DNA of 64,000 nt from Gemmatales bacterium (lineage in GTDB: Bacteria > Planctomycetota > Planctomycetia > Gemmatales > Gemmataceae): contig BPJP01000003.1 of assembly GCA_026004675.1 (NCBI GenBank), forward strand, positions 124,001-188,000, read 5' to 3'. Of the stretch, positions 1 to 64,000 are shown in pieces (the stretch's first letter is position 1; every line of letters begins with the position of its first letter). The position numbers and the translations under genes were made by a program. Under the pieces are notes generated by a model. That model searched no databases and was not told the origin of the DNA. It saw nothing but the letters and a program-made list of their open reading frames with translations.

Positions 1-405
1 CGCAGCGACCTGTTCGCCCTGGCCGGCACGCTCTATCACTTGGCCACGGGCAGAGCTCCGGAAGGATTCTATACCGCCCAGGAAATCGATGAAGAACTCA
101 AGAAGCCGAATTGCTCGTACCCCAAGGAATATCGCTGGTTTTTCGAACTGATCAAGATCAACCTGGCAGAAGACGTCAACGATCGCTATTTCAGTGCCAA
201 GGAAATCAAGCAGGATCTCGAACGCCGACAGGTCACCAAAGAAGTGCGGTGCTCCAAGTGCCAGACGATCAACAAGGTACGCGAGCCGTATTGTTCCAAG
301 TGTGCGGCAGGGCTGACCGATCTGGCTGCCATGTGTACGCACTGCGGCAAGGCCAATCGCATGGGAAGCCGCTGCTGTATCTATTGTGGTAATCGTTTAC
401 GCTAG
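1..405 (+). CDS. Ser/Thr protein kinase C-terminus with double zinc ribbon (5' partial)
   Basis: The reading frame is open from the first base, so the gene starts outside the window. The first residues (RSDLFALAGTLYHLATG) match the helix-F region of a Hanks-type Ser/Thr kinase. They are followed by the end of the kinase lobe, with the FSAKEIKQDL segment typical of its last helix. The last ~50 residues hold four CxxC knuckles (CSKC, CSKC, CTHC, CIYC), which form a double zinc ribbon. The catalytic loop is not in view, so activity cannot be judged. The next gene also joins a zinc ribbon to a kinase fold and adds a phosphatase, so the two probably work in one signalling module (inference). Confidence 0.8.
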   Translation, partial: RSDLFALAGTLYHLATGRAPEGFYTAQEIDEELKKPNCSYPKEYRWFFELIKINLAEDVNDRYFSAKEIKQDLERRQVTKEVRCSKCQTINKVREPYCSKCAAGLTDLAAMCTHCGKANRMGSRCCIYCGNRLR

Positions 406-504
406 CGCGACCCTGGTCTTGAACCGCCGTGCCCTGTCGCACGTGCGGCCGAGGCAAGCGCGCCGCTGGGTCCGTTGTCAACTTCAACACGAGGAAGCGA
501 ATTA

Positions 505-2484
505 ATGGCAGAAAACGCACCCGGAACCACACCAGGCCAGACGACTGAACCCCTGGAAAAGTCCAACGCGAATGCCCAGGCCACGGGCAATTCGACGCAA
601 GCGGCGCCCGCGGAAAGTGCGCCGGAAGTTTGTAGCCAATGCGGCGCGACGCGGGTTGGCAACTCGGAATACTGTGGCGATTGCGGCTGGGTCTTTGGGG
701 CCGATGCCGCTGCCGTCGATGGCGAGGCGACCGCGGAGTTGCCCGCCAATCCCGTTCGAGGCCGCTTCAAAGTCGTCGGTGTTCTGGTCGAACGCGGCGA
801 AGTCACCCACTACGACGCTCTTGATATGGGAGAGAACGGCGATGGTGCCGGCACGCCGGTGGTCCTGATCCGCGGACCAATCAGTTCCCAACCTGAAAAC
901 ACCGTCGCGGAGGAAGTCGCGGAACCGGTTGCGGAGGACGAACCACTCGAAGCCGAAATCCTCCCAGATTTTGCCGACGCTCAAGCCGGTGCCGAGGAGA
1001 TGCCCCCCTGGCCGAGCATCGAATGGGAAAACACGGTCCTCAACAAGGCCAGGCATCCGGCTCTGCCGGTGGTACTGGATCGCTTTATCGAAGGCGAACA
1101 CGAATATCTCGTCGTGGAAGTTCCCCAGGGAACATCCCTGTGGGATGCCTGGGATGATATGGAAGTCAACAACTACAAGCGATTCGGCTGGCTGGTACAA
1201 GTGGCCCAAGGGATGCAGCAATTGCATAAAGCCGGTGCCATTCTTGAATCGATCCGGCCCGACTACGTGGTCATCTCTCCCGAAGGTCAGGCGCGAATCA
1301 AAGACCTTACCGAGTTGCTCCCCTTGCCGTTGCCGCCCGACCCGCTTTTGCGTGCCGGCATGTACACGGCACCGGAATTGATCCTGACACCCGACAAGGC
1401 AGATGCCCGCGCCAATCTTTACAGCTTCGGGGCAATGGTCTTTTCCCTCTTCAATGGGCGAGAATTGACCGATATGGATTTCGATCCCAGCCAGCAATAT
1501 ACTCCCAAACCATTCATGGCGCGCTTTCCCGACGCTCATCCCGCCTTTGCTCGTCTGATAACCAAAACGTTTGTCCGTGACCTGGGCTATCGCTTCCCCA
1601 CGGATGAGGCAGCCAAGACCGACCCGACTGGCTTCACCGAACTGATCAAGACTTTGGAAACCTGTCAGCGGACATTGGACAACGTTCGCCTGGAGATCGC
1701 TGCCTGGACGACAACAGGCATGGTGCGGACCAACAACGAAGACGCCTTCGCGTTGATGCATGCCATTGAATCCTACCAGGATGAAATGACGGAATCGGCC
1801 CTCGTCATCTTGTGCGACGGCATGGGGGGGTACGAAGCTGGCGAAATCGCGTCCAACCTGGCAATCAAAACGCTCCGCAAGATTCTGCTGTCGGCGCCGA
1901 TGTTCGCCGCTCTTTCCGGTGATTCGCCCCAAGAACAGGAACCCTTCGACGTCGAAAAATGCAAGCAATTGCTGCGCGACGCCCTCAAAGAAACGAACAA
2001 ACAGGTATTCGAAGCGCCTAACAAAGGAATTGGCAAAAGAGGAATGGGTTGCACGGCGGACGTCGTCTATATCAACGGCCAGAACGTCGTGGTCGGGCAT
2101 GTAGGCGATAGCCGAACCTACCATTTGCACCAGGGGCAAATCATCCAAATGACCCGTGACCAGACCCTGGTCAACCGCCTCGTCGAACTGGGGCAGATCA
2201 CGCCGGAAGAAGCAGAGAACCATCCACGTCGTTCGGAACTGCAACAGGCGATTGGCGGCCGGGCTACCGTCGATCCCGCCCTCTATCATGGCAAGCTCAA
2301 AGCTGGGGACTGGATTCTCGTTTGTTCCGACGGCTTGACGAACCACATCAAGAACGAAGAGCTTCGGCAGATGATGCTGATCGAAGCCGGATCGGCTGAA
2401 ATTGCCGCCCGCCGACTTGTCAACTTCGTCAACCTGCGCGGTGCGACGGACAACTCGACCTTGGTTGTCGTCCGCGCCACGTGA
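505..2484 (+). CDS. Zinc ribbon-pseudokinase-PP2C phosphatase fusion
   Basis: A 659-residue protein. I start at ATG 505 because GAGGAA lies just upstream; an in-frame TTG at 475 is less likely. Cys43, 46, 57 and 60 form a zinc ribbon. Residues ~80-390 have a protein-kinase fold, but the HRD loop reads ESIRPDYVVI and the DFG position reads KDLTE, so it looks catalytically dead. Residues ~410-659 are a PP2C-type phosphatase with CDGMGGYEAGE, GHVGDSRTY, VCSDGLTNH and DNSTLVVV, which carry the metal-binding aspartates. The likely role is dephosphorylation of Ser/Thr-phosphorylated proteins, with the pseudokinase as a regulatory or docking part (inference). It follows a kinase gene by ~100 bases on the same strand. 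Confidence 0.88.
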   Translation: MAENAPGTTPGQTTEPLEKSNANAQATGNSTQAAPAESAPEVCSQCGATRVGNSEYCGDCGWVFGADAAAVDGEATAELPANPVRGRFKVVGVLVERGEVTHYDALDMGENGDGAGTPVVLIRGPISSQPENTVAEEVAEPVAEDEPLEAEILPDFADAQAGAEEMPPWPSIEWENTVLNKARHPALPVVLDRFIEGEHEYLVVEVPQGTSLWDAWDDMEVNNYKRFGWLVQVAQGMQQLHKAGAILESIRPDYVVISPEGQARIKDLTELLPLPLPPDPLLRAGMYTAPELILTPDKADARANLYSFGAMVFSLFNGRELTDMDFDPSQQYTPKPFMARFPDAHPAFARLITKTFVRDLGYRFPTDEAAKTDPTGFTELIKTLETCQRTLDNVRLEIAAWTTTGMVRTNNEDAFALMHAIESYQDEMTESALVILCDGMGGYEAGEIASNLAIKTLRKILLSAPMFAALSGDSPQEQEPFDVEKCKQLLRDALKETNKQVFEAPNKGIGKRGMGCTADVVYINGQNVVVGHVGDSRTYHLHQGQIIQMTRDQTLVNRLVELGQITPEEAENHPRRSELQQAIGGRATVDPALYHGKLKAGDWILVCSDGLTNHIKNEELRQMMLIEAGSAEIAARRLVNFVNLRGATDNSTLVVVRAT

Positions 2485-2583
2485 TTCTAAGATGATTTTA
2501 TTACGAAAAAGCCGATCCTGCCGGGGAACGTGTTCGCCGCGGTCCTCGGCTTGGCTTATCCCAGGCACTCAAAACCGGAAACA

Positions 2584-3153
2584 ATGCAGACGATCATCAA
2601 AGGCAAAGCCTACGTTCTCGGCGACAACATCGATACCGACCAGATCATTCCGGCGGAGTATTTGATGTTGAATCCGGCGGTGCCAGAAGAATACCGTCAG
2701 TTCGGCAAGTATGCACTGGCCGGCGTCCCTTCGGCGCAAGGCGGGCTGCCCAAAGGACACATTCCATTTCATAACGAAGAGGATGAGTTCATCTCTCCTT
2801 ACACAATCATCGTTGCCGGCAAGAATTTCGGCTGTGGGTCGTCGCGCGAACACGCACCGATCGCCTTGAATGCAGCTGGCATCCAGGCAGTTGTGGCCGA
2901 ATTCTATGCACGCATTTTCTTCCGCAACGCCGTCAACGGAGGTTATCTTTTCCCGTTTGAAACGCCTGATCGGCTCTGCGAGCAGATTTGCACTGGAGAC
3001 GAACTGGAAATCGATGTGAGCAAGAGCCTTCTGATCAATCGCACGACAAAAGACGAATGGGGTCTGCGCCCATTAGGCGAAGTCGCACCGATACTCGAAG
3101 CCGGAGGCTTGTTTGCATACGCTCGCAAGGTGGGAATGCTGCCAGCGAGTTAG
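2584..3153 (+). CDS. leuD: 3-isopropylmalate dehydratase small subunit
   Basis: LeuD pairs with LeuC to isomerise 2-isopropylmalate to 3-isopropylmalate in cytoplasmic leucine synthesis. The 189-residue protein has the swivelling-domain hallmarks GDNIDTDQIIPAEYL near the N-terminus, GKNFGCGSSREHAP in the middle and FYARIFFRNAVNGG after it. The start at ATG 2584 gives the usual family length; the open frame runs back to 2530, but the extra residues do not resemble LeuD. LeuC is not in this window. The stop codon overlaps by 4 bases the stop of the ROK kinase gene on the other strand. Confidence 0.95.
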   Translation: MQTIIKGKAYVLGDNIDTDQIIPAEYLMLNPAVPEEYRQFGKYALAGVPSAQGGLPKGHIPFHNEEDEFISPYTIIVAGKNFGCGSSREHAPIALNAAGIQAVVAEFYARIFFRNAVNGGYLFPFETPDRLCEQICTGDELEIDVSKSLLINRTTKDEWGLRPLGEVAPILEAGGLFAYARKVGMLPAS

Positions 3154-4139
3154 TTGGCTGTGCGCCGGCGAAAGAGCTGGCGGGCACAATTGGCAGCGCC
3201 GATAAAACCGGCATCTCCTCCCAGTTGGGCATAACAAACCGTAGTCTTGGTGGCGGGCACTGGAAATGCCAGTTGCCGAATGTGGTGCCGGATGCGCTCC
3301 AAGAACTCCGGGCCGGCAGCGATCATACCGCCGCCAAAGACAATCATGTCTGGATCGATGATGTGCATGAGATTGGTGGCCCCAACCGCCAGATAGAATG
3401 CCGTGTCTTCGACGATCTTCTGGGCTAAGGCATCGCCGTTTTTCGCGGCGTCGAAAACAGCTCGTGAAGTAATCGGCTGATTTTGCTTCTGCAGAGCATG
3501 CAGCGAGGACGCTCCGCCATCAGCGGCAAGCGCCTCTTCCGTTCGTTTGACGACGGCCGTGGCGCTGGCATACGCTTCGAGGCAGCCAAGCCGACCGCAG
3601 CCGCATTCCCGGGGAGAGGTCATTTCAATCTTCATATGGCCGACTTCTGCTCCGTGGCTATGTCGGCCTTCCATGACGTTGTCATCGATCACAATGCCCC
3701 CGCCCACGCCCGTACCCAGCGTAAACAGAACCATGCTGTGAGCGTCTCTGCCGGCGCCGACCCAATATTCGCCGAAAGCGGCGGCATTGGCATCGTTTTG
3801 AAATGCCGTCGGCTTGTTGAATTTCCTTTCGATGTATTGGCGAACGGGAACGTTCTTCCAAGGCTTGAGATTGGGTGGGTCGAGGATGATGCCAGCCGGG
3901 ATGTCCATCGTGCCTGGAGTCGCGACACCGATGGCGGCGATCTGGTCCATTGTCAGATTGGCCGAGGCCGTCGCCAAAAGAGCGGCTTCGCACATTCGCT
4001 CCAGTCCCGCTTCCTGGCCTTTCCATGCCAGCGTCTCGATGCTGATCGAACTGAGCGCGTTGCCCTGATCGTCCACCACACCAGCCTTGATATTGGTGCC
4101 CCCGACGTCGATGCCAACGAAATAAAGTGGCTGGGTCAT
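3150..4139 (-). CDS. ROK-family sugar kinase (glucokinase-like)
   Basis: A 329-residue cytoplasmic kinase likely to phosphorylate glucose or an N-acetyl sugar with ATP. The phosphate-binding loop is GIDVGGTNIKAGVVDD at the N-terminus. The catalytic region is FQNDANAAAFGE, followed by LGTGVGGGIV. The ROK zinc site is HGAEVGH followed by ECGCGRLGCLEAYAS. ATG 4139 puts the glycine loop at the proper distance from the N-terminus; longer starts add an Arg/Pro-rich tail with no family match. Its stop overlaps that of leuD (tail to tail, 4 bases). Substrate cannot be fixed from sequence. Confidence 0.9.
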   Translation of the reverse strand: MTQPLYFVGIDVGGTNIKAGVVDDQGNALSSISIETLAWKGQEAGLERMCEAALLATASANLTMDQIAAIGVATPGTMDIPAGIILDPPNLKPWKNVPVRQYIERKFNKPTAFQNDANAAAFGEYWVGAGRDAHSMVLFTLGTGVGGGIVIDDNVMEGRHSHGAEVGHMKIEMTSPRECGCGRLGCLEAYASATAVVKRTEEALAADGGASSLHALQKQNQPITSRAVFDAAKNGDALAQKIVEDTAFYLAVGATNLMHIIDPDMIVFGGGMIAAGPEFLERIRHHIRQLAFPVPATKTTVCYAQLGGDAGFIGAANCARQLFRRRTAN

Positions 4140-4295
4140 CGAACAAATCCTGAAAAACGGCCGAATTGGTATCGAACAGGCCATCGGCAGCCGAAACCAA
4201 GCGCGGCGCAGCCCGGCTTGCTTGTCTACCAAAGAGCATACGAGATCGGGGGCTGATTTCCAGCGGACGGCGGGCTTACAGCCGGAAAAGTCCCG

Positions 4296-5234
4296 CTAAC
4301 TGCGGCAGTATATCTTGCGTGCCGCATCGCAAGCGGCATGGATGGCTTTCCGCAAAATATCGCGCACAATTTTGATCCTCGGTTGTTTCAACGCATATCG
4401 CCGAACGAGATCTCGGTCCACTGCTTCATACATGTACGTATCCATGGTGACTTCAATTTGAATGGCATGGAAATGCTCGTTCGGGTTATGGTGCTTGCGG
4501 GTGATGAATCCGCCAGAATAAGGAACGTTTTTCGCGACCGTGAAACCCAGTTGAAACGACTCGGCACTTTTTTTCAACGTCTCGACGAAGGCATCGATGA
4601 TCGCCGCATCCGCTGAGGTGTCGTGCAACGTGCCGACCACGAAGTTGTCGCGGGGATGGCCTTCGTCGTAAACCCTGCCCTGACCTACGGCTGTCATGGA
4701 ATGGCCGTCAATAAGCAAACCATAACCGAACTGTCTCTTCATCCAATTCAGCGCCGCCGATACGATGTCATGGTACAAATCGTAATAACGCAGAACCTCC
4801 TTTGTTTCTGCGGGACTGTAAGGCCGTTTCAAAATCGGTCGATCGTCGACGGTCATGTATTCGTGCGGCTTGTTGAGCAGATGTCGTGGTACGCCCTCCC
4901 CATGTTCGCTCGGATCAGCGCGATTCATGTCGATAAAGAACGGCGCCAGCCATGATACGACCCGCAATCCGCCCAGCGTTTCGTAGATCACGTCACTGAA
5001 CAAGTCGATTTCGACCATCGCTTTTTCGCTCAAGTCGAAACGATCGACAAACTCCGAGGGCACAAATACACCGGCGTGCGGAATCGACAAAACGAAGTCC
5101 GGCGAATTGGGAATGAACTGGATTAAATCAGCGACAGGCAGCCGGTACTCCTCTCGATTGAAGACATCATAAACCGCTACCAACTCGGGAAACGACTGGT
5201 ACTTCGCCTCGATCACCGCCTTCAGATCGTCCAC
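4296..5234 (-). CDS. N-formylglutamate amidohydrolase-family protein
   Basis: A 312-residue protein of the N-formylglutamate deformylase-like fold (zinc hydrolases of the HutG class, PF05013). Visible marks are LSIPHAGVFVP, FIDMNRAD, LIDGHSM and the C-terminal NEHFHAIQIEVTMDTYM, which supply histidine and acidic ligands. GTG 5234 is chosen because a perfect AAGGAGG lies 8 bases upstream; the open frame runs to 5321 but overlaps the preceding gene. It is the second gene of a two-gene operon with an ATP-grasp ligase. No other histidine-degradation gene is near, so a role other than Hut catabolism, for instance cleaving an amide built by the partner ligase, is possible (inference). Confidence 0.85.
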   Translation of the reverse strand: MDDLKAVIEAKYQSFPELVAVYDVFNREEYRLPVADLIQFIPNSPDFVLSIPHAGVFVPSEFVDRFDLSEKAMVEIDLFSDVIYETLGGLRVVSWLAPFFIDMNRADPSEHGEGVPRHLLNKPHEYMTVDDRPILKRPYSPAETKEVLRYYDLYHDIVSAALNWMKRQFGYGLLIDGHSMTAVGQGRVYDEGHPRDNFVVGTLHDTSADAAIIDAFVETLKKSAESFQLGFTVAKNVPYSGGFITRKHHNPNEHFHAIQIEVTMDTYMYEAVDRDLVRRYALKQPRIKIVRDILRKAIHAACDAARKIYCRS

Positions 5235-5242
5235 GGCTCCTG

Positions 5243-5249
5243 CCTCCTT
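5243..5249 (-). promoter_or_regulatory. Shine-Dalgarno overlapping upstream stop codon
   Basis: AAGGAGG on the minus strand overlaps the TAA stop (5248-5250) of the ATP-grasp gene and sits 8 bases before GTG 5232-5234. This fixes the start of the amidohydrolase gene and implies translational coupling of the pair. Confidence 0.85.
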
Positions 5250-6270
5250 ATGCGGATGAACGCTTCTGTTCTTGCTCTTCTTCCAGCCGGTCCATGACGA
5301 GGGGTCCCAACGCAATGCCATGCGTCTTGAGCAATCCCTTTCCGCCGGGAAAGGCGTTGATTTCGAAAACCTTGCCCGAAGGCAGCATATCCACGGAAGC
5401 CAAGCGGCATGTTGAAAAGGCTTGTTGCACCTGGCGTGCGATTCGTTCCTGTTCGGGTGTCAGGATGTGTTTTGTTTCCAAAGCGCCAAGGCTGGCATTC
5501 GTTTTCCATTCGTTTTTCGGACTACGACGGTGCATCGCGCCCAGCAGCTGACCATCGAAGAAGGTAACGACTAGGTCCCCTTGCTCCACTTCCGGGCAAT
5601 ACTCCTGAAGAAGGAGGTGGTGATAGGCCCGCAAATAGTTGTGAACTTTGGAGGAAAGCCCTTCTTCGTCAAAGCGGAACCGGTGAACCTGAGCACCACA
5701 ACCGTATCCGAATCGATCTTTCAAGACGAAATAAGGCGTGTTGCTTATTTGTTGCAGTCGTTCCACAGCCGCCAGCGCTTCGGACAGCGATTCCGCCGCA
5801 TAAGTGACCGGCTGAGGAACTTGCGGGCACCGCTTGACCAGTTCGAATTTGTCACACGTCTCCAAAGTCGTTTCGACGTTTTCGATGAGCGTGACCTGAT
5901 CTTCGATTTTGCGCAATATGTCCAGATTAGGCGTGTCCCATCGGCGGATATCGTCTCCGCGGACGAAGCAAATGTCCAAAGTCGTCAGCGGAATCGTGAC
6001 ATCATCGATTTTCTGTAAATATTGCCAGGCGTCGAGCGGGTCGCCTTTCCAGGAATCCGGCAAAGCTAACAATGATGCACGTGCATAGGCTACGTCTTCG
6101 TGTTCGTACAAATCGCTCATCCGGAAATGAAAGATCGTGTGACCTCGGGCAGCGGCGGTGCTTAAAATCTGATTTACGCCCGAGTTGTACAAATCGACGG
6201 CCCGCTTGCTGTAGCTCAAACGAGCACTTTCAAACGCGATCCGTAATTCACGTGGCGGACGACTGAACAT
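5248..6270 (-). CDS. ATP-grasp ligase, RimK/glutathione synthetase-like
   Basis: A 340-residue ATP-grasp enzyme that probably forms an amide or peptide bond through an acyl-phosphate. Seen in sequence: an N-terminal domain with WDTPNLDILRKIEDQ, the ATP-binding lysine region YFVLKDRFGYGCGAQVHR, LLQEYCPEVEQGDLVVTFFDG in the second half of the grasp, and the metal site SVDMLPSGKVFEINAFPGGK (Asp and Glu/Asn ligands). GGAGG lies about 10 bases before ATG 6270. It is transcribed first in a tight pair with an N-formylglutamate amidohydrolase-like gene. The substrates are unknown. The fold assignment is firm, the reaction is inferred from the family. Confidence 0.85.
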   Translation of the reverse strand: MFSRPPRELRIAFESARLSYSKRAVDLYNSGVNQILSTAAARGHTIFHFRMSDLYEHEDVAYARASLLALPDSWKGDPLDAWQYLQKIDDVTIPLTTLDICFVRGDDIRRWDTPNLDILRKIEDQVTLIENVETTLETCDKFELVKRCPQVPQPVTYAAESLSEALAAVERLQQISNTPYFVLKDRFGYGCGAQVHRFRFDEEGLSSKVHNYLRAYHHLLLQEYCPEVEQGDLVVTFFDGQLLGAMHRRSPKNEWKTNASLGALETKHILTPEQERIARQVQQAFSTCRLASVDMLPSGKVFEINAFPGGKGLLKTHGIALGPLVMDRLEEEQEQKRSSA

Positions 6271-6903
6271 GGTTTCGAGTCCTCCGACTCAACCGATAAG
6301 TCTTTGCCATGCATATTGGGTGCCAATCAAGAACGCAGCGAAAACCAACGGCTGGACCGCGTGCTCCAGAATTTGAGAAAGACATTCTGTCGCATTGGCA
6401 GGCTGATCTCGACAAAATGTCGTAGCACTTTGAACGGTCATTGTGCCCGCTCGGGCTGTTCGCCTTTTTCGGCGATCACCGGTCTCGTTTCCAGGCTCTG
6501 CCGGTGGAGGCTGCAGTGTACGCCAACCGTTGCCGCGTCCGTGGGGAGCCTGGCAAACGGCTGGAATGACTGTGGAGCCAACTAGCGGAACGAAGTCTTG
6601 CTCATAAGTGCAAGACCGGCGGCAGCCGCAGATGTTGGTCACGCGAATTAGGAAAGGTGACCGAGCGTTATTTGATCCAGGTAACGCACGGAACCTGGGT
6701 CTGATCATGCGCAAGCTTCGGTGTGGGCCCGAGTCTGCAGGGCATTACGTGCTCTTTTGTCTGTTATTTTTGCGTAGCGATGTTCTGGAAGCGTCCACGC
6801 GCATGTTGGTTCGATGGCCGTTGAGAAGCGCGATCCAGCCGGTCTCGCTGGCGGCCACCTCTCCTTTACCGGCAAAACCGCCTAAAACAACGGGCTGCTA
6901 TCC
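6271..6903 (-). other. Gene-poor stretch upstream of ATP-grasp operon
   Basis: About 630 bases without a gene I can defend. A minus-strand open frame (6289-6714) ends 18 bases before the ATP-grasp start and has reasonable codon use. It contains a CGCRRSC cluster and a mildly hydrophobic C-terminal stretch (PLVFAAFLIGTQYAW), but no good ribosome site or clear start, so it is recorded only as a possibility. No promoter or repeat stood out. Confidence 0.3.
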
Positions 6904-7533
6904 TCATTGTCGGCTCTGGATAACCTCGATCGAAAACTGGGCTGCTCGGCGAACGTCCCGATCCGGGTCGATTTGGGCTGCTCGTTCCAGAGCCGGCAGC
7001 GCGTTTTTCGAGCCGATCAACCCCAGAGCACGGGCGGCCGACTCGCGCACCGACGGGCTGCGGTCCCCAGCCAAAGTCGCCGCCACCGCGTCGACTGCTC
7101 GATAAGCCCGTAATCGGCCCAACTGCATCACGCTCTCCGCACGCACCCGTTCATCCTGATGGGAGAGCATGTCCAAATGGTGATCGATTTCGGCCTTTGG
7201 CTCCGCCGTCGACGTCAAGGACGACAAGGGCCGGGGCGGCGGTGCTTCGTATTTTGGTGTTGGGCGCGGCGGCGCCTGGTATTCCTCCACCGGCTGGACC
7301 TGGATCACACGCTCCACCACTGGCACGGGCTGCACAATCACCGGTGGCGGCGCTACATACACAGGAACAGGACGATACCAATAAGGCCGACACGGTCCCC
7401 AGTATGGCCGATACGCGGGCACACCGATCCCAATGCCAATGGAGATTCGGCCGCAACCCTTATGCCCCGCACAGACCGGCAACTGACCCGTCACCAACCA
7501 CCCTGCAAGAACCAAAACGATCCGTCGTTTCAT
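6904..7533 (-). CDS. Secreted HEAT-repeat protein with Pro/Tyr-rich linker
   Basis: A 209-residue protein. It starts at ATG 7533 (GGGAG upstream) with a signal peptide, MKRRIVLVLAGWLVTG, ending near PVCAG. Next is a Gly/Ile and Pro/Tyr-rich low-complexity stretch (YRPYWGPCRPYWYRPVPVY) and a Pro-rich linker. Residues ~130-205 form about two HEAT/PBS-type repeats (DERVRAESVMQLGRLRA, SPSVRESAARALGLIGS, DRDVRRAAQFSIEVIQ). It is probably an exported scaffold protein; the function is unknown. It stands alone, ~630 bases from the operon to its left. Confidence 0.75.
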   Translation of the reverse strand: MKRRIVLVLAGWLVTGQLPVCAGHKGCGRISIGIGIGVPAYRPYWGPCRPYWYRPVPVYVAPPPVIVQPVPVVERVIQVQPVEEYQAPPRPTPKYEAPPPRPLSSLTSTAEPKAEIDHHLDMLSHQDERVRAESVMQLGRLRAYRAVDAVAATLAGDRSPSVRESAARALGLIGSKNALPALERAAQIDPDRDVRRAAQFSIEVIQSRQ

Positions 7534-7640
7534 CGGTATCGCTCCCGTTCGCAACGAAATCTCCCATTTTCTGAATCGGCCTGATCCGCCAGCGAACTTG
7601 ATTTCTTGGCAGTCAGACCAGGCGATCTTTTACCGTATGG

Positions 7641-7949
7641 CTATTTGAAATGCTTCCCCAATTTCATTGGCGGCTTTCGCGCACCCTTTACGATGTACTC
7701 CTTAGGCGAAATAGCTTCGAACGCCGACTCTGCCGATCCGAACTCGATGACAATCGCCCTGGCAAGTGTTTCCTCGCTGGCTCCTTGGCGGCGCAGTTCT
7801 TCCAGGCTCACGGGCTTGCCCAGCTGCTCCAGCCTTCTGACCGCCTGGGCGAGTTCGACGGCAGTTGGTCCTGACCATCCACAAAATGGACAATCTTCCC
7901 CCTCAAAATAATGGCCGCTCGTGCAACGCGAATAAGCTCGAATGGTCAC
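7641..7949 (-). CDS. Small zinc-ribbon hypothetical protein
   Basis: A 102-residue protein. GTG 7949 is chosen because GAGGAG lies 6 bases upstream; the longer open frame to 8009 has no such site. The N-terminus, SRCTSGHYFEGEDCPFCGW, places Cys and His residues as a likely zinc knuckle. The rest is helical, ending with AIVIEFGSAESAFEAISP and a basic tail. I recognise the pattern as a conserved planctomycete small protein without known function. It is divergent from the diguanylate cyclase gene. Confidence 0.75.
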   Translation of the reverse strand: MTIRAYSRCTSGHYFEGEDCPFCGWSGPTAVELAQAVRRLEQLGKPVSLEELRRQGASEETLARAIVIEFGSAESAFEAISPKEYIVKGARKPPMKLGKHFK

Positions 7950-8235
7950 GTTCAACTCCTCGGGCAATCGCTGGCAGACAGAGTCATTGCCCCTCGATAC
8001 CTGACTCAATCACTAAAGGTTGTGGCAAAACCAAGTGGGGACGAAAGGGCCTGCTCCAATCGAGTCGTTTCCCGTTTCAATGAACAAATTTAACCTGCCA
8101 CCGTATATATGGAAGGTGGATGTGGTCAATTTTACTACATGTTGCCGTTCAACTTTTGAGCAGGGGAGGTCGAAATCGGGTCGCAACATGTCTGGCAACA
8201 ACACGTTGCGATTTTAATGCAACCTGGAGAAGACG

Positions 8236-8251
8236 TGGCACGCAATTTGCT
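8236..8251 (+). promoter_or_regulatory. Sigma-54 (-24/-12) promoter
   Basis: TGGCAC, five bases, then TTGCT: an exact match to the RpoN consensus TGGCAC-N5-TTGC(A/T). Transcription would begin near 8262, about 50 bases before the diguanylate cyclase start. Nothing else on this strand starts here, so the cyclase is the expected target. Confidence 0.7.
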
Positions 8252-8312
8252 AAAATTGCCAAGCCACTCGGGGCCGGGTCTAGAGAAGGGGTTAGACGTT
8301 GGAGAGGCACCG

Positions 8313-9503
8313 ATGACGACGGAAGAGACGGTGGCAGTGTTAGGAAGTGGTGAATTGGCTAACGACCAGGCTCGGCGGCCAGTCTGGGAGAATGGCTTCC
8401 TCGTGGAAGAAGTGCGCCGCTTGCTCGACAGCCAGCAAGAAGCTGTGGAGCGGGCGTTCGCGTTGGTACAAAAACAGGTGGAGCGTTTGCACGCCATCCT
8501 GGCAAACCATCACGAATGCGAGGATGCCATCGACGGTTGCGTGAAAGAGCCTAGCTCGGCCGAGACGATGTACGATTGGCCGACATCGAGCAGAATCGAT
8601 AGGCTGATTCAAGAGCGCGACGAAGCCCGGCAGGAAGTACGTCGACTGCGTGAGAAGCTTCGTGGCGAACGACAACAGCAGGCATTTCGAACAGAACCGT
8701 CGCAAGAAATCTGGCAGGAACACGAACAGATATGGGAGCGGAGGTGCCGACATCGGGCTGACGAGCGCTGCGATGTTGACAAGTTGGCCAGGGAGGTTTT
8801 CCGATTGCGCGACAAGCTGGAAGCGGAGAAGGCGAAGGTGAAACGCGAACTGCAACTCGAAAAAGAACTTCTGGAGCAGTCCGCCGCCCATCTTGCTCGG
8901 GAAAAGGATCGGCTTGCCGCACGGGAACGCCAACTCGATGAACTTGCTGAGAAACTGGAAAATCAGCAGCGCGACCTGGACCACGAAAGGCAACGTTTGG
9001 AGCAGGTCCAAGAGCAACTGGCTCGCGACTCGCAGTTTCTCGACGACCTGACCGGGCTGAACCAGCGCAAGTCGTTTACTCTTTTGGCAGAAAAACAAAT
9101 GGAAGCAGCGAAGCGGTCCGACAAAGGATTGCTGCTGTTCTTTGCCGACCTCGACGGCTTGAAGGACATCAACGACGAGTTTGGCCACCCCGTTGGCGAC
9201 GAAGCCTTGAAAGCCACCGCAGACATTCTGCGCGAAACATTGCGAAGTTCCGACATCATCGCTCGCATAGGCGGCGACGAATTCGTGGCATTGGTCGCGG
9301 ACGCGGAGGACCCGGAATATATTTCCAAGCGGCTGCGGCAAAAGATCGACGAATACAACGCCGAAACCGACCGCCCCTTTCGTTTGTCGATCAGTTGGGG
9401 AGCGGTACGCTATTGTCCGGAACGCCACGCCTCCCTTGACGAACTCGTTGCCGAGGCGGATCAGAAGATGTACGAGCAGAAACGGCGGCGCAAGCCGTTT
9501 TGA
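8313..9503 (+). CDS. Diguanylate cyclase (GGDEF) with coiled coil
   Basis: A 396-residue protein that should make cyclic di-GMP from two GTP. ATG 8313 has GGAGAGG upstream; an in-frame ATG at 8217 would lie upstream of the predicted transcription start. The N-terminal ~75 residues resemble no domain I know. Residues ~90-250 are a long charged heptad-type coiled coil (ending EQVQEQLARDSQFLDDLTGL). Residues ~250-392 are the GGDEF domain with intact RIGGDEFVALV. An RSSD inhibitory I-site lies exactly five residues before GGDEF, so feedback inhibition by the product is likely. There is no membrane segment, so it is a cytoplasmic protein. A sigma-54 promoter at 8236-8251 suggests activator-dependent expression. 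Confidence 0.9.
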   Translation: MTTEETVAVLGSGELANDQARRPVWENGFLVEEVRRLLDSQQEAVERAFALVQKQVERLHAILANHHECEDAIDGCVKEPSSAETMYDWPTSSRIDRLIQERDEARQEVRRLREKLRGERQQQAFRTEPSQEIWQEHEQIWERRCRHRADERCDVDKLAREVFRLRDKLEAEKAKVKRELQLEKELLEQSAAHLAREKDRLAARERQLDELAEKLENQQRDLDHERQRLEQVQEQLARDSQFLDDLTGLNQRKSFTLLAEKQMEAAKRSDKGLLLFFADLDGLKDINDEFGHPVGDEALKATADILRETLRSSDIIARIGGDEFVALVADAEDPEYISKRLRQKIDEYNAETDRPFRLSISWGAVRYCPERHASLDELVAEADQKMYEQKRRRKPF

Positions 9504-9525
9504 CGGAAATTTGGCTACCCGCCGT

Positions 9526-11694
9526 TCAACCGATCTCCGCCAGATCGAGGGTTTGACCATAGCGTTCAATGACAGCTCGGCGAAGCAACGCGTGCTCGGG
9601 TTTACGCAGCCCCGGGTCATCGCGAACCAGTGCCAGGGCATCTTCTCTGGCCCACTGCAACAGGATGCTGTCGCTTAGTAGATCGCCAAAGCGCAATTCG
9701 CCCAGGCCATGCTGGCGGGCACCGAATAGTTCCCCTGCGCCTCGCAGGCGGGCGTCCTCTTCCGCCAATGTGAAACCGTCACTGGTACGAGTAAAAAGCT
9801 TCAATCGTTGGCGAGCTTCGTCGCTCGTCGGTTCCCCGAAAAGAAAGCATTGCCCGGCGATAGTGCCCCGGCTGATCCGGCCGCGCAACTGATGCAACTG
9901 CGACAAGCCGAAATGGTCCGCGTGCTCGATCAGCATGATCGTGGCATTGGGCACGTCCACGCCGACCTCGACGACAGAGGTGCTTACCAACACGTCCAGT
10001 TCGCGGCGGCGAAAGCGGTCCATGACCGTTTCCTTGACTTTGTCATCGAGCCGCCCGTGCAACAGTCCGATTTCGAACTCGCGAAAAGGCCCCTGCTGCA
10101 ATTCCCGAAACGTCGTTTCCGCCGATTTCAGTTCGAGGTTTTCGGATTCATTGACCAGCGGGCAAATGACGTACGCCTGTCGGCCCTGACGAAGCGCCGA
10201 CCGAACCTGCTCGTAAATTTGCTCCCGTTGCGCTTCACTGACCCATTTCGTACGCACAGGTTGCCTGCCAGGAGGAAGCTGTTTGATCACGGTAAGATCC
10301 AGATCGCCGAACATCGTCAAGGCGATCGTCCGCGGAATGGGAGTGGCGGTCATGACCAGATAGTGCGGGTCGACTCCCATTTTTCGAATTCGGGCTCGCT
10401 GATGGACGCCGAACTTGTGTTGTTCGTCGATGACCACAAGTCCCAGTTGAGCGAATTGCACGTCCTGTTGGACGAGAGCCTGCGTACCAATGACGAGGTC
10501 GACTTGAAAGTTGCGGATTTCGGCCAATGCCGTGCGCCGTTCGCGGCCGGACAGCGCGCCGGTCAAGAGCAGGCGGCGCACGCGGCTATGGGCCAGGTAA
10601 CGGCTCAGGGTCTGCCAATGCTGCCGAGCAAGCACTTCGGTTGGTGCCATCAAGACGGCCTGGTATTTGTTCGCGACAGCGGCCAACAGGGCGTAAACGG
10701 CGACGGCAGTCTTCCCCGCACCGACATCCGCTTGCAAAAGCCTTTGCATAGGGCGATCGCTTTGCAAGTCCCGGCAAATGGCAGCCACTGCACGGTTCTG
10801 GTCTGCCGTCAACTCGAAAGGAAACAGGCGGCGGATACGCTGGTCGATTTCTTTCGTCACCACCAACCTGGGGGCTTGTCGACGGTCTCGCAACTCTCGC
10901 CGGCGAACGGCCAGGGCGACTTGCAAGAGAAGAAACTCTTCGTAGACGAACCGCCGACGACCTGCCTGGCCCTCTTCGATCGAAGCGGGCATGTGAACGG
11001 CACGCAACGCTTGTTCTGGACTGGGAAAACCTCGGCGCCGTTTTAACTCGGAAGGGAGAAAGTCCTCGACATAGCGCGCCGCCTGTTCGACGGCGCGGCG
11101 AATAATTGGCTGAAGCTGCTCGGCACGCAGGTTCTCTGTGAGGCGGTAAATGGGCAGAACAGGCGGAGGCTGCTCGGCCTGGGCATCATCAAGAATGTGC
11201 ACGCGAGGGTTCGACATCTGCCAGTGATCGCGGTACCACTTGGGTTTACCGCTGAAGGAGAGAAGTTGCCCATAGCGGAATTTTCTGGCAGCGAAAGGCT
11301 GATTGAACCACACCCCTTCAATGCAGCCATGCCCGTCGTCCAGCACAATCGAAACGAGACATCTTCCCCTGGAGATTTCCCTCCCTTCAATAGCGACCAC
11401 CTCGCCACGCACGGTTTGCATCTCTCCTTCACGCAGCTGGGCAGTGCTACGCAGGTTGGAGAGATTCTCGTAGGTGCGTGGAAAATAGAACAAGAGATCG
11501 CCGACCGTTTCGATGCCGAGTTTTTTCAAAAGTTCGAACCGGGCCGGACCGACGCCTTTCACGAACTGAGCACTGTCCAAAAGAGGAGAACGGGACTCGG
11601 GCCGCCCTCCGGAGGACGCTACTTGCGATGTTTGCTTTCCAGTCGCTGGCGTTTCGGAACTCACATTACGATTCGACTCGAAGGTAGAACGCAC
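9526..11694 (-). CDS. recG: ATP-dependent DNA helicase RecG
   Basis: A 722-residue helicase that regresses stalled forks and branch-migrates Holliday junctions. Domains in order: an N-terminal wedge/OB region (FVKGVGPARFELLKKLGI, then RGEVVAIEGR), helicase motif I QADVGAGKTAVAVY, motif II VIDEQHKFGVHQR, motif III TATPIPRT, and the C-terminal lobe with DVLVSTSVVEVGVDVPNA and QLRGRISRG. The first glycine and second serine of the family's usual GDVGSGKT are replaced by alanine (ADVGAGKT), which still fits a P-loop. The start is GTG 11694, five bases after the purB stop, so purB and recG form an operon. The first ~35 residues are a low-complexity Ser-rich tail. Confidence 0.95.
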   Translation of the reverse strand: MRSTFESNRNVSSETPATGKQTSQVASSGGRPESRSPLLDSAQFVKGVGPARFELLKKLGIETVGDLLFYFPRTYENLSNLRSTAQLREGEMQTVRGEVVAIEGREISRGRCLVSIVLDDGHGCIEGVWFNQPFAARKFRYGQLLSFSGKPKWYRDHWQMSNPRVHILDDAQAEQPPPVLPIYRLTENLRAEQLQPIIRRAVEQAARYVEDFLPSELKRRRGFPSPEQALRAVHMPASIEEGQAGRRRFVYEEFLLLQVALAVRRRELRDRRQAPRLVVTKEIDQRIRRLFPFELTADQNRAVAAICRDLQSDRPMQRLLQADVGAGKTAVAVYALLAAVANKYQAVLMAPTEVLARQHWQTLSRYLAHSRVRRLLLTGALSGRERRTALAEIRNFQVDLVIGTQALVQQDVQFAQLGLVVIDEQHKFGVHQRARIRKMGVDPHYLVMTATPIPRTIALTMFGDLDLTVIKQLPPGRQPVRTKWVSEAQREQIYEQVRSALRQGRQAYVICPLVNESENLELKSAETTFRELQQGPFREFEIGLLHGRLDDKVKETVMDRFRRRELDVLVSTSVVEVGVDVPNATIMLIEHADHFGLSQLHQLRGRISRGTIAGQCFLFGEPTSDEARQRLKLFTRTSDGFTLAEEDARLRGAGELFGARQHGLGELRFGDLLSDSILLQWAREDALALVRDDPGLRKPEHALLRRAVIERYGQTLDLAEIG

Positions 11695-11699
11695 GGACG

Positions 11700-13115
11700 T
11701 TAAGGTTGCCTGAGCAGGTCAGCCAATTTCTTTTCCCACAGGTCGCAGATGGCAAAGGTGCGAGTTTCCGCCGCTCCGGTATACAACGCGGGGTCTTCAA
11801 GAATTTTGCGGTTGGTCGGCGTCATTTTCTCGCGATACGGATCGAGCGATCGGTCCTGGCGAACGATCTCGACAAGAGGTTTGTTTTCGACACGGGCTTG
11901 TCTGGCCAGAACGCGGGCCTTTTCATGGGCATCGGGATGCCCGGCTAGCGCCAACAGGATATAGAGAGGCTCGGCCACGATGGGGTCTTTGCCTTCGTTG
12001 AGAATCGCCCGCATGCGTTCCCGATCGGGTTCGACGCCATCGACCGCTGACGATGCCCGATAGACCGTGTAGCAGAACCCGGTGACGAATTCGGTCACGA
12101 AGCGGGACGACGCCGAGTTTGTCAGATCGCGCTGGTGCTCTGAAATCTGGTCCATCAACACCGTCGTCAGGCGGGGCATGTACGCCTTCCACAAGCTTTT
12201 GACGTTTTCGAAATCTTTAGGGTTGATTTTGTGGGGCATCGTCGAGGAGCCAACGATCGGCGAATTCGGATCGCCTTCGGAGCGAGCACGCAGTTCGCGA
12301 ATTTCGCTGCGTAAGAGGTGGCGAAAATCATCGGCAAGATTGGCCAGGACGCCCCAGCACGAAGCCAACGCATAGACATAGTCGGCAACGTATTCGGGCT
12401 GGACGATCTGGCTGGAAATCTCCGGCGGCTTCAATCCCAGCTTCCGCATCAAAGCAGCTTCTAGTTCCTGCGGGTCTTGCGGCCGGTACAGCGTTAAAGC
12501 GTTGTAAGCGCCGACGGCGCCCGAAAACTTCCCTCGCAGGTTGTCCGCCGCCGACTTGATGGCTTCGATGCGTTGCCCCAGCCTCGAAACGTACAAGGCA
12601 ATAGCAAAACCGAAAGTGATCGGCACCGCGTGCCTGCCATGCGTTCGACCGATCTGACCGACGCTGGCGTTGGCTCGAGCCAGCCGAATCAATTTGGTTG
12701 TCAAGTCTGCCAAAAAAGGCAGGACAGCGGCGTGCGTCACCTCCTTCAGACACAACGCCCGTGCCGTGTCGGTCATGTCGTTCGACGTCGCGAACAGATG
12801 AACGAAAGGCTGAGCCTCTTCCGAAATCCGCCGCCGAATGCAATTGACCAGAGCGCGAATATTATGCTGGATGCGTGCTTCTTCTTCGTAAACCTCTTCC
12901 GGTTCGATCTCGTCGCAGGCATCGGCTACTTCTTGGGCGATCTTCTGGCTGCAAAGCCCCGCGTCAGCAAGGACGGCTACCAAAGCCGCTTCGACTCGGG
13001 ACAAGTATTTGATCTGGGATGACTCCGAAACAAACGGCCGGAGTTTCTTGAAAAACTCAGGCTCGGCAAAAAAATAGCGGGCATCGAGCGGTGAAGCGGC
13101 ATCGAAGGGATTCAT
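11700..13115 (-). CDS. purB: Adenylosuccinate lyase
   Basis: A 471-residue cytoplasmic lyase that acts twice in purine synthesis (SAICAR to AICAR, adenylosuccinate to AMP). The fumarase/aspartase signature GSSTMPHKINPKDFENVKS is complete, and GRTHGRHAVPITFG supplies the catalytic histidine region. ATG 13115 has AGGAA about 8 bases upstream. It is followed after five bases by recG on the same strand. Length is normal for the family. Confidence 0.95.
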   Translation of the reverse strand: MNPFDAASPLDARYFFAEPEFFKKLRPFVSESSQIKYLSRVEAALVAVLADAGLCSQKIAQEVADACDEIEPEEVYEEEARIQHNIRALVNCIRRRISEEAQPFVHLFATSNDMTDTARALCLKEVTHAAVLPFLADLTTKLIRLARANASVGQIGRTHGRHAVPITFGFAIALYVSRLGQRIEAIKSAADNLRGKFSGAVGAYNALTLYRPQDPQELEAALMRKLGLKPPEISSQIVQPEYVADYVYALASCWGVLANLADDFRHLLRSEIRELRARSEGDPNSPIVGSSTMPHKINPKDFENVKSLWKAYMPRLTTVLMDQISEHQRDLTNSASSRFVTEFVTGFCYTVYRASSAVDGVEPDRERMRAILNEGKDPIVAEPLYILLALAGHPDAHEKARVLARQARVENKPLVEIVRQDRSLDPYREKMTPTNRKILEDPALYTGAAETRTFAICDLWEKKLADLLRQP

Positions 13116-13351
13116 TCGCGATTCCTGCTGCTACCAGAACACAGCGCTTCCAACACGGCTGGATCGTGGCTTTTTGTGGCCATTCCTTTTCTTTTTTCCA
13201 TCACTGTGAACTAGCTTAGCAAATCAGGCGGGCTGAAGAAAGGCTCGCGGAAAAAGCGGAGAAACCGAGGCTTGTAAATCTCCGGCGTCTGAACACGACT
13301 TTTCGAATCCATGCCCAGACGCCGGGTCAAGATGCCGAGCGACCAGACGCA

Positions 13352-14381
13352 TTACCTTTGCTCGTCTTCGGCGGCAAAGGGATAGCTGCCGAATAACAAC
13401 TTGCCCAGCCCCAGATACGGATCTTCGAGGTCGGTGGCCAACACCTCTTTATACAGCCAACGCTGCAACTCCTGCGGCTTGACCAGTCCCATATCCGCGA
13501 GTTTCCGGTGGATTTGCTTTCGGCGAATGGTTTCATTCGCTTTCGTATCCTTGACGAGAAACTCCCAGCTGGACAGGTCGCCAGGCAATCGAACCTCGCC
13601 GCTTGCCACGGCTTTTGCCGCTTCCGTCATTTCTTCTGTTGTCGCTCCCACCAGAAGCTCCGTAGGCCTTTCGATTGCGATCCTTTTTGTGACATCGGTG
13701 AATGATCTGGCTGCGGTTCTCACTGGAACGCCTCCCCGAGTTTCGGCAAGTTCGAGCACCCGCTGGTGAAACCCTCGGAGAATCACTACGCGGCCCTTGT
13801 TATCGATTCCTTCATTGCTCAGAAACCGAGCCAGACGCAGCAGTTCCTCCAGCCGTTTCAGGTAGACATTCGGCGTGTAAATGCCCGGCAGTACATCGCA
13901 GACATTGCCGTTGCAGTCGCAGACATAAGTCGCAATGTTCCCGTGCAGTGTGCGGGTGACGATGGTGCCGTTACCGAAATCGATACGGACGATCGGTACT
14001 TCGCGAACGCTTTGCCAAACAGGCTCGAAGTTGTATTGGATAAAACGGGCAACGTGGTCATGTGAGAACAACACGGTTCTCGCCAGGCGGGCGTTGGTTC
14101 AGCAGAATCTTTCGTCGAGTTTCCCCATCAATTGGAAAACCAGGATGGGTTTGCGCGATTTTCCGGCAGCTTCGATGGCCTTTTCCAACGAAGCATGCCA
14201 GCGAACTTTGCCCGGGTCGACACGGGGATTCTCGAACCTCTCGACACGAGTTGCTGGCCTCGCAGACGCCGATTCGGCAGAGGGTCGCCGAGGACGTCCC
14301 GATCTTCTTGGCACCAGCGACGGCAACAGCGGGCAACGACATGATCGCAGCCGCCAGCCATAACAAAGGAACACGTTTCAT
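13352..14381 (-). CDS. Secreted thioredoxin-like protein, candidate selenoprotein (in-frame UGA; one frameshift)
   Basis: Read with one base removed and UGA as Sec, this is a 342-residue protein. It starts at ATG 14381 (AAGGAG seven bases upstream) with the signal peptide MKRVPLLWLAAAIMSLP...AVA. A thioredoxin-like region follows: RWHASLEKAIEAAGKSRKP, then ILVFQLMGKLDERFC, UGA (14099-14101, residue 94), then TNARLARTVLFSHDHVARF. The frame stays open and protein-like for 248 codons past the UGA (VPIVRIDFGNGTIVTRTLHG, PGIYTPNVYLKRL, ending at a TAG-class stop at 13352). Cys93-Sec94 falls where thioredoxins keep the redox cysteine. A hairpin follows at SECIS distance. The signal peptide is one frame off, and dropping a base of GGG (14298-14300) restores it. 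Alternatives: pseudogene, or a sequence error at UGA. The redox function is inferred. Confidence 0.68.
14064..14081 (-). promoter_or_regulatory. Candidate bacterial SECIS hairpin (thioredoxin-like gene)
   Basis: Counting from the base after UGA, GAGAAC (18-23) pairs perfectly with GUUCUC (30-35) around the loop CGUGUU (24-29). Six-pair stem, G at loop position 2, and loop distance inside the range known for bacterial SECIS elements (roughly 16-37 bases). It lies within the coding sequence, as bacterial SECIS elements do. Confidence 0.6.
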
Positions 14382-14621
14382 ATTATTCTCCTTAACCGAA
14401 CAAAGGGTTCGCTCATGGAGGAATTATAAAACGTTGCAACTCATTTATCTGTAACACCTTGGTAACATGGCCAAACCGTCTTTGGCGTCGCACCAGAGGG
14501 CGACCTGGTGTTTCGAGGAAGAATCACATTTCGCGATACTTCGGCGCGCACCGTCGCCGCAGAAAACCTGGCAGGTTTTCAGAAAGTGATGCCCGCCGAC
14601 TCAAAGGGATTCGGCCGTTGG

Positions 14622-15880
14622 TCAGTCCTGTTGGCGGAGTCGCCACCATTTTTCGATGATGTTTTGCAGGTGGCGAACTTTTTCCGGGTGTTGGCTGGCA
14701 AGGTTCTTTTCTTCGAAAGGATCTTCTGCCAGGTTGTAGAGTTCCGGTTTGCCCTTTTCGGGCCAGATGAGCTTCCAGTCATCTTCACGAACCCAGCGGT
14801 GGGTAAGGTTGAGCGCCGGCTGGTCGAGGCTAAGAGCGGTATGAACGAAGATCTCGCCGAAAACGGCATTGCGCTTGAGCTTGCCTTTGCCGGCGGCCAC
14901 ATCGAGGAGGCTCAATCCAGGGAGGTTGTCAGGGACGTCGACGCCGCACGCCGTCAGAATGGTGGGAACGATGTCGATCGTTGAGACGAGGTCATTGTAG
15001 CGCCCTGGTTTGGTGTGTTCGGGCCAGCGCAGCATGACGGGGGGTACGTAATCCGCCGTCATACGGGGAGAGTTTGCTTTTTGGCGCAAAACTCCCCCCG
15101 CGTGGTTCTCTGGCCAGTCTCCTGAATCCAGCCGTTGTCGACGACGAAGATGACGATCGTGTTGTCACGAAGTTTTTTCTTGTCGAGGTAGTCGAGAAGC
15201 TGCCCGCACGTTTCATCGAACCATTCGCACATCGCATAGTATTTGGCGAGTTTGATATTGCGTCCTTCGACGGCGTATTTTTGCAGGATTCGCATGGGGG
15301 GATTGTGCGGTGTGTGGGGCATCATTGGCGCGTACCAGATAAAAAATGGCTGGTCGGCGTTGGCATCGATGAAGTCGTAGATCGGTTTCATGGTCTTACG
15401 ACCAATATCGAGACCGGGTCCACCGTGCCTGCCAGAGACGGTCATGCCGTGAGTGAAGCCAGCATTGGCAAAATGACCTTCCCAGAATTTGCCCGTCTGC
15501 AGGCTGCGATAGCCAGCCTTGGCCAGAAGGCGAGGCAAAGCGGGAGCGTTCTTGATAAAGGGATGCATTTTCTCGCGGTCGACGCCCTTGGGAGGGTCGT
15601 TGCAGCAGATTTTGTGCTGATGGCCGTATAACCCGGTCAGCAAGGTAGCCAATGATGCACGACACAAGGAAGTCGGCACGTAGCCGTTTGGAAAGACGGC
15701 ACTTTCAGAGGCCAGCTTGTCAAGGTGCGGCGTCTTGATCACCTTGTGTCCCATGAAACCGAAATCGGTCCAGCCTTGGTCGTCGGAGATAATCATGACG
15801 ACGTTGGGTTTGTCGGCGAGAAGAATCGGCGTTGCCAGGCAAATCAAGACAATGGCGAGCAGCGAGCGATTGCGTAACAT
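14622..15880 (-). CDS. Secreted arylsulfatase-type enzyme (two apparent frameshifts)
   Basis: An alkaline phosphatase-fold sulfatase. It starts at ATG 15880 with a signal peptide (LLAIVLICLATPILLA). It then has the metal site NVVMIISDDQGWTDFG and the formylglycine segment PTSLCRASLATLLTG, and later VVDNGW. The reading frame breaks twice. The family motif SFAPKSKLSPYDGGLRTP is in a different frame from both flanks. Removing one base from C6 at 15094-15099 and one from G6 at 15039-15044 (plus-strand letters) rejoins everything into ~418 residues ending in EKWWRLRQQD. The active-site box reads C-R-A-S-L, without the usual Arg at position 5. It probably hydrolyses sulfate esters of polysaccharides outside the cytoplasm. 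A maturase is not in this window. Confidence 0.8.
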
Positions 15881-15915
15881 TGTTTCTTCCTTTTCCTGCA
15901 AAAGTCAATCGGGTC

Positions 15916-16512
15916 TCAATTTTTCAAGAACGGTCGGGCAAATGTATAAATGAGCAATAGCGACGACACATTGAGAACGAGCCACAAAAGAGCCGTGGCA
16001 AGCCAGCTGATTTCGGCAGGTTTGCTTGCGGAGGCTCTGCTCGGCGACGAGGGATTCATAGGAACTGGCATGGCCGGTTCAGACGACGTCGTGGGGACGA
16101 TGGGCGGGGGCATCTGAAAGGGGATGGGCGGAGAAACAGTGCTGGCTGGCCAGGGGGTTGTCGGCTGTGGGGCTGGTTGCGGCGTCGGTTGCGGCTGGCC
16201 GGCGGGCTGCCAATCGCCCGAGAGCATCTGCTCCGCTTGTTCCCGCGGATAGGTTCGCCGCAGCCCTTCGATGTAGCTGCGGACGTCGGTTGATTGTAAT
16301 GCCTCGGCAAGCGATGCAAACGGTTTGAGCATATGGTGCGGATTGAGTTCCAGCAAGCGGCTGCGGAGGCGCTCGGCATCGTCCAATTTACCGGCCGAAT
16401 ACGCCGCGTCCGCCGCCAGAATGAGCAAGCGGTCGCGAATGTGGGTTTCCCCCTGACGATCGAACTGGTGAGCTAGTTCTTCGTAGATACGGATCGTGTG
16501 TTCGGGCGTCAT
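15916..16512 (-). CDS. Hypothetical tail-anchored membrane protein
   Basis: A 198-residue protein from ATG 16512 (GGGGAA upstream). Residues ~1-105 are helical and TPR-like (IRIYEELAHQFDRQGETHIR, AADAAYSAGKLDDAERLRSR, HHMLKPFASLAEALQS). Residues ~120-165 are a Pro/Gln/Ser-rich linker. A single membrane segment ends the protein (ISWLATALLWLVLNVSSLLL), so the helical part should face the cytoplasm. I do not recognise a named family; a role in protein-protein assembly is a guess. The longer open frame up to 16749 is Arg-rich and not protein-like. Confidence 0.65.
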   Translation of the reverse strand: MTPEHTIRIYEELAHQFDRQGETHIRDRLLILAADAAYSAGKLDDAERLRSRLLELNPHHMLKPFASLAEALQSTDVRSYIEGLRRTYPREQAEQMLSGDWQPAGQPQPTPQPAPQPTTPWPASTVSPPIPFQMPPPIVPTTSSEPAMPVPMNPSSPSRASASKPAEISWLATALLWLVLNVSSLLLIYTFARPFLKN

Positions 16513-16674
16513 GGTCGTTCCCCGGTTTCGAAAGGTCGTTCTATTTGAACAAGATAGCGGAATTTGCCGTCGATGCGAAGAATTTCTCGATCGAGGCGGA
16601 GTGGCCAGCTTTCGTTTTCGCAGGCGTTTGCGTACAATGTTCCACAACGAAGACAAACGAGCAGAGGAGCATGA

Positions 16675-17436
16675 ATGATGCCTGAGCCTTTGCCTGATCA
16701 ACCATGGGAAGCCGCCAGCGCCGCGGGAGCGTTTGAATCGCCGCTTCATGGCAATCAGGGAGATCGTCTACCCAAACCGAAACAGTCCATGCCCCAATCG
16801 ATCACGATTGCCATCAGTCGCGAAGCAGGTTCGCGTGGTAGTACGATCGGCGCCAAGGTAGGCAAAAAGCTGGGTTGGCAGGTATTTAACCAGGAGTTGA
16901 TCGAGTACATCGCTCAGGAAGGGATTTTTCGGCAGAGTTTTGTGGCGAACCTGCCCGGCGAGGCCACGCAATGGGCCGAAGAAAGGCTGCAGCAATTGCT
17001 GCGGGAACAGAATTTGAGCCAGCATCCCACAGTGATCGACCTGGCGCGGACGATCCTGGTTTTGGGAGCACAGGGAGATGTGGTCATCGTCGGTCGAGGT
17101 GCCGGGTGCATCCTACCGCCTCACTCGACCCTGCACGTGCGGACTGTCGCGCCGCGAGCGGACCGGACAGCCTACATGGCCCAGTGGCTGCGTTTGACGA
17201 TGGCCGAAGCTGAGGAACAGGTGCGCTTGCGCGACAACCGGCGAGCGGAATTCATTGCCACTCATTTCCACCGTCAGCCAAGCGATATTTATCAATACGA
17301 CCTGGTTCTCAACACCAGCTTGCTTGGCGAGGAACTGTGCACGGATTTGATCGTACAAGCAGCCAAGGCCAAGCTGGCAATGCTGCGTGGGGACGACACG
17401 GACTCGCCAACTACTGCCCGGCGTAGCTTCCGCTGA
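16675..17436 (+). CDS. Cytidylate kinase-like protein
   Basis: A 253-residue protein of the cytidylate kinase-like family (PF13189). The phosphate-binding region reads ISREAGSRGSTIGAKVGKKL, close to but not a strict Walker A. VVIVGRGAGCIL follows, then the lid segment RLRDNRRAEFIATHF and the C-terminal DIYQYDLVLNTS. The N-terminal ~40 residues are a poorly conserved extension. ATG 16675 is used; ATGs at 16671 (other frame) and 16678 lie beside it, and AGAGG is upstream. The nucleotide or other substrate is not known for this family. Confidence 0.8.
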   Translation: MMPEPLPDQPWEAASAAGAFESPLHGNQGDRLPKPKQSMPQSITIAISREAGSRGSTIGAKVGKKLGWQVFNQELIEYIAQEGIFRQSFVANLPGEATQWAEERLQQLLREQNLSQHPTVIDLARTILVLGAQGDVVIVGRGAGCILPPHSTLHVRTVAPRADRTAYMAQWLRLTMAEAEEQVRLRDNRRAEFIATHFHRQPSDIYQYDLVLNTSLLGEELCTDLIVQAAKAKLAMLRGDDTDSPTTARRSFR

Positions 17437-17656
17437 ATCGCTCGGCTGAGACTCCCAACGCTCTCGCCTTTCTTCTGCAGACCAGATTTCCTGCCTTTGA
17501 AGTACCGTCGTTCGGAACTCGACGCCTGCAAATACGTAGGCGTGTACCGCCACGAAAGAAGAGACCGATAAAATGAGAAAGTAGCATCTACCGATTGATG
17601 GCACGGGGGCACTTTCGATCAGAGTGTGCCGTGAGCTTTGAAGGGGGAGATCACAC

Positions 17657-18853
17657 GTGGACTCGTCCGGGCCGCTGGCGGGAATCCGGGTACTCGACGC
17701 GTCGCGAGTGCTGGCCGGTCCGTTTTGCGGTCAACTCCTCGGCGATCTCGGGTGCGAGGTGGTGAAAGTTGAACGGCCGGGGCAAGGAGACGAAACCCGC
17801 GACTGGGGGCCGCCGTTCCATGGTTCGCTGAGCGCGTATTTCCTGTCGTGCAATCGGAACAAGAAGAGCATCACGCTGGATTTGGCGCAGGTGACCGGTC
17901 GGCAGGTGTTTTACGAATTGGTCAAGAAAAGCGACGTGCTGCTGGAAAATTTTCGGCCAGCCAGTGCCGCCAAACTCGGTTTGTCTCCCGAACATCTTCA
18001 CTCCTCGAATCCGCACCTAATACTCTGCTCGATTTCGGGTTTTGGTCGCACTGGACCCATGAAAGACTTGCCAGGTTATGATTTCGCGATCCAGGCATTG
18101 AGTGGTTTGATGAGCATCACGGGTCCGGTGGAAGGTCCGCCATGCAAGGTTGGTGTGGCCGTGACCGACGTACTGACTGGCTTGTACGCCGCCGTGGCGA
18201 TTTTGGCCTGCTTGCACGAACGGCGAAAGACGAAGCACGGCTACCACATCGATCTGGCGTTGTTGGATTGTGCGCTCGCAGCGCAGGTCAATATGGCCCA
18301 GGCATATTTGACAAGCGGCCTGGTCCCGCAAAGGCAAGGAAATGCCCATTTGCAGATTGTCCCCTATCAGTTATTCGCGACTGCAGACTCATGGCTGGTA
18401 TTGGCTGTAGGCAACGATGGACAATGGCAGAGTTTTTGCCGTGCTTGTGGCCGACAAGACCTTGCCAGCGACCAGCGTTTCAAAACCAACTCCCTGCGCG
18501 TGCAAAATCGGCAAGAACTGGTGCCGCAACTCGAACAGGAAATGCGCCGCCGAACGACCGCAGAGTGGCAGAAGTTGCTGCAGCCAGCAGGCGTACCCAT
18601 CGCGCCGGTATGGAACTATGCCGATCTGTTCGCCCAGACGCACATCGCTGAGCGCGGCATGCGCCTGACAGTTCGCGATTCCCAGGGGAACAAAGTCGAT
18701 CTCGTTGGCTCGCCTTTCCATATACATGGAACCTCTCTTCCGCAACCGGTCTGTCCGCCGGAATTGGGCAGCCAGACGGATGAAATCCTTAAGAGTTGGC
18801 TGGCATACGATGGCAGGCGGATCGATGAACTTCGCCGGCAGGGAATCGTGTGA
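17657..18853 (+). CDS. Class III CoA-transferase (CaiB/Frc family)
   Basis: A 398-residue cytoplasmic enzyme that moves CoA between carboxylic acids. GTG 17657 follows GGGGGAG. Marks are GIRVLDASRVLAGPFCGQLL and VVKVERPGQGDETRDWGPP near the N-terminus, SCNRNKKSITLDL, SISGFGRTGPM, and PGYDFAIQALSGLMS, whose Asp is the family's catalytic residue. The acyl substrate is unknown. The TGA stop overlaps the ATG of the next gene by one base (TGATG), so the two are translationally coupled. The partner belongs to the dephospho-CoA triphosphoribosyl transferase family, which makes a joint CoA-related pathway plausible (inference). Confidence 0.88.
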   Translation: MDSSGPLAGIRVLDASRVLAGPFCGQLLGDLGCEVVKVERPGQGDETRDWGPPFHGSLSAYFLSCNRNKKSITLDLAQVTGRQVFYELVKKSDVLLENFRPASAAKLGLSPEHLHSSNPHLILCSISGFGRTGPMKDLPGYDFAIQALSGLMSITGPVEGPPCKVGVAVTDVLTGLYAAVAILACLHERRKTKHGYHIDLALLDCALAAQVNMAQAYLTSGLVPQRQGNAHLQIVPYQLFATADSWLVLAVGNDGQWQSFCRACGRQDLASDQRFKTNSLRVQNRQELVPQLEQEMRRRTTAEWQKLLQPAGVPIAPVWNYADLFAQTHIAERGMRLTVRDSQGNKVDLVGSPFHIHGTSLPQPVCPPELGSQTDEILKSWLAYDGRRIDELRRQGIV

Positions 18854-19743
18854 TGCAATCACCATTGCCGATCGATTTGTGGGTCCAGACAGCTTGCGTC
18901 CTGGAAGCAACTGCTCGCAAGCCAGGTAACGTGCATCGCTATCGTGATTTCGACGATCTGACCTACGTGGACTTTCTCCTGAGCGCCGCCGCCATCAGCC
19001 CCGTGCTGCAGCAAGCCCCGAAACAGCCGATCGGTCTTACGATCTATCAAGCGATCGTTGCTACGCACCGGGTGTGCCGAACGAACACGAATCTCGGCAT
19101 CGTCCTTCTACTCACCCCGCTGGCAGCTGCTTCTGCCGTCGGTTCGATTCGACAAGCCATTCATTTGGTCCTGAACAGCACGACAAAAGAGGATGCCCGC
19201 AACGTCTATGCAGCGATCCGGTTGGCCAACCCGGGTGGCTTGGGCACATGCAACGAAGAGGATGTACATAGTGAACCAACAAAGACACTGCTGGACGTCA
19301 TGAAATTGGCGGCGGATCGCGACATGATCGCTCGTCAATACGCGAACGGATTCCAAGACCTTTTCGACAAAGGCGTATCGTATCTGCGAGAGGCCTTTTC
19401 GCGGAAATTCTCAGTTGAAAACGCTATCGTCTTTTGTCACTTGAATTGGCTTTCTGATTTTCCGGATAGTTTGATCGCCCGAAAACGGGGAATAGCTGAA
19501 GCCCGGCTGGCCAGTGAAAAGGCCAGGGAAATCCTCGACGCCGGCTGGCCGGAATCCGCCAAGGCGCGATCCTTGGCCGAAAGTTTCGACCGCTGGCTCA
19601 GCCAACCAGGCCAGCAACGCAATCCAGGCACGACCGCTGACCTGGTGGCTGCAACCCTCTTCGTTTGCCTTTGCGAAGGCTTGCTCCGGTTTCCGTTAGC
19701 CTGGGATCGGGAACGGCGGGCCAACACAATTGGCTCAGGATGA
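18853..19743 (+). CDS. Triphosphoribosyl-dephospho-CoA synthase-like protein (CitG/MdcB family)
   Basis: A 296-residue protein. The family signature is strong: VLEATARKPGNVHRYRDFDD at the N-terminus, TNTNLGIVLLLTPLAAA, and PGTTADLVAATLFVCL near the end. CitG and MdcB join ATP and dephospho-CoA to make the prosthetic group of citrate lyase or malonate decarboxylase. Neither of those enzymes is here. Related proteins sit in the tetrahydromethanopterin C1 gene clusters of methylotrophs and planctomycetes, where their role is unclear, so that is an alternative. The start ATG 18853 overlaps the upstream stop. The end overlaps the ubiX end by 9 bases. Confidence 0.85.
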   Translation: MQSPLPIDLWVQTACVLEATARKPGNVHRYRDFDDLTYVDFLLSAAAISPVLQQAPKQPIGLTIYQAIVATHRVCRTNTNLGIVLLLTPLAAASAVGSIRQAIHLVLNSTTKEDARNVYAAIRLANPGGLGTCNEEDVHSEPTKTLLDVMKLAADRDMIARQYANGFQDLFDKGVSYLREAFSRKFSVENAIVFCHLNWLSDFPDSLIARKRGIAEARLASEKAREILDAGWPESAKARSLAESFDRWLSQPGQQRNPGTTADLVAATLFVCLCEGLLRFPLAWDRERRANTIGSG

Positions 19744-20352
19744 GTCTGTCCCCCAACGCCTGGAAAGACGATGCGATACGCCGAGTTGATCGCAGATGCG
19801 AGCAACAATGAAATCGACTGCGTCGTCGAGCGAACGCGGCTTCGTGTAAAACGCGGGCATGGCGGGCAACACGACCGCACCGGCTTCTGCGCAAGTCGTC
19901 AAGTTGCGAAGTTGAACGAGATTCAAAGGCGTCTCACGCGGAACAAGGACCAGGCGACGTTTTTCTTTCAGATGAACATCAGCGGCGCGGTGGATCAAAT
20001 TTTGCGACAGCCCGTGTGCCACGCCGGCGATCGTTCCCATGCTGCACGGGCAAATGACCATTCCTGCGGTCAAGAACGAGCCGCTGGCGATACCGGAGCG
20101 AAAATCCTGGTAGTGGTGGTAATGAAACCGTTGTTCCTCCTCTTCGCTGGTCTGTCGGCACAAAAGGTCCGGCAGACGAAATCGTTGGATATTGACCGTT
20201 CGGTCCAATTCCATCTCGATGACATCGGCGGCCGATGGACTGAGACTGAAATGGACATTTCGGCCTGCACTCAAAAGTGTTTCCAAGAGGCGGACGCCGA
20301 GCACGGCTCCGCTCGCCCCGGTCATGGCCAATACCAGGTCGTTTTCAGCCAT
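19735..20352 (-). CDS. ubiX: Flavin prenyltransferase UbiX
   Basis: A ~205-residue flavoprotein that prenylates FMN to make the cofactor of UbiD-type decarboxylases. Visible motifs: LAMTGASGAVLGVRLLETL (flavin phosphate loop), VICPCSMGTIAGVAHGLSQN, HRAADVHLKEKRRLVLVPRE, TPLNLVQLRNL and LPAMPAFYTKP. ATG 20352 is chosen by alignment of MAENDLVLAMTGASG; an ATG nine bases earlier is possible, and neither has a clear ribosome site. No ubiD is in the window. It lies downstream of the degenerate M24 gene on the same strand and converges on the CitG-like gene. Confidence 0.92.
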   Translation of the reverse strand: MAENDLVLAMTGASGAVLGVRLLETLLSAGRNVHFSLSPSAADVIEMELDRTVNIQRFRLPDLLCRQTSEEEEQRFHYHHYQDFRSGIASGSFLTAGMVICPCSMGTIAGVAHGLSQNLIHRAADVHLKEKRRLVLVPRETPLNLVQLRNLTTCAEAGAVVLPAMPAFYTKPRSLDDAVDFIVARICDQLGVSHRLSRRWGTDSS

Positions 20353-20437
20353 GCTGTGCATTGTATGAAATTATGAAATGCATCTTTTCCAAAAAATCCT
20401 CCGACCGATTCGACAGAGCAGGGACGGTTAGCTCTCT

Positions 20438-21631
20438 TCACCGTACCAGCAAGTAAGGGACGTGATATTCCTCAGCCTCGATGCGAATTCGTTTGAAAGG
20501 CCATGAGTCCATCACCGTGACCACTTCGGCCCGGTCGTTGCCAAGAAGCAAGGTGTCGCAAACGAAAGCCCTGCCGGCTGAGGCTTGCCAGATGATTGGC
20601 CAATTCGCTTGCAACAGATGGGAACCGTTTGGTCGAAATGTCATTTCAACCGGGCGTCGGCCGGTGACATATCCAGGCGGAACGTTTCGCCAAACGTGTT
20701 CAAAAGGGGTATCGCGCAGCGCTTGCTTGCCTTTTTCGAGAACTTCACGAGGAGCGGCATTGGGACGTGTGGCGAATCGGTAATGCCCGGCCATGGTACA
20801 GGCCGCGTCGTATTCGGCGCGCCAAAGTTGTTCGGGAGCGCCGAAACAAAACGATCGGCTGCACGCGGCATGCAAGCCGTATTTTTGGCCGCAGGCCCAA
20901 AGCACGGCATGTCGCTGAACGGTTTCGGACGTACAGCCACCAAAGGGATAGGCTTCGGCTCGACCGTCGCCGAGAACGCTGATGGCCTTTGGCTCGATGT
21001 TTCGTTGATAAAGTCGGTCGGCGATTTGCCCGGCGATCTCGGATTCGCTCCGGTTCGGTTGGATATTGCGGCACGTCGCCTCCAAAGCCGAGGCCAGTTC
21101 CTTGCCAAGGGACTGCAAGCATGCACGTTCGTAATCCCCCAGGCGGCGACGGTGGCAACTCAAGACGTGGCCCAGCGGCTTGCAATCTTCAAATGGAAGA
21201 TCGCTGGCCATGACTCTTCCCTGACAAATGTCACGCAGAAGATAGCCTCGCCCCATCTGCCAGGGCCACTCTTTCAATTGGAAACCCAGTCCGTTGACCT
21301 CGCGGTCGAAAACCCAAGACGTGGCGGCGTTGGAGCATATCAACCAGCGCTGGTCGGCGGTGACGAAGAGTGCCGGCGCTTGCTCCGGATCGAACGAGGC
21401 CATGACCGTGCCGCCTCCCGTCAGCCAGGCAATATTGGCCGGGTCCAAGAGCAAGACTCCCTCGCAGCCCTGTTCTTGCAGCAAGTCGGCGATCTGCATG
21501 TGCTTGCGATCGACGTGCGCTCGCCTCAGCTCGGCGTCATCGGCTGCAATGTATTGCTCTTCCGATAAAGCTCGAAAAATCGTCACGGCTCGGTTGTGAA
21601 AAAACTTGTTCGCGTCTCCTTCTAACGCCAT
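20438..21631 (-). CDS. Xaa-Pro aminopeptidase-like (M24) protein, probably inactive
   Basis: A 397-residue protein. The N-terminal half resembles the creatinase/prolidase N-domain (IADLLQEQGCEGVLLLDPAN, IAWLTGGGTVM). The C-terminal half follows the M24 pitta-bread order but lacks the five metal ligands: where D-x-G...D is expected it reads HAVLWACGQKYGLHAACSRS, and no HExP or EPG motif is visible. So it is probably a non-catalytic homologue or binds a different ligand. ATG 21631 lacks a clear ribosome site; an AAGGAG lies just inside the gene with no start behind it. Between UbiX and a divergent cyclophilin-like gene. Confidence 0.7.
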   Translation of the reverse strand: MALEGDANKFFHNRAVTIFRALSEEQYIAADDAELRRAHVDRKHMQIADLLQEQGCEGVLLLDPANIAWLTGGGTVMASFDPEQAPALFVTADQRWLICSNAATSWVFDREVNGLGFQLKEWPWQMGRGYLLRDICQGRVMASDLPFEDCKPLGHVLSCHRRRLGDYERACLQSLGKELASALEATCRNIQPNRSESEIAGQIADRLYQRNIEPKAISVLGDGRAEAYPFGGCTSETVQRHAVLWACGQKYGLHAACSRSFCFGAPEQLWRAEYDAACTMAGHYRFATRPNAAPREVLEKGKQALRDTPFEHVWRNVPPGYVTGRRPVEMTFRPNGSHLLQANWPIIWQASAGRAFVCDTLLLGNDRAEVVTVMDSWPFKRIRIEAEEYHVPYLLVR

Positions 21632-21770
21632 TTTAGTTTACAAATCCGTGGCATTGTCTGCCTCGCCAGCTGCTTGCCGGCCTCGGAAATGAAATTTATG
21701 TTATCCGAGTCCAGTTTGGTCGAGCGCTTCCACCGATAGAACCAGATTTTCGTCCTGGAGAAAGATTCTG

Positions 21771-22148
21771 ATGGGACAAAAAATTCGTATTACCTGTGGC
21801 GAAGTATCCTTGACTGCCGAGCTGAATGACTCACCCACGGCCAAAGCCATTGCCGATGCTTTGCCCATTCGCAAACCTGGCAACCGCTGGGGCGAGGAGA
21901 TTTATTTCAGCATTCCAGTCAAGATGGACGAAGCCGAAGATGCCCGCGCGGACATGGAAGTGGGCGAACTGGGCTACTGGCCGCCCGGAAATGCCTTTTG
22001 CATTTTCTTCGGCAAAACGCCGGTCTCCAACGGGAACAAGCCACGGGCTGCCAGCCCGGTCAATCCCATTGGCCAGGTCGAAGGCGACGCGACACTGTTC
22101 AGCCAATGCCCGAACGGCGCGGAAGTGGTTTTGGAAAAGTGCAATTAG
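21771..22148 (+). CDS. Cyclophilin-like fold protein (DUF369 type)
   Basis: A 125-residue protein. The start ATG 21771 has GGAGAAAG upstream. The order KIRITCGEVSLTAELNDSPT, AKAIADALPI, WGEEIYFSIPV, GELGYWPPGNAFCIFFGKTP and NPIGQVEGD is that of the cyclophilin-like DUF369/TM1367 family, known by structure but not by reaction. It ends one base before the end of the convergent Tsr3-like gene. No export signal. The biochemical role is unknown. Confidence 0.82.
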   Translation: MGQKIRITCGEVSLTAELNDSPTAKAIADALPIRKPGNRWGEEIYFSIPVKMDEAEDARADMEVGELGYWPPGNAFCIFFGKTPVSNGNKPRAASPVNPIGQVEGDATLFSQCPNGAEVVLEKCN

Positions 22149-22149
22149 C

Positions 22150-22599
22150 CTAAAAGCCGTTCAATCGCAGAAATTCAGCGGCCCAGCGATAATGATCGAG
22201 CAAACCCGCCGTCGGACGACCGAGGATGCGATAGGCCACGTACAAGGCTTCGACGGTAGCCAATCCTTCCGCCGGGTCCGTGCCGAGTTTGGAGGCACGC
22301 GGATAGGCTGTGCGATAGCCGCGTAACGTCCGTTTGGGAATGTGTTCGAATGCACGCATCATTTTCCTAGCCCGGTTCCAACTGCCGTCGAGCAGCAACA
22401 GACCGAAGCGGGCGTCGTCCGGCTGAAGCTCTGGCCCTTCGGCCGCCAGCTGGATATAGCCGGAAAGCTCCAAAGGTCTGGTCAAAGGATAGTTGACAAT
22501 GATCAGGTCTTCATGGCCTTTTAATGGCAAGATCGTGCATTTTCGCGGGTTTTCCCGCGGATCGCGAATAATCACTGTTGGCGGCACCGATGAAGCCAT
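22150..22599 (-). CDS. Tsr3-like rRNA aminocarboxypropyltransferase homologue
   Basis: A 149-residue protein. The pattern VIIRDPRENPRKCTILPL, LLLLDGSWNRARKMM, and later EGLATVEALYVAYRILGRP matches Tsr3/DUF367, which in archaea and eukaryotes transfers an aminocarboxypropyl group from SAM to a small-subunit rRNA base. The DGSW box corresponds to the DxSW/DTW motif of the SPOUT-like fold. Bacterial members are uncommon and uncharacterised to my knowledge. Bacterial tRNA enzymes of the DTW family (TapT) are an alternative, but the N-terminal part fits Tsr3 better. It is divergent from the SelW-type gene. Confidence 0.72.
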   Translation of the reverse strand: MASSVPPTVIIRDPRENPRKCTILPLKGHEDLIIVNYPLTRPLELSGYIQLAAEGPELQPDDARFGLLLLDGSWNRARKMMRAFEHIPKRTLRGYRTAYPRASKLGTDPAEGLATVEALYVAYRILGRPTAGLLDHYRWAAEFLRLNGF

Positions 22600-22690
22600 T
22601 GGCGGGTGGTTTGCTTTCCCTTTGAACTACGATAGGATGATGGTAAAGGTTCTCGTTATCCATTTCACACGAAGCGACGAGGTTGGCAAC

Positions 22691-22939
22691 ATGAATCTGG
22701 AAATCAAATATTGTTCGGTGTGAAACTATGAACCTCAAGCTGTCAGTTTGACAGCTAAGCTGCTTACGACTTACAAACAGCAGATCAAACAGCTGATTCT
22801 GATCCCGGCAGGGGGAGGCTGTTTCGAGGTTTCCGCCAACGGCGAGCTGATTTACTCCAAGCTGAAAACTGGCGAATTTCCGAATGAAAAGTCCATTGTC
22901 GACGAAGTCGGCAAACGCTTGAAGTCGGTGGCGGTGTAA
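22691..22939 (+). CDS. SelW/Rdx-type selenoprotein (in-frame UGA = Sec)
   Basis: An 82-residue protein that ordinary gene callers split at UGA 22721-22723. ATG 22691 has GAGG about 9 bases upstream. The N-terminus reads MNLEIKYCSV, Sec, NYEPQAVSLTAKLL, giving the C-x-x-U redox motif (Cys8, Sec11) of the SelW/SelT/SelH Rdx family. The rest continues the family pattern: LILIPAGGGCFEVSANGELI, YSKLKTGEFPNE, KSIVDEVGKRL. This family has a thioredoxin-like fold and a thiol-redox role. A perfect 8-pair hairpin begins 15 bases after the UGA. Many neighbouring genes use UGA as stop, so recoding must be local. The rest of the Sec machinery lies outside the window. Confidence 0.92.
22738..22756 (+). promoter_or_regulatory. 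Bacterial SECIS hairpin (SelW-type gene)
   Basis: AGCUGUCA (22738-22745) pairs perfectly with UGACAGCU (22749-22756) around the triloop GUU (22746-22748). The loop lies 23-25 bases after UGA and begins with G, as the bacterial SECIS pattern asks. The hairpin should recruit SelB with Sec-tRNA. Confidence 0.82.
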
Positions 22940-23039
22940 TCGTTTACCTTGGAGATTGCACATTCCATTGCCTGCTCCCGGAGGGGTCGGCGCGCTGGGT
23001 TTGGCAGAGATCGCCCCCCCGGGAACTGGAGTTTTTGTC

Positions 23040-24575
23040 GTGGCCGAACCGCTCCGTTGCCTCCCGCCAGAGACCCTCATTACTGGTTGGGATTTCAGTA
23101 CTGGCGCTGTCAAGTGCCTGGCCTTCGATCTCGAAGGCAACACCGTAGCCGATCTGCGCTTGCCGACCGATCTTTGGACGGAGGGCGGCGTCTCGGAATT
23201 GAACTTGATGCAATTGGAAGGGCAGGTACGAGCGAGCGTGCGGGCCATTGCCGACCGGCTTCGCGACGCTGGGCGTTTGCAGCACTGGATCGCCGGCGGC
23301 ATCTCCGCCACGCATCACACTTCCGGCAGGATCGACAAGAATCGCGTCCAAGTTCGCCGAGCCATTTGTTGGAACGATCATTCCCTCGCCAAGTATCATG
23401 CCATCGGCCTCGATCGGCTCGGCGGACAGGAAAAAGTCAAGGAACTCATCGGCGGACCTTGGGCCATTCGCTATTCGCTCAGCCATCTCGTCAAGGACGA
23501 AGAGACGCTCCCCTTGGTTGACTGGCGACGCACGGCACGCATTCTGTCGCACGGTTCGCTCTCGGCAGGCTATTTGACCGGCAATTTCGATGTTAGCAGC
23601 ATTTCGTCGGCTGCCTCGACCGGCATCATGGATTTGCGCACTGGACAATGGTGCCGGGATATGCTCGACTGCCTGGCCGACGAGACCTTGCGCGAATTAG
23701 CCTGGCAACAACTCCCTAAAATTATCGACCACTACGAACCAGTAGGCAGGCTTTCAGAATCGCTGGCACTGGAAGCAGGAATCGATTTGCAGCATAGGCC
23801 GTTGATCTTTCCCACTTCGGATGACCAGCAGGCGGGTCTGGTCGGCGGCGGCGCGGTCGATGCGGGCCAGATGGCAGTGATCCTCGGCAACTCCGCTGTA
23901 GTCAACTCGTCCTCCAAGGATCTCCCCGCCTCGGGAACCCTCGACGCCATGCGGCTCAATTGGGGACCGTACCTTTTGATGCGCTGCTACAATAACGGTG
24001 CCCAGTTTCTCGACCGCGTTGTTGGGCCGAACCCAGATTGGCAGGCGTTGGAGTCGGCGGCTCGAGCTTGCGAAGCGGGGTGCGACGGAACAGCCGTGCT
24101 TCCCTTCCTCGCTCCCGAACCTTCTTTGGGCGTGATGGAGCCGAAACATGTCTGGTTCCCTGTCCAGCCCGAGGACATCGGCGTCCGTTTCCGCGCTTCA
24201 CTCGAGGCGCTTGCCTATTTGATCGCCCGTGCCGTGAGAGAACATGAAGCTGCCGGTCAGAAGATCGACCGCATTACTGTTTCCGGCGGCATTGCCCGAA
24301 GCCAGTTGATGTGTGAGATTCTCGCCTCGGTTCTCAACCGCACGCTTCATCGCTTGCAATCCGATGAAGGGCCTGCCCTGGGAGCCGCCGTCACTGCTCT
24401 CGCCGCAGCCGAGTCTTACATTCGCCGACAACAAAAAATCGACACCCCTTTCACGGTGGCCGACGCCGTCGATGTGCTCGTCAAGTTCCGCGAGCCGGTC
24501 GAACCGGTCGCCGATTGGGTCGGTACCTACCGCAAAGGCTTTGCCGAGTTCGAAAGCCGATTACAAGAACATTAA
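23040..24575 (+). CDS. FGGY-family carbohydrate kinase
   Basis: An ~511-residue sugar kinase of the xylulokinase/gluconokinase class. I choose GTG 23040 with TGGAG 8 bases before it, which puts GWDFSTGAVKCLAFDLEGN (phosphate-1 loop) at the right place; the frame is open back to 22956, but that tail has no family match. Other marks are AICWNDHS (substrate loop), SSISSAASTGIMDLRTGQW, PTSDDQQAGLVGGGAV and the C-terminal ITVSGGIARSQLMCEILA, then GPALGAAVTA. The sugar cannot be told. The next gene, a beta-helix protein 31 bases downstream, may be co-transcribed. Confidence 0.88.
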   Translation: MAEPLRCLPPETLITGWDFSTGAVKCLAFDLEGNTVADLRLPTDLWTEGGVSELNLMQLEGQVRASVRAIADRLRDAGRLQHWIAGGISATHHTSGRIDKNRVQVRRAICWNDHSLAKYHAIGLDRLGGQEKVKELIGGPWAIRYSLSHLVKDEETLPLVDWRRTARILSHGSLSAGYLTGNFDVSSISSAASTGIMDLRTGQWCRDMLDCLADETLRELAWQQLPKIIDHYEPVGRLSESLALEAGIDLQHRPLIFPTSDDQQAGLVGGGAVDAGQMAVILGNSAVVNSSSKDLPASGTLDAMRLNWGPYLLMRCYNNGAQFLDRVVGPNPDWQALESAARACEAGCDGTAVLPFLAPEPSLGVMEPKHVWFPVQPEDIGVRFRASLEALAYLIARAVREHEAAGQKIDRITVSGGIARSQLMCEILASVLNRTLHRLQSDEGPALGAAVTALAAAESYIRRQQKIDTPFTVADAVDVLVKFREPVEPVADWVGTYRKGFAEFESRLQEH

Positions 24576-24606
24576 TATATTTATTCCCGATCAACGAGAG
24601 ACTGCC

Positions 24607-25962
24607 ATGAGCGACGTTCGCAAATTCGGCGCCAAAGGAGACGGCGAGACGGATGATACCAACGCTATCCTCCATACCGTCAAAAACGGCGACGGCTATT
24701 TGCATTTCCCCCGGGGCGTCTACCTCATCAGCAAAACGATTGACATTTCCCTCGATCGCGTCGGTCCCGTCAGTATCGACGGCAACGGTGGCACTGCCAA
24801 AATCGTCATGGCCGGGAAAGGGCCGGCTTTTCGGCTTGTCGGTACGCATACCGGCACCGGCGATCCGAACAGCGTCAAACCCAATGTCTTCCAATCGCAA
24901 AGGTTTCCTACCATCAGCAACATCGAAATCGAAGGCAGACATCCTCATGCCGACGGAATCGAATCGTTTCAAACCATGCAGGCCGTTTTCGAAAGGGTGT
25001 TGATCCATCACGTGCGACACGGCATCCGACTCTACCGCCGAAATCGCAACGTCATCATCAGCCAATGCCACATCTACTTCAATACCGGGGCCGGTATCTT
25101 CATGGATCGGCTCAACCTCCACCAAATCAACATCGTCGGCAATCACATCAGCTACAACCGTCTCGGCGGCATCCGCATCGAAGCCTCGGAAATCCGCAAC
25201 CTGCAAATCACTGGCAACGATATCGAGTACAATAACCACCGCGCTCACAAGACCGAACCCGAGCCGACTGCGGAAATCTATATCGATACCACCGGCGAAG
25301 GCTCGAGCGTAGAGGAAATCACGGTCGCCTCGAACACGATCCAGGCGACCCCCTCGTCTGGAGGCGCCAACATCCGCATCAAGGAAAAAGCTGGCAATGG
25401 CAGGCCACCAGGGCTGTGGAGCATTAGCGGTAACATCATCGGCAATCAAGAGAACAACGTCCACCTCACCGGCTGCCACGGCGTCGTCGTATCAGGCAAC
25501 TTCATCTATTCCTGCGATCAGCGCAACGTATTGCTGGAAAACTGCAGTCAGATCAATCTCACCGGCAACAGTTTTCGCCGCCATGGCCCCAATCTTCGCA
25601 CCGGCGTCAGGCTGGTCGATTCCAGCGACTGCGTCATTACCGGCTGTACCGTCCAGGATGAAACCGCAGAAGGGCAAACAACCAAGGCATCGCTTCTGGA
25701 ATTGGTCCGGTGCGAGCGAATCAACGTCTTGGGATGCCAGTTCCTCGATGGCGTGCCATTTGGTATCGACGCCAGCGATTGCAGCTATATCAACGTGACC
25801 GGTTGCACGATCTTGGACACGCGCACCACGAAAAAGACACGCGCCGCCGTCCGGTTTGCCGGCGCCGGCAAGGCCAACCTGCTCTCCTCCAACATCATCG
25901 GCGACGCTGTGCAAATCGCCAAGGAAGCGAACGTCACGATGGCCAACAATGTGACCTTGTGA
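24607..25962 (+). CDS. Right-handed parallel beta-helix protein (pectate lyase-like)
   Basis: A 451-residue protein. The N-terminus, VRKFGAKGDGETDDTNAI, is the classic start of pectate_lyase_3/GH28-type beta-helix proteins and phage-type tailspikes. About a dozen repeated turns follow (NVIISQCHIYFNTGAGIFM, INIVGNHISYNRLGGIRIE, LQITGNDIEYN, INLTGNSFRRHG and others). No signal peptide is visible, so it is cytoplasmic or exported by an unknown route. It is likely a carbohydrate-binding or polysaccharide-cleaving enzyme (family knowledge); catalytic residues were not identified. ATG 24607 is fixed by the family start. Probably in an operon with the FGGY kinase. Confidence 0.85.
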   Translation: MSDVRKFGAKGDGETDDTNAILHTVKNGDGYLHFPRGVYLISKTIDISLDRVGPVSIDGNGGTAKIVMAGKGPAFRLVGTHTGTGDPNSVKPNVFQSQRFPTISNIEIEGRHPHADGIESFQTMQAVFERVLIHHVRHGIRLYRRNRNVIISQCHIYFNTGAGIFMDRLNLHQINIVGNHISYNRLGGIRIEASEIRNLQITGNDIEYNNHRAHKTEPEPTAEIYIDTTGEGSSVEEITVASNTIQATPSSGGANIRIKEKAGNGRPPGLWSISGNIIGNQENNVHLTGCHGVVVSGNFIYSCDQRNVLLENCSQINLTGNSFRRHGPNLRTGVRLVDSSDCVITGCTVQDETAEGQTTKASLLELVRCERINVLGCQFLDGVPFGIDASDCSYINVTGCTILDTRTTKKTRAAVRFAGAGKANLLSSNIIGDAVQIAKEANVTMANNVTL

Positions 25963-26004
25963 TTGGTCTTATTCGCGCATAGAGACCCACTGAGCGAGGC
26001 GCCG

Positions 26005-26041
26005 AAAAAAAAGTGGCGCGCGGGGGACTCTCCGCGCGCCA
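26005..26041 (-). terminator. Rho-independent terminator
   Basis: On the minus strand a perfect 10-pair GC stem (plus-strand arms TGGCGCGCGG at 26014-26023 and CCGCGCGCCA at 26032-26041, 8-base loop) is followed by C and eight T. It lies directly after the stop of the HEAT-domain gene at 26064 and would end that transcript. Confidence 0.85.
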
Positions 26042-26063
26042 GCAAAGCGAATGATCGCAGCAC

Positions 26064-27530
26064 TTATTTGATGGGCACGTTCTTCAGTTCGAAAGGAATG
26101 TCGAATTCGAGCGTACTGCTGCCCATATAGACCATTTTGGCCGGCTGGTTGTTGGCCGGGAAGCGCCACGTGTATTCCCAGCTGACCTGGTTGTTGGCAA
26201 CCTGCATGCGGCTTGACACCTGCTGGGGTGCCAACTCGTTGCCGTTCTTGTCCAACACCTTCAAATCGCTCTTGGCATTGTTCATGCCGATATTCGGCCG
26301 AACAGCTATGTTGCCTCCCGCGACAGCAATGGCGATGGCAGCACCGGCGCCAGGCGGGATCATGGCGTTGGCATTTGGCGGCACGTCAAGACCGAAGCGA
26401 AGTCTGAACTGGCCGTTTTCCATTTTAGCTTCATGGATGGTGATCGAGCCGCCATCTTTACCCTTGATTGTTTTGCCGACGGCTTGCATGATGTTTTCAA
26501 CCGTGATCAATGGTTTGGGAGGAGTCTGCACTTCGGCACGCAGAGTGCCTTTGACTTCGGTCAAAGTATTCGATTGCTTGTCGCCAGGCTCAAAACGAAC
26601 CGGCTGCTTCCGGATCGGTGCCTTAGCCACTGCTCCTCCGGCGACAGGCAAAGGCACTGGCACACCATTGATAATCACTTGTTGTTTGGCTCCGTTTCCG
26701 CCTCCGTTGGGGTTGTCGACAATCTGTCGAACCAGTGCCTGCGCTTGGTCATCGACCACTTTGCCAAGCTCGACTTGCTTCAAGTTCCACCAAGGGATTT
26801 TTGGCTCTGGACGCATGTCGAGAACGAATCCCAATTCATTGGCCGCTTTGTCCTTATCGGGCAAAGCTTGAATCCGTAAAGCGCCCCGGTAGAAGGTTGG
26901 CACGTCGACGGGTTGCCCCGGTTTGAGAACGATCTTCTGTTGAACGGTTGGCATATTCTGAACGGCTGGGCGAATAGCACGTCCTCTGAGCTTCGGGTTC
27001 CTGGGTTGTGGCACATTGGGGTTTTGTCCAGCGTGATCAACCTCGACAAGTTTGCCGGCGCGGCACAGGTGGTCGAACGCTTGCCAAAACGTGGTTTTGC
27101 CGGTGTCGAGAGTCACGCGCATGTCGCTGTTGCCTTGCAATTCGATTGCGTAGCCGGACTGTTTTGCCAGCTGAGCCACAGCATCGGCAACGGGCAGGTC
27201 TTTACACACCAGGTGAACGAACGTCGGTGCCAGAATCCGGTCGCGTTCGACATGTTTCTCGATCTTGGCTACCAGTTCGGTTGCCCGTCGCTTTACCTCG
27301 ATGTCGGGATGCTCGACGGCTTTTCGCAATGCCTCCAATGCGGGGACGCCGATCTTTTCCAGCTTCTCGGCCGCCGCCTGGCGCTCTGCAAAAGATTCGC
27401 TGCCGAGTTGTTCAATGAGCTTTTTGATCGTCGCTGCGTCCGCTTTTTCGCTGTCGGCCGCCAGGCTTAAGCCCCAGGTCAATGCCAGACAAGCAGCGAT
27501 CACGGTAAGAAAACGTAGGTTCATTGACAT
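26064..27530 (-). CDS. Secreted HEAT-repeat-containing protein
   Basis: A 488-residue protein. ATG 27530 has AAGGAG 6 bases upstream and gives a signal peptide (FLTVIAACLALTWGLSLAA). Residues ~28-90 hold HEAT-type helices (FAERQAAAEKLEKIGVPALE, HPDIEVKRRATELVAKIEKH). The middle resembles a secretin/STN-type small domain (FVHLVCKDLPVADAVAQLAK, then FWQAFDHLCRAGKLVEV). The C-terminal part is beta-rich with repeated Ala/Gly stretches. The exact function is unknown; similar exported proteins are common in planctomycetes. It has its own terminator and is divergent from the ECF sigma operon across a 342-base gap that holds a BlaI-like operator. Confidence 0.72.
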   Translation of the reverse strand: MSMNLRFLTVIAACLALTWGLSLAADSEKADAATIKKLIEQLGSESFAERQAAAEKLEKIGVPALEALRKAVEHPDIEVKRRATELVAKIEKHVERDRILAPTFVHLVCKDLPVADAVAQLAKQSGYAIELQGNSDMRVTLDTGKTTFWQAFDHLCRAGKLVEVDHAGQNPNVPQPRNPKLRGRAIRPAVQNMPTVQQKIVLKPGQPVDVPTFYRGALRIQALPDKDKAANELGFVLDMRPEPKIPWWNLKQVELGKVVDDQAQALVRQIVDNPNGGGNGAKQQVIINGVPVPLPVAGGAVAKAPIRKQPVRFEPGDKQSNTLTEVKGTLRAEVQTPPKPLITVENIMQAVGKTIKGKDGGSITIHEAKMENGQFRLRFGLDVPPNANAMIPPGAGAAIAIAVAGGNIAVRPNIGMNNAKSDLKVLDKNGNELAPQQVSSRMQVANNQVSWEYTWRFPANNQPAKMVYMGSSTLEFDIPFELKNVPIK

Positions 27531-27746
27531 CGTCAGCTCCTTGGACAAATTCAGGTTACCCGTAGCGCAAACTCGAAAGCTACTCGACGAAAATCGGTGC
27601 TGCCTGATAGGGACAAGTGTACAGATCAGCGGACCGGAAATCCACTCGTATCGCCGAAAAAACAAAGATGCAACAGCGGTCGTAGTGGACTTCAGCCGCT
27701 GGCGACATTTCCTTCCTTTGCGAATAAGACGAGCAAGGAGCAAATA

Positions 27747-27760
27747 CCTAACGATTTAGG
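27747..27760 (+). promoter_or_regulatory. BlaI/MecI-type operator
   Basis: CCTAACGATTTAGG, an inverted repeat (CCTAA-N4-TTAGG) 113 bases before the ECF sigma start. It differs by one base from the site over the blaI promoter at 51694-51707, and the flanks AATA and C are shared too. The gap 27531-27872 shows no gene. Confidence 0.6.
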
Positions 27761-27872
27761 CGTCTGTTTTTTCGGAATTTTCTGTGAACTCGATTCGCTG
27801 GGTAGGAGTTTTTTGGATACGTGGTGTTTTGGGTGTTATATTGGTAGGGGACCAGTTGGGAACACATCAGCG

Positions 27873-28466
27873 ATGTTGGATAACTGCGAGTTTCAACATT
27901 TCGTCCAGCGCGTGCGGGTTGGTGACCAGCAGGCGGCCAGTGAACTGGTACGCCGTTATGAACCCGAAATTCGCCGTGAGGTTCGCCTGCGTCTGCGCGA
28001 TCCACGGTTGCGTCGCGACTTTGACAGCGTTGACATTTGTCAGTCGGTGTTGGCCAGTTTTTTTGTCCGTGCCGCTTTGGGACAATATGAACTGCACCAG
28101 CCGGAGCAGCTTCTAAAATTACTGGTGACGATGGCCCGGCATAAGCTAGTGCATCAGGTACGAAAACAGCGAAGCCAGTTGCGCGATTACCGTCGGCGCG
28201 ATAGCGCTGGCCAGGAGAAACTGCAGGTAGTCGCTGGCGGTGTCAACCCGAGCGACGCCGTAGCTGGCGAGGAATTGCTTATGGAGTTCCGGAAAAGACT
28301 GTCGCCTGACGAACGCCTGCTGGTGGATTTGCGCGATCAGGGGTTGGAATGGGCTGAGATCGCCGAACGAATAGGGGGAACCGCCGAAGCCCGCCGAAAA
28401 CAGCTTGCCCGCGCTCTCGATCGCATCTGGAAAGATTTAGGAATGGACGACGAGGAAGAACCGTGA
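27873..28466 (+). CDS. ECF-type RNA polymerase sigma factor
   Basis: A 197-residue sigma-70-like factor. Region 2 is at residues ~5-75 (LVRRYEPEIRREVRLRLRDP, DSVDICQSVLASFFVRAALG), typical of the planctomycete ECF group paired with kinases. Region 4 is at ~140-190 (SPDERLLVDLRDQGLEWAEI, AERIGGTAEARRKQLARALD). ATG 27873 has only a weak ribosome site. The stop overlaps the GTG start of the kinase gene (GTGA), so the two are coupled. The kinase may control this factor (inference). Confidence 0.88.
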   Translation: MLDNCEFQHFVQRVRVGDQQAASELVRRYEPEIRREVRLRLRDPRLRRDFDSVDICQSVLASFFVRAALGQYELHQPEQLLKLLVTMARHKLVHQVRKQRSQLRDYRRRDSAGQEKLQVVAGGVNPSDAVAGEELLMEFRKRLSPDERLLVDLRDQGLEWAEIAERIGGTAEARRKQLARALDRIWKDLGMDDEEEP

Positions 28467-30907
28467 CCCCGTTTTCGCCGCAGGAACACGAGCTGGCTAA
28501 AGGCATTGATCCTGCCTCCATGATCTCTCGTCTCTATCGTGCGGGAACGGCGCCGCCACTCGAAAAGGTGGTTCGAGTTGCTGCGGACGCTCCAGTGGAA
28601 CGTATTGTATCGGCCCTGGCCATCGACCAGTGGCATCGCTGGCATCGAGGTGAACGTATCGCTGCCGAAGATTACTTCAACCGCTTTCCTGTGCTGGAGA
28701 CCGCGGCTGATGCCTTTGACCTTGTTTTCGGCGAGTATCTGGTCCGCGAAGAACTGGGCGAGAGTCCCACCCTGGAAGAATACCTGGCGAGGTTCCCGCA
28801 GTTTTCCACCGAATTGAAACGGCAGTTCGAGTTGCACGCGATGATCGAGTCGACTTCCGCCGAGGAAGATCATAACCGCGGGGATGAGTCTACCATTTCG
28901 TCGGGTTACGAACGAGCAGACAGTCCAAGGCAAAAGGACACGAAATCGACCAGAGAATCGAAGAAAGCCACCGATTTTCCGGACCTGCCCGGTTACGAGA
29001 TTCTCTGCGAACTGGGACGGGGAGGCATGGGTTATGTTTACAAAGCCCGCCACACTCGGCTCAATCGCATCGTCGCCTTGAAGTTGATCCGCCGACAGCT
29101 TTTCGTTGTCGACGAAGAGACCATCAGCCGATTTGAACGCGAAGCCCAGGCGGCAGCGCAGTTGTCCCATCCGAATATCGTGCTTATTTACAACTTGGAT
29201 GAATTCGATGATATTTTTTACATCACAATGGAGTACGTGGACGGCATCGACCTGCACCGCCTGGTCCAGCAGCAGGGGCCGTTGCCGGCGCGTCAGGCGT
29301 GCGAATACATTCGCCAGGCGGCCTTGGGATTGCAGCATGCGTATGAACATGGACTCGTTCACCGCGACATCAAGCCCGCGAATTTATTGGTGACGCAACG
29401 AAAAAGCTCCGACGCGGCAGCCGGCATCGTGAAAATATCGGATCTTGGCCTGGTCCTCGTCCCCGATCGCGCCGGCCAATCCAACCTCACCAAAGTGGGA
29501 GCGGTGATCGGCACGCCGGATTACCTGTCCCCTGAGCAGGCCAACGACCCTCACAACGTCGATATTCGCGCTGACATCTACAGCCTGGGCTGCACCTTCT
29601 ACTACCTGTTGACGGGCAAGGCGCCGTTCGAAGACGCGGAGTTGTTGCAAAAGTTGGTCATGCATCAGACGATGCATCCGACCAGGGTGAATGAGATTCG
29701 AAAGGATGTGCCTGCAAAAGTCGCCGACATCATCCGCAAGATGATGGCGAAAAGACCAGAAGACCGATATGCGACGCCAGCGCAGGTGGCTCGAGCGCTG
29801 GCCAAGTTTGGTGCGGATGACTGGTCGCCGCCCGCCGAGGGTTCCCAGGTCGATCTGAACAAAACGCCGGCACCTCACGATTTTCAAGCTTTGATCTCCA
29901 GTGTTTCGCTCACCACGCGCCGCGAAAAACCGGAAAACAACGATCCGGATTCCTTGCAGGGTGCTCGTCGGGCCAAACACGTAGCCTTATTGAAAGGACA
30001 CCGAGGCTGCGTCACGGCGCTGGCGTTTTCTCCGGATCGCAGTTGCCTGGCTTCCGGAGCGGTCGATGGCGCCTTGCGTTTATGGGCGCTGCGCAGCAGC
30101 AGTCCGCCCGATCGGGTGGTTCCCCAGGCTCATAACAGCGACATCAATGCCATCGCCTATTCGCACGATGGCGCTTACCTGGCCACGGCCTCAGGGGCAC
30201 TCGAAGCGTTCATCATCGTGTGGAGGAACGATGGTTCGGAAGTAACCCCCTGGGCTACCCTTCCGGTCGGCAATTCAACGATCGGAGCGATCGCTTTTTC
30301 TCCTGTGAAACACCTGTTGGCGGCAGCCAGCAGCGACCGTCGCATTCATGTGTGGGATGTCAGTGGCGGCGAGCCGCGCGAGACCGCAACCCTCAAGGGC
30401 CATTCCTCGTACGTCACCACCGTCAGCTTCGCAAGTGACGGCATCATGCTGGCCAGCGGCAGCGAAAACGGCAGCGTCCGCGTATGGAACCTCAGCAAGT
30501 ATTGGTCCAAAGAGCACGCAGCGGTTGGCGGAAACTGGGGCCGTATCTCGGCCCTGACTCTTTCACCAAGCGGCCGCTTCCTCGCCTTCGGCGGCCCGTC
30601 ACAAATCATTTACATTTACGAAGTCACCAAGAATTCCCTCGAACCATACAATTTCTTTCAAGGGCATGCGGGCACCATCATGGCTCTCCAGTTTACGCCG
30701 GATGAGCGATCTCTGTTTTCCGTGTGCAACGCCAGACAGGTTGTGCGTTGGCGGCTGGAGGACGGTTCGATCGAGACAGAATGGAAACTCGAGCGCGGCC
30801 ACCAGCTGGCGACAGCCTGTTTCGACGGTCCTGCTCGCACCCTCGCGACCGGTCGCACGGACGGTGCTATCGCCCTTTTTCGATTTGTTTCCGAAGCGGA
30901 TAGCTGA
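28463..30907 (+). CDS. Ser/Thr protein kinase with C-terminal WD40 propeller
   Basis: An 814-residue protein. Residues ~40-130 are an uncharacterised N-terminal part seen in ECF-linked planctomycete kinases. The Hanks kinase is at ~176-440 and complete: ELGRGGMGYVYKARHTRLN, IVALKLI, HRDIKPANLL, DLGLVLVPD (DLG for DFG) and TPDYLSPEQAN. After a linker, residues ~505-814 hold six or seven WD40 repeats (LKGHRGCVTALAFSPDRSCL, LKGHSSYVTTVSFASDGIML, FQGHAGTIMALQFTPDERSL). There is no membrane segment. It should phosphorylate Ser/Thr on proteins docked by the propeller. GTG 28463 overlaps the stop of the sigma gene; the receiver-like gene follows after 14 bases. Confidence 0.92.
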   Translation: MTPFSPQEHELAKGIDPASMISRLYRAGTAPPLEKVVRVAADAPVERIVSALAIDQWHRWHRGERIAAEDYFNRFPVLETAADAFDLVFGEYLVREELGESPTLEEYLARFPQFSTELKRQFELHAMIESTSAEEDHNRGDESTISSGYERADSPRQKDTKSTRESKKATDFPDLPGYEILCELGRGGMGYVYKARHTRLNRIVALKLIRRQLFVVDEETISRFEREAQAAAQLSHPNIVLIYNLDEFDDIFYITMEYVDGIDLHRLVQQQGPLPARQACEYIRQAALGLQHAYEHGLVHRDIKPANLLVTQRKSSDAAAGIVKISDLGLVLVPDRAGQSNLTKVGAVIGTPDYLSPEQANDPHNVDIRADIYSLGCTFYYLLTGKAPFEDAELLQKLVMHQTMHPTRVNEIRKDVPAKVADIIRKMMAKRPEDRYATPAQVARALAKFGADDWSPPAEGSQVDLNKTPAPHDFQALISSVSLTTRREKPENNDPDSLQGARRAKHVALLKGHRGCVTALAFSPDRSCLASGAVDGALRLWALRSSSPPDRVVPQAHNSDINAIAYSHDGAYLATASGALEAFIIVWRNDGSEVTPWATLPVGNSTIGAIAFSPVKHLLAAASSDRRIHVWDVSGGEPRETATLKGHSSYVTTVSFASDGIMLASGSENGSVRVWNLSKYWSKEHAAVGGNWGRISALTLSPSGRFLAFGGPSQIIYIYEVTKNSLEPYNFFQGHAGTIMALQFTPDERSLFSVCNARQVVRWRLEDGSIETEWKLERGHQLATACFDGPARTLATGRTDGAIALFRFVSEADS

Positions 30908-30921
30908 GAAGCGAACGTGTC

Positions 30922-31287
30922 ATGTCGTGCCTTGTGCTTTGCGATGACTTGCTCTTTTTCAGTCGTATCTCGGCGACGGCCGAGACCCTGGGTTTCTCCG
31001 CCAGAGCGGCCAAAACCATGGATGCTCTCAAGGCTTTCGCCAGGAACGAACCGCCGACCTGCGTCATCATCGACTTGGCAAATCCGACCTTGAAACTAGA
31101 CTGCCTGATGAACGACATCCGAGAGGTCTGCCCTCATATGCCTCGCGTCGTCGCCTTCGGAGCACATGTGGACGCGGGTTTGCTGCGGGCGGCACGGGCC
31201 GCCGGTTGCGATCCCGTTTTGCCGCGCAGCAAGTTCACCTCCGACCTGCCCACCCAACTTCGCGAGTGGCTTCAACCCATCAGTTGA
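30922..31287 (+). CDS. Receiver-like (CheY-fold) protein
   Basis: A 121-residue single-domain protein. It has the order of a response-regulator receiver: an acidic pair (CDD, residues 8-9), an Asp after the third strand (VIIDLANP), and a late Lys (LPRSKF). The spacing is a little loose, so phosphorylation is possible but not certain. No output domain. It is the third gene of the ECF-kinase operon and could take part in the same switch (inference). The ribosome site is weak. Confidence 0.7.
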   Translation: MSCLVLCDDLLFFSRISATAETLGFSARAAKTMDALKAFARNEPPTCVIIDLANPTLKLDCLMNDIREVCPHMPRVVAFGAHVDAGLLRAARAAGCDPVLPRSKFTSDLPTQLREWLQPIS

Positions 31288-31314
31288 CGACGGTTTCTGC
31301 TCGTCGGCTTCCTT

Positions 31315-31647
31315 TCAGAACTGGTCCAGCCAGAAATGAAAACCCCGGTAATAGCGTTGCGGCTCGAAGTATTCGTAACGCCAGTACGGCTCGCGAAACG
31401 GCGGATAGGCCATGTACGCGGGCGGCGGCCGATAGGGTGCACCCACAGGTTCCGGCCATTTCGCTCCCTGGCTCGGCCAGTAGCTGTGCGGAAAGTAGTA
31501 GAAAGGATAATAAAAGTAGCGGTTGAGCGGCTGGTAGCTTGTCGCAGGCAAAGCCGGCGTGTCCATCCCGTATTGTTGGGCCAGGCCTCCACTCGCACTG
31601 CCCGACCACAAACCAACCCCTACCAATAGGGCAAATAAGCGGCGCAT
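31315..31647 (-). CDS. Small secreted Tyr/Pro-rich protein
   Basis: A 110-residue protein from ATG 31647 with GGAGG 8 bases upstream. Signal peptide LFALLVGVGLWSGSASGGLA, then a mature part very rich in Tyr, Pro, Phe and Trp (YFYYPFYYFPHSYWPSQG, PPAYMAYPPFREPYWRYEY). It resembles other short surface or envelope proteins of planctomycetes; the function is unknown. It ends 28 bases after the convergent receiver-like gene. Confidence 0.72.
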   Translation of the reverse strand: MRRLFALLVGVGLWSGSASGGLAQQYGMDTPALPATSYQPLNRYFYYPFYYFPHSYWPSQGAKWPEPVGAPYRPPPAYMAYPPFREPYWRYEYFEPQRYYRGFHFWLDQF

Positions 31648-31872
31648 CGTGGCGTCCTCCCGGACATCGGTTTGATTCCCTCCAGTTGAAACTTTAACCA
31701 ACGAATGCACACGGTGCGTTCCTGGCAGGCATGGATCGGCAAAAAAAGTCGTCGACGTCATCGGGATACGCGCCCTGTAACGATTCTGCCGACCTTTTGG
31801 TGTTTTTTCAGCTGCCAACCACAGGGACAACCAATCGACCGGCAATCGGCATCAAATGCCGTCTGAAGTGCG

Positions 31873-31878
31873 TATAAT
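31873..31878 (+). promoter_or_regulatory. -10 element of rnpB
   Basis: TATAAT placed 6 bases before the 5' end of RNase P RNA. No good -35 box is visible at 16-18 bases. Confidence 0.6.
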
Positions 31879-31883
31879 AAATT

Positions 31884-32256
31884 GAACCCGCAAGCCGGCT
31901 GGGCGATCGCTGCCTGACCAGTTCAGGGAGAGGAAAGTCCGGGCTCCGCAGGACACGGTGGTGGGTAACACCCACCGTCCGCGAGGACAGGGAAAGTGCC
32001 ACAGAAAACAGACCGCCTCGGCAATTTCCGGGGTAAGGGTGAAAAGGTGCGGTAAGAGCGCACCGCGGTCCGGGTGACCGGGCTGGCAGGGTAAACCCCA
32101 CCGGGAGCAAGGCCAAATAAGGGAGCAGGACTGTGTCCGGTCCGTGATGACTTCCGGGTAGGCCGCTTCATCCGTCGGGCAACCGGCGGAGTAGAGAAAT
32201 GATCGCCGCCGCTTGATGCGGTACAGAACCCGGCTTACAGGCCGACTTGCGGGTTC
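31884..32256 (+). ncRNA. rnpB: RNase P RNA
   Basis: A type A bacterial RNase P RNA that trims the 5' leader of tRNA precursors. The ends pair as helix P1 (GAACCCGCAAG with CTTGCGGGTTC). Universally conserved parts are visible: GAGGAAAGTCCGGGCTCC near the 5' end (P4 5' strand and CR-I), ACAGAAAACAGACCGCC, GTAAGGGTGAAAAGGTGCGG, and at the 3' end TACAGAACCCGGCTTACAGG (CR-V). A T-rich run follows P1, so this helix may double as the terminator. A TATAAT box lies just upstream. Confidence 0.96.
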
Positions 32257-32355
32257 TTTTTCTTTTCTCATCTCCTTTCCAGGAACGAGTATCAATCACG
32301 CCTCCATGCCCGTTGGCCTTTGCTTTTCTGCAGCGGTTTTGGCATGCTAAAGGCT

Positions 32356-33411
32356 ATGGATAAGGACCTGCTGTGTCAGTGGTTAGGATTGCCGCCGAAA
32401 AGCTGGCCCCCCGACTACTATACATTGTTGGGGTTGCAGCGAGGCGAATCCGATCTTGAGCGCATTGAAGAGCATGTTCACCAAAGGCTCATGCAATTGC
32501 GCTCCTACCAATTGAACTATCCCGAACTGGTCACGGAAGCAATGAACCAGATCGCCCGGGCTTTCACTTGCTTGACGGACGAAAAGTCCCGCCTCGAATA
32601 CGAGAAAACTTTGATGGCACAGGCCGAGAACGTGGCACAGGTCAAAGAGCAGCCAGCTTCGCCAACGTCGACCAAAGAAGAAGCTTTATTGCCGCCGACG
32701 AATCCGAACGACCCGTTAGCCTGGCTGTTCGGGCCGTGGGAAGAGCTTCGTGAGCGACCAGAACCAACCGAGCAGGATTGGGCTTCCTCGCCGCCGTTGC
32801 CTCGAACGGCGGCGACTCTCGCCAACGGCAAGACGGAACCTGTTGTGCTGATGTCGCAGCCAGCCGATCCGGTTCTCGAAACCGCGCGTGGCTCGCGTGC
32901 GGCCCGCCGAGGGCTTGGGTCGATCCATGCCTTGTGTGATCGTATCTCGCTGACACGCGAGTTTCTCTACCTCTGGGATCGTGTCGGCAAGTTTCTCGGT
33001 AATCCGAAAAGGCGATTAGTTCGCCAGACGGAAGCCGTTCTACTCGTACGTGCTTTGCATGAATTGCAAGAGTTACTGGAGGAATTCCCGCCGATCCTGG
33101 GCCGGCCTGGGCAACCCGGCTATCTCGTTTTCGCCCTGGCTCGCCAACCCTTGGTCGTGCCAACTTTCCGCAACCTGCTTCCCAGTCAACGAGAAGCCTT
33201 GGCCCGCGACTGGCAAGCGGCACGAACGATGTTGCTGGTCCACCGCCGCTTTCTGCGCGACGAACTGCGCCATTACCGCAAGAACCGCCCTCTTGGCCGT
33301 GCATGGCGCTGGTTGCGATCGCTGCTCAGCGATTATCCGGGCATTATCCTGATTTTTCTCTCACTTCTGGCGCTGCTTTTGTCCGTTTGGACTTGGATTC
33401 TTTATCGCTGA
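32356..33411 (+). CDS. J-domain-like protein with C-terminal membrane anchor
   Basis: A ~351-residue protein. Residues ~1-80 resemble a J-domain-like planctomycete module (LCQWLGLPPKSWPPDYYTLL, QLNYPELVTEAMNQIARAFT, CLTDEKSRLEYEKTL) but lack the HPD tripeptide, so it is not a standard DnaK partner. A Pro-rich linker follows, then a helical region (ALHELQELLEEFPPILGRPG). A single membrane segment ends the chain (YPGIILIFLSLLALLLSVWT). An upstream in-frame ATG at 32344 is also possible; neither start has a strong ribosome site. Role unknown. Confidence 0.7.
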   Translation: MDKDLLCQWLGLPPKSWPPDYYTLLGLQRGESDLERIEEHVHQRLMQLRSYQLNYPELVTEAMNQIARAFTCLTDEKSRLEYEKTLMAQAENVAQVKEQPASPTSTKEEALLPPTNPNDPLAWLFGPWEELRERPEPTEQDWASSPPLPRTAATLANGKTEPVVLMSQPADPVLETARGSRAARRGLGSIHALCDRISLTREFLYLWDRVGKFLGNPKRRLVRQTEAVLLVRALHELQELLEEFPPILGRPGQPGYLVFALARQPLVVPTFRNLLPSQREALARDWQAARTMLLVHRRFLRDELRHYRKNRPLGRAWRWLRSLLSDYPGIILIFLSLLALLLSVWTWILYR

Positions 33412-33422
33412 ATCAGTAGCGG

Positions 33423-35069
33423 CTACTCCCTGTTCCATTCCTTCAGCAGCTTTTCGATAGCGGCGGGATCGAAGCGATCCGGCACCGGATAGTCCTGGTT
33501 CGCCATCAGGTCTTTAACTGTAAGCGGTTTCGAGGGAACGCCGTCGGGAGGAACTTCCACCTTCGCTGTCCAGACGATGGCGTTGAGGACCAGTTTGCGA
33601 AATTGGTTGTGGCCCCAATTCCAGTGGAAATGGCCGCCGGTGAAACCGAATCCCCGGCCACCATCGGGCCGTTCGCGAGCCCAGGCCATGTGTTGCGGTA
33701 TTCCCTTGGCGATCTCTTCGCGGACAAATTTGTTGCCGCTGTGCGGTCCGTCTTTGCGGTTGAGAGTCTCTTTCGGTGGCAAGTCGGTCAAGATGGGCGT
33801 GACGCCCTCCATGTTATTGCGAAAACGCATGTGGTAATACCATTCGTCTTGGATTTGGAACGGCTTGACCCCACGGGTGATGGGGTGGCCTGGCAACTTC
33901 TTGTAGCTGGCCCGCCAATGAGGATTGACCGACCAGTTCGTTTCAAAATATCCGCCGGTCCAATCCAGAAGCGCGTCGCCTGGTTTTCCTTTGGGAACTT
34001 CGACGCCATAATGGATACAAACCAATCCGACTCCTTTTTTCATCAGTTTGTCGATTTCTTCGAGGTGGCGATTCAATGGATGCCGACCGCCACCGTCGGC
34101 GTAAATGACGATCGAATCTGCATCTTGCAAGATCGAGGTATCCTTTGGCCAGCCGTCGGTGACAACGACGGCTTTGACCGGCAGACCGCTTTCGTTCAAG
34201 GCTTTCGCCAAAAGCATGCAGCCGGCTTTGTGCTCGTGGGCGCCGTAGCCGTGGCTGCGCGGACCGGCAATGAAAACGATCTTGCGTGTTTTTCCGCTGC
34301 TGACTTGGGAGGGTTCGCCATCGGTCGGTTTCAAATGTTTGATACGAATGTTACGAAATTGCACGGTCATCGGCGGGCCAGCGTGGAGCTGCAAAGCCAG
34401 CAATCCTTCGGCGCGTCGCATTTGCTTGTCTTCGTCGATACATTCCGCCGTCACCACGCCATTGATTTTGTGAATAAAGTGAAATCCCCTGGCGATGATG
34501 TGGTACTCATTCCAGTCATTGGGTTTGATTTTCTTCTGGATGGCGGCCGGATCGCCGACCTGGCCGACGACCTTCTTGATGAATTTGCCCTTGTCGTCGC
34601 GTGACAGGATGGTCTTTTGGCCTCGCCCGCAAAGGATGCCCCGAAACCGCTCGCCATAGAGAATGCCTGAATACGTTTTACCGGCTTCGAAATCGGCCTG
34701 GTAGCCGCCGATGCGATATGGGTCGGTCTCGCTAAGCCGAAAACTGCGGTATTGAATGCCCGAGTTGGCGAAACCTTTGTCGTTATTCGGCTGGATTCGG
34801 TATTCGAGCTTCAATTCGAAGTCGGCCGTCTTGCCGCCCGTCCAAACGATGAACGTGTTGCCTCGTGTCGGGTTTTCCTTAGTTGTCTTACCGGTAATGG
34901 CACCGTCCTGAACGCTCCAGAATTTGTTATCGCCGTCCCAACCTTTGAGTGTCTTGCCGTCGAAGATCGAAACAAACCCGTCATCATCAGCGGGCAGTTG
35001 ATCAGCAAACGAAAACAAGAACATGACGGCCAACAGCAATGCCCATCGAGGCCAGAGAGCGAATCGCAT
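33423..35069 (-). CDS. Secreted DUF1080 plus ThuA-like protein
   Basis: A 548-residue protein starting at ATG 35069 (GGAG upstream) with a signal peptide (WALLLAVMFLFSFADQLPA). Residues ~30-245 are a 3-keto-disaccharide hydrolase/DUF1080 domain, a concanavalin-like fold (FVSIFDGKTLKGWDGDNKFW, NSGIQYRSFRL, NDWNEYHIIARG). Residues ~262-500 are a ThuA-like, amidotransferase-fold domain (VFIAGPRSHGYGAHEHKAGC, DADSIVIYADGGGRHPLNRH, VCIHYGVEV). Both families act on sugars or keto-sugars, so periplasmic carbohydrate processing is likely (inference). The fusion is frequent in planctomycetes. It converges with the J-like gene. Confidence 0.85.
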   Translation of the reverse strand: MRFALWPRWALLLAVMFLFSFADQLPADDDGFVSIFDGKTLKGWDGDNKFWSVQDGAITGKTTKENPTRGNTFIVWTGGKTADFELKLEYRIQPNNDKGFANSGIQYRSFRLSETDPYRIGGYQADFEAGKTYSGILYGERFRGILCGRGQKTILSRDDKGKFIKKVVGQVGDPAAIQKKIKPNDWNEYHIIARGFHFIHKINGVVTAECIDEDKQMRRAEGLLALQLHAGPPMTVQFRNIRIKHLKPTDGEPSQVSSGKTRKIVFIAGPRSHGYGAHEHKAGCMLLAKALNESGLPVKAVVVTDGWPKDTSILQDADSIVIYADGGGRHPLNRHLEEIDKLMKKGVGLVCIHYGVEVPKGKPGDALLDWTGGYFETNWSVNPHWRASYKKLPGHPITRGVKPFQIQDEWYYHMRFRNNMEGVTPILTDLPPKETLNRKDGPHSGNKFVREEIAKGIPQHMAWARERPDGGRGFGFTGGHFHWNWGHNQFRKLVLNAIVWTAKVEVPPDGVPSKPLTVKDLMANQDYPVPDRFDPAAIEKLLKEWNRE

Positions 35070-35494
35070 CTTCGAAACTCCACATCACGAAAAAGAGCAA
35101 AGGCGGGAAAACAAGTCACGGTCTTGATTATCGAGGGAAGCGCGGAAGGTTTCAACGAAAATGCTTGACAATGGCGACGTCGCAGCGGACTGCCAACGGC
35201 GCTTCGAAGTGTCCGCGTACTATGGCCCGGGACGTCGCGAAATTCGCGACTGAAGGCGACGTTTTATCGGAGTGTAAGCGGAAGCCTGGCAAGTTTTGAC
35301 GCGACGAGCGTTTACGCGTTATGGTATAGTGGCTTGACAAAAACCATTTGAAGTCATCGCCCTGACCGCCGGCCAATGTGGCGCCCCCCTTGCGGCGTCG
35401 CCTGACGGCTGCGAGAAGCCAGCAGGTGGGAATGGTCGCAGCTCGGTGATAACAGATCCTGTCAAGATAGGGTGTCTAGCGAAGCGATTTTCCT
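35070..35494 (+). other. Gene-free leader region before ECF sigma gene
   Basis: No coding frame looks real here. An extended -10 (TGGTATAGT, 35322-35330) could fire to the right. The ~160 bases after it hold GC-rich inverted repeats (for example GGCT-N6-AGCC near 35410), so a structured leader or small RNA is possible but unproven. Confidence 0.3.
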
Positions 35495-35522
35495 GGAACT
35501 TTTTTCAGACGAACGCGTCTAA
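35495..35522 (+). promoter_or_regulatory. Sigma-E-like ECF promoter
   Basis: GGAACTT (35495-35501), 15 bases, then GTCTAA (35517-35522). This is very close to the ECF/sigma-E consensus and lies directly upstream of an ECF sigma gene, as in autoregulation. The start codon is only 14 bases past the -10, which implies an unusually short leader. Confidence 0.5.
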
Positions 35523-35536
35523 CCAGGTAGAAGACC

Positions 35537-36109
35537 GTGAGAGCTGACGAACACCGACTCATTGCGGAGTGCTTGCAGGGCCGAACCGCGGCCTTTGGAG
35601 AGTTGGTGTCTCGTTACCAGGACCGGTTGTACAATGTTATCTACCGTATGGTGGATAACGCGGAAGACGCCCAGGACGTTTTGCAAGAAGCGTTTCTGAG
35701 TGCCTACCAGTCGCTGGGCAGTTTCAAAGGCGATTCGCGGTTTTTTACATGGCTTTATCGTATCGCGGTCAATACCGCGATGAGCCTGAAGCGCAAACAG
35801 CGAGTCGTTTTGAGTCTCGAATATGGTCGGGACGAGGGGAATGGCAAACTGGAGCCTACCGACCAATCGGAATATACCCAGCCTGGTCATTCCCTGGAAA
35901 GGCGCGAGGACGAAGGACGTATCCAGGAGGCGCTGAATCGGTTGTCACCGGAGCATCGAGCAGTCCTCATCTTGAAGGATATGGAAGGCCAAAAGTATGA
36001 GGAGATTGCAGAAGTTCTGGGAGTTCCGGTGGGAACGATTCGGAGTCGACTTCACCGGGCGCGAATGGAACTGCGTGAGATTCTGGATCGCATCGACACG
36101 AGGCAGTGA
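35537..36109 (+). CDS. ECF RNA polymerase sigma factor (RpoE/SigW type)
   Basis: A 190-residue sigma factor. Region 2 is FGELVSRYQDRLYNVIYRMV, DNAEDAQDVLQEAFLSAYQS and SRFFTWLYRIAVNTAMSLKR. Region 4 is SPEHRAVLILKDMEGQKYEE, IAEVLGVPVGTIRSRLHRAR. GTG 35537 is the only sensible start; the ribosome site is weak. A sigma-E-like promoter lies just upstream. The next gene, about 100 bases on, codes for a one-span membrane protein that looks like its anti-sigma factor. Confidence 0.93.
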   Translation: MRADEHRLIAECLQGRTAAFGELVSRYQDRLYNVIYRMVDNAEDAQDVLQEAFLSAYQSLGSFKGDSRFFTWLYRIAVNTAMSLKRKQRVVLSLEYGRDEGNGKLEPTDQSEYTQPGHSLERREDEGRIQEALNRLSPEHRAVLILKDMEGQKYEEIAEVLGVPVGTIRSRLHRARMELREILDRIDTRQ

Positions 36110-36207
36110 GGATTGGGTTGGTTTGTCGTCTTTAGTATTTAATCACGGCTCGAGTGAGAAATGGAAGTTGTTCGACTCGAATAACCTGTGAAGCAAGATG
36201 TTGCAAG

Positions 36208-37548
36208 ATGTTGTCTGACGAAATAATTCGGAAACTGACGGCTTACGTCGATGGCGAGTTGAGCCGGAGCGAGCGCGAAGCCGTTCGGCGATTGGTTCGG
36301 CGATCGACGGAAGCTCGCGCGTTGCTGCAGCAGTTGGAACGAAACGCCTCGGCAGTGCGTCGTCTGCCTCGGCGGACGCTGCCCGCCAACTTCAGCCAGC
36401 GCGTTGTGCGAGCCATCGAAACCCGTAAGCTCCGAATCAGACAGACGCCCGTTTCGGCGTCATCCGGCCCACTCCCGTCGTGGGCCGGTTTTGCTGCTGC
36501 CGCGGCGGTCCTGCTCATCGTCTTTGGCGGCTCATATTTCTACTTCTACACGAATGCAGTTTATCGTCACGAGCGATCGTCCGGAACGATGGCCCAAGAA
36601 ACCGAACGCAACCCTTCGAAGTCGGTCGCTCCCAATCTCTCCCTCCCGAAGGATGGGCCTGAGGAAAAACCGGAAGTTCCCGACAACCATCCGCCGGTGC
36701 CGCCGCCGCTTGAAAAGAAACCGCCAAGAAAAGAGGCGCCGGTCAAGGTTGTCGAGCGTATGCCGAAGCCGGAACCGGAAATCCATAAACCGGAACCCCT
36801 GCCCGAACCTCGGATAGTCAAACTGCAACCGTCCGCCCCACCAGTGGTGGAGTTGACCAAACCCAGCCGAAGGCTTGAAATCTTTCAGGAAATTCCGGAA
36901 CTTCCGGACCTGATCAGCTTGACGCTGCGGGAACTGGAAAAGCGAGACGCGGAAATTCGGCTGCAAGCCGAATTGCAAAAGGTGGATGCCTACCGGGTCG
37001 AGGTTTTTAGCCTGGGTACCACAATCGATTTTGAACGCCTGCGCAAAACCTTTGAGCAGCATAAGATTAGCCTGCTCATCGATGAGATGGCGAAGTATCG
37101 GCTGAGCCGAAAAGGTTTGGTAACCGATATCGCCTTCTACAAAGAGAATCTGACAGCAGAAGAACTCGTTTCGATCTTGAGAGAACTCGGCAAGGCCGAT
37201 CGCAAGCTGGCCGCCGTTGTCATGCCCCTTTCCCAGGACGACCACAAAGAACTATCGAATTTACTGGGCGTTGATCCGGAAAAATTGGGCCCGCCGAAAC
37301 CTTTCGGAGTGGATATCCGCAAACCCATTTCCGAAACAACACTCAAACAATTGCGGACAGCGCCGCCTCGTCCCAAACCAGGGATCGCCTTGCATCCGCG
37401 AAAGGCTTTGGTGGTGGCTGTCAATCCCGTTCGTCCCGACCCCGCGGCGTCGAAAGAAATTCAAGCTTACCTTGAACGCAGGGGAAAACGGCAACCCAAG
37501 ACCATTCAGCAGTTGCTCTTTGTGGTCCGTGGTGTTTCCGGCTCCTAG
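36208..37548 (+). CDS. Probable anti-sigma factor, single-pass membrane protein
   Basis: A 446-residue protein. The N-terminal ~75 residues (IIRKLTAYVDGELSRSEREA, VRRLVRRSTEARALLQQLER) match the cytoplasmic anti-sigma fold without its zinc-binding His/Cys, so it is the non-zinc type. One membrane span at ~92-114 (WAGFAAAAAVLLIVFGGSYF). The outside part begins with a Pro/Lys/Glu-rich stretch (~130-215) and continues with an alpha/beta region of unknown fold. It would hold the upstream ECF factor at the membrane until a signal acts (inference from order and topology). The start ATG 36208 has a weak ribosome site. Confidence 0.8.
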   Translation: MLSDEIIRKLTAYVDGELSRSEREAVRRLVRRSTEARALLQQLERNASAVRRLPRRTLPANFSQRVVRAIETRKLRIRQTPVSASSGPLPSWAGFAAAAAVLLIVFGGSYFYFYTNAVYRHERSSGTMAQETERNPSKSVAPNLSLPKDGPEEKPEVPDNHPPVPPPLEKKPPRKEAPVKVVERMPKPEPEIHKPEPLPEPRIVKLQPSAPPVVELTKPSRRLEIFQEIPELPDLISLTLRELEKRDAEIRLQAELQKVDAYRVEVFSLGTTIDFERLRKTFEQHKISLLIDEMAKYRLSRKGLVTDIAFYKENLTAEELVSILRELGKADRKLAAVVMPLSQDDHKELSNLLGVDPEKLGPPKPFGVDIRKPISETTLKQLRTAPPRPKPGIALHPRKALVVAVNPVRPDPAASKEIQAYLERRGKRQPKTIQQLLFVVRGVSGS

Positions 37549-37736
37549 CTGACAGAAGCCACTCTACACCCCCGTCGGAGCGTCCGGCAAATGGTCGGGT
37601 TCTGGTAGTATCGTTGCCACCATCAGTCGCGGTCCGTAGCCAATCTTTCCAAGTACGGAGTTGTTCTCCCGTTTTGGTGTGTTATGATAGCAGCTGGAAA
37701 TGAGGAACTCGTCTTGACCCTTTCGACAGAATTGCG

Positions 37737-38378
37737 ATGCCTGCACAACTTCTCGCACTCCATGACGGGCCGAGCATCCTTTTAGACAAGCCGATCCTGC
37801 TATTCGGCCGGGATCTCGAATGCGACATCCGGCTGGAATCGCGAAAAATTTCTCGTCGTCATTGTTGCGTCGCACAAATTGGTGACAGTTTGGTAATCCG
37901 AGATTTGGGCAGCACCAACGGCATTCGGATCAATGGGGTGCGCGTCGTAGAAGGTCGGGTCAAAGCGGGAGACGAAATCACCATCGGCAATTTCCGCTAC
38001 CGCATCATCTGGGACGATAACGCTCCTCCGCTTAACCATTTGGAGAAGGAAGTCTACCGCCAAGGGCCAACGGATCGTCCGCCAAACGAAGACGAGGTGT
38101 TAGAAGAATGTGACGAACCGGTACCCTTGAACGAGCCTGAAAATGTCGCCGAAGCGGCAAGGATTGCCCGAGCGAAACCTGCGGAAGGATCGCCGCCGCC
38201 AAAAGCGGGAGCGCATTTTCCCACGCACATTCTTCCAGACGAACTCGAATTGGCACCATCGAGTGACGTAATGCCGCGACCGCCTGTTCAACCACCTGCC
38301 GAAAGCCACAAGCCAGAGCCGCTGAATAGCAAGAACGCCGATTCGGCTTCATCGGCGAATGACAATCTCCAGACTTGA
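37737..38378 (+). CDS. FHA-domain protein
   Basis: A 213-residue protein. Residues ~1-95 are an FHA domain that binds phosphothreonine peptides: ILLFGRDLECDIRLESRKIS, RRHCCVAQIGDSLVIRDLGS and TNGIRINGVRV hold the conserved Gly-Arg, Ser-x-x-His and Asn-Gly. The rest is a Pro/Glu-rich disordered tail. It probably reads the output of Ser/Thr kinases such as those in this window. Its last 30 bases overlap the end of a convergent gene. Confidence 0.88.
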   Translation: MPAQLLALHDGPSILLDKPILLFGRDLECDIRLESRKISRRHCCVAQIGDSLVIRDLGSTNGIRINGVRVVEGRVKAGDEITIGNFRYRIIWDDNAPPLNHLEKEVYRQGPTDRPPNEDEVLEECDEPVPLNEPENVAEAARIARAKPAEGSPPPKAGAHFPTHILPDELELAPSSDVMPRPPVQPPAESHKPEPLNSKNADSASSANDNLQT

Positions 38379-38939
38379 TTCCCCTGGAGCAATGCGCTGC
38401 ACCTGGGCTTCGCGTTGGTCTACTTGCCAGGTGAATTCATCAGCCAATTGCAACCTCAAGCTTTCACCACGGCGCAGCGAGTAGGTCTGCCCGGCCACTT
38501 TGAGCGTTAAATCTCGCTGACTCAAGTTCCAGAAGCCAACGCCGTGCTTTTCTTCAACGTGGCGGCCTGCCGGTTGGCCCGAGGCGTACACATCGTAGAA
38601 CCCCGGACCGGCAGCGGACGTATTTGGTTTCTCGGTCACGATTGGTTGCGGACGCAAGGGCGGCTCGGAAGTCGCCTGTCTTGGCATGGGGCCGGTCGAC
38701 GGTCCGGCTGGACGCGGTGCGGCAAAGTTCGCCGCCGGCTGGCTGGGCACGCACGCCGGGGCGGCAGGCACAACATACATCGGTATCGGAACGGAATAAC
38801 TCTCCCAAACCGGATAAAAAACAGGATAGTAATAGTAACTGGTGCGTGCGTGCCACCACGGAAAGATGATCCCTCGAGCGAGGCTCTCTGCCGGAAAGAG
38901 GCCCAACACCAACAGACAAAGCCATCCATAAACTCGCAT
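38349..38939 (-). CDS. Secreted hypothetical protein with Pro-rich linker
   Basis: A 196-residue protein from ATG 38939 (AAGGAG upstream). Signal peptide (WLCLLVLGLFPAESLA), then a Tyr-rich segment (TSYYYYPVFYPVWESYSVPI), a Pro-rich linker, and a C-terminal beta domain of ~70 residues (VGFWNLSQRDLTLKVAGQTY, SLRRGESLRLQLADEFTWQV). No family recognised. It follows a small membrane protein gene on the same strand by 21 bases and overlaps the FHA gene tail to tail. Confidence 0.7.
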   Translation of the reverse strand: MRVYGWLCLLVLGLFPAESLARGIIFPWWHARTSYYYYPVFYPVWESYSVPIPMYVVPAAPACVPSQPAANFAAPRPAGPSTGPMPRQATSEPPLRPQPIVTEKPNTSAAGPGFYDVYASGQPAGRHVEEKHGVGFWNLSQRDLTLKVAGQTYSLRRGESLRLQLADEFTWQVDQREAQVQRIAPGESSLEIVIRR

Positions 38940-38960
38940 GCCGTCTCCTTCTCGACTTGT

Positions 38961-39227
38961 CTATGTCATCCTTTTGCGTTTCAGGCTGAAAGGGCTGTCG
39001 AAATCCTCATCCAAACCCAGGCCCATCGCCAAGATCGCAACCAACACATGTTTGGCAACGACCAGGCCGACCATGCCCGGTACGTAGCCGTACGTCAACA
39101 GCCACACCGAACCGAACACGGTCATGGCAGTCAAGCACAAAATCTGCAACTTTCGCTCCAGACGATGGAGTCCGCCATCGTCATGGACCGCAATTTGGGG
39201 CGGTTTGCGGGGAGGTGCATTGATCAT
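38961..39227 (-). CDS. Small two-span membrane protein
   Basis: An 88-residue protein. A basic N-terminal tail (APPRKPPQIAVHDDGGLHRL) precedes two hydrophobic segments (LCLTAMTVFGSVWLLTYGYV and VGLVVAKHVLVAILAMGLGL). A charged tail follows. ATG 39227 or TTG 39233 may be the start; no ribosome site is clear. It lies between asd and a secreted-protein gene on the same strand. Function unknown. Confidence 0.6.
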   Translation of the reverse strand: MINAPPRKPPQIAVHDDGGLHRLERKLQILCLTAMTVFGSVWLLTYGYVPGMVGLVVAKHVLVAILAMGLGLDEDFDSPFSLKRKRMT

Positions 39228-39319
39228 TGGCAAACCCGATCATTCGGCAAAGTTTGCTTGACTTTATCACACCCGAGCTTGTCCAACAAGTATCTGCCGA
39301 TGGCTGGGCCGGTTCCGCG

Positions 39320-40343
39320 TCACGATGGCAGCAGATTGCGCTTAAGCAACAGTTCGGCAATCTGGATAGCGTTGGTCGCTGCTCCTTTTCGAAGGTTGTC
39401 CGCGACAACCCAAATGTTGAGACCATGAGGAACGGAGGGGTCTTTGCGAATGCGGCCAACAAACACTTCGTCTTTGCCGGCAGCCGCCAAAGCCAACGGT
39501 ACCTCTCCCTTGTTCGGATCATCCACGACGATGACGCCGGGAGCACGGCGAAGGGCGTCCCTCGCTTCTTCAACCGAAATCGGCTGATGGAATTCGATAT
39601 TGACCGCCTCGGAGTGACCGATGCGGACGGGAACGCGCGCCGTCGTGACGGAAACCTGGATCGACTCGTCCCCCATGATCTTTCGGGTTTCGCGGATCAT
39701 CTTCCATTCTTCTTCGCAGTAGCCTTCGTCGCCGGCTTTCCAGTCATGCGGCAGAACATTTCCCGCCAGCTGGGCAGCGTGTTCCTTGGCTGGCGGAACA
39801 GGTTCGCCTCGGCCGAGTGCCTGGACCTGCGTATCCAGTTCGAAAAGCGCTTTGGCCCCTTTGCCCGACGACGCCTGATAGGTCGCTACCACGATGCGCT
39901 TGATTCTTGCCAGATCGTGCAGCGGCTTGAGCGCCACCACCATTTGAATCGTGGAACAATTGGGATTAGCGACAATCCCCTTGGGAATGTGATTCAAAGC
40001 ATCGGAGTTCACTTCGGGAACGACCAACGGAACGTCCGGGTCCATCCGCCAGGCGCTGGAGTTGTCGACAACGATCGCCCCTGCCTTGGCCGCAATCGGG
40101 CTGTACTCTCGGCTGATGCTGGCCGGCGTACTCGAGAGAACCAGGTTGATGCCCTGATAGGCTTCGGGACAAATCGGTTCGACGGGAATCGTTTTTCCTT
40201 TGAACTCGATCGTTTTCCCCCGCGCTGCGTTTGGAAGCGAGAAACTTGATGGACTGGAGCGGAAAATCGCGCTCCACCAACACTTGTCGCATGATTTCGC
40301 CGACTGCGCCCGTCGCGCCGACAACCGCAACACGAGGTAACAC
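39320..40343 (-). CDS. asd: Aspartate-semialdehyde dehydrogenase (one apparent frameshift)
   Basis: Asd reduces aspartyl phosphate to aspartate semialdehyde on the way to lysine, diaminopimelate, threonine and methionine. GTG 40343 has AAGGA upstream and begins [20 protein letters not shown] (NADP-binding loop), then [13 protein letters not shown]. The frame then breaks and continues as [20 protein letters not shown]. Five C at 40217-40221 need to be four for one protein of ~340 residues. The catalytic cysteine is in [20 protein letters not shown], and the substrate-binding part is [15 protein letters not shown]. Asd is normally essential, which favours a sequence error over a dead gene. Confidence 0.9.
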
Positions 40344-40388
40344 GATCGTTTCCTTTCCTGATAAAAGGCCGGGTATCTGCTTCAGACG

Positions 40389-40394
40389 ATTATA
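40389..40394 (-). promoter_or_regulatory. -10 element upstream of asd
   Basis: TATAAT on the minus strand, 45 bases before the asd start. A weak -35 (TTATGC) lies 18 bases further up. Confidence 0.4.
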
Positions 40395-40537
40395 GACGGG
40401 CTGAGGCAAAATGCATAAGGCCCGGTGATTTCTCTGAAAAAATTTTGTTCGTCATGGTCAGGATGGACTGCCCAGTTTCCTGAATTACCCATGCTGTGCG
40501 ACTGCTGCTGCCAACGCAGGCGTGTCCTGTTTCGCCA

Positions 40538-40546
40538 TGATACAAT
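40538..40546 (+). promoter_or_regulatory. Extended -10 upstream of smpB
   Basis: TGATACAAT (TG, one base, TACAAT) about 50 bases before the smpB start; no clear -35. Confidence 0.35.
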
Positions 40547-40596
40547 GGCTGCTAAGAGATGTTCTCGCCAACGTGGGAATCTGCTACGATCTGTTC

Positions 40597-41085
40597 ATGG
40601 CCAAGACGAAGAAACAGCGCGACGACAGCGAAGGCATTAAGCTGATTTGCCGGAACAAAAAGGCATACCACGAATACACCATTTTGGATCGCCTGGAATG
40701 TGGTCTGGTATTGACCGGCACCGAGGTCAAGAGCTTGCGCGAAGGTGGTGGCAGCATTGAAGATGCGTATGCGAAGGTCGAAGACGGCGAAGTCTGGCTG
40801 ATCGGCAGCGATATTCCCGAATACACGATGGGAAATCGTTTGAACCACAAACCCAAAAGGAAGCGCAAGCTGCTGCTGCACGCCCGCGAAATCCAGAAAT
40901 TCGCTTCGAAAGCGACGGAACGCGGCTTAACGCTCGTGCCGTTGCGCATGTATTTTCGACGGGGGCTGGCCAAGGTCGAGTTGGCTGTGGCGCGAGGACG
41001 GCAACTGCACGACAAGCGTGAAGCAAAAAAGAAGTCAGAAGCGCAACGCGAGATCAAACGCGAACTTTCCCAACGTCGGCGTTGA
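40597..41085 (+). CDS. smpB: SsrA-binding protein SmpB
   Basis: A 162-residue protein that carries tmRNA to stalled ribosomes. Visible family features: LICRNKKAYHEYTILDRLEC, GLVLTGTEVKSLREGGGSIE, DAYAKVEDGEVWLIGSDIPE, LLLHAREI, and the basic C-terminal tail DKREAKKKSEAQREIKREL. ATG 40597 gives the usual length; the open frame upstream is not conserved. No tmRNA gene was recognised nearby. Confidence 0.95.
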   Translation: MAKTKKQRDDSEGIKLICRNKKAYHEYTILDRLECGLVLTGTEVKSLREGGGSIEDAYAKVEDGEVWLIGSDIPEYTMGNRLNHKPKRKRKLLLHAREIQKFASKATERGLTLVPLRMYFRRGLAKVELAVARGRQLHDKREAKKKSEAQREIKRELSQRRR

Positions 41086-41158
41086 GGGGCGGGCCGATCC
41101 GTCGAAATGCCTGCGCCCGCATCCGACGGTTGGGCAACACTGTCATGGAGGACAGGCT

Positions 41159-42175
41159 GTGCGCATTCTTGCCCTGGTCGAAAGTATCGAACATGTCTGC
41201 TGCCGGTATCGGCTGAAAGCATTTGCCGACCCGCTGGCCCAGGCTGGCTACGCTTTAGAGTTTTCTTCGTTTCCCGAGCAACCCTGGGGATGGTTTCGGT
41301 TGCAGCGGCGCCTGCGCGATTTCCAGGGAGTGATCGTGCAGCGCAAACTGCTGCACCGCTGGCAATGTCGGCAACTGCAAGGCAAGAACCGCTTTCTCAT
41401 TTTCGACTTCGACGATGCCGTCTACGCCCGGGATTCCTATTCGCCCAAAGGGATTCGGAGCCGCCGCCGACAACGACGTTTTGAAACAATGATTCGGCTG
41501 GCGGACGCGGTCGTTGCCGGCAACGAGTTTCTTGCCTTGCACGCCCTGCAATCAAGCCCTTACGATCACGTTTTCGTGATTCCCACTTGTGTCGATCCGC
41601 GACGTTACTCGCTGGCCCAGCATCGGAGCGCTGACAACGTCCATCTGGTCTGGATCGGTTCGTCGAGTACTTTGCAGGGGCTAGAAAGAATCAAACCGAT
41701 GCTGGATGATTTGGGACGGTGTTTTCCGAATTTGCGTTTGAAATTGATCTGCGACCGATTTTTTTCGTTGCCGAATCTGCAAACGGTGCCGCACCGCTGG
41801 AACGATGCCGAAGAAACGACTTTGTTGGCTGACAGCGACATTGGCATCAGCTGGATTCCGGACGACGAATGGAGCCGGGGCAAATGCGGGCTGAAAATCC
41901 TGCAATATATGGCGGCAGGACTGCCGGTCGTGACCAATCCGGTAGGCGTTCACGGGCAGTTGGTGCAGGACGGCGTCCACGGCTATCTCGCCAACTCGTT
42001 TCGGGATTGGAAAGAAGCTCTTGGCCGACTGGCGAGTGACCCGGCGTTGCGCCGCCGATTGGGTTGGAATGGCCGAAAACGAGTCGAAAGGCAGTATAGT
42101 GTTGCGGTCGGTTCCCACAGCTGGCTGATGCTCCTTGAATGGTTGGCACGAAAGAAACTTCGCCGAAGCGCTTAG
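41159..42175 (+). CDS. Glycosyltransferase, GT4-like
   Basis: A 338-residue GT-B fold transferase. GTG 41159 has a clear GGAGG 7 bases upstream and begins VRILALVESIEHVCCRYRLK. The middle has LIFDFDDAVYAR and VAGNEFLALHAL. The C-terminal half carries the donor-site pattern HLVWIGSSSTLQGLERIKPM, DIGISWIPDDEW and KCGLKILQYMAAGLPVVTNP, with VGVHGQLVQDGVHGYL. It probably adds a sugar to a lipid or surface glycan. The WaaP-like gene downstream fits with cell-envelope glycan building (inference). Confidence 0.87.
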   Translation: MRILALVESIEHVCCRYRLKAFADPLAQAGYALEFSSFPEQPWGWFRLQRRLRDFQGVIVQRKLLHRWQCRQLQGKNRFLIFDFDDAVYARDSYSPKGIRSRRRQRRFETMIRLADAVVAGNEFLALHALQSSPYDHVFVIPTCVDPRRYSLAQHRSADNVHLVWIGSSSTLQGLERIKPMLDDLGRCFPNLRLKLICDRFFSLPNLQTVPHRWNDAEETTLLADSDIGISWIPDDEWSRGKCGLKILQYMAAGLPVVTNPVGVHGQLVQDGVHGYLANSFRDWKEALGRLASDPALRRRLGWNGRKRVERQYSVAVGSHSWLMLLEWLARKKLRRSA

Positions 42176-42238
42176 CGAAACCGTTTCTTGTCTGACCTTC
42201 CGGCATTTTCATGTTTCTTACTATTGGCTGTGGTCTAA

Positions 42239-43903
42239 ATGGCGGAACGAGACTGGATTTGCTGCACGACGAATCGAACCCGTTGGCTGGTCCGGCCCGA
42301 TCTACGTGACCTTCTCCTGGGTGCCGACGGCCTCTTGCTCGACGATTGGCTGCGGACCGGCCGAGCGGACCGCGTCAAACATGGTCCGCACCGGACAGTT
42401 TATCGGGTTCGGCTGCCTCAGATCGAGTTTTTCGTCAAACAAAATCGGCTGGTGGACGTTCGCAGCCGACTTCGCCAACTCGTTCGGCCTGCCAAATCAC
42501 GCATCGAATTCGAAAAAGCTTTGGAAATCTCCCGCCGGGGCATTCCGACTATCTGCCCGATCGCACTAGGCGAACCCGTTACGTGCCTCGACCGGGCCGA
42601 CAGTTTTCTTTTGACAGAGAACCTCGCTGGCGCTCTGCCATTAAGCGACTTGATCGAGAAAATCCTTCCTGGGTATTCGTATCGAAGGCAGGTGCGAATA
42701 CGCCATCAACTAAGCCATGATTTGGCGCGCTTCCTTTGCCGAATGCACGATGCCGGCGTCGCCCACTTCGATTTGCACGCCGGCAACCTGCTGGTTCGAC
42801 TTTCGGCCGACGATGTTCCGGAATTGTTTTTGATCGATTTGCATGCCGTCCAAGTTGGTTCGCCGTTGACGTGGCGACAACGCCGGGAAAATCTCGTTCT
42901 TCTCAATCGGTGGTTTGCATTGCGGGTGTCGCGATCGGATCGTCTGCGTTTTTGGCGAGCATATGACAGGCAGGACACCGGTCGAAACGAGCGTGCTCTG
43001 CTGGTAGAGAAAGCCACGCTTGCGTCCAATCTTGATTTCTGGAGGCAACGCGATCGTCGCTGTTGTGCTACCAATCGCTACTACCGGCGTGTTCGGGCGG
43101 CCGGCATTTGCGGTTTTGCCGTTCGTGATTTGGACACGGCAGTTGTGAAAGAAATCGTTCGCGACCCCGACGCTCTTTTCGATCGCCCCGATTGCCGGTT
43201 TCTGAAAGATTCGCCCACATCAACGGTGGCGGAAGTGACGCTCCGATGCGGCGACGGTTGGAAGCGGTTCATTTACAAACGTTTTCGTGTGAAAAAGTGG
43301 CTGGATGTTTACAAACGCTCGCTGGGACATTCGCCTGCTTTGCGTTCGTGGATTTTCGGCCACGGTTTGCGGGAACGCCGACTGCCCACTCCTCGACCAT
43401 GGCTCGTTCTGGAGCGAAGGTGCTTCGCTTTTCGAGGCACCGGCTATCTGTTGACCGAAAAACTGGAACAGACCCTGGACCTGCGAACCTTCTTGGACGC
43501 TGCCTCCACGACCGTGAGGCGCGAGTTGGTTGAACGAATCGCGCGTCTCGTTTGGGAACTGCACCGACGACGGCTATCGCAACGCGACCTGAAAGCGGCA
43601 AACATCCTTGTCAAGGCGCAAGTGAATGGAGAGGCATCCGATATCTGGTTCATCGATCTGGTTGGGTTTCGACGCCATCGCAAACTAAGGCGACGTTGCC
43701 GAATTCAGAATCTGGCCCGGCTAAACGCCAGTTTTCACAACTCGGCCAAGTTGAACAGAACAGATAGACTGCGCTTTTTGCGCACCTATTTGCAATGGGG
43801 CTTGCGTGGCAAAACGGGCTGGAAACGCTGGTGGCGGCAAATCGAACAAGCCACCCAGAAAAAAATCGACCGCAATCTCCGAAATCGGCGTCCGCTCGCC
43901 TGA
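42239..43903 (+). CDS. Tandem WaaP/Kdo kinase-like protein
   Basis: A 554-residue protein with two kinase-like domains of the lipopolysaccharide core kinase (WaaP/InaA/KdkA) type. The first, ~25-260, has VKHGPHRTVYRVRL, FFVKQNRLVD (lysine), HDAGVAHFDLHAGNLLV (catalytic loop) and LFLIDLHAV (metal-binding Asp). The second, ~320-540, has FIYKRFRVKKWLDVYKRSLG, LHRRRLSQRDLKAANILV and IWFIDLVGF. Both appear to keep catalytic Asp and Asn. It is likely to phosphorylate a sugar of lipid A core or another surface glycan. Two complete domains in one chain is unusual. It follows a glycosyltransferase by 63 bases. The start ATG 42239 lacks a good ribosome site. Confidence 0.8.
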   Translation: MAERDWICCTTNRTRWLVRPDLRDLLLGADGLLLDDWLRTGRADRVKHGPHRTVYRVRLPQIEFFVKQNRLVDVRSRLRQLVRPAKSRIEFEKALEISRRGIPTICPIALGEPVTCLDRADSFLLTENLAGALPLSDLIEKILPGYSYRRQVRIRHQLSHDLARFLCRMHDAGVAHFDLHAGNLLVRLSADDVPELFLIDLHAVQVGSPLTWRQRRENLVLLNRWFALRVSRSDRLRFWRAYDRQDTGRNERALLVEKATLASNLDFWRQRDRRCCATNRYYRRVRAAGICGFAVRDLDTAVVKEIVRDPDALFDRPDCRFLKDSPTSTVAEVTLRCGDGWKRFIYKRFRVKKWLDVYKRSLGHSPALRSWIFGHGLRERRLPTPRPWLVLERRCFAFRGTGYLLTEKLEQTLDLRTFLDAASTTVRRELVERIARLVWELHRRRLSQRDLKAANILVKAQVNGEASDIWFIDLVGFRRHRKLRRRCRIQNLARLNASFHNSAKLNRTDRLRFLRTYLQWGLRGKTGWKRWWRQIEQATQKKIDRNLRNRRPLA

Positions 43904-44041
43904 TTTGCTCTGGCATTGCAAGGATGCGGCGCGTACAATCCCGGCCCGCGCTTCCATGGGGGCGGACCGTCCTTCTTTGAGCACCCGACACGAACGACAG
44001 CAACACATAAACTTTTAATTCTGCTTCGGCCAATTTGACTC

Positions 44042-44872
44042 ATGTTTCCATTGCGTAAATCATTGGTTGTTCTTGGCCTGATTGCTGGCTGCAATTCCAT
44101 GGCCTTGAAACAAGAACACGGCACCGTCAACGCCATTCAAGTCCCGGATGCGCCCCCAACGCCAGGCAAACATTCGTTGCGGGTATCCCATTTCATGTTT
44201 CTTTCGGATTTCGAACTGGATGCCAGGCATCCACTGTTCAAAGAACTTGGCGAGTTTCCGGATCAAGTATACGGCGAATTGAAATTGCCGCACCTGGACA
44301 CGATCGTCCTCGTCTATCTCTTCGAAAACAAGAGGAAATACGAGGACTACATGGCGGCACGTTATCCGTCGTTGCCGAACCGACGTGCGTTTTTCGTGGC
44401 CCAGCCGCGTACCATTGGCGGAGCCGAAGACCTGCTCGTTTATACCTATTGGGGAGACCGGATTCAGGAGGATTTGCGCCACGAGCTGACGCACGCTCTC
44501 TTGCACGGTGTGTTGAAGGACGTGCCGCTATGGTTGGACGAGGGATTGGCCGAGTACTTCGAAACGCCGCCGGCAGCCAAAGGCGTCAACAGACAGCATC
44601 TCGAACAGATCAAACAGTTGCCATTTCGCCCCGATTTGGTACGCCTGGAACGTTTGGAAAGCGTCCAGCAAATGGCTCCTGCCGAGTATCGCGAGGCTTG
44701 GGCGTGGGTTCACTTGATGCTTCAGGGACCGCCCGCGATCCGGCAGGTATTGCTCGACTATCTGCAAGCGTTGCGTACGAATCCCAAACCCGGTTCGCTC
44801 AGTCAGCGTCTGGCGAACATTTCACCTCGAACTGGCCAGATGCTGGTTGAACATTTGGCTCGCCTGCCATGA
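44042..44872 (+). CDS. Lipoprotein with HExxH metallopeptidase motif (DUF1570-like)
   Basis: A 276-residue protein. The N-terminus has a lipobox, VVLGLIAGC, so it is a lipoprotein with Cys17 as the anchor. The central DLRHELTHALLHGVLKDVPL followed by WLDEGLAEYFET is a gluzincin-type zinc protease site: HExxH with the downstream Glu. The rest is not similar to a named protease. Planctomycete DUF1570 proteins share this layout. The substrate is unknown. It stands alone between the WaaP-like gene and nfi. Confidence 0.8.
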   Translation: MFPLRKSLVVLGLIAGCNSMALKQEHGTVNAIQVPDAPPTPGKHSLRVSHFMFLSDFELDARHPLFKELGEFPDQVYGELKLPHLDTIVLVYLFENKRKYEDYMAARYPSLPNRRAFFVAQPRTIGGAEDLLVYTYWGDRIQEDLRHELTHALLHGVLKDVPLWLDEGLAEYFETPPAAKGVNRQHLEQIKQLPFRPDLVRLERLESVQQMAPAEYREAWAWVHLMLQGPPAIRQVLLDYLQALRTNPKPGSLSQRLANISPRTGQMLVEHLARLP

Positions 44873-45049
44873 TCGCTGATAGACGAAACATCGCCCAGAC
44901 CAGCGGATTTTCTGGTTCTGTGGCAAGCAAGTGTTTGCTCGCAAGCGTCGCATCAAATATCTTGACGGGGAGGACTGCCCCACGAACTTCGCTTCAGGCA
45001 AGGAAGCGGCAAGCCAAACCTCTTGTCATGGTCGTTTGCAACGACGATG

Positions 45050-45727
45050 AAGATTTCACCTTTGCACAGTTGGGAACTGAAGCCGGCAGAGGCGATCGCC
45101 TTGCAGCGTACGTTGGCGGGCCAGATCGACACCCGCAGTCCTTTGACGAGATACCGCTACGTGGCCGGCGCTGATGTGAGTTACAACCGTTTCGACAATC
45201 TCTTTTTCGCTGGCGTCGTCGTGGTAGCTTTCCCTGAGTTAGAGGTGGTCGAAAAACGTAGCGCCGTCTGCCGAAGCCCTTTCCCTTACGTGCCGGGTTT
45301 GCTTTCGTTTCGGGAAGCACCCGGTCTGTTGTCGGCTTTTGCCCAGCTCGAAACACGTCCGGACGTGGTGATGTTCGATGGGCATGGCTACGCTCATCCG
45401 CGCCGTTTTGGCCTGGCCTGCCACATGGGGTTGTGGCTCGATGTGCCGACGCTCGGCTGTGCCAAATCGCTCCTGGTCGGGAAGCACCGCTCTGTCGGCA
45501 AAAAAGCAGGTTCAACGACACCGTTGTACGATGCCAAAGAAGTCATCGGCACGGTTGTCCGCACGCGATTCAAGGTACGCCCCGTCTTCGTTTCTGTTGG
45601 GCACCGGGTTGACTTGGCCAGTGCTGTCCGTCTCGTCTTGGCCTGTTGCCGGGGCTATCGCCTGCCCGAACCAACGCGTCAAGCTCATCTTCTCGTCAAT
45701 GCGCTACGCAGGCAAGGAGCTTGCTGA
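45050..45727 (+). CDS. nfi: Endonuclease V
   Basis: A ~225-residue nuclease that cuts DNA (or RNA) next to deoxyinosine. Motifs: YVAGADVSYN (first metal Asp), FREAPGLLSAF, MFDGHGYAHPRRFGLACHMG (second Asp and the wedge region), and GCAKSLLVGKH. The C-terminal VRPVFVSVGHRVDLASAVRL completes the fold. ATG 45050 is chosen by family length; TTG 45023 is also in frame, and neither has a clear ribosome site. Confidence 0.92.
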   Translation, partial: KISPLHSWELKPAEAIALQRTLAGQIDTRSPLTRYRYVAGADVSYNRFDNLFFAGVVVVAFPELEVVEKRSAVCRSPFPYVPGLLSFREAPGLLSAFAQLETRPDVVMFDGHGYAHPRRFGLACHMGLWLDVPTLGCAKSLLVGKHRSVGKKAGSTTPLYDAKEVIGTVVRTRFKVRPVFVSVGHRVDLASAVRLVLACCRGYRLPEPTRQAHLLVNALRRQGAC

Positions 45728-45880
45728 GCCTTTTTCTGCGATCTATGTATACTTACAGGAGGTCATTGTCCTGCTCTTTTTGTCGGCACCGACCGGATCG
45801 CTTTCGGCATGGTTCGGCAGGGCCGAGTTCACACAAGGCAGCATGCAAACCTACAACGTAACCTGCCTTCAGGAATCCGT

Positions 45881-46315
45881 ATGGGTTGTTTGCCTCCTAT
45901 GGTCTTGACGATACCCAGTCAGCCGCGGCTCATTCGGCTCGCCCATGACTTCGTCGAATCGGTCTGCCAGGCCGGCGGTCTCGATGAAAAAACAACCCAT
46001 GCTGTCGTTTTGGCTACTGGCGAAGCGGTGAGCAATATCGTCCGACACGCCCATCGCAACCGCCCCGACGCCCTCTTCCAAATCCAGTGTCGTTTTCAGC
46101 AGGATGGCATCGAAATCTGCCTTTGCGATGAAGGCGAACCATTCGATATCGATGCCGTTCCTCATCTCGATCCAGGCGAGCTTCGTGAAGGAGGCCGAGG
46201 CGTATTTCTCATGCGGACCCTCATGGATGAACTGTCCTGTTCGCCTCGCCGCGAAGGCGGAAACACGCTACGGATGCGGAAGCGCTGTCGGTGCCGCTTT
46301 TTCGAAAAAAGCTGA
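45881..46315 (+). CDS. Anti-sigma factor kinase-like protein (HATPase, RsbW type)
   Basis: A 144-residue GHKL-fold protein. ATG 45881 has AGGA 6 bases upstream. The N box is VVLATGEAVSNIVRHAHRN, the G1 box is ICLCDEGEPFD, and the G2 box is REGGRGVFLMRTLMDEL. Such proteins bind and phosphorylate anti-anti-sigma factors or sequester sigma factors. No STAS-domain partner is adjacent. The C-terminal tail is Arg/Cys-rich (MRKRCRCRFF). Confidence 0.85.
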   Translation: MGCLPPMVLTIPSQPRLIRLAHDFVESVCQAGGLDEKTTHAVVLATGEAVSNIVRHAHRNRPDALFQIQCRFQQDGIEICLCDEGEPFDIDAVPHLDPGELREGGRGVFLMRTLMDELSCSPRREGGNTLRMRKRCRCRFFEKS

Positions 46316-46444
46316 ACGTGAACTTGGGTTGCGGAAAGATTGGGCATTTGGGCTTTTGTCAACCCATCACCTGCCATAAAATCACCAGCAACCGCGATTT
46401 TCGCGGCAAGTGATACGATTCGTCGAAACCCATTCAACAAAGAG

Positions 46445-47944
46445 ATGAGCAAAGTTTACATCGAAACCGTCGGTTGCCAGATGAACGTGCTCGATAGCGA
46501 GCTTGTCGTCAGCAGTCTGCGCCGGCAAGGCTACGAACTGACTTACGAGGCTACCGATGCGGATGTAATCTTGTTCAATACGTGCAGCGTTCGCCAGCAT
46601 GCCGAAGATAAAATTTATAGCGCTTTGGGAAGGCTTCGCGGGCACAAGAGGCGCCATCCCGAAAAAGTCATCGGCGTATTGGGTTGTATGGCACAAAAAG
46701 ACCAGGAATCGATCCGGCGCCGCGCTCCACACGTCGATCTCATTTGCGGGACCGGACAACTGGCGAAACTGCCTCAACTCATTGCTGAGGTCCAAAATAG
46801 TGGCCGACCGCAGACAGCTGTCAGCCTCGATCGTAAAGCCGCTTCACGTCCCGAGATCGAAGCCAGCTTTGCCAGTTACGATCCGCTTCGTGATCCGTCG
46901 ATGCGGCCCAATTCTTTCCAAGCCTACGTTCGCATCATGATCGGGTGCGATAAATTCTGCACGTATTGCATCGTGCCCAGCGTGCGCGGACCGGAGCAAA
47001 GCCGACACCCCGAAGAGATTTCGATTGAAGTTCGACAACTGGCGGATGAAGGCTGCAAGGAAATCACCTTACTCGGCCAGACCGTCAACAGCTACAAATA
47101 TAAAACCGGCGACGGTCGAACGGTCAGGCTCTCCGACCTGCTTGCCCGAATCCACGACACGACTGGCATCGAACGCATTAAATTCGTGACGAACTTTCCG
47201 CGCGACATGTCGGATGATCTGCTCCAGTCCGTCCGGGACCTGCCGAAGGTTTGCCCGTATTTGCACGTTCCGGCCCAATCGGGGTGCAACGATGTGCTCA
47301 AACGGATGAAGCGGCTTTATACGGTGGAATATTACCGCGACATGTTGGCGCGTTGCCGGGAAACCATTCCGGGAGTCTCCATAAGCAGCGATTTCATCGT
47401 CGGTTTTTGCGGCGAAACCGAAGAATCTTTTGAACGCACGTGCAATTTGGTGCGGGAAGCCGGTTTCAAAAACAGCTTCATTTTCAAATACAGCCCAAGG
47501 CCGGGTACGAAAGGGTATGAATTGTATCCTGACGATGTACCCGAAGAAGTCAAACGGCGTCGCAATAATGATCTTTTGGCCATCCAGAATGCGGTCAGCC
47601 TGCAAGATCATTTATCTCGCGTCGGGCAGACAGTCGACGTGCTGGTCGAAGGCCCCAGCAAGACTTTTCTGAAGTCGCACCGTGAATCATCCGACGGACC
47701 TGTCCAACTTACGGGTCGAACGAGAACGGATCACATTGTGGTTTTTGACGGCAACCCCAGGCTGATCGGACAGACCGTTTCCGTGCAGGTGGAAGCGGCA
47801 ACGGCCTTTACATTGTTCGGAAAAGTGGTGACGCACGAAGTTGTCGACAGCGCCAGAAGCCACCTTGCCACGCCGTTGCCAGTTTTTGCAGGCACCCCGT
47901 CTCGCCGCATCGGTCTGCCCGTCATAGGCAATGAACCCTGGTGA
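46445..47944 (+). CDS. miaB: tRNA methylthiotransferase MiaB
   Basis: A 499-residue radical-SAM enzyme that adds methylthio to i6A37 of tRNA. The N-terminal cluster domain has VGCQMNVLDSEL, NTCSVRQHAEDKI and VLGCMAQ; the radical-SAM CxxxCxxC is in CDKFCTYCIVPSVRGPE. The family motifs LLGQTVNSYKY and HVPAQSGCNDVLKRM are present, and the C-terminal part is a TRAM domain ending ~50 residues before the stop. ATG 46445 gives the family N-terminus although AAAGAG is directly adjacent to it. Confidence 0.95.
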   Translation: MSKVYIETVGCQMNVLDSELVVSSLRRQGYELTYEATDADVILFNTCSVRQHAEDKIYSALGRLRGHKRRHPEKVIGVLGCMAQKDQESIRRRAPHVDLICGTGQLAKLPQLIAEVQNSGRPQTAVSLDRKAASRPEIEASFASYDPLRDPSMRPNSFQAYVRIMIGCDKFCTYCIVPSVRGPEQSRHPEEISIEVRQLADEGCKEITLLGQTVNSYKYKTGDGRTVRLSDLLARIHDTTGIERIKFVTNFPRDMSDDLLQSVRDLPKVCPYLHVPAQSGCNDVLKRMKRLYTVEYYRDMLARCRETIPGVSISSDFIVGFCGETEESFERTCNLVREAGFKNSFIFKYSPRPGTKGYELYPDDVPEEVKRRRNNDLLAIQNAVSLQDHLSRVGQTVDVLVEGPSKTFLKSHRESSDGPVQLTGRTRTDHIVVFDGNPRLIGQTVSVQVEAATAFTLFGKVVTHEVVDSARSHLATPLPVFAGTPSRRIGLPVIGNEPW

Positions 47945-48213
47945 AGAAGACCTAATCGCCAGCCTGTTGCCAAGCGCAGAAAAAAACGCCCTGCACGATG
48001 GAGCCGGCATAGCCCCAACTTTGCCGCGACCAGCGGTGCCCATGTTGATCGCGCCAAGAGAGTTTTTTCGCCCGTGCAAGGCGTTGTTCACTATGACAAC
48101 AATCGGACGCTACTTTTTGTTGGCGCTTTTTCGTAAAAAATTTTTTCGGATGCCCCAAAAGTCGGGCCTGTCGTGAAGTTCTCGAAAGCAACCGTTTTGC
48201 CCCTGAATCGGCA

Positions 48214-49324
48214 ATGAACCAGGTCTACCTCGATGCCCTCGATTTTGCCGCCCACCAATGCCGTCGCTTGGTCATCAGCCATCCCGGCTATTATCCGATG
48301 TACACCGTGAACGGGCGCTGGAACCGGGAAGGAGAGCGTTGGACGCACTGGTGCGACGGTTTTTATCCGGGCATTTTCTGGCTGCTTCACATGCATACCA
48401 AGGACAGCCAATGGCGACAGTATGCCGAAGAGTACACACGGCCATTGGAACCCGCGCAAGCATGATCGCACTGTCCATGACCTCGGCTTCATTTTTCTGT
48501 CTACATATGGTCGCTGGTATCGTTTGACCCGCGAACCGGCTTTGCGCGATGTGCTCGTTGAAGCTGGCCGGACCCTTTCTTTGCGTCGGCAAAAAGGGGG
48601 CTACCTCGCTTCGTTCATTGGCCCTTCGTCCCTCTTCATCGACATCATGATGAACGTCGGTTTGATACTCTGGGCGGCCAAGGCGACCGGCGATGCGGAA
48701 TTAAAAGACATTGCGTTAGCACATTGTCGAACGACGGCTCGTTATCTGGTCCGTCCAGACGGCAGCACGGCCCATGAAGGACTTTTCGATCCGAAAACCG
48801 GCAATTTTCTCGAACAAAGCACTCACCAGGGTTGGAACGCGGAAAGCACCTGGACACGTGGACTGGCCTGGGCCTTGTATGGATTCGCCTCTGTTTTTCG
48901 TTTGAGCGGTCTCGACGAATTTCTGGCGGTCTCGCAACGGTGTGCCGATTGTTACCTGCGTCGGGTTCAGCAGGCGGGAGAAAATGGCGTGCCGTATTGG
49001 GATTTCGACCTGCCAGCAGACGTGCCGCATCTTTTTGATTCCTCGGCAGCGGCTATCACTGCCAGCGGTTTGTTCGAACTCGCCGAAATTGCCGACAGTG
49101 AAAACAATCGTCAGCGCTATCGGCAAGCAGCTCATTCCATCTTGCAGGCTCTGTGCACGGACCGGTTTTTGCCGCGGAATAAGCCGGAGTGGGAAGGTAT
49201 CCTGCTTGAAGGGATCTACCATTTTCACAAGAACCTGGGCGTCAGCGAGTCGGTCGCCTGGGGAGACCATTTTTTTGTTGAGGCGTTGTTCAAGGCGTTG
49301 TACGGCTGCGAACCGCTGGATTGA
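48214..49324 (+). CDS. GH88/GH105-like unsaturated glucuronyl hydrolase (one apparent frameshift)
   Basis: Two frames join into ~369 residues of an alpha/alpha-barrel hydrolase. ATG 48214 starts NQVYLDALDFAAHQCRRLVI, with GYYPMYTVNGRW and WCDGFYPGIFWLLH. The frame breaks at CCC 48451-48453; with one C removed the protein runs on as EPRKHDRTVHDLGFIFLSTY. VHDLGF and FIDIMMNVGLILWAA carry the two acidic residues of unsaturated glucuronyl hydrolases. Later are WNAESTWTRGLAWALYGFAS and WDFDLPADVPHLFDSSAAAI. No signal peptide is seen. It would remove unsaturated uronic acids from cleaved polysaccharides. Alternatives: a genuine pseudogene. Confidence 0.82.
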
Positions 49325-49497
49325 TCACGGGTAAAATCGGCAACGACTTTTCCGCGGATTCAGCTTGACAGAAAGTCGGAAACGTGCGACGGATGGATAT
49401 AGCAGTCGGGCTGTTGGTTGCAGGGAGCATCTGCCGGTGAGTTGCCCGTGTGTTGCAAACCGACTCACCAGCTTCGCTCGAAGGAGGTCACCCGTTT

Positions 49498-49806
49498 ATG
49501 CTGCACGTTACGTGTGATCTTTGCAGCAAGGAAATCACCCCGCCGGTTGACGCTCATTTTGTCGTCAAGATGGAAGTCTACGCGGCCTTCGATCCCTCCG
49601 AAGTCACAGACGCTGATCTGGACGAGGATCACCTAGAGGCGATAGCGAAAATGCTGTGCGAAGAAGAGGAGGTGGTCGACCCGGACCATGCTGCTCCGCG
49701 TTACAAGAAGTTCCGGTTCGACCTGTGCGCGGAATGCCACCGCAAATTCATCCGCGATCCACTGATTCGGGAAACGGAAAAGAAACTCAATTTCAGCGAG
49801 AATTAA
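49498..49806 (+). CDS. Small CxxC zinc protein
   Basis: A 102-residue protein. ATG 49498 has GGAGG 10 bases upstream; the earlier in-frame start at 49450 does not. The N-terminal VTCDLCSKEI and C-terminal FDLCAECHRKFI form two CxxC pairs that likely bind one zinc, with an acidic middle part. I do not recognise a named family; the layout is common in planctomycetes. It converges with the transporter gene. Confidence 0.78.
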   Translation: MLHVTCDLCSKEITPPVDAHFVVKMEVYAAFDPSEVTDADLDEDHLEAIAKMLCEEEEVVDPDHAAPRYKKFRFDLCAECHRKFIRDPLIRETEKKLNFSEN

Positions 49807-49935
49807 AGATTGCAGGCAGAGCAGGGAGTTGTGGCAAGTCTGCCAAGCGCCGCTGAACCCATTTCGGCTACAAACCTCCGAAGGGGTTGATAGGGAGAAT
49901 GGCTGCATACGGAAACCCGAATTCGCTCGCGCACG

Positions 49936-51510
49936 TCACTTCCCTTCAAACCGCTCAATAACAGCGCAGCCGCATGCGTCGCTCCATACGTTGACACTCG
50001 TCCGACACATGTCGAGAACGCGGTCGATGGCAAGAATGATCGGCACCTTGTCCGCCGGCAACCCAACGGCCTGCAAAATGATGACCATCATGACAAAACC
50101 AGCGCTGGGAATGCCTGCCGCACCAATGCTCGCCAACAACGCCGTCACCACGATCAATATCTGTGTTGCCAACGTCAAGGTGAAATTCGGTTCCAGCTGA
50201 GCGATGAACATGACGGCGACAACCTCGTATAGTGCTGTCCCATCCATATTGATCGTCGCCCCCAGAGGCAGTACGAAGGAACCGATGCGATTGCTGATGC
50301 CGGCGCGCTTCTCGACGCAACTCAACGTCAACGGCAACGTGGCATTGCTCGAAGCGGAACTGAAAGCGGTCAACAACGCCGGACTCAACGCATTCGCGTA
50401 TTGCAGCGGACTGCGACCGGCTACCCACTTGACAATCAGCGGCAAAACAATTACCCCGTGCACGAACAACGCACAAAGTACCGTCAAGAAATACCACCCC
50501 AGTGAAAGAAACAGGCCGAGACCCTGCGTCGATGTCGCGTACAACATCAACGCGAAAACACCGAACGGAGCCAACTTGATAACCGCCAACGTCAAGGCCA
50601 TCATCACATCGAAAGCGGCCTGAAAAAGGTTGCGAATGACATCGGCCGATTGGCCCCCCACGATCACTGTGAAAATCCCGAACGCCAGTGTGAAGGCGAT
50701 AATCGATAAGAAATCGCCTTGGGCCGCCGCCCCGATCGGATTCTCAGGAATCATGTTTTCAAGCTGCTCGTAGAGCAGTGCCGCTAGTTCTTTAGGCGGA
50801 GGCGTCTCGTCCGCGGCTTTCTGTTCGGCCGCCTTGACCGGTTGCGGCTTGACACCAGGCTGGATCGTGTTGACGAAAAACAAACCGGTGATGATGGCGA
50901 GGAAACTGGTTGCCAGATAATAACTGATCGTCCGCCCGAACATCCTTCCAAGCCGACTGGCATTAGCTAAGCCCGTTACCCCCGTCATCAGCGAGCAGAT
51001 GATCAGCGGGATCGCCACCATTTTCAATAAGCGCAAAAAAAGTGCACCGATCAAATGAGCAGCGTCACCAATGCGACGGGCGGTCGAGCGTCCGTGGGCG
51101 TGGAAGCGCAGATATTCTTTGGGCTGGTTTTTCTTGAAAGCCCCCAGATCGTAATACGCCCCTGGCGTTTGGCCGCTGGGATCCACGATCCACTCGTCGA
51201 GAAAATTCCCCGCCTGGTCTTCGACTCGAATTTCGATGCGCTGCGTTGAATCACGAAAAAAATAGACAAGATTGTTGATCTCCGCGGTGGTCTCGCGTTC
51301 GCTAAGTGTCGCGTTAAGAGTGAAACCGATGCTGGCGCCGAGCACCATGGCCAGGAGAATTTGCCAGTGCAACGGGAAGCGCTGCTCGGCAACGGTCGCT
51401 GAAGGAGTGGGATCGCTCGCCGTTTCGCCTTCTGCTTCTCCCGAAGACGATAGGTCGGCTTGCGGCTGTTCGTCGGGAGCGGATGGGTTTTCAGGACGAT
51501 CGCTTGACAT
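49936..51510 (-). CDS. Dicarboxylate/amino acid:cation symporter (DAACS family)
   Basis: A ~524-residue membrane transporter of the GltP/DctA class that takes up dicarboxylates or acidic amino acids with sodium or protons. The substrate-site marks are SSASSNATLPLTL (serine-rich hairpin), INMDGTALYEVVAVMF and AIDRVLDMCRTSVNVWSDAC. ATG 51510 has GAGG upstream; the frame is open further to 51564. The first ~45 residues are an acidic disordered tail. An insertion of ~80 residues (FRDSTQRIEIRVEDQAGNFL onward) between the first two membrane spans is unusual for the family and probably lies outside the membrane. Confidence 0.88.
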   Translation of the reverse strand: MSSDRPENPSAPDEQPQADLSSSGEAEGETASDPTPSATVAEQRFPLHWQILLAMVLGASIGFTLNATLSERETTAEINNLVYFFRDSTQRIEIRVEDQAGNFLDEWIVDPSGQTPGAYYDLGAFKKNQPKEYLRFHAHGRSTARRIGDAAHLIGALFLRLLKMVAIPLIICSLMTGVTGLANASRLGRMFGRTISYYLATSFLAIITGLFFVNTIQPGVKPQPVKAAEQKAADETPPPKELAALLYEQLENMIPENPIGAAAQGDFLSIIAFTLAFGIFTVIVGGQSADVIRNLFQAAFDVMMALTLAVIKLAPFGVFALMLYATSTQGLGLFLSLGWYFLTVLCALFVHGVIVLPLIVKWVAGRSPLQYANALSPALLTAFSSASSNATLPLTLSCVEKRAGISNRIGSFVLPLGATINMDGTALYEVVAVMFIAQLEPNFTLTLATQILIVVTALLASIGAAGIPSAGFVMMVIILQAVGLPADKVPIILAIDRVLDMCRTSVNVWSDACGCAVIERFEGK

Positions 51511-51663
51511 ATCCGGCCTCGCAGAAGCACTTTGATCTGGAATTGCAAGGATTTTAGCTGCCAACGGAGTTCGCGGAAAGCAAATGCGTGGTTCCGGGGG
51601 GACGTTGCCGACAGCACATCGGTTTCCAGACGGTTCGGTTAGCGAAGACTGGTCTGACTCGTC

Positions 51664-51707
51664 TTGACGGAAAAGGCGAGGGAATGTTTAATACCTAAAG
51701 ATTTAGG
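51664..51707 (+). promoter_or_regulatory. blaI promoter and overlapping operator
   Basis: TTGACG (51664-51669), 17 bases, TTTAAT (51687-51692). CCTAAAGATTTAGG (51694-51707), a 6-base inverted repeat with a 2-base spacer, covers the likely transcription start. This is the arrangement expected of an autorepressed BlaI operator. No gene is seen in 51511-51733. Confidence 0.7.
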
Positions 51708-51733
51708 CTTTAATTTTTCGTTGGAGAGTTGCA

Positions 51734-52114
51734 GTGCCTGAGAAGCCAACACCAACTGCAAGGGAGCTGGAAATTCTCAAAGTGCTCTGGGAGCAGGGAC
51801 CGTCCTCGGTTCGCGATGTTCATCGTCGGTTGTCGCAGCACGAAGACCTGGCCTACAACACGGTGCAAACCCTGATGCGCATCATGGAAGAGAAGGGGTT
51901 GGTGTCGCATCACACTGAGGGGCGGACCTTTGTTTACACGCCGAAGTTTTCGCGCGACGACAGTGCTCTTCATTTTCTGGACCGCGTGTTTGATGGCGCC
52001 GTCGACGAGCTTGTGATGACTTTGCTGCGCAGCGAACGCATCGCACCCGACGAGCTGGAACGGATGCAAAAAATGATCGCTGCTGCCCGGAAGCAGAAAT
52101 TGTCCGGTTCCTGA
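51734..52114 (+). CDS. BlaI/MecI-family repressor
   Basis: A 126-residue winged-helix repressor. GTG 51734 has GGAGAG upstream. The DNA-binding part is PTARELEILKVLWEQGPSSV, RDVHRRLSQHEDLAYNTVQT and LMRIMEEKGLVSH; the dimer part follows (FLDRVFDGAVDELVMTLLRS). BlaI-type repressors are cleaved by the partner M56 protease when a signal comes; that partner is the next gene, 100 bases on. An inverted repeat overlapping its own promoter is the likely operator. Confidence 0.9.
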   Translation: MPEKPTPTARELEILKVLWEQGPSSVRDVHRRLSQHEDLAYNTVQTLMRIMEEKGLVSHHTEGRTFVYTPKFSRDDSALHFLDRVFDGAVDELVMTLLRSERIAPDELERMQKMIAAARKQKLSGS

Positions 52115-52214
52115 GCGAATCAGTCTCGTCGCTCGTTTTCGTCGACCCCTGTACCGGCTTTTCAGCCGATTGTGTGCAACGCCCTAATTCGAGCTGCTGG
52201 AAGCGAGGACTGGC

Positions 52215-54666
52215 ATGAGCGAAATTGCAAGCGCATCGACGATGTGGTTGGTGCACAGTGCCGCGGGCGGCGGGTTGCTGCTCTTGATTAGCTGGTTCTG
52301 GCTTAGCGCCACCCGACAGCCGGCACGAAAACAGCGATTGGGCGAAATCGGCGTTGCTTCTGCTCTACTGCTGGCGGTTTTGTGTCTGGCTCCTTCGTGG
52401 TGGTATCTTCCTTCCCACTTTGCACTGGAATCGCAAAACCCGTCCAAGCCGCCGAAAGCCATCGAAAGCGAAGCGAGCGCCAGGTCCGAAAGCGTTGTGC
52501 GGATTTATCTCGAACCGTCGCTGCGTCTGGAAGCATCTGCCGAGCCCCCCCCCTTCGTCGGCAGACCGAAAGCCGATCGATCAAAATACCGAGCGCTTGC
52601 AAAAAGACAAAGGAACACAGTCGGCGGAAGTCGCCGCTGAGAGCCAAGGAGGGATGACCGAAAAGCCAGGTTGGCGTGGGCGATGGGTGGAGTTGGCCCG
52701 GGCCATCTGGCCTTGGCTGGGGCCAGCTTATCTCATCGCGTCTGGCCTCTTGCTTGCGCGTTGCCTGTTGGCGTATTTCGCCCTGTGGCGGTTGTTACGT
52801 TCGTCGATTCCGGCTCCCCCCGATGTCGTTGACGTGTTCGACGCTTTGGGCCGTAGCCGGAATTGTCGCCTACTGGTTGCGCCGGCCGTCCAGTCACCTT
52901 TTAGCTGCGGACTGATTCGCCCGACCATCGTCCTGACGCCGGAGCTTTGCGATCCGAGATTTCGTTCCGAACTTCGTTGGGTATTTATCCATGAATTGAC
53001 CCATATTGAACGCCGGGATGCCTGGACGTGTTTGTTGTTTGGTATTGGCCAGGCGGTCTACTTTTACGTGCCATGGTTCTGGTGGATACGCCGGCACGTT
53101 CAGCTCTGCCAAGAGTATCTCGCCGATGCTGCCGCTGCTGGCGTTTCCGAACAAGCAGCCGACTATGCCCAATTCCTTCTTGAGTTGCGAAAAGCTCCTG
53201 CGCTCTCGGTACGAGCGGTGGGGGTCTCAGGAAACACTTCGGATCTCTATCGGAGGGTGACCATGTTGTTACAAAGACCGTATCGTCTCGAACAAGGCTG
53301 CCCGCGTTGGTGGCTTGCCAGCGCTCTTTGTGCCTTGTTCTCTGTTGCTGTTGTCGCTTCTGGTTTCGGTCTCCAGGCCAAACCTGTGACGGAGGAAGAC
53401 AGCGCTCCGCCGAAGAAAGAAAAGAAAGACGAGGCGGACCAGCCGGACAAGAGCAAGAAAGCCGTGCACATGTCCGTCCGCCAGGCAATCGAGAAATTGC
53501 AACAAGCTCTCAAAAACCTGCCTGCCGACGCCAAACCCGATGAAATGCGCAAAACCATTCAGCAGGCCATTGAAGAATTGCGACGAAACCTTCCCAAAGG
53601 CCCGATTCGAATCGATCTGGATGTTCCCAAGGCGGGCTTCAAGGGGATCATGCCGCCTCGGTTCGACTTCCCCAAAAACGCCATGGCTCCGTGGGGTTTT
53701 CCTTTCAAGCCGGTGGAATTTCGTTTGGGCGTCCAGGTGAGTCCGCCAAGCCCCGTTCTTGCCGATCAACTCGGCCTGGAAAAAGGTTCGGGCCTGGTCA
53801 TCCATCATGTGATGCCGAATTCCGCGGCTGCCAAAGCCGGCTTCAAACCTCACGATGTCCTTCTTCAGCTCGCGGGCAAGCAAGTTAAGAGCGACCACCT
53901 CGAGTTCGTCGAATTGTTGGACAGCATCGAAGGAGGGAAGGAAATCGATGCTGTTGTCCTCCGCAAGGGGAAAAAAGAAACGCTGAAGGTCCATGTTCCC
54001 GAGAAGCCGACCTTCGGTCCGTTCTGGCCTCCGTTTGGGCGTCGTCCTCGTTTCGGCATCAGTGGTTTTGCTCCCAGCGAAGACTTGAGGGCACAGTTCA
54101 ACCTCAAAAAAGGAATCGGTCTGGTAATCGATGAGGTTCAACCCGGGTCAGCAGCGGAGAAGGCTGGCATCCAGAAGAACGACGTTCTCCTCGAATTCGC
54201 CGGCAAACCTGTTCCCAGCGACATCGAACGATTTGCGCACTTGCTCGACACCATCGACGGCAGCAAGCCGGTCGACGCGATTATTCTTCGCAAAGGCAAA
54301 AAGCAAACCCTGAAAGGAATTCAATTGCCGCCCCGCAACACGTCTCTGCCGAACATCCGCATCGAAGCGATTCCCTTCGGCGGCAAGGGGGGCAAGCAAG
54401 ACGGTTCCATGGTTTTCGTGTTTCGCACCGATGACGAGGTTCGCGCCGAACGCCGGAAAGGAACGTCGAGGATCAGCGTCCACGGCGTAATCGAGGACGG
54501 CAAACTCAAAATCGACAAGATCGAGGTGCATGACGGAAAAAAGGCAGATCGTTACAAGAGTATCGACGACGTGCCCGAAAAGCACCGCGAGTCTGTGAAA
54601 GAATTGATCGAGTTGGCCGAAAAATCAGGACTGAGTATGCGATTGGAGAATCCCAACTTGAAATGA
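52215..54666 (+). CDS. M56 (BlaR1-like) membrane protease with two PDZ domains (one apparent frameshift)
   Basis: Two frames join into ~816 residues. ATG 52215 (GAGGA upstream) opens with membrane spans GGGLLLLISWFWLSA and GVASALLLAVLCLAP. The frame breaks at C9 (52545-52553) and with one C fewer continues SSADRKPIDQNTERLQKDKG. More membrane spans (LGPAYLIASGLLLARCLLAY) and the zinc site VFIHELTHIERRDAW (HExxH, His259) follow; CQEYLADAAA gives the third ligand. After another span, two PDZ domains lie at ~500-590 and ~605-700 (EKGSGLVIHHVMPNSAAAKA, KKGIGLVIDEVQPGSAAEKA). It should cleave BlaI in response to a signal; the PDZ pair replaces the usual penicillin-binding sensor, so the signal is probably a peptide or misfolded protein (inference). 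Confidence 0.85.
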
Positions 54667-54690
54667 TAAACGGCATGGAGAGTTGCCCTT

Positions 54691-56163
54691 TTGGGCGATT
54701 CGAGCTATGGTGAGGACATCGAGCGCATCATGTCCTGGATGTTTACCATCGCCATGCCTGAGAAATTGGCAACGCCGACGGCTCCGAGAGACGTATATCA
54801 GCCACTGTCCGGATTCGCGGTGGCAAGTGCCATGCTGGGCGGTTTTTTTGCTCTGTTGGTTGTCGTCCTCGGAGCCTTGGCTTTTTATTATGGCACGCCG
54901 TTGTTATTGCCGTCGTGGAGCCTGTTGATTCCGCTGTTGGCCGCCGGACTCGGCCTGGCGGCGTTGAGACAGATTAAACTTTCCGAAGGCACACGCACCG
55001 GCAAAGGCCTCGCGAATGGGGGACTGGCTCTGAGCCTCATCATCGGCTTGGGCTACTACGTAGGCTATTACCTGCCAACCTATCTTGCCGTTCGCCTGCA
55101 GGCGGAAGCCGCCGCGGAAAAGTTCTTCGACAAATTGCGCAACGGCCAGATCAATGCCGCATTTCTGCTTACACGCGCCCCCGACCAGCGAGATACCAAT
55201 CCGCTCGATGAACAGCGGATGATGATCCGCTTCGGCGTCGGCGAAGGGGGACGACCGGGACCGCTCCTGCTATTTCGCAACCTCGAAATCATTCGGATTC
55301 TTTCGCACGCAGGCAGCGATCTTGACATCATCCCGCTTGGCGTGCGGGAATGGGATGTCGTTCAAGACAGTTTCCATTTCAAACTGGCCTATCGCTTCAA
55401 AACGCCTGAAGGAACGTTCGATTACGATTTCTTTTTGGTTCGCCGAGTCCATGGCAAGGAGTGGACGATTCGACCGGAAAACGATTTCGCAAGCACGCCT
55501 CAATGGACGGACCTGGGCAACACTGTCAATCGTTGGCGCACAGACGCCCGGCAATTCGTTTCAAACTGGCTCGATGCCAGACTGGGCGGCGACACTCTCG
55601 GACTGTATGCAGCCACCCTGCCCTTCAACATCCGCAACTCGACTCTTGCCCGATATCGTGCCACTATCGTCGCTGACCAGGTTGCCGCCGCCGGCATGGC
55701 ATTTGTTCGAGCGCCTGTCTTCGCGCCCGTTTCTTATTTCCCCGTTCCCGATAGCGATTGGCAACGCCGTCGCTATTTGCCTGGCTACGCCGATTTCGTC
55801 GACGGCAATTTGATCGAGACCCACTCTCTACAAACCGCGGGAGACAACGCATTTCGGGAAAAAGTAGTCAGACGCATCAAAACGATGTTCCAGGTCGGCA
55901 GTCAGGTACAGGTGCAACTGGCCCCGGAAAAAGCAAACATCGACCCGATCGGAGAGACGTTTACATCCAGACACATCATCAACCTCTTGGAGTTCCGTCC
56001 CGATGTGAAAATCCAGGTACCGGAGTTCGAATGTCGAGCCGAACTGGAAATCGTCAGCGACGCGCCCTTAAAAGAAGGGGCCAGACCATTCTGGCGAATC
56101 AAGAGAATCCGGCTTTTATCGGCCGTCCAGCCGGAACTTACGGGTAACGCACCGCCGCCGTGA
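54691..56163 (+). CDS. Membrane protein of unknown function
   Basis: A ~490-residue protein (TTG 54691 with GGAGAG 8 bases before it; ATG 54730 is an alternative). Three hydrophobic segments near the N-terminus (SAMLGGFFALLVVVLGALAF, LLIPLLAAGLGLAALRQIKL, LALSLIIGLGYYVGYYL) resemble DUF4190-type membrane regions. A ~350-residue soluble part follows (VRLQAEAAAEKFFDKLRNGQ, DSFHFKLAYRF, HGKEWTIRPEN), probably outside the cytoplasm. I do not recognise the soluble fold. It starts ~25 bases after the M56 gene, so it probably belongs to that operon. Confidence 0.7.
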   Translation: MGDSSYGEDIERIMSWMFTIAMPEKLATPTAPRDVYQPLSGFAVASAMLGGFFALLVVVLGALAFYYGTPLLLPSWSLLIPLLAAGLGLAALRQIKLSEGTRTGKGLANGGLALSLIIGLGYYVGYYLPTYLAVRLQAEAAAEKFFDKLRNGQINAAFLLTRAPDQRDTNPLDEQRMMIRFGVGEGGRPGPLLLFRNLEIIRILSHAGSDLDIIPLGVREWDVVQDSFHFKLAYRFKTPEGTFDYDFFLVRRVHGKEWTIRPENDFASTPQWTDLGNTVNRWRTDARQFVSNWLDARLGGDTLGLYAATLPFNIRNSTLARYRATIVADQVAAAGMAFVRAPVFAPVSYFPVPDSDWQRRRYLPGYADFVDGNLIETHSLQTAGDNAFREKVVRRIKTMFQVGSQVQVQLAPEKANIDPIGETFTSRHIINLLEFRPDVKIQVPEFECRAELEIVSDAPLKEGARPFWRIKRIRLLSAVQPELTGNAPPP

Positions 56164-56174
56164 CGTTGCAGCGG

Positions 56175-56768
56175 CTAGAGAATATCCAGCACAAATCGCG
56201 ACCAGGTTTCGAATTGGTCGCGTTCGTTCTTCAACTCGGCAATTGGAGCGAAACCGGAACGTGTCAGGGCTTGTTCCCGTCGACGGACGTTCGGCTCGGC
56301 CAGTTCAAATACATGGACAATGCCGAGATGAACCTGGCCGACCGGTGTGGCATCATCGTTGATGAGACCAAGTCGGCGATCCACGTAAGTGGTCTCGAGG
56401 TGCACTTCTTCCGCTACTTCCCGAAGCATAGCCTGCTGGTACGGATGGTCGAACAAATCGGCGTCCTCTTCGTTGACATGTCCCCCGACTCCGACCGAAC
56501 GCAGTGCCTGCAAACGCGATTCGGTCGTGGCCTTGCCCCGCGTGTAATGAAAGACCTGATCGCGCCACTTGAGCACGACATAGGGGACGAGTTGCTTGAA
56601 ATCGGGGTTTTCTTCGGCCTCGGCACGACGCATATACGAGAGGTTCTCTGGTTGAAGCAGGCGTTCAAGATAGCGATCAGCATCGAGACACAAGCCCTGA
56701 AAAACGCCGAGTTGTTCGAAAACGGCGCGGGGCACAACCAGAATCCGTTCCTGCGACTTGTCAGCCAT
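56175..56768 (-). CDS. NUDIX hydrolase
   Basis: A 197-residue phosphohydrolase of the NUDIX superfamily. The Nudix box begins GVGGHVNEEDADLF and ends AMLREVAEEVHLE; it has a longer central part than the canonical 23 residues but keeps REVAEE, the metal site. The N-terminal ~90 residues (ERILVVPRAVFEQLGVFQGL) are a family-specific domain; YVVLKWRDQVFHYTRG leads into the fold. The substrate is not predictable. Ends 11 bases after the convergent membrane-protein gene. Confidence 0.85.
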   Translation of the reverse strand: MADKSQERILVVPRAVFEQLGVFQGLCLDADRYLERLLQPENLSYMRRAEAEENPDFKQLVPYVVLKWRDQVFHYTRGKATTESRLQALRSVGVGGHVNEEDADLFDHPYQQAMLREVAEEVHLETTYVDRRLGLINDDATPVGQVHLGIVHVFELAEPNVRRREQALTRSGFAPIAELKNERDQFETWSRFVLDIL

Positions 56769-56961
56769 GTGTGTTTACTCCATCAGTGTTGGCAAGTCCA
56801 GTACGCCCCAATACCCGGGCGATTACTGGTGCCATTTCGAATGCACTCGTCTGGGCATCTGGGCGTTCGTCCTGGTCGCCGTCTTTTCCTTTACAGTTGG
56901 TTTCGCTAAACTATTAGCTTTCGTCGAAGCAAAGGTAAAGAAAGTTTAGGGATGGCCAGCG

Positions 56962-57195
56962 ATGGGAGCACGAAGAATTCGCCGCGAGCAGCGGCAAGCG
57001 GATATGAAGAAGTCTCGCCATGAGAACGGAATTCGCAAAGCCAAAGAGCGTAAACGGCGGGACGAGCGAATGATTGCCTTGTTGAAGAAATCGAAGCCGC
57101 CTTATCTTCCCGCTCTGGCTAGTTGGCTCAGTTGTCGTTTGGGAAAACCGTCGCAAAAGATCACCGAGGAAGATGTCAAGACTCTTCTGGTGTAG
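56962..57195 (+). CDS. Small basic hypothetical protein
   Basis: A 77-residue Lys/Arg-rich protein (RRIRREQRQADMKKSRHENG, IRKAKERKRRDERMIALLKK). An AGGG about 13 bases before ATG 56962 may serve as a ribosome site. The C-terminal PSQKITEEDVKTLL resembles a short helix. It might bind nucleic acid, but no family is recognised. The last 20 bases overlap the convergent gene. Confidence 0.5.
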   Translation: MGARRIRREQRQADMKKSRHENGIRKAKERKRRDERMIALLKKSKPPYLPALASWLSCRLGKPSQKITEEDVKTLLV

Positions 57196-57541
57196 CTTGT
57201 TCGACGGCTGGGCGGTGCCGGTCGCAATAGTCAAATCGGCGGGGAAAGACGGGCAACAGTCCCCACAAGCGATGCCAGGACCACTGTCGCACGACAGCAG
57301 GGCGGTCGCAGAAGTTGCACGTTCGGGCGATTCCGTCCGCCATTAACAAAACGGTCTGGCGACGCAGCTCCGCGTGCTGATCGATGTCAGCTTCGCTGAT
57401 GCCGCGCCGCTTTAATTCCATTTCAATGATCTCCAGCGCATCCGGTTCCATTCCCGCTCGATACACCGTGACGCGATCCAACAAGTCTTCAGTTTCTGCG
57501 TTCAGGACATTGTGACGCACGCGCTGGGGATCATACTCCAT
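57176..57541 (-). CDS. Conserved small protein with Cys/His cluster
   Basis: A 121-residue protein from ATG 57541 (GGAG 8 bases upstream). The N-terminal half is helical (YDPQRVRHNVLNAETEDLLD, MEPDALEIIEMELKRRGISE). The C-terminal half has RTCNFCDRPAVV and RFDYCDRHRP, a likely zinc site of three Cys and one His. It is a typical planctomycete small protein of unknown function. It lies 18 bases downstream of the Hsp70-like gene on the same strand, so the pair is probably one operon. Confidence 0.75.
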   Translation of the reverse strand: MEYDPQRVRHNVLNAETEDLLDRVTVYRAGMEPDALEIIEMELKRRGISEADIDQHAELRRQTVLLMADGIARTCNFCDRPAVVRQWSWHRLWGLLPVFPRRFDYCDRHRPAVEQATPEES

Positions 57542-57559
57542 GGGTTTTCTCCGCCGCTG

Positions 57560-59410
57560 TCAGTTTCTTTTTTCGCGAACGTCGAATTCGAGTTTCCAGC
57601 GTTGTTTACCGTCCCGGCTCAAACACCACAGTTCGAGCGTTCCGGTTTCCGTCACTTTACCATGCAAATGGACCGGTACGGTATGGGGAGTATCCTTGCC
57701 CGTCGGTTCGAGTGTCGTCAAAAGAGGCGAAAGTTCTTCGATGTCGTCTTCCCAGTTTTCGATAAGCATGCCGGGCTTGTCGTCGCGACGAGTGGTGGAA
57801 CCGAGAAAGCGAAATTCGACTGGTTCACCGACGATCAAGCCGAATTCTTGATCGGGAAGATCGACTTCGGTCCCTTCCTCCATACCAAAGGGGACCACGC
57901 AAAGGGCTTTGATAGGCGGTGTGAAACCCGGCACGGCAGGCAGGGAGGATTCGACGCCGATGTAATAGGAGCGGGCGGTACCGCCGCGAATGCGTACACC
58001 CTTTCCACGTCGCACCAGCCCGTAGTAAGCGGCACCGCGAGCGACACTCAAATCGGGATCGGGATTGGCCAGGGTCTTGACATCCGTGTTCGACCAGGAT
58101 TTCAGAATATCGACGAGACGTTGGCGCAGTGGCTCGGCCTTCATGACGCCGCCGTTGAAAAGCAAAGCGGTGGGCATCACATTTCTTTTTGCGGTGTCTT
58201 TTTTCTTGGTAGCACGACTGGCAAGAACCTCGGCGTTTCGGTTGAGAAAATAGGCCAAATGCCTGCTAACGGCAGGGTCGCTGACGTATGGCAGCCCTAA
58301 TTCCTGAAGCCCGAGCGACCGTTGGCGGCTTGGCTCGACATGCAGCGGGCAGTCGGGGAAGAATCCTTCGAGCAAGACCTGTTCGACGTCTGCGCGACGC
58401 AATTCGCCTTTGAGCGTGCTGCCGATGACCTTGCTGCCTCGACCGAGGATCGCAATAGGGGCGGCTGGGAGGGTGGGATCAGCGAACAAAGCCTCTTTGG
58501 CCGACCGGCACGCATGCCAGAGCATGAGCATCTGCGAGGCGTCGAGCTTCGTTCCCTTTTCAGCGAATTTGGCTGCCGCCGCATGGGCCAACGCCAGGTC
58601 CATATTGTCGCCGCCAAGCAAAATGTGTTCGCCAACAGCCAATCGATCCAGCGCCAGGTTCCCGTCTTCTTCGCTTATTTCGATGAGAGTGAAGTCGGTG
58701 GTCCCGCCCCCGATGTCGCAGACCAGCACCAGATCGCCAACCTCGACTTGTTCACGCCATGTTTCCTTGCCTTCATCAATCCAGGCATAAAACGCCGCCT
58801 GCGGTTCTTCAAGCAAAGTGATGTTTTCCATGCCGGCCTGGCGGGCTGCTTCGACCGTCAAATCACGGGCGACGGCATCGAAGGATGCCGGCACGGTCAA
58901 CACTATTTCCTGTTTTTCCAGGCGCAACTCGGGTGCCTTTCTGGCAAAACGGTAGTTCCAGGCATCAGCCAAATGTTTCAGGTAACACGTGGCTGCCTCC
59001 AACGGAGAGATTCGGCGTTCGCCTGGCGGCGCCTGCCATGGCAACACCGCACCACGCCGGTCGATACCCGGATGACATAGCCACGACTTGGCCGAAGACA
59101 CGAGACGGTTCGGCACACGCTCCCCTTGCCGGCGGGCGAATTCTCCGACGGCAAACTCATTGCTGCCCCACGGCAGTTTCAGACTGCCCGCTGGCAATTC
59201 CTTTCCCGCGGGAAGATACAGAAACGACGGCAACAATGGTCGTTCCGCGACTTCACCCGCCGCTACCAACTGGGGCACCGAAAAATGCTCGATCCGGATC
59301 AGGTCGGCATCCGTCGCCGTATCCGCATAAGCCAGGGCGCAATTCGTCGTTCCCAGATCGATGCCGATAACGAATCTCGATCCGGAAGCCAGTTTGCGAT
59401 CATCTTTCAT
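57560..59410 (-). CDS. Hsp70/DnaK-family protein
   Basis: A 616-residue actin-like ATPase chaperone homologue. Phosphate-1 is VIGIDLGTTNCALAYADTAT, phosphate-2 is LVCDIGGGTTDFTLIEI, and adenosine is LLFNGGVMKAEPLRQRLVDI. TVPASFDAVARDLTVEAARQ and LLEEPQAAFYAWI also follow Hsp70. The nucleotide-binding domain is complete (~1-470); the substrate part is shorter and less like DnaK than usual, so it is a divergent Hsp70 and not the housekeeping DnaK. GGAGAG lies upstream of ATG 59410. Co-transcribed with a small Cys/His protein. Confidence 0.88.
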   Translation of the reverse strand: MKDDRKLASGSRFVIGIDLGTTNCALAYADTATDADLIRIEHFSVPQLVAAGEVAERPLLPSFLYLPAGKELPAGSLKLPWGSNEFAVGEFARRQGERVPNRLVSSAKSWLCHPGIDRRGAVLPWQAPPGERRISPLEAATCYLKHLADAWNYRFARKAPELRLEKQEIVLTVPASFDAVARDLTVEAARQAGMENITLLEEPQAAFYAWIDEGKETWREQVEVGDLVLVCDIGGGTTDFTLIEISEEDGNLALDRLAVGEHILLGGDNMDLALAHAAAAKFAEKGTKLDASQMLMLWHACRSAKEALFADPTLPAAPIAILGRGSKVIGSTLKGELRRADVEQVLLEGFFPDCPLHVEPSRQRSLGLQELGLPYVSDPAVSRHLAYFLNRNAEVLASRATKKKDTAKRNVMPTALLFNGGVMKAEPLRQRLVDILKSWSNTDVKTLANPDPDLSVARGAAYYGLVRRGKGVRIRGGTARSYYIGVESSLPAVPGFTPPIKALCVVPFGMEEGTEVDLPDQEFGLIVGEPVEFRFLGSTTRRDDKPGMLIENWEDDIEELSPLLTTLEPTGKDTPHTVPVHLHGKVTETGTLELWCLSRDGKQRWKLEFDVREKRN

Positions 59411-59516
59411 GGGTCAAAACCACTCTCCAAGGCGACGCTTTCCTCTTCTCAGTTCGCTCGCTTTTTGCTAGTTTAGCAACTCAACAACAGAGCAACGATT
59501 GGTTGGAGGTTTTAGC

Positions 59517-60086
59517 GTGGCTTCCATCGAATACATCCAAGTACGCAAGGGGATGGTCATTGTTGGCGAAGACGGCCAGCTCTACAGTGTTCTCGACCGC
59601 GATTTGAACACGCCAGGTAATTGGCGCGCCATCCTGCAGTTGAAGTTGAAAAACCTCAAGACTGGCGCTATTACGGTCAATCGCGTCCGGCCTCAAGACA
59701 AGGTCGAGCAGGCTTATCTGGATCGCCGTGAAATGGAATATATCTATCAAGACGGCGATGGCTACGTCTTCATGGACTCCGAAACGTACGACCAGATCAC
59801 CTTGAACAAGGAGTGGATCGGCGATCAGATGCTCTACATGAAAGAAGGCAACAAAGCCCACGTCGTCTTTTTCGAAGGCAAGCCCATCAGTCTCGAATTG
59901 CCTCCGTCCGTCGATCTCACCGTCACCGAGACGGAACCGTCCGTCAAGGGAGCGACGGCCGCTGCCCAATACAAGCCGGCGACCCTTGAGACCGGCTTGA
60001 AAATCACGGTACCGCCATTCATCGAAGTCGGCGAAGTCGTTTCCGTCGATACGCGGACAGGCGAATACTTGAGCCGGGCGAAATAA
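59517..60086 (+). CDS. efp: Elongation factor P
   Basis: A 189-residue translation factor that relieves stalling at proline runs. GTG 59517 has GGAGG 7 bases upstream, so I prefer it over TTG 59499. KOW-like domain 1 runs SIEYIQVRKGMVIVGEDGQL; the OB domains continue to the closing motif PFIEVGEVVSVDTRTGEYLS. The loop that carries the modified Lys/Arg in other bacteria reads T-P-G-N-W-R-A here: the tip residue is Asn35, with Arg37 next but one. Followed after two bases by a small zinc-ribbon gene. Confidence 0.95.
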   Translation: MASIEYIQVRKGMVIVGEDGQLYSVLDRDLNTPGNWRAILQLKLKNLKTGAITVNRVRPQDKVEQAYLDRREMEYIYQDGDGYVFMDSETYDQITLNKEWIGDQMLYMKEGNKAHVVFFEGKPISLELPPSVDLTVTETEPSVKGATAAAQYKPATLETGLKITVPPFIEVGEVVSVDTRTGEYLSRAK

Positions 60087-60088
60087 TC

Positions 60089-60343
60089 ATGCCTTTCCCG
60101 GACGACTCCGCCGAATTTGCCGATGACGAGTTTCCCGACGAGGATGCCGACGACCAAAGCGCCGAGTTGGTCCCCTGTCCGTCGTGTCGTGCTTCCATTT
60201 TCTGTGAAGCGGAACGATGCCCACATTGCGGCCACTACCTTTCCGCCGAAGACGACGTCCAAGCGGCGCGGCCGCTGTGGTTCGTCGTCGCCTCGCTTCT
60301 GGCTTTGTTCGCGGCTTTGACGTGGGTCTTGCCCGGCTGCTAA
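60089..60343 (+). CDS. Small zinc-ribbon membrane protein
   Basis: An 84-residue protein just two bases after efp. A very acidic N-terminus (DDSAEFADDEFPDEDADD) leads to a zinc ribbon (CPSCRASIF, CPHCGHYL). A C-terminal membrane segment follows (PLWFVVASLLALFAALTWVL). Family unknown to me, but the pattern is common in planctomycetes. The efp neighbour may only reflect transcription. Confidence 0.7.
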   Translation: MPFPDDSAEFADDEFPDEDADDQSAELVPCPSCRASIFCEAERCPHCGHYLSAEDDVQAARPLWFVVASLLALFAALTWVLPGC

Positions 60344-60361
60344 GCGGTCGAGCCTGCCAGC

Positions 60362-61735
60362 CTATTTCAATTCTGGTCTCTTGAGCAGGGCGGCGGGTCG
60401 ACGGTTTTTCCGCAAATCGGCAACGTGTGCCTCATAGGAAGCCTGCAAACGCTTGACCACTTCGGGGTGTTGGTCCGCAACATTCGTCGTTTCGGAAAGA
60501 TCTTTCTCGAGGTCGTAAAGCTCGGCTTTGGCTTGTTTATCAGCGGGGTAATATTTCCACTTGCCGCTCCGCACAGCGCCGCGGCCATGGGCCAAACAAT
60601 AAACGTCGTGCGGGCTTTTGGCGCCCGGATCCCCTTTCATCAATGGCCAGATGTTCTTGCCATCGATCTTGCGCTTGGGCAATTCGGCTCCCGTCAGATG
60701 AGCGAGAGTGGGAAGAATATCGATCGTGGCGGCAACCTCCGAGCAAACCTTCCCAGCCGGAATTTGTCCCTTCCAACGCATGATGCAGGGGACGCGGATG
60801 CCTCCTTCGTAGACGCTTGCTTTACGTCCACGCAGCGGACCCGACGAGCCGGACCGGGTCCCGTTGTCGGTCGTGAAAATGATCAACGTTTTGTCGTCCA
60901 GCTTCAAGTCGGCGATTGCCTTTACGATCTCGCCAACCGACCAGTCGATTTCTTCCATGATGTCGCCGAATTTCGTTTTGGTCCTGCCGGCAAACTCCTT
61001 CGACACGTGCAATGGCAAATGCGGCATGGTGTGCGGCAGATAGACAAAGAACGGTTCGTCTTTGTGCTGACGGATAAATCGAATGGTTTCTTCCGTATAG
61101 CGGCGCGTCAAGGTGTCCTGATCGACGGGATATTCGATAACTTCTTCGCCTCGCATCAGGGGAACCTTGTTGCGAATGGGTTTGCCGGTGCGAATCTTTT
61201 CGACGGTCATTCCTTCCCGCAATACGATGTTCTTGGATAACGGGGCGCGAGGATCGATAGTCATGTCGTTGCTGTAAGGAATTCCGAAATAATAATCGAA
61301 CCCTTGCATCGTCGGCAGGCAAGGCGGCATGTGTCCCAGATGCCACTTGCCGATACACGCAGTGGCGTATCCTTGTTGTTTGAGAACCTCCGCGATGGTG
61401 ACCTCATCGGGATGCAAGCCGTATTTGCTGTTCGGAAAAAGCACCGGCTGCATGCTTAAGCGCTGATAATGGCAACCGGTCAAAAGGGCCGTGCGCGAAC
61501 CGCTGCAAACAGGACAATTGACGTAAAAGTCAGTAAAGCGAACGCCGTCGGCGGCAAGCCGGTCGAGATTGGGTGTCTTGAAGCCTTTGGCGCCGTAACA
61601 GCCTACGTCGCCGTAGCCCTGGTCGTCAGTAAAGATCAGGATCACATTCGGCTTTTGGGGGGCGGCTTCAGCAGGGGACAGCAAACTGCCAACTGCAAGC
61701 GAAACCAAACAGGAAAGCACAAATCGTTTCATCAT
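60362..61735 (-). CDS. Secreted arylsulfatase-type enzyme
   Basis: A 457-residue sulfatase, intact in one frame. The signal peptide is FVLSCLVSLAVGSLLSPAEA. The metal site is NVILIFTDDQGYGDVGC. The formylglycine box reads VCSGSRTALLTG: C-S-G-S-R, with Gly where Pro or Ala is usual. Further features are ATACIGKWHLGHM, FVYLPHTMPHLPLH, IFTTDNGTRSGSSGPLRGRK and IRVPCIMRWKG. It would remove sulfate from algal-type polysaccharides outside the cell. GAGG precedes ATG 61735. It is not next to the other sulfatase of this window. Confidence 0.93.
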   Translation of the reverse strand: MMKRFVLSCLVSLAVGSLLSPAEAAPQKPNVILIFTDDQGYGDVGCYGAKGFKTPNLDRLAADGVRFTDFYVNCPVCSGSRTALLTGCHYQRLSMQPVLFPNSKYGLHPDEVTIAEVLKQQGYATACIGKWHLGHMPPCLPTMQGFDYYFGIPYSNDMTIDPRAPLSKNIVLREGMTVEKIRTGKPIRNKVPLMRGEEVIEYPVDQDTLTRRYTEETIRFIRQHKDEPFFVYLPHTMPHLPLHVSKEFAGRTKTKFGDIMEEIDWSVGEIVKAIADLKLDDKTLIIFTTDNGTRSGSSGPLRGRKASVYEGGIRVPCIMRWKGQIPAGKVCSEVAATIDILPTLAHLTGAELPKRKIDGKNIWPLMKGDPGAKSPHDVYCLAHGRGAVRSGKWKYYPADKQAKAELYDLEKDLSETTNVADQHPEVVKRLQASYEAHVADLRKNRRPAALLKRPELK

Positions 61736-61858
61736 TCTGCCTCGCTTCGGCTCTCGATGTCAGCGTTTTTCCAAGAACATAGAGGGTTTGGTCGCCGTTC
61801 GCAAGGAAGAAAAGATGATGACAGAGAGGGAAAGTGAGAGCGGCCTCGGGATTCGCAT

Positions 61859-64000
61859 TTAGAAAAGCGACAGCCCAAACGTCGCGGCAAACTTGTGCCA
61901 GACATATTGGGCGATCGTTTGGGGACGGCAGCGAAACAAGACGGTCGCCTGCGAACCGGGGTGCAATCGGCTGCTTTCGTTTTCAATAGCCACTGCCAGC
62001 AGGAAGCACTGGTCTTTGGGCACCAGTTGGTTGCCGGTCGCTTTTGTGTCGACGGCTACCGGACCACCGGCAGACTGTGCCAAACCAAGAGGAATCTGCT
62101 CGGCTTCGGATTCCGGCCAAGAGGCAATTCGACCAGCCCACTGTTTGCTTCCCCAGCCGCGAACGCGAACCACGATTTGCAGATCCCCGCGCTGCCAGTT
62201 GTCCTTGACGACCCCGAAGTCGTCGGGCGGCAAAGGAACCAGCACCCAGAGATTTCGCTGCTTCGCGATACGGCAAAAGGGTTCCGCCTGAGAGCGATAG
62301 AACGATTTGCCAACAGCATCAGCTTTGGGAAGACCCAGCACAATTCCGTCGCGGGGAGCACGCACTTGGAGGCCAGCCAGAAGATTTCGATAGGTTTCCA
62401 TTTGACGAAACGACCGCACGCTGTCGGTCCGCGCCGTACCCAATTGAACTTCTAGTTCCGAACGGTCTTGAGGAGAGGCTACGGCAAGTTGCTCTTGCAA
62501 CGAATGATATGCGACCTTTTGGATGTCATAATTCGTCAGGGCTTCGGCGTGGGCGTTCTCCAACTCGACATTGCTGAATTCGGCCAGAAGGTCCCCTTTT
62601 TTTACCAACAAGCCATTGCGGGCATGAAGTCTTTCCAGTCGACCGGCGACACGGAGATAAACCGGCGTGCTTTCCTCGGGGGAAAACTGAATCAAGCCCG
62701 TTTGCCGAATTCGCGAAATGGGTAAAGGGATGCACAAAACGAGATAAGCAAGCGCTGTGAACGTAGCGGCGGTAAGAATGACGCGGCCAGGTTTCATTTC
62801 AGGAAGCCTCCCCCGTTCACGAAGAAATCGGATGGTTTGTTGAATGGGCCAGGCGATCAAGGTCGCCAGCGCAGCGATGGCGAATAAACCGGCGATTGTC
62901 TGCAGTTTGTACGGTTTGAGAAAGCGATACAAGAACCAGAGAATGCTGATCGTGACGACCCATAGATAAACGAAAGAGGCGACGCCAAAGATAAAAAAGA
63001 ACCACTTGCGTAAAGGACTGAGACCAGGTTCGGGCACAGTACGAATGCCGAACAATTGTTTGAGCAGGACGCGGCGAACGTGCCGGTTGGCGCGGGCTCG
63101 CAAATTGGGAATTTCCAACCAGTCGGCAAGAACGTAGTAGCCATCATAGCGCATCAGCGGGTTTCCGTTAAAAAGGAGGGTACTGACGCTGCCAACGACA
63201 ATCACACTTAGCGAGAGATGCTGCCAAAATGGTTGGACGGTGTTCCACCAGACGAACACCGCTGCGGCGGCGAGCATCAACTCGACATAAATGCCTGCAA
63301 AACTAATGGCCATGCGGCGCCATTTGTCGGGCAGCATCCACGAGTCGGACACGTTGCAGTACAGGCAAGGCGTCAGGCAGAGAATCATGATGCCCATCTC
63401 ATGGACTTCGCCGCCGAATGTTTTGCAAGCCAGTGCATGACCACATTCGTGAAGAACTTTGACGATCGCCAGTGCCAGCCACAGATAGACCGCCGTTCTA
63501 AATTGGAAAAACTCGTGGGCGAGAGGAAGTTTCGCGAGGAATTGATTGAAATTGGCGACCACAAGGAGAATCGCCGCTAAGAGAAACATGGCGCTTGCCA
63601 ATGCCGAAACTGGTGTGAATAGCCAGCGAAACCAGGGAACCACACTCGCCAGCAAACGGTCAGGATCAAACAGAGGGATGCGAATGGCGAGGACGTTCCG
63701 GATCGGTGCGAGCCAGGCGGCTCGTTTGGCCTTTCGGCGTTGTTTGATCAGACGCCGCATCTGGTTCGTTTCCGAGAGCACCAATCCGGACCGAACTAGT
63801 TGGCTGACGAAGAGTTCGATTTCTTCGAGAGACAGCCGATCCGGGCGGAAACGGATTTCGTACTCGCGGCGGATATGGTCAAGACCTTCGTTGCCGTCAA
63901 GCCGGCCAAGGATGAAGTATTCACGCTCGTTGAAGCGGAAATATCGCAGTCGCACCGGATCTTTGATGACGTACCAGGTTTGGCCGTCGAACGATTGGGT
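61859..64000 (-). CDS. PqqD-like/M50 peptidase/HlyD fusion membrane protein (5' partial)
   Basis: The frame is open to the window end, so the N-terminus is missing (last seen: FDGQTWYVIKDP). Order: a short PqqD-like helical region (RYFRFNEREYFILGRLDGNE), several membrane spans, and the site-2-type zinc motif VKVLHECGHALACKTFGG (HExxH). NGNPLMRYDGYYVLADWLEI supplies the NxDG motif. More spans follow. The C-terminal third is a HlyD/biotinyl-lipoyl region (VYLRVAGRLERLHARNGLLV, KKGDLLAEFSNVELENAHAE, LQVRAPRDGIVLGLPKADAV). Such fusions occur in peptide-export clusters, so it may process and pass on a peptide (inference). The rest of that cluster, if any, lies to the right of the window. Confidence 0.85.
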   Translation of the reverse strand, partial: TQSFDGQTWYVIKDPVRLRYFRFNEREYFILGRLDGNEGLDHIRREYEIRFRPDRLSLEEIELFVSQLVRSGLVLSETNQMRRLIKQRRKAKRAAWLAPIRNVLAIRIPLFDPDRLLASVVPWFRWLFTPVSALASAMFLLAAILLVVANFNQFLAKLPLAHEFFQFRTAVYLWLALAIVKVLHECGHALACKTFGGEVHEMGIMILCLTPCLYCNVSDSWMLPDKWRRMAISFAGIYVELMLAAAAVFVWWNTVQPFWQHLSLSVIVVGSVSTLLFNGNPLMRYDGYYVLADWLEIPNLRARANRHVRRVLLKQLFGIRTVPEPGLSPLRKWFFFIFGVASFVYLWVVTISILWFLYRFLKPYKLQTIAGLFAIAALATLIAWPIQQTIRFLRERGRLPEMKPGRVILTAATFTALAYLVLCIPLPISRIRQTGLIQFSPEESTPVYLRVAGRLERLHARNGLLVKKGDLLAEFSNVELENAHAEALTNYDIQKVAYHSLQEQLAVASPQDRSELEVQLGTARTDSVRSFRQMETYRNLLAGLQVRAPRDGIVLGLPKADAVGKSFYRSQAEPFCRIAKQRNLWVLVPLPPDDFGVVKDNWQRGDLQIVVRVRGWGSKQWAGRIASWPESEAEQIPLGLAQSAGGPVAVDTKATGNQLVPKDQCFLLAVAIENESSRLHPGSQATVLFRCRPQTIAQYVWHKFAATFGLSLF

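Follow-up and report, generated by a model that had tools for sequence, protein, structure and literature searches.

Locus and reading frame

The window analysed here is a stretch of 64,000 nucleotides from a Gemmatales bacterium. Its minus strand carries a gene that, as assembled, extends from an ATG at 14381 to a TAA stop codon at 13354-13352 (13352..14381) and contains at 14101-14099 a UGA that is very probably read as selenocysteine (Sec). KPILVFQLMGKLDERFC stands upstream of this UGA and 248 codons follow it in frame up to the TAA, in agreement with the initial annotation, in which both sides of the codon had been placed in one frame. The product begins with a stretch that by eye resembles a signal peptide (MKRVPLLWLAAAIMSLPAVAVAGA, 14310..14381), and the N-termini of relatives are likewise hydrophobic by eye. 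From ATG to UGA there are 280 bases (3x93+1), so the N-terminal frameshift noted earlier is a real one-base break in the assembly, lying between about 14374 and 14270; because the stretch joining signal to domain varies among relatives, they do not allow it to be placed exactly. The adjoining sulfatase gene (14622-15901, minus strand) is also split across frames, at about 15060-15240, suggesting either that the sequence here contains indel errors or that the sulfatase gene is decaying. The split would favour an assembly error in the selenoprotein gene as well, and the break near its N-terminus is probably of that kind. Elsewhere in the window, a class A RNase P RNA lies on the plus strand at 31891-32253 (306.6 bits).

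Homologues and the codon at the predicted selenocysteine site

A search of 59 genomes with the window protein (P0001, UGA written as C) found the family in 17 of them, including the one to which the window belongs. In the four closest other genomes (G013, G042, G032, and G040) the same codon is TGA, the copies in G032 and G040 having apparent frame breaks or further stops, and in G055 and G051 the aligned codon is TGT. A survey of the class (397 genomes) found 45 that matched at E up to 1e-10, comprising 17 with a strong match and UGA, 19 without a stop (Cys), and nine with a weaker match and UGA. The codon was read at 106 of 107 loci (L137, with no alignment across the site, was left out) as TGC in 61, TGT in 26, and TGA in 19; of these, 69 were contributed by a scan of genome contigs in which C was back-translated as TGY and which was therefore limited to Cys forms; its loci serve as Cys homologues and for trees, not as a measure of UGA frequency. 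The class is probably Planctomycetia, since the row of one genome belonging to it, G316, is identical to the row of Adhaeretor mobilis. Duplicates (L126, L136, L139, and L140) were removed from the Cys rows. The corresponding survey of the phylum (294 genomes) gave 32 matching genomes, of which 23 have UGA and nine have no stop, and the 29 loci read there divided into 20 UGA (15 of this clade and five of weaker clades) and nine Cys. All close homologues whose codon was read thus have UGA or Cys, the outcome that a selenoprotein had been expected to give; the two exceptions are distant relatives with neither (L008, GAC; L011, GCC).

No conserved gene partner was found beside the UGA genes in 20 UGA-gene regions and the window; apart from the gene's own pieces and shadow ORFs (judged by position), no neighbour cluster recurs in more than two of these 20. 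Next to genes of the Cys form, a response regulator was seen at 10 loci, a trypsin-TPR protein at 13, and a histidine kinase at eight, two of the latter being UGA regions; the loci include L076, L088, L107, L109, L112, and L099, and one or two members of each recurrent neighbour were identified with Pfam.

The hairpin downstream of the UGA

A SECIS-like hairpin of six base pairs (GAGAAC-CGUGUU-GUUCUC; 14064..14081, minus strand) begins at the 18th base past the UGA, pairing bases 20-25 with 32-37 (counted after the U of the UGA) around the loop CGUGUU at 14070-14075, exactly as it had been described. By itself such a hairpin is unsurprising, since a six-pair stem (G-U allowed) lies near 291 of the 1687 TGA triplets on the two strands of the window; seven of the 1687 have one at exactly this spacing, and only one of the seven, this gene, also has a CGTG loop. 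Folding energy was unremarkable over 85 nt (z 0.56), and in a second test (z -1.59) 18 of 200 shuffles were equally good; not being exceptional, it was dropped as proof. The case for a predicted SECIS is comparative, consisting in a conserved UGA and a stem that covaries among relatives.

All six pairs are kept in each of the 16 class-survey UGA genes examined and in none of 83 Cys homologues, which keep four at most; mean hairpin energy is -8.7 kcal/mol in the former and -1.4 in the latter. When these 16 genes were joined with 15 from the phylum survey (alignment A6; 31 rows, 29 distinct; L200, with its stem in another register, and L201-L204, of other clades, left out), the stem was kept in 31 of 31 and 174 of 174 pair cells were paired, while registers slid along the alignment reached at most 67.8%. 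Both-sided changes occur at four of the six pairs, and the covariation score of 0.365 (0.147 when shuffled) was reached by none of 500 shuffles, a comparison that ignores kinship; changes at two pairs come from the same four related rows, so that independent events are few. CGUG opens the loop in all 31 rows. An AGA or AGG codon lies within the stem in 16 of 16 UGA genes versus three of 83 Cys genes, and downstream these codons make up 20 of 230 arginine codons (11 UGA genes), an enrichment which suggests that the RNA itself is under selection. The hairpin is thus conserved and covarying as a bacterial SECIS would be, with SelB as its predicted ligand.

A model of this hairpin (R1) recovered from the genome this gene (66.3 bits) and part of the C7 paralogue; the other four UGA paralogues were not found by it, so R1 is clade-specific. 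Three further places in the genome (C16:3901-3952, C28:6128-6179, and C31:2469-2520) have equal weak scores of 16.9 bits and are perhaps copies of one repeat. A second weak match in the window (43531-43571, plus strand; 13.2 bits, E 0.00064) falls within an uninterrupted ORF and is probably due to chance.

The same observations bear on whether the UGA is a nonsense mutation or sequencing artefact, with a decaying frame beyond it. The gene does contain a frame break, and the sulfatase beside it is split over frames; against this, the same codon is UGA in many genomes and in several families, the frame is conserved on both sides of it, and the stem is kept in the UGA genes, which leaves a pseudogene or error very unlikely.

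Selenocysteine machinery

Had selA, selB, selC, or selD been lacking from the genome, the proposal would have been in difficulty; all four were found above cut-off, as a tRNA-Sec with anticodon UCA (72.6 bits) and as SelA (588 bits), SelB (384 bits), and SelD (370 bits). The SelD gene (G000:C6:132474-133400) has an in-frame TGA of its own, within CAGUAGK, which fits the UxxK motif given in Table 1 of PMC13188914, and its downstream hairpins are without a CGUG loop. A 95-nt tRNA (L027:1501-1595; G000:C12:96452-96545) with a GCA (Cys) anticodon, a long variable arm, and a U before its end reaches 54.8 bits against the tRNA-Sec model, whose cut-off is 47; it resembles the selC* tRNA-Cys type, described from other phyla (PMC7609411).

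This tRNA, shaped like tRNA-Sec and with a Cys anticodon, is what might recommend a different decoding, in which a reassigned code or a suppressor tRNA would place Cys or Trp at the UGA. Its anticodon is GCA and not UCA, a UCA tRNA-Sec is present together with SelA, SelB, and SelD, and TGA terminates 21 of the 32 ORFs of at least 250 amino acids (mechanically chosen) and is therefore otherwise an ordinary stop rather than a sense codon. Insertion of another amino acid is accordingly improbable, to about the same degree as a pseudogene.

Among the other genomes of the first search, SelA and SelB are both present in G013, G032, and G040; in G042 (TGA) SelA was found and SelB was not above cut-off, and in G055 and G051 (TGT) neither was above cut-off. 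More distant UGA relatives have SelB without SelA (G017) or SelA without SelB above cut-off (G030), and SelA was not found in G155, which has a weaker UGA relative. In the class survey SelA was detected in 16 of 17 strong UGA genomes (it was not found in G335, 65% complete) and eight of nine weaker ones, against a background of 233/397; in the phylum survey the count was 20 of 23 (not found in G552, G560, and G658, which are 84, 77, and 87% complete) against 192/294. For genomes at least 90% complete and at most 5% contaminated it was 14 of 14 against 98/155. Fisher tests, which ignore kinship, gave p values of 0.002 (16/17), 0.023 (20/23), and 0.002 (14/14). SelA likewise occurs in 13 of 19 Cys-form genomes of the class survey and seven of nine of the phylum survey; the Cys form is therefore not tied to a lack of SelA.

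Fold and active site

An AlphaFold2 model built on a 40-row alignment (mean pLDDT 78.5, pTM 0.77) has a thioredoxin fold at model residues 9-139 (13820..14212, minus strand), as the earlier description of the protein as thioredoxin-like had anticipated, followed by a C-terminal helical part (helices 146-281; 13394..13801, minus strand) with low-confidence stretches at residues 173-198 and 211-218. The best Foldseek match was 3f9u (E 3.5e-4, TM-score by target 0.64), two chains of which were the only PDB matches at E up to 0.001; further matches were DsbH (2ju5), a DsbH-domain protein, AGR2/AGR3, and thioredoxins. A sequence search of solved structures gave no matches.

Sec is model residue 46 (14099..14101), directly before the first helix (47-56). 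The UGA thus lies inside the modelled fold, between its first strand and first helix, and the Cys homologues continue through this position as a single protein. Both facts oppose an arrangement of two genes, in which a short exported peptide would end at the UGA, a second protein would start at GTG 14074, and the hairpin would control translation; although that GTG does open a 240-amino-acid ORF, we regard the arrangement as the least credible of those considered here.

In alignment A3 (40 rows, UGA written as C) this position is Cys in every row, and no other Cys is invariant. Neither a CxxC nor a UxxC active site was found in the protein, the motif being (C/T)UxN. The residue preceding the site is Cys in 26 of 31 UGA forms and Thr in the other five, and Ser in 92 of 92 Cys forms; the proposed Cys-Sec pair holds for this gene (FCU), but the adjacent Cys is not obligatory. 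A second Cys, in a strand (YVC), is present in 19 of 31 UGA forms as scored, and by eye in three of four rows left unmatched, and in none of 92 Cys forms, of which three were unmatched and have no Cys at that place. The preceding Cys and the strand Cys are candidate partners of a selenium-sulfur bond.

Relation to known families

No NCBIfam or Pfam family was matched above its cut-off by the window protein, and no NCBIfam match at E up to 0.01 was obtained for any of the 40 members of alignment A3 or the 14 of alignment A2. Pfam PF13899 (Thioredoxin_7) gave 14.9 bits (cut-off 27) with the window protein and matched eight of the 40 relatives at E up to 0.01. The VPGUxxT selenoproteins (NF041382 and NF041383) are likewise thioredoxin-like, with a weak match over query residues 31-95, but the window protein scores 13.6 bits with the first (cut-off 275) and 11.4 with the second (cut-off 350) and differs in motif, having FCUTNAR. 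The Trx7/PDZ selenoprotein (NF041199), also of Thioredoxin_7 type, has a CxxU motif according to Table 1 of PMC13188914; the window protein does not match it, and two paralogues score 11.9 (L171) and 15.0 bits (L175) against a cut-off of 300. Thioredoxin_7/DsbH/AGR2-type proteins are similar in fold by Foldseek, whereas the window protein is without CxxC and has the additional helical C-terminal part.

Table 1 of PMC13188914 (2026) names 119 selenoprotein families, none of which, as given in that table, could be matched to the present one, and the term 'planctomyc' is absent from the paper's main text. Selenoproteins of two planctomycetes have been reported (PMC4807772), and a similar family was not found in the accessible text of PMC12013277, PMC9312934, PMC5029168, or PMC1794560. 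The suggestion that the family is undescribed holds for these libraries and papers; the supplementary list of PMC4807772 may include a member. The proteins constitute a new and unusually broad family of predicted thioredoxin-fold selenoproteins with a Cys-form sister, set apart from others within the libraries and papers searched.

Paralogues and the direction of exchange

A profile of the wider family locates seven places in the genome, six of them with one TGA, this gene included. The five other UGA-bearing thioredoxin-like paralogues (L171, L169, L172, L173, and L175) have, by eye, stems around CGUGN loops, although the minimum-energy folds of L171, L172, and L175 depart from the stems so drawn. 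For the hairpin of the TUNNAEALR paralogues a stem is plausible, with 85.7% of cells paired (best slide 61.4%); its covariation is not decisive, since 18 of 500 shuffles reached the score and slides +1 and +2 surpassed it.

A tree of 123 core sequences, with the site masked, separates Sec and Cys forms by one change (support 96/92), on few columns and with the bootstrap not settled. A rooted tree, with 14 UGA paralogues as outgroup and 31 of the 92 Cys rows (two of every three dropped), nests the Cys clade within Sec forms (SH-aLRT 92, or 99 for the group that joins the Cys forms to four Sec rows), from a quick search with long outgroup branches and with Cys rows from the TGY-only scan. Besides the duplicates already removed, the trees exclude L141, L142, and L167, and L176, a false motif match, was removed from the rooted tree. 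The nesting indicates that Sec is probably the ancestral state of the family.

A proposed selenoprotein of the cell envelope

The computed basis for the selenoprotein is a UGA that is conserved, or replaced by Cys, in homologues, together with a hairpin that covaries, a complete machinery, and the model fold. Counting against the Sec reading are the frame break in the assembled gene, the apparently broken copies in G032 and G040, the distant relatives L008 and L011, the ordinary hairpin energy, the UGA genomes without SelA or without SelB above cut-off, the SelD hairpin without a CGUG loop, and the few independent stem changes. Taken together, we hold with high confidence that the product is a thioredoxin-fold protein, predicted to be exported, whose UGA would be decoded as Sec by means of SelB and the hairpin. 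SelB, on the hairpin 18 bases downstream, would deliver Sec-tRNA(Sec) to the UGA, after which translation would run on for 248 codons. In thioredoxins the nucleophile stands at the N-terminus of the fold's first helix, and the selenol would occupy that same place, beside a Cys (FCU) and without CxxC. As to export, bond partner, and reaction, we infer that the protein acts through its selenol as a reductase or peroxidase in the cell envelope and would form and release a selenenylsulfide with the adjacent or the strand Cys.

More broadly, and with only a modest preference, we favour a Planctomycetota-wide superfamily of thioredoxin-fold selenoproteins that would be exported and number several in each genome. 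Sec would be its ancestral state, and a single replacement of Sec by Cys would have produced the Cys form, which today occurs in Acidobacteriota, Myxococcota, Verrucomicrobiota, and others as well. Gene callers that take UGA only as a stop split such genes in two, and a redox system in a phylum common in the environment is then easily overlooked. For the study of SelB recognition the family provides Sec and Cys forms as a clean pair, together with a short covarying SECIS (UGA, 17 nt, 6 bp, CGUG loop), and its tree allows the direction of exchange between Sec and Cys to be read. If the broader proposal is true, the customary view that Sec arises from Cys would here be reversed, and Planctomycetota would be using selenium outside the cytoplasm on a large and so far unrecognised scale.
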